Of a DNA stretch of 20,099 nucleotides, positions 1 to 20,099 are shown in pieces. Origin of the DNA: a virus. The notes below the pieces were generated by a model. That model was not told where the DNA came from and did no database searches. It worked only from the letters and a program-made list of their open reading frames with translations. Location of the stretch: IMG/VR virus record IMGVR_UViG_3300021085_000290, positions 1 through 20,099 of that record; one strand, written 5' to 3'. Every line of letters begins with the position of its first letter. Within the stretch, counting starts at the first letter, position 1. The position numbers and the translations under genes are program-made.

Positions 1-2
1 AC

Positions 3-71
3 AAGGCTAACCCAGCAGAATCAGCAGACGCTGTTAATGTTGAGCAGCCAAGACGGGAGGAATCCCATAAC
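3..71 (+). other. Open reading frame continuing upstream of the capsid start; end of an upstream gene or N-terminal extension
   Basis: The capsid reading frame has no stop from position 3 to its first ATG at 72. The 23 codons read as plausible protein (KANPAESADAVNVEQPRREE), rich in Ala and Glu with AGA/GCA/GCT codons like the capsid gene. The stretch may be the C-terminal tail of a prohead protease fused to the scaffold-capsid protein, or simply open by chance. Frame 1 is also open here, to a TAG at 124-126, so a separate upstream gene overlapping the capsid start is equally possible. GGAGG at 56-60 lies 11 nt before the ATG at 72, which supports independent initiation. Confidence 0.35.
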
Positions 72-1529
72 ATGGAGACAAATATGTCAAACGAAAAACA
101 ATCTCCTGAAAGCAATTTCGATTTAGATGCTTTTGCAAAGAAAGTAGCTGCTGATACAGCTGCTGAAATCGCAATGAAGCAAGCTGAGTCAAAAGCTGCT
201 GAACAGAAGGCTGCAGAAGAAGCTGCTCAAAAAGCAACTGATGAAGCTGAAGTTCTAAAAGCTAACGAAAAAGCCGATCAGGAAAAAACTAAAACTATAG
301 TTGAAGCTGGATTAACAGGAGCCGAAAAGCTCATGAATGATGTTGAAGCTAGAGTTAATGATAACTATTCTAATTTAGAGTCAGTTGTTAAAAATCTAGA
401 ATCACAATTAGCTGAAAAATCAGAAGAAATCATGAATATCAGAGAGTCTAAAAGACATTTCGCTGATAGAAGTGGTACTGGTAACTGGAAAAAAGAATTC
501 GAATCAGATATTCTTGATGCAAAATTTGCTGGTCTAGCGACTGGTAAAGGATGGAACAATGATATGTCAAAATCTTTGATGGAAAAAGTAAATCAACATT
601 CAGGTGTTCAAGTTTCCTCAGGTGATTTCGAGCAAATCGTTTCAACTAATATTGAAAGAGATATTCAGAATGAGCTAGTTCTAGCACCTCTATTTAGAGA
701 GATTGCAATGAATTCTGCAAATATGATAATACCAATCTTACCAGATAGCGGTTACGCTGAATTTACTTCAGGGTCTGCTGTAGCAAATGACAACTTAGAT
801 ATGAGGTCTGCTTCTTATGGTGACGATGCAGGTGTTACTATGCAAGAAAGAATTCTTACAACTAAGAAACTTATTTCTCAGTCATTCTTAGGTAATGAAA
901 CTGAAGAAGATGCAATCTTACCGATTCTTCCTTTAATTAGAGAGTCTATGGTTAGATCACACGCTAGAGCAATTGAAAATGCTATTTTAGCTGGTGACGA
1001 TGCTGAGGGTGCTTTCGGTACTGGTGGAGCTTCTTTTGAAGGTTTACTACACTTAGCAAGAAACGATTCAGATTTTACTGCATCGACTACTGCTTTTGCT
1101 ACTGATACAGTTACAGCTTTGGATTTATTAGCTATGAGAAAAAATATGGGCAAATATGGTGTTAATCCATCAGAAGTTGTTTATATCGTTTCACAAAGAA
1201 CTTACTATGAACTACTAGAAGATCCTGAGTTCCAAGACGCACAACTTGTTGGCGACATGGCAACTAAGCTTTCTGGTGAAATTGGTCAAGTATTCGGTTC
1301 AAGAGTACTATTATGTGACGAGTTTGCTACACCAGCAGTTTCTAAGTTCGGTGCTATTGCTGTTAACCCAAGCAACTATGTATTACCTAGACTAAGAGGT
1401 GTTACAGTTGAGTCTGATTACGAAGTAATCAACCAAAGAAGAGTTCTTGTGGCTTCACAAAGAATCGGATTTACCGATCTTATTGATGGCGCAACTTCTA
1501 AGTGGGCTTACCAGTATAAAAACGCGTAA
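72..1529 (+). CDS. Major capsid protein, HK97 fold, with N-terminal scaffold-like coiled coil
   Basis: This is the shell subunit of the icosahedral head. Residues ~20-75 are a highly charged Ala/Glu/Lys-rich helix and ~100-126 a second predicted coiled coil, together matching the delta (scaffolding) domain that HK97-type capsid precursors carry and lose to a prohead protease. Residues ~175-485 look like the shell domain: a QIVSTNIERDIQ-type N-arm, an E-loop-like LTTKKLISQSFLGNETEED stretch, a long helix LIRESMVRSHARAIENAIL, and the VVYIVSQRTYYEL strand-helix usual in P-domains. At 485 residues it is longer than mature capsid proteins, as expected for a precursor. Two starts are possible: ATG 72 (GGAGG 11 nt upstream) and ATG 84 (GGAG at 74-77, 6 nt spacing, the better one). 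The frame is also open upstream to the window edge. A terminator hairpin follows. The family assignment is firm; the cleavage site is not visible by eye. Confidence 0.9.
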   Translation: METNMSNEKQSPESNFDLDAFAKKVAADTAAEIAMKQAESKAAEQKAAEEAAQKATDEAEVLKANEKADQEKTKTIVEAGLTGAEKLMNDVEARVNDNYSNLESVVKNLESQLAEKSEEIMNIRESKRHFADRSGTGNWKKEFESDILDAKFAGLATGKGWNNDMSKSLMEKVNQHSGVQVSSGDFEQIVSTNIERDIQNELVLAPLFREIAMNSANMIIPILPDSGYAEFTSGSAVANDNLDMRSASYGDDAGVTMQERILTTKKLISQSFLGNETEEDAILPILPLIRESMVRSHARAIENAILAGDDAEGAFGTGGASFEGLLHLARNDSDFTASTTAFATDTVTALDLLAMRKNMGKYGVNPSEVVYIVSQRTYYELLEDPEFQDAQLVGDMATKLSGEIGQVFGSRVLLCDEFATPAVSKFGAIAVNPSNYVLPRLRGVTVESDYEVINQRRVLVASQRIGFTDLIDGATSKWAYQYKNA

Positions 1530-1558
1530 GAATTAATTCTTAACAGGAAATGGTTTTT

Positions 1559-1586
1559 GGGAGTGTACCTAACACTCCCACTTTTT
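1559..1586 (+). terminator. Rho-independent terminator after the major capsid gene
   Basis: GGGAGTGT (1559-1566) pairs perfectly with ACACTCCC (1572-1579) across a 5-nt loop, and TTTTT (1582-1586) follows two bases later. It lies 30 nt after the capsid stop and ends 4 nt before the next start codon, so it probably reduces transcription into the connector gene and/or protects the 3' end of the capsid mRNA. Confidence 0.8.
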
Positions 1587-1590
1587 AACT

Positions 1591-2187
1591 ATGGCAGATT
1601 TAATAACAGTATCAGAATATAAAAGCGCAGAAGGACTCGTTGGTAATAAAGACGACGCCCGCTTAGCTATATTAGTGCCACAAGTTAGCGACCTAGCAAA
1701 GAAATATTGCGGGACAAGTTTTATAGATTATTACAGTACAGATAAGGTAGAATACTTTAACATAAATGACCCTTACACAAGTAATGTAATATTGAGCGAA
1801 TGTCCAGTAGTGACAATCGACGAAGTAGCAGAAAGGACAGCGTATTCAGAGTCTTATACTGCTTTAACAACTGCAAAATATGAATATTATTTTGATTCTA
1901 CAGCAGATTCAATTAAGAGAACAAGTGATAGCGGAAGAGAAAAGAATTTTCCAGTTGGTGTAGGTGCAGTAAAAGTAACCTACAATGCGGGGTACAGTGA
2001 GACTCCAAAAGATTTAAAATTAGCACTCTTTGATTTAATAAATTACTATTTAAGAGATGAACATAAAGAAAGAAGATCTATAGCAGGTGCTACACTACAG
2101 AATCAAGGAACATCTGGTCTTACTACAAGTACAGACTTCCCTGATCATATTAAGAGAGTATTAGATTTATATAGAGTAATTATATAA
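1591..2187 (+). CDS. Head-tail connector (adaptor) protein, HK97 gp6-like
   Basis: This probably forms the ring beneath the portal that links the DNA-filled head to the neck. The N-terminal half has the helical pattern of the family (DARLAILVPQVSDLAKKYCG: short helices followed by a Cys-Gly turn), then strand pairs (VILSECPVVTIDEV), the AVKVTYNAGY strand-turn typical of gp6-like adaptors, and a helix (PKDLKLALFDLINYYLRDE) before a C-terminal helix ending in RVI. Its 198 residues are somewhat longer than the ~110 usual for HK97 gp6 because of an insertion around residues 50-130. Position directly after the capsid gene fits the standard head order. No Shine-Dalgarno is visible; the start sits 4 nt after the T-tract of the terminator. 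The stop overlaps the next ATG by one base (TAATG). Confidence 0.75.
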   Translation: MADLITVSEYKSAEGLVGNKDDARLAILVPQVSDLAKKYCGTSFIDYYSTDKVEYFNINDPYTSNVILSECPVVTIDEVAERTAYSESYTALTTAKYEYYFDSTADSIKRTSDSGREKNFPVGVGAVKVTYNAGYSETPKDLKLALFDLINYYLRDEHKERRSIAGATLQNQGTSGLTTSTDFPDHIKRVLDLYRVII

Positions 2188-3704
2188 TGTCTTCACCAAA
2201 ACTAAGTAAGTTTTTAAAAGATGTTATTGTTCCTATGACAAAAAACTCGGCAAGCAGGACAAAAGGAAAGGAAGGAACTAGATTTGACGTAGAAAACTAT
2301 CCAGGACAAATATTTAGATTTAATGTAGAAAGTCACGCAAAAGTTTTAAAATCAATGCATGATAAAGGAGAGTTTGCAAACAAAGATGGAAAAGAGTTAG
2401 ATAAGTTTTTCTTTTTTGATTTACTTATAAAGTTCTGTAAACAATATGAAAAGTTTGAAGAAAGTAAAGTACTTGGGTATAAAAGAACATTAAAAAGTGC
2501 GGGTTCAAAAGGTGTATCGCTTAAAATAGGCACAAAAGAGTTTAATGATTTAAAAAAGCTAAAACGACAGCATCATGGCGGTAAATACTACGCTATAATA
2601 GTAAGAAATTACAATAAATCAAAAGAGTTTTACACACAGAGTAAAATTAGTTCTACTCACAACTTACACAGACAGTTAGTTAAATGGGAAACTGAGTATT
2701 TAGGTAACTCTGAACAAAAAAGTAAAGATTTAGAAGCAAGTTTTAAAAAGGGTGGAAGTAATGTTGATAGGTTTGCGGGCGGTTTTAATCAAGAAATAGG
2801 ACATGGGTACGAAGAGCTAGGGCAACAAGAAGGAGTAGCTTCTTCAGGGTACACTGCAATGAGAGCAGCTTCGAGTACTTTACAAAGTAAAGAATTTCAA
2901 AATGCTCCTAATATAGTTAAAGAACAAATTTTAAAAGATTTAACTAATGCTTTAGAAGTTTATGGAGTAACAATAGAACAAGCTTCTAAAATGACCCAGA
3001 AAGACTTCTTAAAAGGTTTTGATTTAGTACTTACTACACAAGATAAAGATCAAAATAGAACCCAAGCAGCTACAGAAGCAGCAGCATTAGACTCAGTAAC
3101 TAAAAAAATGAGTCAGCATGCGGCAGATCTTGAAGGTTCATTGAGTTTAAATGAAATGATTAATCATTTTTTAATGTCAAGTTTTCAAGGTAACAAACAT
3201 GTTAAGTTAACTCAGAAATATAAAAAAAGTTATAGATCAAACTCAAAAAGTAAGTCTATACCTTTAAAAATTCCATATAAGAGGTTAACCCCAATAGTAA
3301 ATAGTGGATTACAATTTAGTAAAAAACACATAGCAAGAAGAAGTTTACAAAAAAGAGGAACAAGACAAAAGTCGTCTAATAGATTAAATCCTCTTGCTTT
3401 GATAAACATGATAAATAAGAAGTTACCAGGAGAAGTCGAAAAGAATATGGGACTTCCAGGACTAGAGAGCAGAACAGGAAGATTCGCTTCTAGTGCCAAA
3501 GTAGTAAACTTTACAGAAGGAAAAGGCGTACCTACTTTAGACTATACTTATCAAAAGAATCCTTATCAAGTATTTGAAGAAGGAGAAAGAGGAAGAAACG
3601 GATGGGCTTCGACAAACAGAGACCCTCGAAGACTGATAGATAGGTCTATTAGAGAGGTAGCAAAAGATTTAGCACTAGCAAGATTTAATACTAGGAGAAT
3701 ATAA
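2187..3704 (+). CDS. Large basic neck/head-completion protein with HK97 gp10-like C-terminus
   Basis: Residues ~400-505 contain a helix (LALINMINKKLPGEVEKNMG), TGRFASSAKV, a YTYQKNPYQVFE strand-turn and a final DPRRLIDRSIREVAKDLA helix, a pattern I associate with phage neck proteins of the HK97 gp10 type that sit between adaptor and tail terminator. The first ~400 residues are not recognised. They are Lys-rich, with an aromatic helical region (KFFFFDLLIKFCKQY, ~75-90), an EIGHGYEELGQQEG segment near 205-218, and a strongly cationic stretch at 340-395 (KKSYRSNSKSKS, ARRSLQKRGTRQKSS) that could touch DNA. At 505 residues it is several times the usual gp10 length. Translation is probably coupled to the connector through TAATG, since no ribosome site is seen. 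Genomic position supports a neck role; a packaged or DNA-binding role for the N-terminus is speculation. Confidence 0.55.
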   Translation: MSSPKLSKFLKDVIVPMTKNSASRTKGKEGTRFDVENYPGQIFRFNVESHAKVLKSMHDKGEFANKDGKELDKFFFFDLLIKFCKQYEKFEESKVLGYKRTLKSAGSKGVSLKIGTKEFNDLKKLKRQHHGGKYYAIIVRNYNKSKEFYTQSKISSTHNLHRQLVKWETEYLGNSEQKSKDLEASFKKGGSNVDRFAGGFNQEIGHGYEELGQQEGVASSGYTAMRAASSTLQSKEFQNAPNIVKEQILKDLTNALEVYGVTIEQASKMTQKDFLKGFDLVLTTQDKDQNRTQAATEAAALDSVTKKMSQHAADLEGSLSLNEMINHFLMSSFQGNKHVKLTQKYKKSYRSNSKSKSIPLKIPYKRLTPIVNSGLQFSKKHIARRSLQKRGTRQKSSNRLNPLALINMINKKLPGEVEKNMGLPGLESRTGRFASSAKVVNFTEGKGVPTLDYTYQKNPYQVFEEGERGRNGWASTNRDPRRLIDRSIREVAKDLALARFNTRRI

Positions 3705-4150
3705 TGGCAGAACGAGATTATACTACAAGACGAAGCGCCATTGTAAATGCTTTAGTAAGCAAACTAGCACTTGTAGATGGAACAGGACAATACCAAAGCT
3801 CCATCGCAAATGTAGAACCCAGAATTAAGTTTTGGGATGAAGTAGATGATTTTCCTTCTGTGCATGTAAGTGCAGGAGGCGAAGCAAGAGAATATTTAGG
3901 GGCTGGTATTAAGCACAGATTCTTAACTATAACACTAAGATGTTATGTTAATGAAGAAGACGCCGTAACAGCATTAGAAAAATTATTAGAGGACGTGGAA
4001 ACTGTAATAGAAACCAATAATCCTTTAGTTTATACAACTTTAGCAGGAGATCAAACAGCAATACAGACAACTGTAGTAAGTATTGATACTGATGAAGGAG
4101 TTTTAGAACCATTGGGCATTGGAGAAATAGTTATCCAAGTTCGATATTAA
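3704..4150 (+). CDS. Tail terminator/tail completion-like protein (lambda gpU position)
   Basis: This 148-residue alpha/beta protein has an N-terminal helix (TTRRSAIVNALVSKLALV), a DFPSVHVSAGGE strand, an alternating beta strand HRFLTITLRCYV, a helix with TALEKLLEDVETVIE, and a C-terminal strand ending IGEIVIQVRY. This strand-strand-helix-strand plan is the one used by tail terminators that cap the finished tube and dock to the neck. It lies between the neck gene and the major tail gene, the expected place. AGGAG at 3693-3697 lies 6 nt before the ATG, which overlaps the preceding TAA. Family assignment rests on topology and position, not on a diagnostic motif, so a minor-capsid or other neck role is possible. 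Confidence 0.6.
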   Translation: MAERDYTTRRSAIVNALVSKLALVDGTGQYQSSIANVEPRIKFWDEVDDFPSVHVSAGGEAREYLGAGIKHRFLTITLRCYVNEEDAVTALEKLLEDVETVIETNNPLVYTTLAGDQTAIQTTVVSIDTDEGVLEPLGIGEIVIQVRY

Positions 4151-4218
4151 AGAGAAAACAGCAGCGGCAAACTAAAGTTTAGCTAAAGCTCTTTTCATAA
4201 AAATAGGAGAAAATTAAA

Positions 4219-5532
4219 ATGGCAGATACATTTTATTTTAGTCGAGATACCAAAGTTCATCTAACAGATGCCTCAGGAGGCGCAGTATATAATATACCTG
4301 TTCTAGATGGATTTAGTTTTTCACAAGCAACAAACACAACAGAGGTGACTCTCAATGAAATGGCTACGACAACTGGAGAAAGTAGAAGGGCTAGACAAAT
4401 GTTTACTGATTCTTATGCGCCAGCAGAATGGTCTTTTTCAACTTACATTAGGCCTTTTAAATCAGGTGGTGATAATACCGGCGGAGAACACAATGGCGCA
4501 TATCATCATATAGTAGAAGAAGCTTTATGGAATGCTTTGGCAGGAAGTGGAGCAGTAGGAGCATCTGGAACAGCTGTAACAGCAGATGGAACAGACTGTA
4601 ATATATCTTTTGAAAATTCAAACAAAGTTGCATTACATACTTTTGATTTACATTTTGAAATGGGGCATGGTAAAGCTACTCCAACAATTTATAAAATAGA
4701 AGAATGTGTTGTAAATGAAGTTTCAATTGATTTTGATATTGATGGAATTGCTACTGCAAACTGGTCAGGTTTTGGAAAAATCATAACCGAAGACTCTATG
4801 CCAACAGCAACAATTACAGAAGGAACAGCAGCAGCAGATACTAATAACTTTATTAGAAATAGATTAACAGACTTAGTTTTAACTAATGATGTTACAACTG
4901 CAGTTGGTGGTAATGGTGGAAGTTCAAGTGCAACTATAACTTTAACAGCAGCTAATGAGTTGATCAAAGTTGGACAAGTAGTTAAAGCAACCGGAGTAAC
5001 AGCAGGTACAACTGTAGCTGCAATATCAGGTACTACTTTAACATTAAGTGGAGCAATGACTGTTGCAAACGGTACAGCATTTACCTTCTCAAACGCAGGC
5101 ATGACTGATACATATACATTAACACTAACGGGCGGAAATGTTACTATTTCAAATAATATGACTTTCTTAACACCGGAAACATTAGGGCTTGTTAATCAGC
5201 CTTTAGGACATGTAACAGGAACAAGAAGTGTTTCAGGTAGCTTTACATGCTACTTAAACACTCCAGCAAGTGGAACTTCAAGTGCAGATTTATTTGAAGA
5301 TATTATTGGAGCTACTTCAGTAACAACAAATTCATTTGACTTAACGTTTACAGTAGGTGGAACAGGTAATACTCCAAGAATGGTTATGAATTTAGATAAT
5401 TGCCATCTTGAAGTACCTACACATTCAATTGAAGATATAGTAAGTTTGGAAACTAATTTCCATGCTTTGCCAACATCAGTAGATGCAAAAGATGAAATAG
5501 ACATAATCTTTGTAGGACCAACAGTAACTTAG
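4219..5532 (+). CDS. Major tail tube protein with inserted beta-rich module
   Basis: This is the repeating subunit of the tail tube. The N-terminus (FYFSRDTKVHL, PVLDGFSFSQATNTTEVTLN, WSFSTYIRPF) and the C-terminal strands (NMTFLTPETLGLVNQPLGHV, SFTCYL, LEVPTHSIEDIVSLETNFHA) form the alternating beta pattern of phage tube proteins of the lambda gpV class. Residues ~224-292 interrupt this with a Gly/Thr/Ala-rich unit (ELIKVGQVVKATGVTAGTTV, ISGTTLTLSGAMTV, GTAFTF) of a kind seen in many phage tail proteins as a surface add-on. At 437 residues it is larger than gpV (246). GGAGA at 4207-4211 gives a good ribosome site 7 nt before the ATG. The gene is bounded by a 68-nt gap upstream and a terminator downstream, fitting high, separate expression. 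Confidence 0.85.
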   Translation: MADTFYFSRDTKVHLTDASGGAVYNIPVLDGFSFSQATNTTEVTLNEMATTTGESRRARQMFTDSYAPAEWSFSTYIRPFKSGGDNTGGEHNGAYHHIVEEALWNALAGSGAVGASGTAVTADGTDCNISFENSNKVALHTFDLHFEMGHGKATPTIYKIEECVVNEVSIDFDIDGIATANWSGFGKIITEDSMPTATITEGTAAADTNNFIRNRLTDLVLTNDVTTAVGGNGGSSSATITLTAANELIKVGQVVKATGVTAGTTVAAISGTTLTLSGAMTVANGTAFTFSNAGMTDTYTLTLTGGNVTISNNMTFLTPETLGLVNQPLGHVTGTRSVSGSFTCYLNTPASGTSSADLFEDIIGATSVTTNSFDLTFTVGGTGNTPRMVMNLDNCHLEVPTHSIEDIVSLETNFHALPTSVDAKDEIDIIFVGPTVT

Positions 5533-5545
5533 TAATTAAATTAAC

Positions 5546-5572
5546 GGGGAGGGGTCATTCCCTCCCTCTTTT
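5546..5572 (+). terminator. Rho-independent terminator after the major tail gene
   Basis: GGGAGGG (5547-5553) pairs with CCCTCCC (5560-5566) around a 6-nt loop, with a possible G-T closing pair 5546/5567, followed by CTTTT (5568-5572). The stem is strong but the T-tract is short, so termination may be partial. It starts 13 nt after the tail gene stop and lies upstream of the chaperone ribosome site AGGA (5575-5578). Confidence 0.75.
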
Positions 5573-5585
5573 ATAGGAAAAAACA

Positions 5586-6020
5586 ATGACAGAACAGAAC
5601 AAAAAACCAAACGTATCACTAGCGAGTTTATTAACTCCAAGTAAAACAGTATCTATGGACTTTCCAGGAATGGAAGGTTTTACAGTAGATCTCTGTTATC
5701 TCGCAAGAGAAGAATTAATTAAATTAAGAAATAAATCTATAACTCAAAAGTTCAATAAAAAAACAAGAGGTTTTGAAGATAGTTTAGATGAAAATAAATT
5801 TTTAGTTGAGTATGTAAAAGCAATAATTAAGGGATGGAAAGGCTTAAAGTATTCTTACTTAGAAGAGCTTCTATTAGTAGATATCAGTAGCTTAGATCCT
5901 GAAGATGAATTAGAGTTTACTCAAGAGAATGCAGAAACATTAATGAAAAATGCAACTGACTTTGACTCATGGGTTAATGAAACAACTGGAGATTTAGAAA
6001 ATTTTACCAAGACCAAGTAG
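5586..6020 (+). CDS. Tail assembly chaperone, gpG-like (zero-frame product)
   Basis: This 144-residue protein occupies the place of lambda G, between the major tail and tape measure genes, and is close to gpG in length. It is acidic at the C-terminus (LDPEDELEFTQENAET) and contains a mixed helix/strand N-terminus (MDFPGMEGFTVDLCYLAREE) typical of this chaperone class, which coats the tape measure protein during tail assembly and is absent from the finished virion. AGGA at 5575-5578 lies 7 nt from the ATG. The last codons contain a slippery A_AAT_TTT at 5999-6005, so a fraction of ribosomes should move to the -1 frame and make the longer GT form; the rest stop at TAG 6018-6020. The sequence itself is poorly conserved in this family, so the call rests on position, size and the frameshift. 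Confidence 0.85.
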   Translation: MTEQNKKPNVSLASLLTPSKTVSMDFPGMEGFTVDLCYLAREELIKLRNKSITQKFNKKTRGFEDSLDENKFLVEYVKAIIKGWKGLKYSYLEELLLVDISSLDPEDELEFTQENAETLMKNATDFDSWVNETTGDLENFTKTK

Positions 6021-6034
6021 AAGTAATACTTGGT
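5999..6034 (+). promoter_or_regulatory. -1 programmed ribosomal frameshift site (slippery heptamer plus hairpin)
   Basis: The heptamer AAATTTT at 5999-6005 reads A_AAT_TTT in the chaperone frame, a canonical X_XXY_YYZ site that re-pairs as AAA TTT after slipping. A 6-nt spacer (6006-6011) leads to a hairpin: ACCAAGTA (6012-6019) pairs perfectly with TACTTGGT (6027-6034) around a 7-nt loop. The zero-frame TAG (6018-6020) is inside the hairpin. The -1 frame is open from the heptamer to 6427. All three parts fit known tail-chaperone frameshift signals. Confidence 0.9.
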
Positions 6035-6427
6035 TTACTAGATAAACAGTACAAGGAAGGACAACTTGATTATGACGCATATATAAATATGTGCGAACAA
6101 TTAAAACAAGAACCTGACTTAGACGATATGCCACCAGCACAGAATGACTATCCTCATGAAGTACAAGTGGCATTTCTTATACATGGACTACTCCCCGATA
6201 GATGGGAAGGTATGAGTGGTTCTTATATGGGAAAAGACATGTCATCCTTAGGAACTCTACTAGATGTATGGGAAGTTGAAGATAAAAAATCCATAATATT
6301 CTTCCTAAAACATATAGAAGGAAGAAATGCTAGGAAAATAAATGCTGACTTAGAAAGAAAAAGATCAGCAGATAAAAATAAAGCAAAAGCTAAGGGCGGA
6401 ATAAATTCTGCAAATATAAAAAGATAA
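6005..6427 (+). CDS. gpT-like extension of the tail chaperone, made only as GT fusion by -1 frameshift
   Basis: After the slip, reading continues YQDQVEVILGLLDKQYKEGQ and runs 140 residues to TAA at 6425-6427. The full GT product would be 280 residues (codons 1-140 in frame 0, then this segment), close to lambda gpGT. In lambda the G part binds the tape measure protein and the T part recruits major tail protein subunits; the same division is inferred here. The C-terminus is helical and Lys/Arg-rich (NARKINADLERKRSADKNK). An ATG at 6089 could be mistaken for a start, but it has no ribosome site and would discard coding sequence that is continuous with the chaperone through the frameshift. The tape measure ATG follows the stop without any gap. 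Confidence 0.85.
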   Translation, partial: YQDQVEVILGLLDKQYKEGQLDYDAYINMCEQLKQEPDLDDMPPAQNDYPHEVQVAFLIHGLLPDRWEGMSGSYMGKDMSSLGTLLDVWEVEDKKSIIFFLKHIEGRNARKINADLERKRSADKNKAKAKGGINSANIKR

Positions 6428-9400
6428 ATGTCAAAGAAAAACGAAGTAAGAATTCCTATTAAAGTTGATGGTAAGGAAATTCTACTAACTAAAAAGCAAA
6501 TAGATAAACTGAATACCTCGTTGGATAAAACAGGTACTTCTGCACACTCAGCCGATCGTAGGCTAAAAGGAGCTGCTCAGACTTCTTCAAGTGGTACAAA
6601 AAACTTTTCGAAAATGGCGCAAGGCATTACAGGGGGACTTGTACCTGCATATGCTACCCTTGCTGCTAATATATTTGCTATTTCAGCTGCTTTTAGATTT
6701 TTACAAAGTGCTGGAGATTTAAGAATACTACAACAAGGGCAGTTAGAGTACGCACAAAGAACAGGTCAATCTTTATCTATACTTACAAGGCAGCTACAAG
6801 CAGCTACAGAAGGACAGCTAGCTTTCGCAGAAGCAGCACAGGCAGTAGCGATTGGTACAGCAGCTGGCTTATCTGCAAAACAAATTAATGAGTTAGGAAA
6901 AGTCGCAAAAAATGCTTCTCTTATGTTGGGAAGAGACCTAACAGATTCATTCAATAGATTGGTAAGAGGTGCTGTAAAAGCGGAACCAGAACTACTAGAT
7001 GAATTAGGTATTATTCTTCGTCTTGATACTGCCGCTGAAAAATATGCATTAACTATAGGTAAAAATGCAAAACAGTTAAACATATTTGAAAAATCCCAAG
7101 CAGTTGTAAATGAAGTTCTAGAACAAGGTAAGGAAAAGTTCGGAGCAGTAGAAACACAAGTTAACCAACTAACAAAACTTGCAAAATCTTTTGATGATTT
7201 AACAAATTCATTAAAAGGATTTTTAGTGCCTGTTGCTGAGTTTAGCGCAAAAGCGCTCAGTCAAAATACTCTAGCTTTAGCTGGAGCAGGAACATTATTA
7301 GGTACTGGAATAGTAAGAGCCATAACACCTTCACCCGCAGGTATAGATTTAGGAGCTGCAGGGGCATCCGCACAAGCAAATCTTCAAGGTATATATTCAG
7401 GAAAAAGAGATTTAGGTAATTTAGATTCAAAAGGCATTAAAGCAATGAAAAGAACTATAAATGATGCTTATGAGAAGAATAGCAGTACTGTTATAAACTT
7501 TGAAAAAATGAGAAGAACAGAAGCTCTAAAAAGTCTACGTATTATAGAGATGACAACTTTAGAAGAACAAAGATCTCGTGCTAGAGGTTTTACGAAATTT
7601 AGATATGATATTTCTTTAACATATTCTCAATATAGACTTGACCATAAGAGAACAATGGCTTTTATAAAAACAACGTCAGTAATGGCAGGAAGAGCACTAC
7701 AAGGTGCGTTAAGATTTGCAGGTTACGCTGGTATACTTATTTCTGTAGTTGGTCTAATAAAACAACTTAGGCATGAGTCAAATGCAACAGAGATGGCAAT
7801 GAAAGAAGCTCAAAAAGAGTTTGGATCTTTATTTTCTAAAAATGCAAAAGAACTCAAAAAAACTATAGAAGGATTAAAAACTTATGATAGTTTATTATCA
7901 AATGCCGTACGTAATGCAAAAGCTTTAAGTAATATTGATTATTCAGCAGCAATGAAAGGATTTGAAGGAGGACTTTCAGGTACTGGGTACATTGATACAC
8001 TTTTTGAAAAAAATCGAGAAGTAAAAGGGATAGAAAAAAAGATGTACGATCTTTTGTATGGCGCAGGACTTGGCGGTGCCTTTGAGGCAACACTAGGTAA
8101 AGGTATTGAACAAAAGGCAGGCCTTTCAGCAGATCAAATTAGAGGGTTTGAAGGCCTAAAAACGATGTTAGAGCAAGAAGAAACTTTACTTTTAAAAGGA
8201 AGCGACGCACATATACAACATACTAAAGGAATAGAAGCACTAACAGAGTTATTAAATAACCCTACAAGTCAGAGCGCATTTGATAGTGCAAAACTTTTTG
8301 TTACAGATATAGCAAAAAACGGTACCGAAGCACAAAAAAGTATGAAAGGCATTGCACAGACTACTCAAATACTGACAAGTGCAGTTAATGACTTTAGTAA
8401 AGCTTTAAACAGTTTTAAAAGTGCTCAAACCCCTTTGACAAGATTAACAACTAATGTTGCCTCAGTTGGTAGTACGATAAGCGGAATAGGAGAAGCTTTC
8501 TCTAAAGGTGATGCACAGTTAGACTTTAAGATAGGCGGATCACTATTTGATAAAGGAAGCTTAAATGCATTTAAAACTATGTTAAGACCTGACGAAGAAG
8601 CACAGTTTTTAGCAGAATATGATGCAACTAATAAAAAATTACAAGAATTAGCAGTACAAAGAGCAACATATCTTGTAGACGGAAAAAAGGAATTTCCTAG
8701 TGGAGAGATGGTTACAAGAAATCGTACAAAAGAAGAATACGAAGCATATAAAGCCTCCCCCGATTTTGTACCCCAACTAATTGACCTTGATAGTCTATAT
8801 ACTGCGGGTTACAACTATGGCACAATAGAAGTAGAGGGAACAGCTACCGGTAAAGATCTTGCAGAAAAACTTCATAAAGAAATGACTGAAACAGGGTCTA
8901 GCGCATATGAATTCCTTGGAGATATACTTGAAACAGAAGCTAGAAGACTACATGGCATAGAAATGGGCATGATAGAGGACAAAACTCTTGCCCAGAAGAA
9001 TTTAACATTACTTTCTGTTGGAGCTACAAAAAATCAAACAAAACAACTAAAAATGCAGGCGGCTATAATAAATAATGACTTAAATATCTCTAATACGCAA
9101 ACTCTAATACAGGAACTTAAAGATAAAGATTTAGAAAAAAATGCAGCACAAATAGCAATGGAAAACGAAAAACTAGAGTTACTCCGAGCACAAGGCTTAC
9201 AACTTCAAGCAAATATAGACCATCAATTCCAACTAGCACAAGCTGCGAAAGATAGTTTTGAGTCTGGATTGCAAGGAACTTTCGATAATCTTATGACAGG
9301 TAAAAACTCTAGTTTAACAGAAGGGTTAGCAAACATAGCGAAAGGAACATTAGAATCTGTATCGAAAAAACTATCAGAGCAAATGGCTACAGGAGTTTCA

Positions 9401-9931
9401 AACTTCTTATTTGGAAATAAAGAATTAGAAGGATATAAGAAAGGGGCGGAGATATTAAAGCAAGGAATTATTGACGGAGCTAGAGCAGCAGTAGGCACTG
9501 GCACTGGAGACATCTCTTCAAGTAGTGTTGAAATGGGCGGCCTTGAAAAAGCCTTTAACATGGGCAAAAAAGCTTTTGCATTTCTTAATCCTTTTTCTGC
9601 CGCAAAAGGCGGTATCAGTCCAGAATATGCAAAAGGCGGAATCACTCCTGTCTACGCTGCTACTGGAGGAGTATTCTCAGGCTCCAAACAAGGATATCCA
9701 GCTATTATGCATGGCAACGAAGCAGTAGTACCATTACCTGACGGAAAATCAATTCCAGTCTCTGGAGGAATGGGCGGAACTGTAAACGTTTCTGTAAATA
9801 TGGCGACAGGAGAAACAAGTTCCACTTCAAACGCAGAAGACATGTACCAGATGGGAACTGCAATAGCTCAAGCAGTAGAGAACGAATTAGAAAAACAACA
9901 GAGACCAGGAGGGATGTTAGCCCCTTATTAA
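6428..9931 (+). CDS. Tape measure protein
   Basis: This 1167-residue, mostly helical protein fixes tail length and is probably delivered into the host envelope with the DNA. After a charged N-terminus, residues ~67-95 are hydrophobic (LVPAYATLAANIFAISAAFR). The region that follows, with FAEAAQAVAIGTAAGLSAKQ, VAKNASLMLGRDLTDSFNRL and RGAVKAEPELLDELGI, is the conserved block of many phage tape measures. A second hydrophobic segment lies at ~431-446 (GYAGILISVVGLIK). Long coiled-coil stretches fill the centre and ~860-960. The C-terminus is Gly-rich (AKGGITPVYAATGGVFSG) and contains HGNEAVVPLPDG, a common tape-measure ending. At roughly 1.5 angstrom per residue the tail would be about 175 nm, longer than lambda's (853-residue gpH). 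No Shine-Dalgarno is visible, so translation is likely coupled to the T frame that ends immediately before it. Confidence 0.92.
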   Translation: MSKKNEVRIPIKVDGKEILLTKKQIDKLNTSLDKTGTSAHSADRRLKGAAQTSSSGTKNFSKMAQGITGGLVPAYATLAANIFAISAAFRFLQSAGDLRILQQGQLEYAQRTGQSLSILTRQLQAATEGQLAFAEAAQAVAIGTAAGLSAKQINELGKVAKNASLMLGRDLTDSFNRLVRGAVKAEPELLDELGIILRLDTAAEKYALTIGKNAKQLNIFEKSQAVVNEVLEQGKEKFGAVETQVNQLTKLAKSFDDLTNSLKGFLVPVAEFSAKALSQNTLALAGAGTLLGTGIVRAITPSPAGIDLGAAGASAQANLQGIYSGKRDLGNLDSKGIKAMKRTINDAYEKNSSTVINFEKMRRTEALKSLRIIEMTTLEEQRSRARGFTKFRYDISLTYSQYRLDHKRTMAFIKTTSVMAGRALQGALRFAGYAGILISVVGLIKQLRHESNATEMAMKEAQKEFGSLFSKNAKELKKTIEGLKTYDSLLSNAVRNAKALSNIDYSAAMKGFEGGLSGTGYIDTLFEKNREVKGIEKKMYDLLYGAGLGGAFEATLGKGIEQKAGLSADQIRGFEGLKTMLEQEETLLLKGSDAHIQHTKGIEALTELLNNPTSQSAFDSAKLFVTDIAKNGTEAQKSMKGIAQTTQILTSAVNDFSKALNSFKSAQTPLTRLTTNVASVGSTISGIGEAFSKGDAQLDFKIGGSLFDKGSLNAFKTMLRPDEEAQFLAEYDATNKKLQELAVQRATYLVDGKKEFPSGEMVTRNRTKEEYEAYKASPDFVPQLIDLDSLYTAGYNYGTIEVEGTATGKDLAEKLHKEMTETGSSAYEFLGDILETEARRLHGIEMGMIEDKTLAQKNLTLLSVGATKNQTKQLKMQAAIINNDLNISNTQTLIQELKDKDLEKNAAQIAMENEKLELLRAQGLQLQANIDHQFQLAQAAKDSFESGLQGTFDNLMTGKNSSLTEGLANIAKGTLESVSKKLSEQMATGVSNFLFGNKELEGYKKGAEILKQGIIDGARAAVGTGTGDISSSSVEMGGLEKAFNMGKKAFAFLNPFSAAKGGISPEYAKGGITPVYAATGGVFSGSKQGYPAIMHGNEAVVPLPDGKSIPVSGGMGGTVNVSVNMATGETSSTSNAEDMYQMGTAIAQAVENELEKQQRPGGMLAPY

Positions 9932-9937
9932 TATATT

Positions 9938-10315
9938 ATGGCAATAGGATTCAACACAGGCGGAACTTTAGGAATTGTAGTACCAGACAAAGGACTTACA
10001 CTTTCAAATAAACCAAAGATACATTTATCGACTTTTGGCGATGGCTATGAGCACCGTATTGCAGACGGTATTAATACTTTAGTTCAATCTTTTAGCCTAA
10101 GTTTTACAACTAGACCAAAAGCAGAAATAGATGATATAGTAGATTTCTTTGAAAGCAAAGGAGCAATAACTGCATTTGACTATACTGTTTCTGACACTAA
10201 TTCTGGAGGAAATGAAAGAACAATCAAAGTAGTCTGTGACTCTTGGAACCAAACATGGGCATATAATAATTTTTATAGTTTAACAGCAAATTTTAGGAGA
10301 GTATACGAGTCGTGA
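9938..10315 (+). CDS. Minor tail protein M homologue
   Basis: This tail-tip protein of 125 residues sits below the tube in the lambda-type tip. The family signature is clear: IHLSTFGDGYEHRIADGINT near the start, then SFSLSFTTRPKAEIDDIVDF, and a strand-turn with FESKGAITAFDYTV matching the usual 'ff...gg..aF.w' pattern; it ends in a beta strand (YNNFYSLTANFRRVYES). Its length is typical of gpM (109 in lambda). The order tape measure, M, L, K, I, J is that of lambda. It begins 6 nt after the tape measure stop; AGGAGGG at 9907-9913 is about 24 nt upstream and too distant to be an ordinary ribosome site, so start efficiency is unclear. The stop overlaps the next start as GTGA. Confidence 0.88.
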   Translation: MAIGFNTGGTLGIVVPDKGLTLSNKPKIHLSTFGDGYEHRIADGINTLVQSFSLSFTTRPKAEIDDIVDFFESKGAITAFDYTVSDTNSGGNERTIKVVCDSWNQTWAYNNFYSLTANFRRVYES

Positions 10316-11526
10316 GTACAAACAGTTTAATAAATGATTTTCAAAAACAGGCAGTGGCTTCAGGCATTGTAGAGCTGTATGAGATAGAAAAAGCAGATGG
10401 AACATTTGCTTATATAACAAGAGGAGAAGATTCAGATGGAAGTAGTCTACAACTTTATGATTATACTTCTACTAGCACTCTTAGAACTTATGCACCCTAT
10501 CCTGTAGAGAGTTCTGGGTTTGAAATTAAAGTAACAGGAGCAATACCAAGACCTGTTATTAACTTTTCAAATGTAGGTAATAACTTTACTACTTTAATGG
10601 GTACTACAGATACAAACGCATTACTAGGTAAAAAAATTGTACGAAGATTAACATTAAAAAAATATTTAGCAGGAGAATCAGCAGATACTGGATCAGGCAA
10701 TCAATCTATAGAGTTTGATAGACAAGTATGGGTTATCTCTAAACTAATGAAAAAAGATGCAACAGCGTTAAGTTTTGAACTTAAAGCGCCTTTTGATTTA
10801 GAAGGGGTTAAGATACCTGCAAGACAGATAATATCAAACGCTTGCCCTTGGGAGTATACAGGAGCCTCCCCTTCTTTACCTGAAGCAGATAAATGCGGAG
10901 GGTGTACTTGGGATAAGGCAGGTTCTTTTAGAGCAAGATATAATACAAATGATACTAGCCAAAAAGTTTATGTAACACTTGATGATGAGTATATTTATGA
11001 TGGTAGCTTATCTTATACAGACTATACAGCAGCAACTTCAAGTACTGCATTTGCTGTTGATGATTTTATAAAAACAACAGGAGAAGCTGCAACTGAAATA
11101 ACTACAGCAGGAGGCTTCAACGCTATTACAAATTTAACTAGGTACTGGCAAGTACTTACTGCAGGAACAAAAACAGCTTTAGGTACTCCTTCAGAGTCTA
11201 ATAGTAACTTCGCAGTAGTAAGAGTATTTTCTTCTAGTTATAGTGCAAGTACTACATATAAAGCTTACACAGATGATAGACTAAATAGTATAGTTAAATC
11301 TGGAGACTTCTTATGGAAAACAAAGCAGCCCACTGTAGGTAACAGCCCAACATTTAGTGATTATTGGAGAAGAGCAGATGAGTGTGGCAAAAGACTAAAT
11401 TCTTGTAATAAAAGATTTGGGTTTGTACCAAAGACTTCAACAAGTACAACTTCTAGAGGCAGTGCTACTTTTGAGAATAGAGTTCTACCTTTTGGAGGTT
11501 TTCCAGGGTCAAAGAACTTTGAATAA
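10312..11526 (+). CDS. Minor tail protein L homologue with extra domain between its cysteine pairs
   Basis: gpL forms the trimeric ring joining the M ring to the J hub. Residues 1-175 match the family (INDFQKQAVASGIVELYEIE, GAIPRPVINFSNVG, FELKAPFDLEGVKIPARQI), and the C-terminus ends with the characteristic NRVLPFGGFPGS. Lambda gpL binds a [4Fe-4S] cluster through four cysteines. Here the candidates are C178 (NACPWEYTG), C195 and C198 (KCGGC), and C358 and C365 (DECGKRLNSC). In lambda the middle two are a few tens of residues apart; here about 160 residues separate them. The inserted part ends with a Y..W-type segment (TTYKAYTDDRL, FLWKTKQP, SPTFSDYW) resembling small carbohydrate-binding modules in phage tails, which is my inference. 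The start is GTG at 10312, overlapping the M stop by 4 nt. At 404 residues it is much longer than lambda gpL (232). Confidence 0.87.
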   Translation: MSTNSLINDFQKQAVASGIVELYEIEKADGTFAYITRGEDSDGSSLQLYDYTSTSTLRTYAPYPVESSGFEIKVTGAIPRPVINFSNVGNNFTTLMGTTDTNALLGKKIVRRLTLKKYLAGESADTGSGNQSIEFDRQVWVISKLMKKDATALSFELKAPFDLEGVKIPARQIISNACPWEYTGASPSLPEADKCGGCTWDKAGSFRARYNTNDTSQKVYVTLDDEYIYDGSLSYTDYTAATSSTAFAVDDFIKTTGEAATEITTAGGFNAITNLTRYWQVLTAGTKTALGTPSESNSNFAVVRVFSSSYSASTTYKAYTDDRLNSIVKSGDFLWKTKQPTVGNSPTFSDYWRRADECGKRLNSCNKRFGFVPKTSTSTTSRGSATFENRVLPFGGFPGSKNFE

Positions 11527-11842
11527 ATTTATAGAAGAAATCTTTTCTCATGCAGAAAAGGAAGCTCCACGCGAGATGTGCGGCTTAATAATAGAACAGA
11601 ATAATGAAGAAAAATGGATTCCTTGCGAAAACAAATTTTTAGGAGAAAATCAATTTGAAATTGACCCAAAAACTTTCGCAAAGTATCAACTAATTTCGAA
11701 AATAAAATATGTAGTCCATAGTCACTACATGCAAGATTGTCATCCAAGTGAGCATGACAAGAAAAACTGTAAGGTATTAGGTATTCCATACTTAATCGTA
11801 TCTTACCCTGATAGAGGAGTTAATATTTATGACCCACGTTAA
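11519..11842 (+). CDS. Tail assembly protein K homologue, JAMM/JAB metallopeptidase domain only
   Basis: This 107-residue protein shows the full zinc-peptidase JAMM motif: the glutamate in REMCGLI, then HSH followed seven residues later by SEHD (H-x-H-x7-S-x2-D). Lambda gpK carries this domain plus an NlpC/P60 cell-wall hydrolase domain; here the protein stops after the JAMM domain, so the second half is missing or encoded elsewhere. The chosen start is TTG at 11519, with AGGG at 11505-11508 ten nt upstream; it overlaps the end of gene L by 8 nt. An in-frame ATG at 11417 lies deep in L and would add 34 residues of frame-shadow sequence, while the next ATG inside REMCG would destroy the catalytic motif. 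The gene overlaps gene I by 14 nt. Its likely job is proteolytic maturation of a tip component, perhaps the ubiquitin-like part of I. Confidence 0.82.
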   Translation: MNKFIEEIFSHAEKEAPREMCGLIIEQNNEEKWIPCENKFLGENQFEIDPKTFAKYQLISKIKYVVHSHYMQDCHPSEHDKKNCKVLGIPYLIVSYPDRGVNIYDPR

Positions 11843-12650
11843 GTTAATGGGAGAAATGGGAGAAAAGTTCGGAGCGGAATGGAACATGGATGTTTCCAAT
11901 TTTCGTGATGTTTTTCGTCTTATTGATTGCCAAACAAATGGATTTAAACAGTACTTAACAACTTGTGCAGAAGAGGGAATAAACTTTACTATTCAAAACG
12001 GAGAAGACTTAGTAGATGGTACTCTCGATGCAATGATAGCCCCTGTAAAAGATACTGTAGTTATTACTCCAGTTGCTGCAGGTGCCGGAATGAAAGATAT
12101 TTTAAAAGTAGTATTTGGAGTTTTTCTACTGATGTATGGGCCGGGAATGGCAGACGGTTTATTTGGAGGAGCAGAGGCACAGGCTGCAAAAGACCTGGAT
12201 GCAGTCACAAGAGCAACAGGCATGGTAGAAGGAGTAAGAGTAGGAAGCTATGGAACTACACAAGCTCAGGTAGATGCAGCAGCTAAAGTAGAAAGAATAC
12301 AAAAAGCAAAAGCATTTACAACAAAAGCAATACAAGGAGTAGGAACTAATTTAGCACTAAGCGGTGTACAAGGATATTTAACTCCTGATACTCCCTCAAC
12401 TTCAGGGAAAAGTTACTTATTCAATGGCCCAGAAAACAACGTAAAAGAGGGAGTACCAGTGCCTTTACTATACGGACAGCTAATGGTTGGAGGCTCAGTA
12501 ATAAACTTCGGAGTAGAGGAAGAAGCTCTACCACCTTTTGCTTTACAAGGATATACAAGAATAACAGATGGCTCATCTTCATGGACTACAAGCGACGGGA
12601 GTTACGGCGGTGGTAGCGGAAAAGATAGAGGTATAACTCATGCATTTTAG
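11829..12650 (+). CDS. Tail assembly protein I homologue with ubiquitin-like N-terminus
   Basis: gpI is required to complete the lambda tail tip. Residues ~1-82 have the beta-grasp pattern described for this family (MTHVKLMGEMGEKFG, DVSNFRDVFRLIDCQTNGFK, ending in DTVVITPVAAGAG). A hydrophobic stretch follows at ~91-113 (ILKVVFGVFLLMYGPGMADG), then an Ala/Lys-rich linker. The C-terminal segment SYLFNGPENNVKEGVPVPLL, YGQLMVGGSVINFG is the conserved part found in I and J-associated proteins. Its 273 residues compare with 223 in lambda. GAGGAG at 11814-11819 lies 9 nt before the ATG. The 14-nt overlap with K points to coupled production of the JAMM peptidase and its possible substrate; both proteins are made in lambda but are not clearly part of the mature tail. 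Confidence 0.85.
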   Translation: MTHVKLMGEMGEKFGAEWNMDVSNFRDVFRLIDCQTNGFKQYLTTCAEEGINFTIQNGEDLVDGTLDAMIAPVKDTVVITPVAAGAGMKDILKVVFGVFLLMYGPGMADGLFGGAEAQAAKDLDAVTRATGMVEGVRVGSYGTTQAQVDAAAKVERIQKAKAFTTKAIQGVGTNLALSGVQGYLTPDTPSTSGKSYLFNGPENNVKEGVPVPLLYGQLMVGGSVINFGVEEEALPPFALQGYTRITDGSSSWTTSDGSYGGGSGKDRGITHAF

Positions 12651-12659
12651 GAGAAAATA

Positions 12660-15600
12660 ATGGGATATGGAAAAAGATTTGCTGATGAACTAGAAGCAGC
12701 TTCAAATAATAATGTTGGGGGCTCAAATGCAGTAGCAGGAACTTCTAGTACTATAGAAGGCTCAAAAAACATGCCTGAAGAAAATCAAACTGCAGTAATA
12801 TATGACGTTTTGTCTGAAGGCCCGATTGAAGGTTTGGTAGATGGAACAAATTCAATATTTTTAGATAAAACTCCTGTAACTATAGAAGACAAAAAATACC
12901 AACCTATAGTAATTGGGAAAGGTAATTTCACAGCAAGTACACTAACTATAGTAGATTCTACTAGTTCCAATCCTTTTGCTAATCTTTCTACAGAAGATGG
13001 TAAAAGATTTGTAAGAATTGCTAAAGGTAAAAAGTTAATTACAGGTAATGGAACTTCTACAGGAATTTCAGGTACTGAAGGCTCGAATATAATTACTTCA
13101 TCTACTGCTTTTTTCTCTGAAGATGACTTAGCAAGTGTAAATCCTACTTCAGGAACAGATGTTTTTATTGATACAGAGATACCTGATCCTTTTATAAGAA
13201 TAGAAGGAGCGGGGGCTAACTCTTCAGTAGAACTGGTAACTCCTATAGTTAGATTTATTAGTACAACTTCTGTAGAAATTGGACAACCTTTACCTAGAGA
13301 TATTACACATAAAACAGCAGCTATTGATAAGATAGGTACAATTGCTAGTTTTACTAATCCAAATACTGCAGTTATAACACAGTCAACCCCTTTAGGCACT
13401 GCTAAAGTAGATGCTACTAACGTAGAGATTCTTGTAAATACTCCTGCCGCAGTAAATATAGAAGATCCTATATATAATTTCCAAAACTTTTCATACTCAT
13501 TTATGAACGGGCATCCAGATCAGCCGTATTTAAAAGGTTTCAAAGACATAGGTAGCGCTAGTATAATTGAGAATAAAAATGTTGCGATAGAACAAACTCA
13601 AGGACTTCTTTCCAATAACAATAATACAATAACTGGAAAATGGAGTAGTAATACAGCGGCTGCTAGTGCACAAGCTGTAGTTGTTACAGATAATGCAATA
13701 TCAAATCCTAATGAAGTAGACAGCATAAAATTAACCTTTAAGTCTCCTACTATGATAGCGGCTAAATCAAGTAGTGGTGATGAGAAACCAGCAAACTGTG
13801 AACTAAGAATTTTCTTAGGGTATAAGAAAACAGGAGATAATGCATTCACACAAAAACTTATGTTTGGTCCTACTGACGAAGATTTAAGTTCAAGGGAAGA
13901 TAACAAACAGTCAAGACCTTGGGAAAACGCACACAATAGTGGTAGAATTAGAACAGAAACAAGAACACCTTTTGCAGAAAGCTTTACTATTGATTTAACT
14001 CCTTATAAGCCTTTATCAGATTACCAAATAACAATTCAAAGAGTAGACCCAGCTATCGGGAAAAACGGAGATTATAATCATACTGCTACTGTTACTTTAG
14101 ACACTGTTGAACATAGATTTACAGATAAATTATCATACCCTCATGCTGCATACTCGGCAGTACTTTTTGATGCGGAATCATTCTCAAAAATACCTTCTCG
14201 TTCTTATGAACTAAAAGGATTAAAAGTAAAAGTACCTACTAACTATTTTCCAAAAGGCGAAGGCGGAAGAACTCATGGAGAGTATGACAGAAATATAAGT
14301 TCTGGAGTAGACTCTGGAAGTTACCAAAACTGGGATGGAAATTTTAGAGGAGATTTATCTACTTATGCTGAGGGACATGTTAACCATGAACTAGTATGGA
14401 CAGATAATCCTGCTTGGATTTTCTATGACTTAGTAACAAATAAAAGATACGGAATAGGAAAATATATAGAAAACAGTCAAGTAGATAAATTCGAATTATA
14501 TAAGATCGCAAGATACTGTGACGAACTTGTAGCAGATGGAAAAGGTGGACTTGAGCCAAGATTTACTGCAAACGTATACATAAAAGAAGCAGCAGACGCA
14601 CTCAAAGTATTGAAAGATATTTCTCAAGTATTTAGGGGAATGTTATATTGGTTAGATGGTCAAATTCAATTTTCACAAAATAGGTATGAACAACCTATAT
14701 TTACTTTTTCAAAAGCAAACACTATAGGAGGATTTGCTTATACTTCACCTAGAGGACAGTTTAGATCAAATCAGATTAGAGTAACTTGGAATGACCCAGA
14801 CTCTATGTACAAACAAGCAGTAGAAATCGTAGAAGATACTAATAATATATTAGAAACTGGAAAAGTTGTACCTAAAACTATTGTTGCTTTCGGAGCAACT
14901 TCAAGAGGACAAGCACATAGATTTGGTAAGTGGAGTTTATTCACAGAGATACTAGAAGCCGAAGCTGTAGCATTTCAATCTTCTATCAATGCAGGATTCT
15001 TAAAACCTGGCAACGTAGTATTAATTCAAGATGCAGACAAAGATGTAATATCTAATTCCGGTAGATTGTCTTCTTCTAGTTCTGTTACTGGTATAAACCT
15101 AGATAGACCAATAAATCTTTCTAGCGGCAATACTTTTAAATTATCTATTATGTATCCACAAGGTGGAGCATACTTATCTAATACTAGTGCTATAATAAAT
15201 GATAGTACTACAGATGCTTCTGTAACAAATACTTACCAGAGAGGAGACTTAATAACTCATGCAAAAGTAGGGGGAACTGTAGTAGAACTAACAACAGATG
15301 AGCAAACTAATAATGCAGTAGATAGTAGCGGTGATGCTTTAGATTTAGTATGGAATCCTAATTCAAGAATTGAAACTCAAACTATATCTAGTACAGGGTC
15401 GTCAGTAAGTTCAGTAACAGTTAGTAGTGCCTTTACATCAGCTCCTGAGTCAGACTCAATGTGGGCAATCAGAGAGTACGATGCTGCAGGAGCCCTTGTA
15501 AACGGATCAGCACAACAATATGTAATTGTAGATATAAAAGAAGAACCAAATAAATTATATACTATATCCGCAGCTAAGTATGAGCCTTCTAAGTTCGACA

Positions 15601-18600
15601 TGGTTGACAGAGGATATATACTAGACGTAGGTGTAGACACTAATAAATTACCTACCTTTAGAGAAAGCCCACCAGCTCCAGAAACTTTAAGTTTAGAAGT
15701 TGTAAAATCTTTTAATGCAGGATTAAATGATTCTTCGAATATACTAGGTGCTACTAATCAAATAAGAATTAACTGGGGAAGAGTGTTAAATGATGACGGT
15801 ACTGAATACAAACATCTAAGTCATTTTGAAATAAAACATAATATTGATAGTTCTAGAGTTGATAAATTCAAAAAGCTAACAGTAGCAAAAACAGAAAACG
15901 TTTTAAGCGTAGACTTTGATGGGCCAAAAGAAATGATTGTTCAAGTTCAATCAGTTAATATTAATGGCGGAAAGTCTTCTATAGTACAAAGAAAGATTGA
16001 AGTTACAAATAGTCAAGTTAGTAATGGAACTACTGAAATATTTAAAGTACCTAGTGATGGAAAAATAGACAAACATATTCAATGCGGAGGATCTAACGTA
16101 TCTATAGATAGTGTAAACTATCAATTACAAAGCTCAGACGGTACAATATATACTAATCCTAGCAACGGAAACACAGCCTCTTACCAGCAAAGTTTTGTAG
16201 GTATGGCAGCAAATTCAGAAGCATACTTACTATTTGATGCGTCAGAAAGCGCAACTAGTGGAGATGTTTTAAAAGCTGTAGAGAATAAAATAGACTCAAC
16301 AGCACTATTACCTTTAGGAGTAAATAGTAGTAATGCGGCAGTAACTACACCTCTAGCTTTTGAATACTTAGCAGAAGTAGGAGCAGCGAACAATGGTATA
16401 ACAACCGAGACCGGAACTATAAGCGGAACAGTCGGTGATAACATTATTACTGGTTCTTCAACTGATTTTACTACTGAATTTGAAAACGGAGATATTATTG
16501 TAATTGCTCCAGCAGGAACAACACGTTTTTACAGTAAAATAAATTATATTGAAAGCAATACAAAACTACAAATTGCAACTCCTTTACCTAGAACTTACTC
16601 AGGAGTATCTGTAAGTAGCCTATCATTCAAATCAGATCCTATATCAGACGTTATTTTAGCAAAAGTATCTTATGACGGTTCAACTTACACAGTAGAAGAA
16701 AAGTATTCAGAAGGCACTGAAAGTTTAGGGTATTTTCATCATGAAAACACTTCAAATACAAATGCACTAAGTGCTGACGCTTTTAAAACTGAGTTTGGTA
16801 GATTCCCACAAGAAGGAGATATACTTATTGTTGTGAATACAGCTCCCACTCCTAAAGTAAGTAAGTCGTATAAATTCGCAAGTAATGCCTTTAGTGAAAT
16901 AGCTAACTTTATGACTGGAGATTTAGTAGTCGATGGTTCAATTTCTGGTACAAAAATAAATTCTGCTACTAAAGTTACAGCAGGTACTGGAAATAATGTA
17001 GGTGTGTTAGACGGAGCAGACTCTACATTTAGAATATATGCAGGACATGCTACTCCAGCAGATGCTCCTTTCAGAGTAACACAAGGCGGAGCTTTGACAG
17101 CAACAAGTGCTACTATAGAAGGAGCTATAGACGCTACAACTCTTAATGTTATTAATGCAAGTGTAGTAGGTTCTTTAACAGCAAGTGAACTTACAGCAGG
17201 TTCAGTAACAGTACAAAGTTTAAATCAAGCAGTATGGAATGAAATTGATACTAGAGTAGCAGGAACTTCGGCAAATGGTTTTTATGATAGTAAAAATTCA
17301 ACTACAGGATATTTAGGAGTTTCAAAAACTCTATCTTTGACAGGTTCTTCAAGCGCAGGTTATCAACATAATGGTGAAGATTTACACTTACGTTTCCAAC
17401 TAGTAGATTCATTTGGTCCAGCCCCAGCAGGATTTACAGGAAACGGGTTAAAAGTTACAGCACAATTTCAATACAGACTAGCAAGTTCAAGTACTTGGAT
17501 AAATGTAGGGTCTTCTTTGACGGAATCTTTAACTAAAACAGATTATTCTTCAGGTTCATTATATGATATAGACATGGATCACGATGTAGAAATATCTAGT
17601 TCTTTAACTTCTTCTTCTTACTACCATTTCCAAGTAGTTCTTACTCCTACTATAACAAACAATGCCTTTGTAGCATTTATAACTTATGGTCAGGGAGGAG
17701 CAAATGACACAAGCGGATCTCCTTTTGCTTTTGCGGCACAACAAGGAAGTACTTCTGTAGGTTCAGGATCTGGTACAATAACAGGTGTTACTGCTAATGA
17801 TGGTTTAAGTGGGGGCGGTACAACAGGTACTGTTAGTTTAGCAGTTGATAGCACAGTTGTAAGAACAACAGGAACACAAACAATTGCGGGTGCAAAAACT
17901 TTCTCAGATAATATAATATTGTCTGGAAATCTTGATGTACAGGGAACTACTACTACATTAAACGCACAAGACTTAAATGTAACAGATAAAAGTATTGTTT
18001 TAAATTATCATGCAAGTAATGACACTTCTGGAACAGCAAATAATGCAGGTATAATTATTCAAGACGCAGTAAATTCTAGTACTGATGCTACTATTTTATG
18101 GGACGCAACTAACGATAACTTTAACTTTTCACACAAAATAAGATTAGATGACAATATACAAGCACAGTTTGGTAATGGCGCAGATTTACAGATTTATCAT
18201 ACAGGTAGTACATCTTTTATAGCAAATGGTGGAAATGGTAGTTTAAGACTTACTAATGGTACTGGAAATATTGAGTTAAGAGCATCAACTGTAGCATTGC
18301 AAGACAACTCAGCATATAACTATTTAAGAACAGAAGATTTAGGTAATGGTGGTCGTGTAAGAATTTATCATGAAGCTGTTGAGGTTATGAAAACTGAGTC
18401 AACAGGAATAGACATAACAGGAAGAGCAACTGCTGATGGATTGACAAGTGAAGGAACTTTAGGAAATTGGGAAATAAGTAATGGTGGTAACGTACAAACT
18501 TTTTCAAGAGCTGGTGCTAATTATATAAGAGCAAGTGATGCAGCAGGTATTTTAAGATTTGATACAGGTGGCACAACCATTCGTCAAAAAATATCCAACA

Positions 18601-20099
18601 ACGGAGACATCTCCTTCTATGATGATACAGGCACAAATCAAAGTTTCTTCTGGGATGCAAGTGCTGAGTCACTTTGTTTAGGCAATACAAATGCAAGTGC
18701 ATCATTAGATATAAGAAAAGATAGTGGGTTTGCACTTAGAGCAGAAAACGGAAGTGGACATTACTTTAGAGTTGCCGCAGGAGGTAATACTGAAATAGGT
18801 GGTACTTTAGATGTATCAGGAATAGTTACTGCTGATGGATTGACTGTTAATTCAGGAATTACTAACCAAGTTGCAACTTTTTCAAGTACAGATGCAACTG
18901 CATTTATAAAAGTAGCTGATAACAGCACTACAGCTACTACACATGGTTATGGTGCAAATGGTAATGACTTGAGTTTATACGCTAATGATTCTGAGAGAGT
19001 CAGAATATTAAGTACAGGAGATGTAAATTTTAAAACTGGTGGTTTAAAAATAAATGACACAACTGTTATAGATAGTTCAAAAAATCTATTAAACCTTGAA
19101 TCTATAAAATTATCTGATAACAAAGAATTATTATTGGGTACTAGCTCAGATGTAAGATTCTTACATAATGGAACAGACACTCATATTTTAAATAATACTG
19201 GTGATTTATTTATAAGTAACTTTGCAGATGATAAAGACATTGTATTTAGAAGTGATGATGGTAGTGGTGGTGTAGCAGAATATTTTAGGCTAGATGGAGG
19301 TAATGGTTATCTTATAACTAGCAAACATAATCAACATTTAGACAATGTTAAGTCTATGTATGGTGGCTCTAATGATTTACAAATCTACCATGATGGTAGT
19401 CATAGCTTTATTAGAGATGGCGGAACTGGTCATTTAAAAATACAAGCTACAAACCTTAAGTTACAAGATGAAAGTGGCAACAACTATATAGACATGATTG
19501 ATGGTAGTTATGTTCGCCTAATGCATAACGCAAATACCAAGCTAGAAACAACCTTAACAGGCATAGACGTAACAGGAACAGTTACAAGTGATGGTTTGAC
19601 TGTTGATGGTACAGCACAAATAAATGGCACAAGTGCAGGACAATTAACTTTAGATGCTACAGGTCAATATAATCAAATAACTTTTGAGCAAAACAGTGGT
19701 AATAATTCAGGTGGAGATATAGTTTATGACCATACAAATGACCAATTGTGGTTGCGTTCACTTGCTGTAGGTAGCGTACATTTAAAAACAGGTACAACTG
19801 CAGGTAATACAGTAGATAGACTAAAGGTAGCATCTAACGGAGACATCAGCTTCTACGAAGACACTGGAACAACTCAAGGTTTGTTTTGGGATGCTAGTGC
19901 TGAGTCACTTTGTTTAGGCAATACAAATGCAAGTGCATCATTAGATATAAGAAAAGATAGTGGGTTTGCACTTAGGGCAGAAAATAACTTAGGACATTAT
20001 TTCAGAGTTGCCGCAGGAGGTAATACTGAAATAGGTGGTACTTTAGATGTATCAGGAACAATATCTAGTGGAAATGTTACAGCAGGTAGTAGTGGTAAT
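12660..20099 (+). CDS. Tail tip J homologue (host specificity hub) fused to a long repetitive tail fibre; 3' end outside window
   Basis: I read this frame codon by codon from ATG 12660 and found no stop through 20099: 2480 codons and still open. GGAG at 12650-12653 lies 6 nt before the ATG. J hallmarks are VIYDVLSEGPIEGLV (about residues 47-59, L51 at 12810), TDNPAWIFYDLVTNKRYGIG (~581-600), ARYCDELVADGKGGLEPRF (~617-635) and FRGMLYWLDGQI (~658). Residues ~1004-1117 look like a fibronectin type III domain (PPAPETLSLEV to VNINGGKSSI). A small module at ~1253-1319 (GTISGTVGDNIITG...) and a shaft with ISGTKINSATKV at ~1427 follow. From ~1700 the sequence is fibre-like: GVTANDGLSGGGTTGTVSLA, NLDVQGTTTTLNAQDLNVTD, LQIYH, GIDITGRATADGLT. 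The hub would anchor to L and close the tube; the fibre would recognise the receptor. Lambda J has 1132 residues, so this is at least twice as long. Confidence 0.92.
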   Translation, partial: MGYGKRFADELEAASNNNVGGSNAVAGTSSTIEGSKNMPEENQTAVIYDVLSEGPIEGLVDGTNSIFLDKTPVTIEDKKYQPIVIGKGNFTASTLTIVDSTSSNPFANLSTEDGKRFVRIAKGKKLITGNGTSTGISGTEGSNIITSSTAFFSEDDLASVNPTSGTDVFIDTEIPDPFIRIEGAGANSSVELVTPIVRFISTTSVEIGQPLPRDITHKTAAIDKIGTIASFTNPNTAVITQSTPLGTAKVDATNVEILVNTPAAVNIEDPIYNFQNFSYSFMNGHPDQPYLKGFKDIGSASIIENKNVAIEQTQGLLSNNNNTITGKWSSNTAAASAQAVVVTDNAISNPNEVDSIKLTFKSPTMIAAKSSSGDEKPANCELRIFLGYKKTGDNAFTQKLMFGPTDEDLSSREDNKQSRPWENAHNSGRIRTETRTPFAESFTIDLTPYKPLSDYQITIQRVDPAIGKNGDYNHTATVTLDTVEHRFTDKLSYPHAAYSAVLFDAESFSKIPSRSYELKGLKVKVPTNYFPKGEGGRTHGEYDRNISSGVDSGSYQNWDGNFRGDLSTYAEGHVNHELVWTDNPAWIFYDLVTNKRYGIGKYIENSQVDKFELYKIARYCDELVADGKGGLEPRFTANVYIKEAADALKVLKDISQVFRGMLYWLDGQIQFSQNRYEQPIFTFSKANTIGGFAYTSPRGQFRSNQIRVTWNDPDSMYKQAVEIVEDTNNILETGKVVPKTIVAFGATSRGQAHRFGKWSLFTEILEAEAVAFQSSINAGFLKPGNVVLIQDADKDVISNSGRLSSSSSVTGINLDRPINLSSGNTFKLSIMYPQGGAYLSNTSAIINDSTTDASVTNTYQRGDLITHAKVGGTVVELTTDEQTNNAVDSSGDALDLVWNPNSRIETQTISSTGSSVSSVTVSSAFTSAPESDSMWAIREYDAAGALVNGSAQQYVIVDIKEEPNKLYTISAAKYEPSKFDMVDRGYILDVGVDTNKLPTFRESPPAPETLSLEVVKSFNAGLNDSSNILGATNQIRINWGRVLNDDGTEYKHLSHFEIKHNIDSSRVDKFKKLTVAKTENVLSVDFDGPKEMIVQVQSVNINGGKSSIVQRKIEVTNSQVSNGTTEIFKVPSDGKIDKHIQCGGSNVSIDSVNYQLQSSDGTIYTNPSNGNTASYQQSFVGMAANSEAYLLFDASESATSGDVLKAVENKIDSTALLPLGVNSSNAAVTTPLAFEYLAEVGAANNGITTETGTISGTVGDNIITGSSTDFTTEFENGDIIVIAPAGTTRFYSKINYIESNTKLQIATPLPRTYSGVSVSSLSFKSDPISDVILAKVSYDGSTYTVEEKYSEGTESLGYFHHENTSNTNALSADAFKTEFGRFPQEGDILIVVNTAPTPKVSKSYKFASNAFSEIANFMTGDLVVDGSISGTKINSATKVTAGTGNNVGVLDGADSTFRIYAGHATPADAPFRVTQGGALTATSATIEGAIDATTLNVINASVVGSLTASELTAGSVTVQSLNQAVWNEIDTRVAGTSANGFYDSKNSTTGYLGVSKTLSLTGSSSAGYQHNGEDLHLRFQLVDSFGPAPAGFTGNGLKVTAQFQYRLASSSTWINVGSSLTESLTKTDYSSGSLYDIDMDHDVEISSSLTSSSYYHFQVVLTPTITNNAFVAFITYGQGGANDTSGSPFAFAAQQGSTSVGSGSGTITGVTANDGLSGGGTTGTVSLAVDSTVVRTTGTQTIAGAKTFSDNIILSGNLDVQGTTTTLNAQDLNVTDKSIVLNYHASNDTSGTANNAGIIIQDAVNSSTDATILWDATNDNFNFSHKIRLDDNIQAQFGNGADLQIYHTGSTSFIANGGNGSLRLTNGTGNIELRASTVALQDNSAYNYLRTEDLGNGGRVRIYHEAVEVMKTESTGIDITGRATADGLTSEGTLGNWEISNGGNVQTFSRAGANYIRASDAAGILRFDTGGTTIRQKISNNGDISFYDDTGTNQSFFWDASAESLCLGNTNASASLDIRKDSGFALRAENGSGHYFRVAAGGNTEIGGTLDVSGIVTADGLTVNSGITNQVATFSSTDATAFIKVADNSTTATTHGYGANGNDLSLYANDSERVRILSTGDVNFKTGGLKINDTTVIDSSKNLLNLESIKLSDNKELLLGTSSDVRFLHNGTDTHILNNTGDLFISNFADDKDIVFRSDDGSGGVAEYFRLDGGNGYLITSKHNQHLDNVKSMYGGSNDLQIYHDGSHSFIRDGGTGHLKIQATNLKLQDESGNNYIDMIDGSYVRLMHNANTKLETTLTGIDVTGTVTSDGLTVDGTAQINGTSAGQLTLDATGQYNQITFEQNSGNNSGGDIVYDHTNDQLWLRSLAVGSVHLKTGTTAGNTVDRLKVASNGDISFYEDTGTTQGLFWDASAESLCLGNTNASASLDIRKDSGFALRAENNLGHYFRVAAGGNTEIGGTLDVSGTISSGNVTAGSSGN
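18582..18822 (+). repeat. Fibre repeat, copy 1
   Basis: This is the first copy of an ~80-codon block (NGDISFYDDTGTN, then WDASAESLCLGNTNASASL, DIRKDSGFALRAEN, HYFRVAAGGNTEIGGTLDVS). It matches copy 2 at an offset of 1236 bases (412 codons). Bases 18660-18739 (80) and 18768-18822 (55) are identical to copy 2, including third codon positions, which points to recent duplication or gene conversion. Confidence 0.9.
19818..20058 (+). repeat. Fibre repeat, copy 2
   Basis: This is the second copy of the same block, with NGDISFYEDTGTT in place of NGDISFYDDTGTN, and ENNLGHYF in place of ENGSGHYF. Identity drops outside the block at both ends. The preceding segment also has a related partner: LQIYHDG at 19377 corresponds to LQIYHTG at 18186, offset 1191 bases, so the duplicated unit is about 400 codons with a shift of 15 codons inside it. 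Confidence 0.9.

Follow-up and report, generated by a model that had tools for sequence, protein, structure and literature searches.

The window analysed here, that is, the whole stretch of DNA under study, is a virus record of 20,099 bases in which a pair of tail assembly chaperone ORFs is flanked by the genes of the major tail and tape measure proteins, with PHROG 3575, 313/3914 and 3779 in this order (Table 1). The families of the two products, G and T, were assigned by sequence profiles, and Pfam contained no model for the G half or the T half. The best isolate matches of the capsid, chaperone and tape measure proteins of the window were T5-like (Demerecviridae) phages, with identities of 31–40%; therefore, it belongs to a distant marine relative of T5 and not of lambda. 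The source is a marine siphovirus, as yet uncultured, with kinship to T5. The initial annotation had compared the heptamer with the G_GGA_AAG of lambda, from which it differs; the relatives are T5-like phages. No tRNA genes were found in the window. The alignment of the close family gave no match in bacterial genomes, and the wider alignment gave five, located in metagenome-assembled genomes without a secure host, which are probably phage contigs. Farther downstream, a JAB-domain protein (Prok-JAB, E=8.6e-11) is encoded at 11417–11842, between an L-like minor tail gene and the ORF at 11829–12650, and its listed TTG start falls within the upstream gene. The ORF at 12660–20099 is open-ended, running off the window after at least 2480 residues, and its 3′ part has a repeated segment (...FFWDASAESLCLGNTNASASLDIRKDSGFALRAEN...).

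Table 1. Features of the tail assembly chaperone locus and its neighbours (positions in the window).
Feature	Coordinates	Strand	Evidence
Major tail protein, upstream neighbour	4219..5532	+	PHROG 3575 E=3.3e-49
G-like tail assembly chaperone, zero-frame product, 144 aa	5586..6020	+	PHROG 313 'Tail assembly chaperone' E=3.8e-12; T5-like homologues E ~1e-21
Slippery heptamer A_AAT_TTT	5999..6005	+	Sequence; AAATTTT in 146/152 distinct junctions
T-like −1 frame, C-terminal 140 residues of GT	6005..6427	+	PHROG 3914 'tail assembly chaperone' E=3e-14; purifying selection
Spacer	6006..6011	+	6 nt to perfect stem, 4 nt to extended stem
Hairpin 5′ arm ACCAAGTA	6012..6019 (extended to 6010)	+	Fold; compensatory pairs
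Zero-frame stop TAG within hairpin	6018..6020	+	Sequence; same position in 150/152 junctions
Hairpin 3′ arm TACTTGGT, proximal register	6027..6034 (extended to 6036)	+	Fold; compensatory pairs
ATG, gene-caller start for separate T gene	6089..6091	+	Not conserved, 10/147 homologues
Tape measure protein, downstream neighbour	6428..9931	+	PHROG 3779 E=6.3e-44; T5-like tape measure homologues

Read from the ATG at 5586, the last zero-frame codons of G are GAA AAT TTT ACC AAG ACC AAG TAG, and the AAATTTT is therefore in the A_AAT_TTT register. The two arms of the hairpin form 8 perfect pairs around a 7-nt loop, and the pairs A6010-U6036 and G6011-U6035 lengthen the stem to 10. Its predicted folding energy was −11.7 kcal/mol (z = −4.6), a value equalled by none of 200 shuffled sequences; Rfam gave nothing above the gathering threshold on 5400–6600. 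The −1 frame is open from 5981, overlaps the zero frame by 37 nt and ends with a stop at 6427. The GT fusion has 280 residues (140 + 140), the first 140 of them common to G, and 28 of its codons are located in 6005–6088. Its junction (...DLENFYQDQVEV...), spanned only after a shift, reads ...DLENF|YQDQV... at the protein level. The codon 3′ of the slip TTT is ACC, and not the CGN of UUU_CGN +1 sites. The initial annotation had placed heptamer, 6-nt spacer, 8-bp hairpin with the zero-frame stop and open −1 frame where we located them by reading and folding the sequence. It had further proposed a 280-residue fusion of G and T tail chaperones, of which both halves match the corresponding PHROGs, and the loss of 28 codons by a gene caller; these codons are present, and those in 6038–6088 are under selection in the −1 frame.

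Since the heptamer by itself occurs often in AT-rich sequence, relatives were collected for comparison. The frequency of the heptamer alone was rejected as evidence, given that AAATTTT is no commoner than by chance in the AT-rich window (9 occurrences against 15.7 expected, 4 of them in the A_AAT_TTT register). Relatives were gathered from IMG/VR, bacterial genomes and named phages, and both halves were found by profile searches. Of the 331 loci containing both halves, 291 have T in the −1 frame and 40 have it in the +1 frame; in none does it share the frame of G. The −1 loci, from IMG/VR relatives, collapse to 152 distinct junctions, in which the heptamer is AAATTTT (146), TAATTTT (4), GAATTTT (1) or GCATTTT (1), and the Phe codon TTT is invariant. 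The zero-frame stop lies 12 nt 3′ of the heptamer in 150 of them. The codons for E-N-F are nearly frozen at synonymous sites (GAA in 141/143, AAT in 146/146 and TTT in 147/147), against a background elsewhere in G in which TTC, AAC and GAG make up 20–25% (TTT:TTC 745:182, AAT:AAC 626:207 and GAA:GAG 1534:477). In the six distinct junctions with a weaker heptamer (T_AAT_TTT, G_AAT_TTT and G_CAT_TTT) only the A-site tRNA could fully re-pair, so full tandem slippage would not be strictly required. U_UU.U is retained in all six, and so is a stem of 10 bp (−10.8 to −15.4 kcal/mol). It must be noted that the sole G_CAT_TTT junction belongs to locus L061, whose P-site codon cannot re-pair, yet its hairpin and −1 frame are intact. 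Two divergent −1 members, L304 and L306, represent a third type, with A_AAA_AAC at the junction and without the Phe slip codon. Synonymous-site invariance was also observed at least 130 nt upstream of the slip site, in a second block of G at 5856–5870 (TAC-YTA-GAA-GAG-CTT, with GAA in 144/144, GAG in 145/145 and CTT in 122/124) and near the 5′ end of the gene at 5625–5636 (Ser AGT in 140/142 and Thr ACT in 138/145), where an RNA element is possible.

With respect to the hairpin, 145 of the 152 junctions have a stem with 6 or more contiguous pairs in either of two registers, compared with 0.76% of shuffled downstream sequences, and the other seven have stems elsewhere (−10.4 to −19.3 kcal/mol). 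The 5′ arm (CAAGTA), which bears the stop, is fixed, and its 3′ partner is either proximal, with a 7-nt loop, or distal, with a 14-nt loop. Of 84 junctions in the proximal register, 45 have C-G at positions +7 and +27 from the heptamer, 33 have G-C and 6 have T-A, and none is mismatched; these compensatory changes alter amino acids. Pairs +11/+32 and +14/+29 of the distal register likewise vary on both sides. Among 90%-identity representatives, paired cells amounted to 93% (proximal) and 99% (distal), against 19–43% when one arm was slid, and none of 500 shuffles reached the observed pairing. By this covariation, the hairpin is under selection. The alignment of homologues that the initial annotation had proposed thus gave conservation of both heptamer and stem in about 290 related loci, with compensatory stem changes. 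Among the −1 rows, the register shifts about seven times on a tree of 90 proteins, an approximate count, since the tree search was a rapid one and the junction columns were part of the alignment. Five loci were scored for both registers. L095 strongly prefers the proximal stem, and the other four (L128, L136, L145 and L165) can form both, at −9.4 and −9.6 kcal/mol; in the folding model, the latter are candidate bistable intermediates, whose stems of equal energy would allow the partner to be changed without losing the stimulator. Hairpins have many possible roles, and this one might instead be a terminator or a site for an RNase or a protein, its distance from the heptamer being incidental. 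However, it lies inside a conserved reading frame without a U-tract after it, Rfam has no match above threshold, and the spacing from the heptamer is fixed in nearly all homologues even as the 3′ arm moves. We therefore regard such a role as very improbable, and the hairpin as the putative stimulator of a −1 shift.

A second alternative is that G ends at 6020 and T is started independently, for instance at the ATG at 6089, perhaps by translational coupling. Two genes are what a gene caller would draw, and T5-like records indeed give T as a gene of its own, with a start that differs from record to record. The region between the hairpin and this ATG (6038–6088) argues otherwise. In close pairs its pN/pS was 0.12 in the −1 frame vs. 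1.07 and 1.72 in the others, and stops were absent from the −1 frame in all 147 sequences but present in 138 and 146 in the other two. Purifying selection in the −1 frame thus acts on the codons 5′ of the ATG. Moreover, Tyr (Y1), the first residue past the slip and read only after a shift, is invariant (147/147), and in the column of the ATG at 6089 only 10 of the 147 homologues have ATG, the downstream ORF having no conserved start. Given this selected frame, the invariant Tyr and the unconserved ATG, separate initiation of T is extremely unlikely, and it would also leave the heptamer and the covarying stem unexplained. Transcriptional slippage on AAAATTTT, giving mRNAs of altered frame, has a practically negligible probability, since, despite the short A and T runs at the site, stretches of four bases are short for slippage by a polymerase, and such a process would work without the A_AAT_TTT register and without a covarying hairpin kept at constant spacing.

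Heptamer conservation, frame and hairpin, taken together, exceed chance. Almost certainly, the tail assembly chaperone gene of this T5-related siphovirus carries a −1 programmed ribosomal frameshift signal, and −1 programmed frameshifting is well supported by sequence comparison. Most ribosomes would end at the TAG, yielding the 144-residue G. Some, with tRNA-Asn on AAU and tRNA-Phe on UUU, would pause at the hairpin 4–6 nt downstream, and both tRNAs would then slip in tandem one base back (AAU to AAA and UUU to UUU), so that translation would continue in the −1 frame to the GT fusion. By analogy with lambda, for which the separate tasks of G and GT have been described (PMC5009743), coating of the tape measure protein may fall to G, and recruitment of the tail tube protein to the T part. 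In systematic tests in E. coli, H_HH.U_UU.Y heptamers, the class to which A_AAU_UUU belongs, were among the most efficient (PMC4066793). In the same host U_UU.U alone suffices when combined with a strong structure (PMC4066793), which would explain the T_AAT_TTT, G_AAT_TTT and G_CAT_TTT junctions.

The T5-like phages have neither the A_AAU_UUU heptamer nor the −1 frame, and their T half is in the +1 frame. The initial annotation had considered that homologues lacking heptamer and hairpin would speak against the frameshift; they exist in this group, but they do not refute the −1 reading, because their T frame is +1 and UUU_CGN is found at the same codon. TTT_CGN was present at the Phe codon homologous to the slip codon of the window in 45 of 45 loci, that is, the 40 above plus five more named phages. 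These loci comprise 32 distinct junctions, with CGT in 23, CGA in 6 and CGC in 3. In Brizo the junction reads ...QIENF|ETERR..., vs. ...DLENF|YQDQV... in the window. In most loci of the group the +1 frame opens just 6 nt before TTC, and the shift is therefore pinned to the Phe codon. Slippage by −2 was set aside, since the −2 codons (ACT and CTT) at GAACTTTCG and ACTTTTCG mismatch tRNA-Phe, whereas a change from UUU to UUC matches. L269 is identical to AY543070 (T5), a record that lists the members of the pair, T5.143 and T5.142, as two hypothetical proteins. A single branch divides the +1 from the −1 group (SH-aLRT 99, 90-protein tree). As a +1 motif, UUU_CGN is established for influenza PA-X (PMC3498833) and plant amalgaviruses (PMC5052127), and has been suggested for the tail chaperones of HF1-like haloviruses (PMC7230728). 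The paper on the Sugarland genome states that there is no predicted frameshift signal, as in T5 (PMC6256483), and our literature search, which covered few subscription journals, gave no report of a UUU_CGN frameshift for T5-like phages. The comparison points to an overlooked +1 programmed frameshift in their chaperone pairs, at loci L269 and L340 (phage T5), L084–L088, L249–L297, L332 and L334–L339. In conclusion, it is highly probable that one and the same Phe UUU slips −1 in the marine clade, with A_AAU_UUU and a hairpin, and +1 in the kin of T5, where UUU_CGN had been overlooked, and that the 3′ partner of the hairpin was swapped repeatedly through bistable intermediates.

Most long-tailed phages are known to have a tail-chaperone frameshift, and the presence of such an element in the window was therefore to be expected. 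The lambda G-GT frameshift and its relatives were reportedly described by Xu, Hendrix and Duda in 2004. The window resembles this system in the placing of the pair between the tail tube and tape measure genes, in the −1 direction and in having a short G and a longer GT, but differs in its heptamer (A_AAU_UUU vs. G_GGA_AAG) and in its T5-like chaperone proteins. Furthermore, its strongly selected hairpin differs from certain tailed-phage cases that seemingly have no stimulatory signals (PMC5009743). The IS3-family and other −1 elements (PMC4066793) share with the window the heptamer, the short spacer and the downstream structure, although the IS3-family ones are transposase genes with mainly A_AA.A_AA.G-type heptamers. 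The T5-like pair (T5.143/T5.142 in T5) is homologous in both G and T and changes frame at the same Phe codon, but T is in +1 instead of −1, the site is UUU_CGN and the pair is annotated as two genes. The UUU_CGN sites of influenza PA-X, amalgaviruses and the HF1 group have their motif in common with the T5 group, and in HF1-like haloviruses it is also located at the tail chaperone pair, whereas the window itself would use −1. The tail-chaperone −1 frameshift is thus of a known kind, and what is new is the heptamer, the selected hairpin with changing partners and the opposite direction predicted in the T5 relatives. In T5, a model phage with no annotated frameshift product, such a product is predicted from a gene pair recorded as two distinct hypothetical proteins. 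In addition, the hundreds of homologues form a new natural series, with a constant slip codon but differing directions and hairpin partners, allowing one to test how a recoding signal alters its geometry, and even its direction, without loss of function.

What the first reader, a model, noticed from the sequence alone, without database searches (positions are those of the whole stretch)
11519..12650. Overlapping JAMM peptidase and ubiquitin-like protein genes, with the peptidase lacking its NlpC/P60 half
Comparative work on prokaryotic ubiquitin-like systems linked phage K (JAB/JAMM) and I (ubiquitin-like fold). Here the K protein is reduced to the peptidase and the two genes overlap by 14 nt, a minimal peptidase-substrate pair. 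A candidate cleavage region is the AAGAG stretch at I residues 83-87, just after the beta-grasp part. Loss of NlpC/P60 suggests wall hydrolysis is done by another protein.
Basis: partly seen in the sequence, partly recalled or inferred. Interest (0 to 1): 0.55.

Follow-up and report, generated by a model that had tools for sequence, protein, structure and literature searches.

The report
Stand-alone JAMM peptidase beside phage ubiquitin-like protein
This phage carries a stripped-down version of a known tail-building pair, a small ubiquitin-protease-like enzyme next to the protein whose ubiquitin-like cap it probably cuts off, and the stripped-down enzyme recurs in many environmental phage sequences.

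Summary
K (TTG 11519-11842, 107 aa) is a complete JAMM/JAB peptidase with all catalytic residues and no NlpC/P60 part; it overlaps I (11829-12650, 273 aa) by 14 nt. I residues 1-86 model as a MoaD/SAMP1-type beta-grasp. G85, just after its last strand, is present in all 388 of 392 TAPI copies that align there. The C-terminal part matches the plug half of lambda gpI. That K cuts I is not a new idea: Iyer et al. 2006 predicted it, and a 2026 meeting report says the Davidson laboratory showed lambda gpK removing the gpI ubiquitin-like domain during tail-tip assembly. Most likely this pair does the same, at or next to G85. The difference is the enzyme: 178 of 390 sources examined, all IMG/VR contigs, have JAB alone, mostly in one supported clade; all 17 named phages opened have a longer K. 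So JAB probably suffices here and NlpC/P60 is dispensable. New variant of a known kind; cleavage was not tested.

The parts
11519..11842 (+). gene K, JAB/JAMM peptidase alone, 107 aa, TTG start, overlapping the end of L by 8 nt
   Evidence: AlphaFold2 model pLDDT 91.5; best PDB matches Pyrococcus JAMM1, alone and with SAMP2
11573..11575 (+). K E19, glutamate of the JAMM motif
   Evidence: E in 258 of 260 distinct JAB domains, the other 2 gapped there; its catalytic role is recalled family knowledge
11717..11725 (+). K H67-S68-H69, the HxH zinc ligands
   Evidence: H67 and H69 in 260 of 260 distinct JAB domains; ligand role recalled
11747..11758 (+). K S77-E-H-D80, rest of HxHx7SxxD
   Evidence: D80 in 260 of 260, S77 in 256 of 260
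11813..11819 (+). AGAGGAG, Shine-Dalgarno-like site 9 nt before the I start codon, inside K
   Evidence: sequence; 43 of 59 distinct gene pairs have an SD-like 4-mer before I
11829..12650 (+). gene I, tail tip assembly protein (TAPI), 273 aa
11829..12083 (+). I residues 1-85, ubiquitin-like beta-grasp domain ending in G85
   Evidence: model; MoaD/SAMP1/Urm1 matches; G85
12075..12089 (+). AAGAG, I residues 83-87, predicted cleavage region (at or next to G85)
   Evidence: G85 in 388 of 392 TAPI copies, the other 4 gapped there
12090..12383 (+). I residues 88-185, fast-evolving segment predicted as two long helices
   Evidence: mean pairwise identity 0.30 over residues 86-185
12384..12524 (+). 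I residues 186-232, plug region homologous to the C-terminal part of lambda gpI
   Evidence: sequence matches to PDB chains 25vf_9 and 8iyk_I; low confidence in the model
12525..12647 (+). I residues 233-273, Gly/Ser-rich low-confidence tail
10312..11526 (+). gene L, minor tail protein L (404 aa)
   Evidence: Phage_tail_L E 1.1e-25
12660..20099 (+). gene J, central tail fibre/hub, open at the end of the record
   Evidence: phrog_31 E 7.4e-120; Phage-tail_3 E 2.8e-19

Best explanation
K is a small JAMM-type metalloprotease that removes the ubiquitin-like domain (residues 1-85) from the tail-tip plug protein I by cutting at or next to G85. As reported for lambda, the cut probably happens after I has joined the tip and serves as a checkpoint for ordered assembly; the C-terminal part of I stays as the plug held by J. 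Here the JAB domain does this alone, so the NlpC/P60 half of lambda-type K is not needed for it. Shown here: both genes, the intact active site, the beta-grasp model, the conserved glycine, the conserved gene pair, the plug homology. Shown elsewhere, known to me from a meeting report only: cleavage in lambda. Inferred: cleavage in this phage, the exact bond, the timing, and the absence of K from the virion.
For: All five JAMM residues present in 254 of 260 distinct JAB domains; of the other six, two are truncated, three have T for S77 and one has G. K model matches JAMM1 alone and with ubiquitin-like SAMP2; NCBIfam desampylase matched at E 1.8e-7, 31 bits, well below its 130-bit cut-off. I 1-86 matches MoaD-type, SAMP1 and Urm1 chains at Z 7-9, and several alignments (2l52, 1fm0_D, 2ax5, 2q5w_D, 3rpf_C) end at I residue 86 and at the chain's last residue. 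G85 in all 388 TAPI copies that align there, one of 8 invariant columns among 73 sequences. JAB and TAPI occur together in 357 of 390 sources, which were however fetched with K or I queries. [quoted passage not shown] Lambda gpI is resolved from residue 101 in one structure and modelled from 135 in another (passages), and its aligned glycine is G96. In four TAPI-J fusion ORFs (L157, L171, L177, L257) the ubiquitin-like part is at the N-terminus, as a removable cap would be, and each keeps the glycine. I starts with ATG in 59 of 59 distinct JAB-only gene pairs, K in 20 of 59 (24 GTG, 14 TTG, 1 unassigned), which would fit an enzyme made in smaller amounts.
Against: No cleavage was or could be observed here. 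Unresolved lambda residues may be flexible rather than removed: the 2024 authors describe the N-terminal domain as unseen and speculate that it might be the wall-cleaving enzyme (passages). In the distance analysis the ubiquitin-like part tracked K no better than the plug did (partial r 0.24 and 0.19, both bootstrap ranges including zero) and tracked the first half of L at least as well (0.39). 14 of 390 sources have a TAPI with room upstream but no JAB, and those TAPIs keep the glycine, so the glycine persists without an adjacent JAB. The lambda result is a meeting summary; searches listed no full paper.
Confidence: 0.8

Rival explanations
1. The ubiquitin-like domain stays on I as a docking part, chaperone or infection factor, and K is only a binding partner; no cut is made.
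For: Lambda structures do not prove removal; the 2024 authors call the N-terminal domain unseen and speculate that it might cleave the cell wall (passages).
Against: The catalytic residues are almost fully conserved in JAB-only and JAB+NlpC proteins alike; gpK was not found in lambda virions; cleavage is reported for lambda; the domain models as a MoaD/SAMP1-type beta-grasp, not as a hydrolase.
Confidence: 0.1
2. K is mainly a counter-defence enzyme that strips host ubiquitin-like modifiers which bacterial conjugation systems attach to the central tail fibre; its pairing with I is secondary.
For: A defence system that attaches ubiquitin-like proteins to the tail fibre is described in a passage of PMC11364771; the original paper is not held. 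K is encoded two genes before J.
Against: JAB and a phage-encoded ubiquitin-like domain occur together in 357 of 390 sources (selection noted) and the glycine is conserved, which defence against sporadic host systems would not explain.
Confidence: 0.06
3. Loss of NlpC/P60 is a recent degeneration or an assembly artefact of this record.
For: Iyer et al. thought NlpC-only variants might be degenerate versions typical of prophages (passages).
Against: 178 JAB-only sources (120 distinct K ORFs), 1.70 Mb read in six frames, hold no NlpC-type hit at E 0.01; 20 of 24 thinned JAB-only rows form one clade with SH-aLRT 96.
Confidence: 0.01

Closest known systems
Phage lambda gpK and gpI (TAPK/TAPI)
   Same: Gene order L-K-I-J, overlapping K and I, JAMM motif, N-terminal ubiquitin-like domain with the conserved glycine, C-terminal plug
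   Different: K here has no NlpC/P60 domain (107 aa; annotated K is 199-281 aa in the 17 named phages opened); I is 273 aa against 223, with a longer helical middle part and a Gly/Ser-rich tail
PHROG_2635 'tail protein' (135-position model)
   Same: Same JAB domain, E 1.1e-20, profile about as long as a JAB-only protein; the best PHROG match is the longer phrog_30, E 5e-26
   Different: No function named; I did not inspect its members
Archaeal desampylase / JAMM1 with SAMP ubiquitin-like proteins
   Same: Fold and active site of K; fold of I 1-86
   Different: Those act on a separate ubiquitin-like modifier (recalled); here the ubiquitin-like domain is the N-terminal part of one polypeptide
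NlpC-only TAPK and JAB-TAPI fusion of Iyer et al. 2006
   Same: Other domain variants of the same gene cluster (passages)
   Different: A separate JAB-only TAPK is not described in the passages I read

Membership tests
JAMM/MPN+ metalloprotease | E ... HxHx7SxxD active-site motif | tested here: met
   E19, H67, H69, S77, D80
JAMM/MPN+ metalloprotease | JAMM fold | tested here: met
   model pLDDT 91.5; Foldseek 5ld9_B TMq 0.81, E 1.7e-7
JAMM/MPN+ metalloprotease | zinc-dependent peptidase activity | not testable with these tools
   needs protein
Lambda gpK-type TAPK | JAB domain, gene between L and I | tested here: met
Lambda gpK-type TAPK | C-terminal NlpC/P60 domain | tested here: not met
   absent in K and in the window and in the 178 JAB-only sources
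TAPI (lambda gpI) | N-terminal ubiquitin-like beta-grasp | tested here: met
TAPI (lambda gpI) | conserved glycine after the last strand | tested here: met
   G85; last strand 76-83
TAPI (lambda gpI) | C-terminal plug domain | tested here: met
   by sequence: matches to 25vf_9 and 8iyk_I; the structure of this part was not modelled well
TAPI (lambda gpI) | recognised by a Pfam or NCBIfam TAPI model | tested here: inconclusive
   no such match in Pfam at E 1 or NCBIfam at E 0.1, but PHROG_32 E 4.7e-32
K-processed TAPI pair | K cuts the ubiquitin-like domain off I | not testable with these tools
   reported for lambda only

The most novel reading that the evidence does not exclude
The JAB-only lineage carries a stand-alone enzyme that, beyond trimming I, also removes ubiquitin-like marks put on the tail fibre by host defence, with the released I cap (ending in glycine) competing with the host modifier.
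Probability: 0.05. Interest if true: 0.8.

Novelty: new variant of a known kind. Interest (0 to 1): 0.35.

Why it matters
It is a natural separation of function. In lambda-type K two peptidase domains are fused and their roles are hard to tell apart; a large lineage that keeps only JAB indicates that JAB is the part tied to the ubiquitin-like domain of I and that NlpC/P60 can be lost. The 107-aa enzyme and its 85-residue cap are also a convenient minimal system for the biochemistry of a viral ubiquitin-like maturation step.

Tried and rejected
Co-variation test. Identity matrices from 43 thinned loci (703 usable pairs) gave partial r -0.04 between the two halves of I and 0.59 between plug and J hub. 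With split controls on 30 loci the halves of I stayed uncoupled (-0.12, bootstrap -0.31 to 0.27) and the plug stayed coupled to the second half of the J hub (0.36, 0.16 to 0.58). I use it only as a weak hint that plug and J form one unit.

TAPI without JAB as a test of the glycine. 28 of 390 sources had no JAB. In 14 the TAPI ORF begins within about 100 nt of the end of the fetched stretch, so K has no room. The other 14: eight solitary TAPIs (L199, L224, L229, L241, L251, L260, L264, L330), two second copies (L250, L254), TAPI with J but no K found (L222, L239), TAPI with M, L and J but no K found (L253), and one with only an NlpC piece (L326). All 14 keep the glycine. Too few and too mixed to serve as a test.

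Replacement wall hydrolase. NLPC_P60 in 15 longer records of JAB-only phages: 0 of 15. Peptidase_M23, SLT, Peptidase_M15_4 and Amidase_2: 0 of 16 each. Pfam on one tape measure protein and nine genes downstream of J from two relatives: none muralytic. These records may be fragments and other families were not tried, so absence is not shown.

Foldseek on the whole I model gave nothing at E 0.001; only the VIA second look picked out the N-terminal domain. Its matches to residues 84-192 are helical and of the kind its own note calls common; I draw nothing from them. It also warns that Z under 8 may be a common arrangement; I rely on many chains of one fold rather than on one score.

Natural K-I fusion for a docking model: none among the fetched loci.

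Full report
The window is the whole held record, a 20,099-base IMG/VR fragment with 35.6% G+C. On the + strand it carries a major capsid protein, head-tail genes, major tail protein, tail assembly chaperones, tape measure protein, M, L, K, I and J; J runs off the end.

Observation. K starts at TTG 11519, eight bases inside the end of L, and stops at 11842; I starts at ATG 11829. K is 107 aa, Prok-JAB at E 3.4e-11, without an NlpC/P60 match. HSH is K 67-69 and AAGAG is I 83-87. Among 101 sources with a complete K ORF, all fetched as relatives of the window's K or I except lambda, 82 have the same 14-nt overlap, and 98 of the 100 without lambda have a K of JAB-only length; L105 and L106 have NlpC. 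An AGAGGAG site lies 9 nt before the I start. The finding is real and conserved.

K. The model (pLDDT 91.5) matches Pyrococcus JAMM1, alone and bound to ubiquitin-like SAMP2, then AfJAMM, Rpn11 and other JAMM proteins. Of 260 distinct JAB domains from the fetched loci, 254 have all five JAMM residues; two are truncated, three have T and one has G in place of S77. This is the pattern of an active enzyme.

I. The model is confident for residues 1-80 (block means 78-96) and weak at 81-90, at 131-140 and after about 180. Strand and helix order fit a beta-grasp. In VIA-align, residues 1-86 match TA0895 (Z 8.7, rmsd 2.7, 81 aligned), a MoaD-related protein (Z 8.4), SAMP1 (Z 8.1) and Urm1 (Z 7.8), many chains of one fold; Foldseek alone gave no hit at E 0.001. 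G85 follows the last strand (76-83). It is present in 388 of 392 TAPI copies; the other 4 are gapped there. Position 87 is G in 142 of 174 TAPIs beside JAB-only K, and K in 177 of 188 beside JAB+NlpC, which may only reflect ancestry. The C-terminal part matches lambda gpI and two further tail assembly proteins in the PDB, 25vf_9 and 9l9p_A, whose structures I did not inspect.

What is known. Iyer et al. 2006 (PMC1779556, passages) described the TAPI ubiquitin-like domain, its conserved glycine and its pairing with TAPK (JAB plus NlpC/P60), and proposed that JAB releases the domain at the glycine; they also noted NlpC-only TAPK and one JAB-TAPI fusion. One lambda structure models gpI from residue 135 on, and its authors did not find gpK by mass spectrometry (PMC10721106, passages). 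Another resolves gpI from residue 101 on in the closed state (PMC11101478, passages). [quoted passage not shown] Searches listed no full paper on it. The mechanism is therefore known, at least by report, for lambda, and this window holds a relative.

What is different. Across 389 loci and the window (some loci re-fetch one contig), 184 have JAB and NlpC in one ORF, 178 JAB alone, 4 NlpC only and 24 neither. The queries shaped these shares: window-type queries fetched mostly JAB-only loci, lambda-type queries none. All 178 JAB-only sources are IMG/VR contigs, with 120 distinct K ORFs; none lies in the 80 named genome loci, in the 80 loci or in the phage records fetched up. Six-frame search of the 178 (1.70 Mb) found no NlpC-type ORF at E 0.01. 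On a tree of 84 thinned JAB domains the label needs three changes, though well-supported branches force only one; 20 of 24 JAB-only rows form one clade (SH-aLRT 96) and four sit elsewhere (only 104 columns, so many forks are unsure). All 17 named phages whose K region I opened have an annotated K of 199-281 aa; lambda's 199 is the shortest, and its reference frame is broken upstream. Searches listed no paper that I recognised as describing a separate JAB-only TAPK; of those listed I read passages of PMC1779556, PMC10196503 and PMC7824862 only. PHROG_2635 is a JAB-sized 'tail protein' family, so such proteins are already in databases.

How it likely works. I is made with an N-terminal ubiquitin-like cap. 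K, which starts with ATG in 20 of 59 distinct genes against 59 of 59 for I (starts assigned as the nearest start codon to the aligned start), cuts at or next to G85 once I sits in the tip, and the plug part remains with J. In four ORFs in which TAPI is fused to J (J matches at E 1e-55 or better) the cap is at the N-terminus and the glycine is kept. The cut in this phage is inferred.

NLPC_P60 was sought in 15 longer records and four other peptidoglycan-hydrolase families in 16, without a match, and ten proteins of two relatives had no such domain. This neither shows nor excludes a replacement. Since gpK was not found in lambda virions, none is required.

Evidence against. Distance analysis did not link the cap to K specifically. 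Fourteen sources have TAPI with room upstream but no JAB, and keep the glycine.

Noticed in passing
L250 and L254 (Achromobacter); L199, L224, L229, L241, L251, L260, L264, L330: Second or solitary TAPI genes. In L250 and L254 a further TAPI lies about 600 nt downstream of J; the others have no match to phi80 M, L, K or the J N-terminal part in the fetched stretch. A decoy that disturbs tail assembly of incoming phages is one possibility.
   Followed up: partly
L239, L222, L253: TAPI next to J (L253 also M and L) with no K found. In L222 the TAPI forms the last 190 residues of a 656-aa ORF whose first 465 residues were not identified.
   Followed up: no
L152:2744-4348: Two TAPI ORFs in tandem after one JAB-only K.
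   Followed up: no
L157, L171, L177, L257: TAPI fused to J in one ORF, with JAB+NlpC K upstream.
   Followed up: partly
window 11519-12650: phrog_35166 (322 positions, unknown function) matches K at positions 2-96 and, weakly, the C-terminal part of I at 277-315, so it may be a natural K-I fusion.
   Followed up: no
L109 (lambda NC_001416), K region: The match is one base longer in 21 of the 25 listed records than in the lambda reference, whose JAB part lies in two frames, so the annotated 199-aa K lacks the JAB N-terminal part.
   Followed up: partly
window 72-1529: The capsid protein is closest, at 31-33% identity, to 112-118 kb Vibrio and Aeromonas phages (T5-like as I recall), whereas the tail tip is lambda-like: a mosaic of head and tail modules.
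   Followed up: no
window 18702 and 19938 (J residues 2015 and 2427): J holds repeated stretches, for instance the same 16-residue stretch twice, and a BppL_N match at residues 1729-1749.
   Followed up: no
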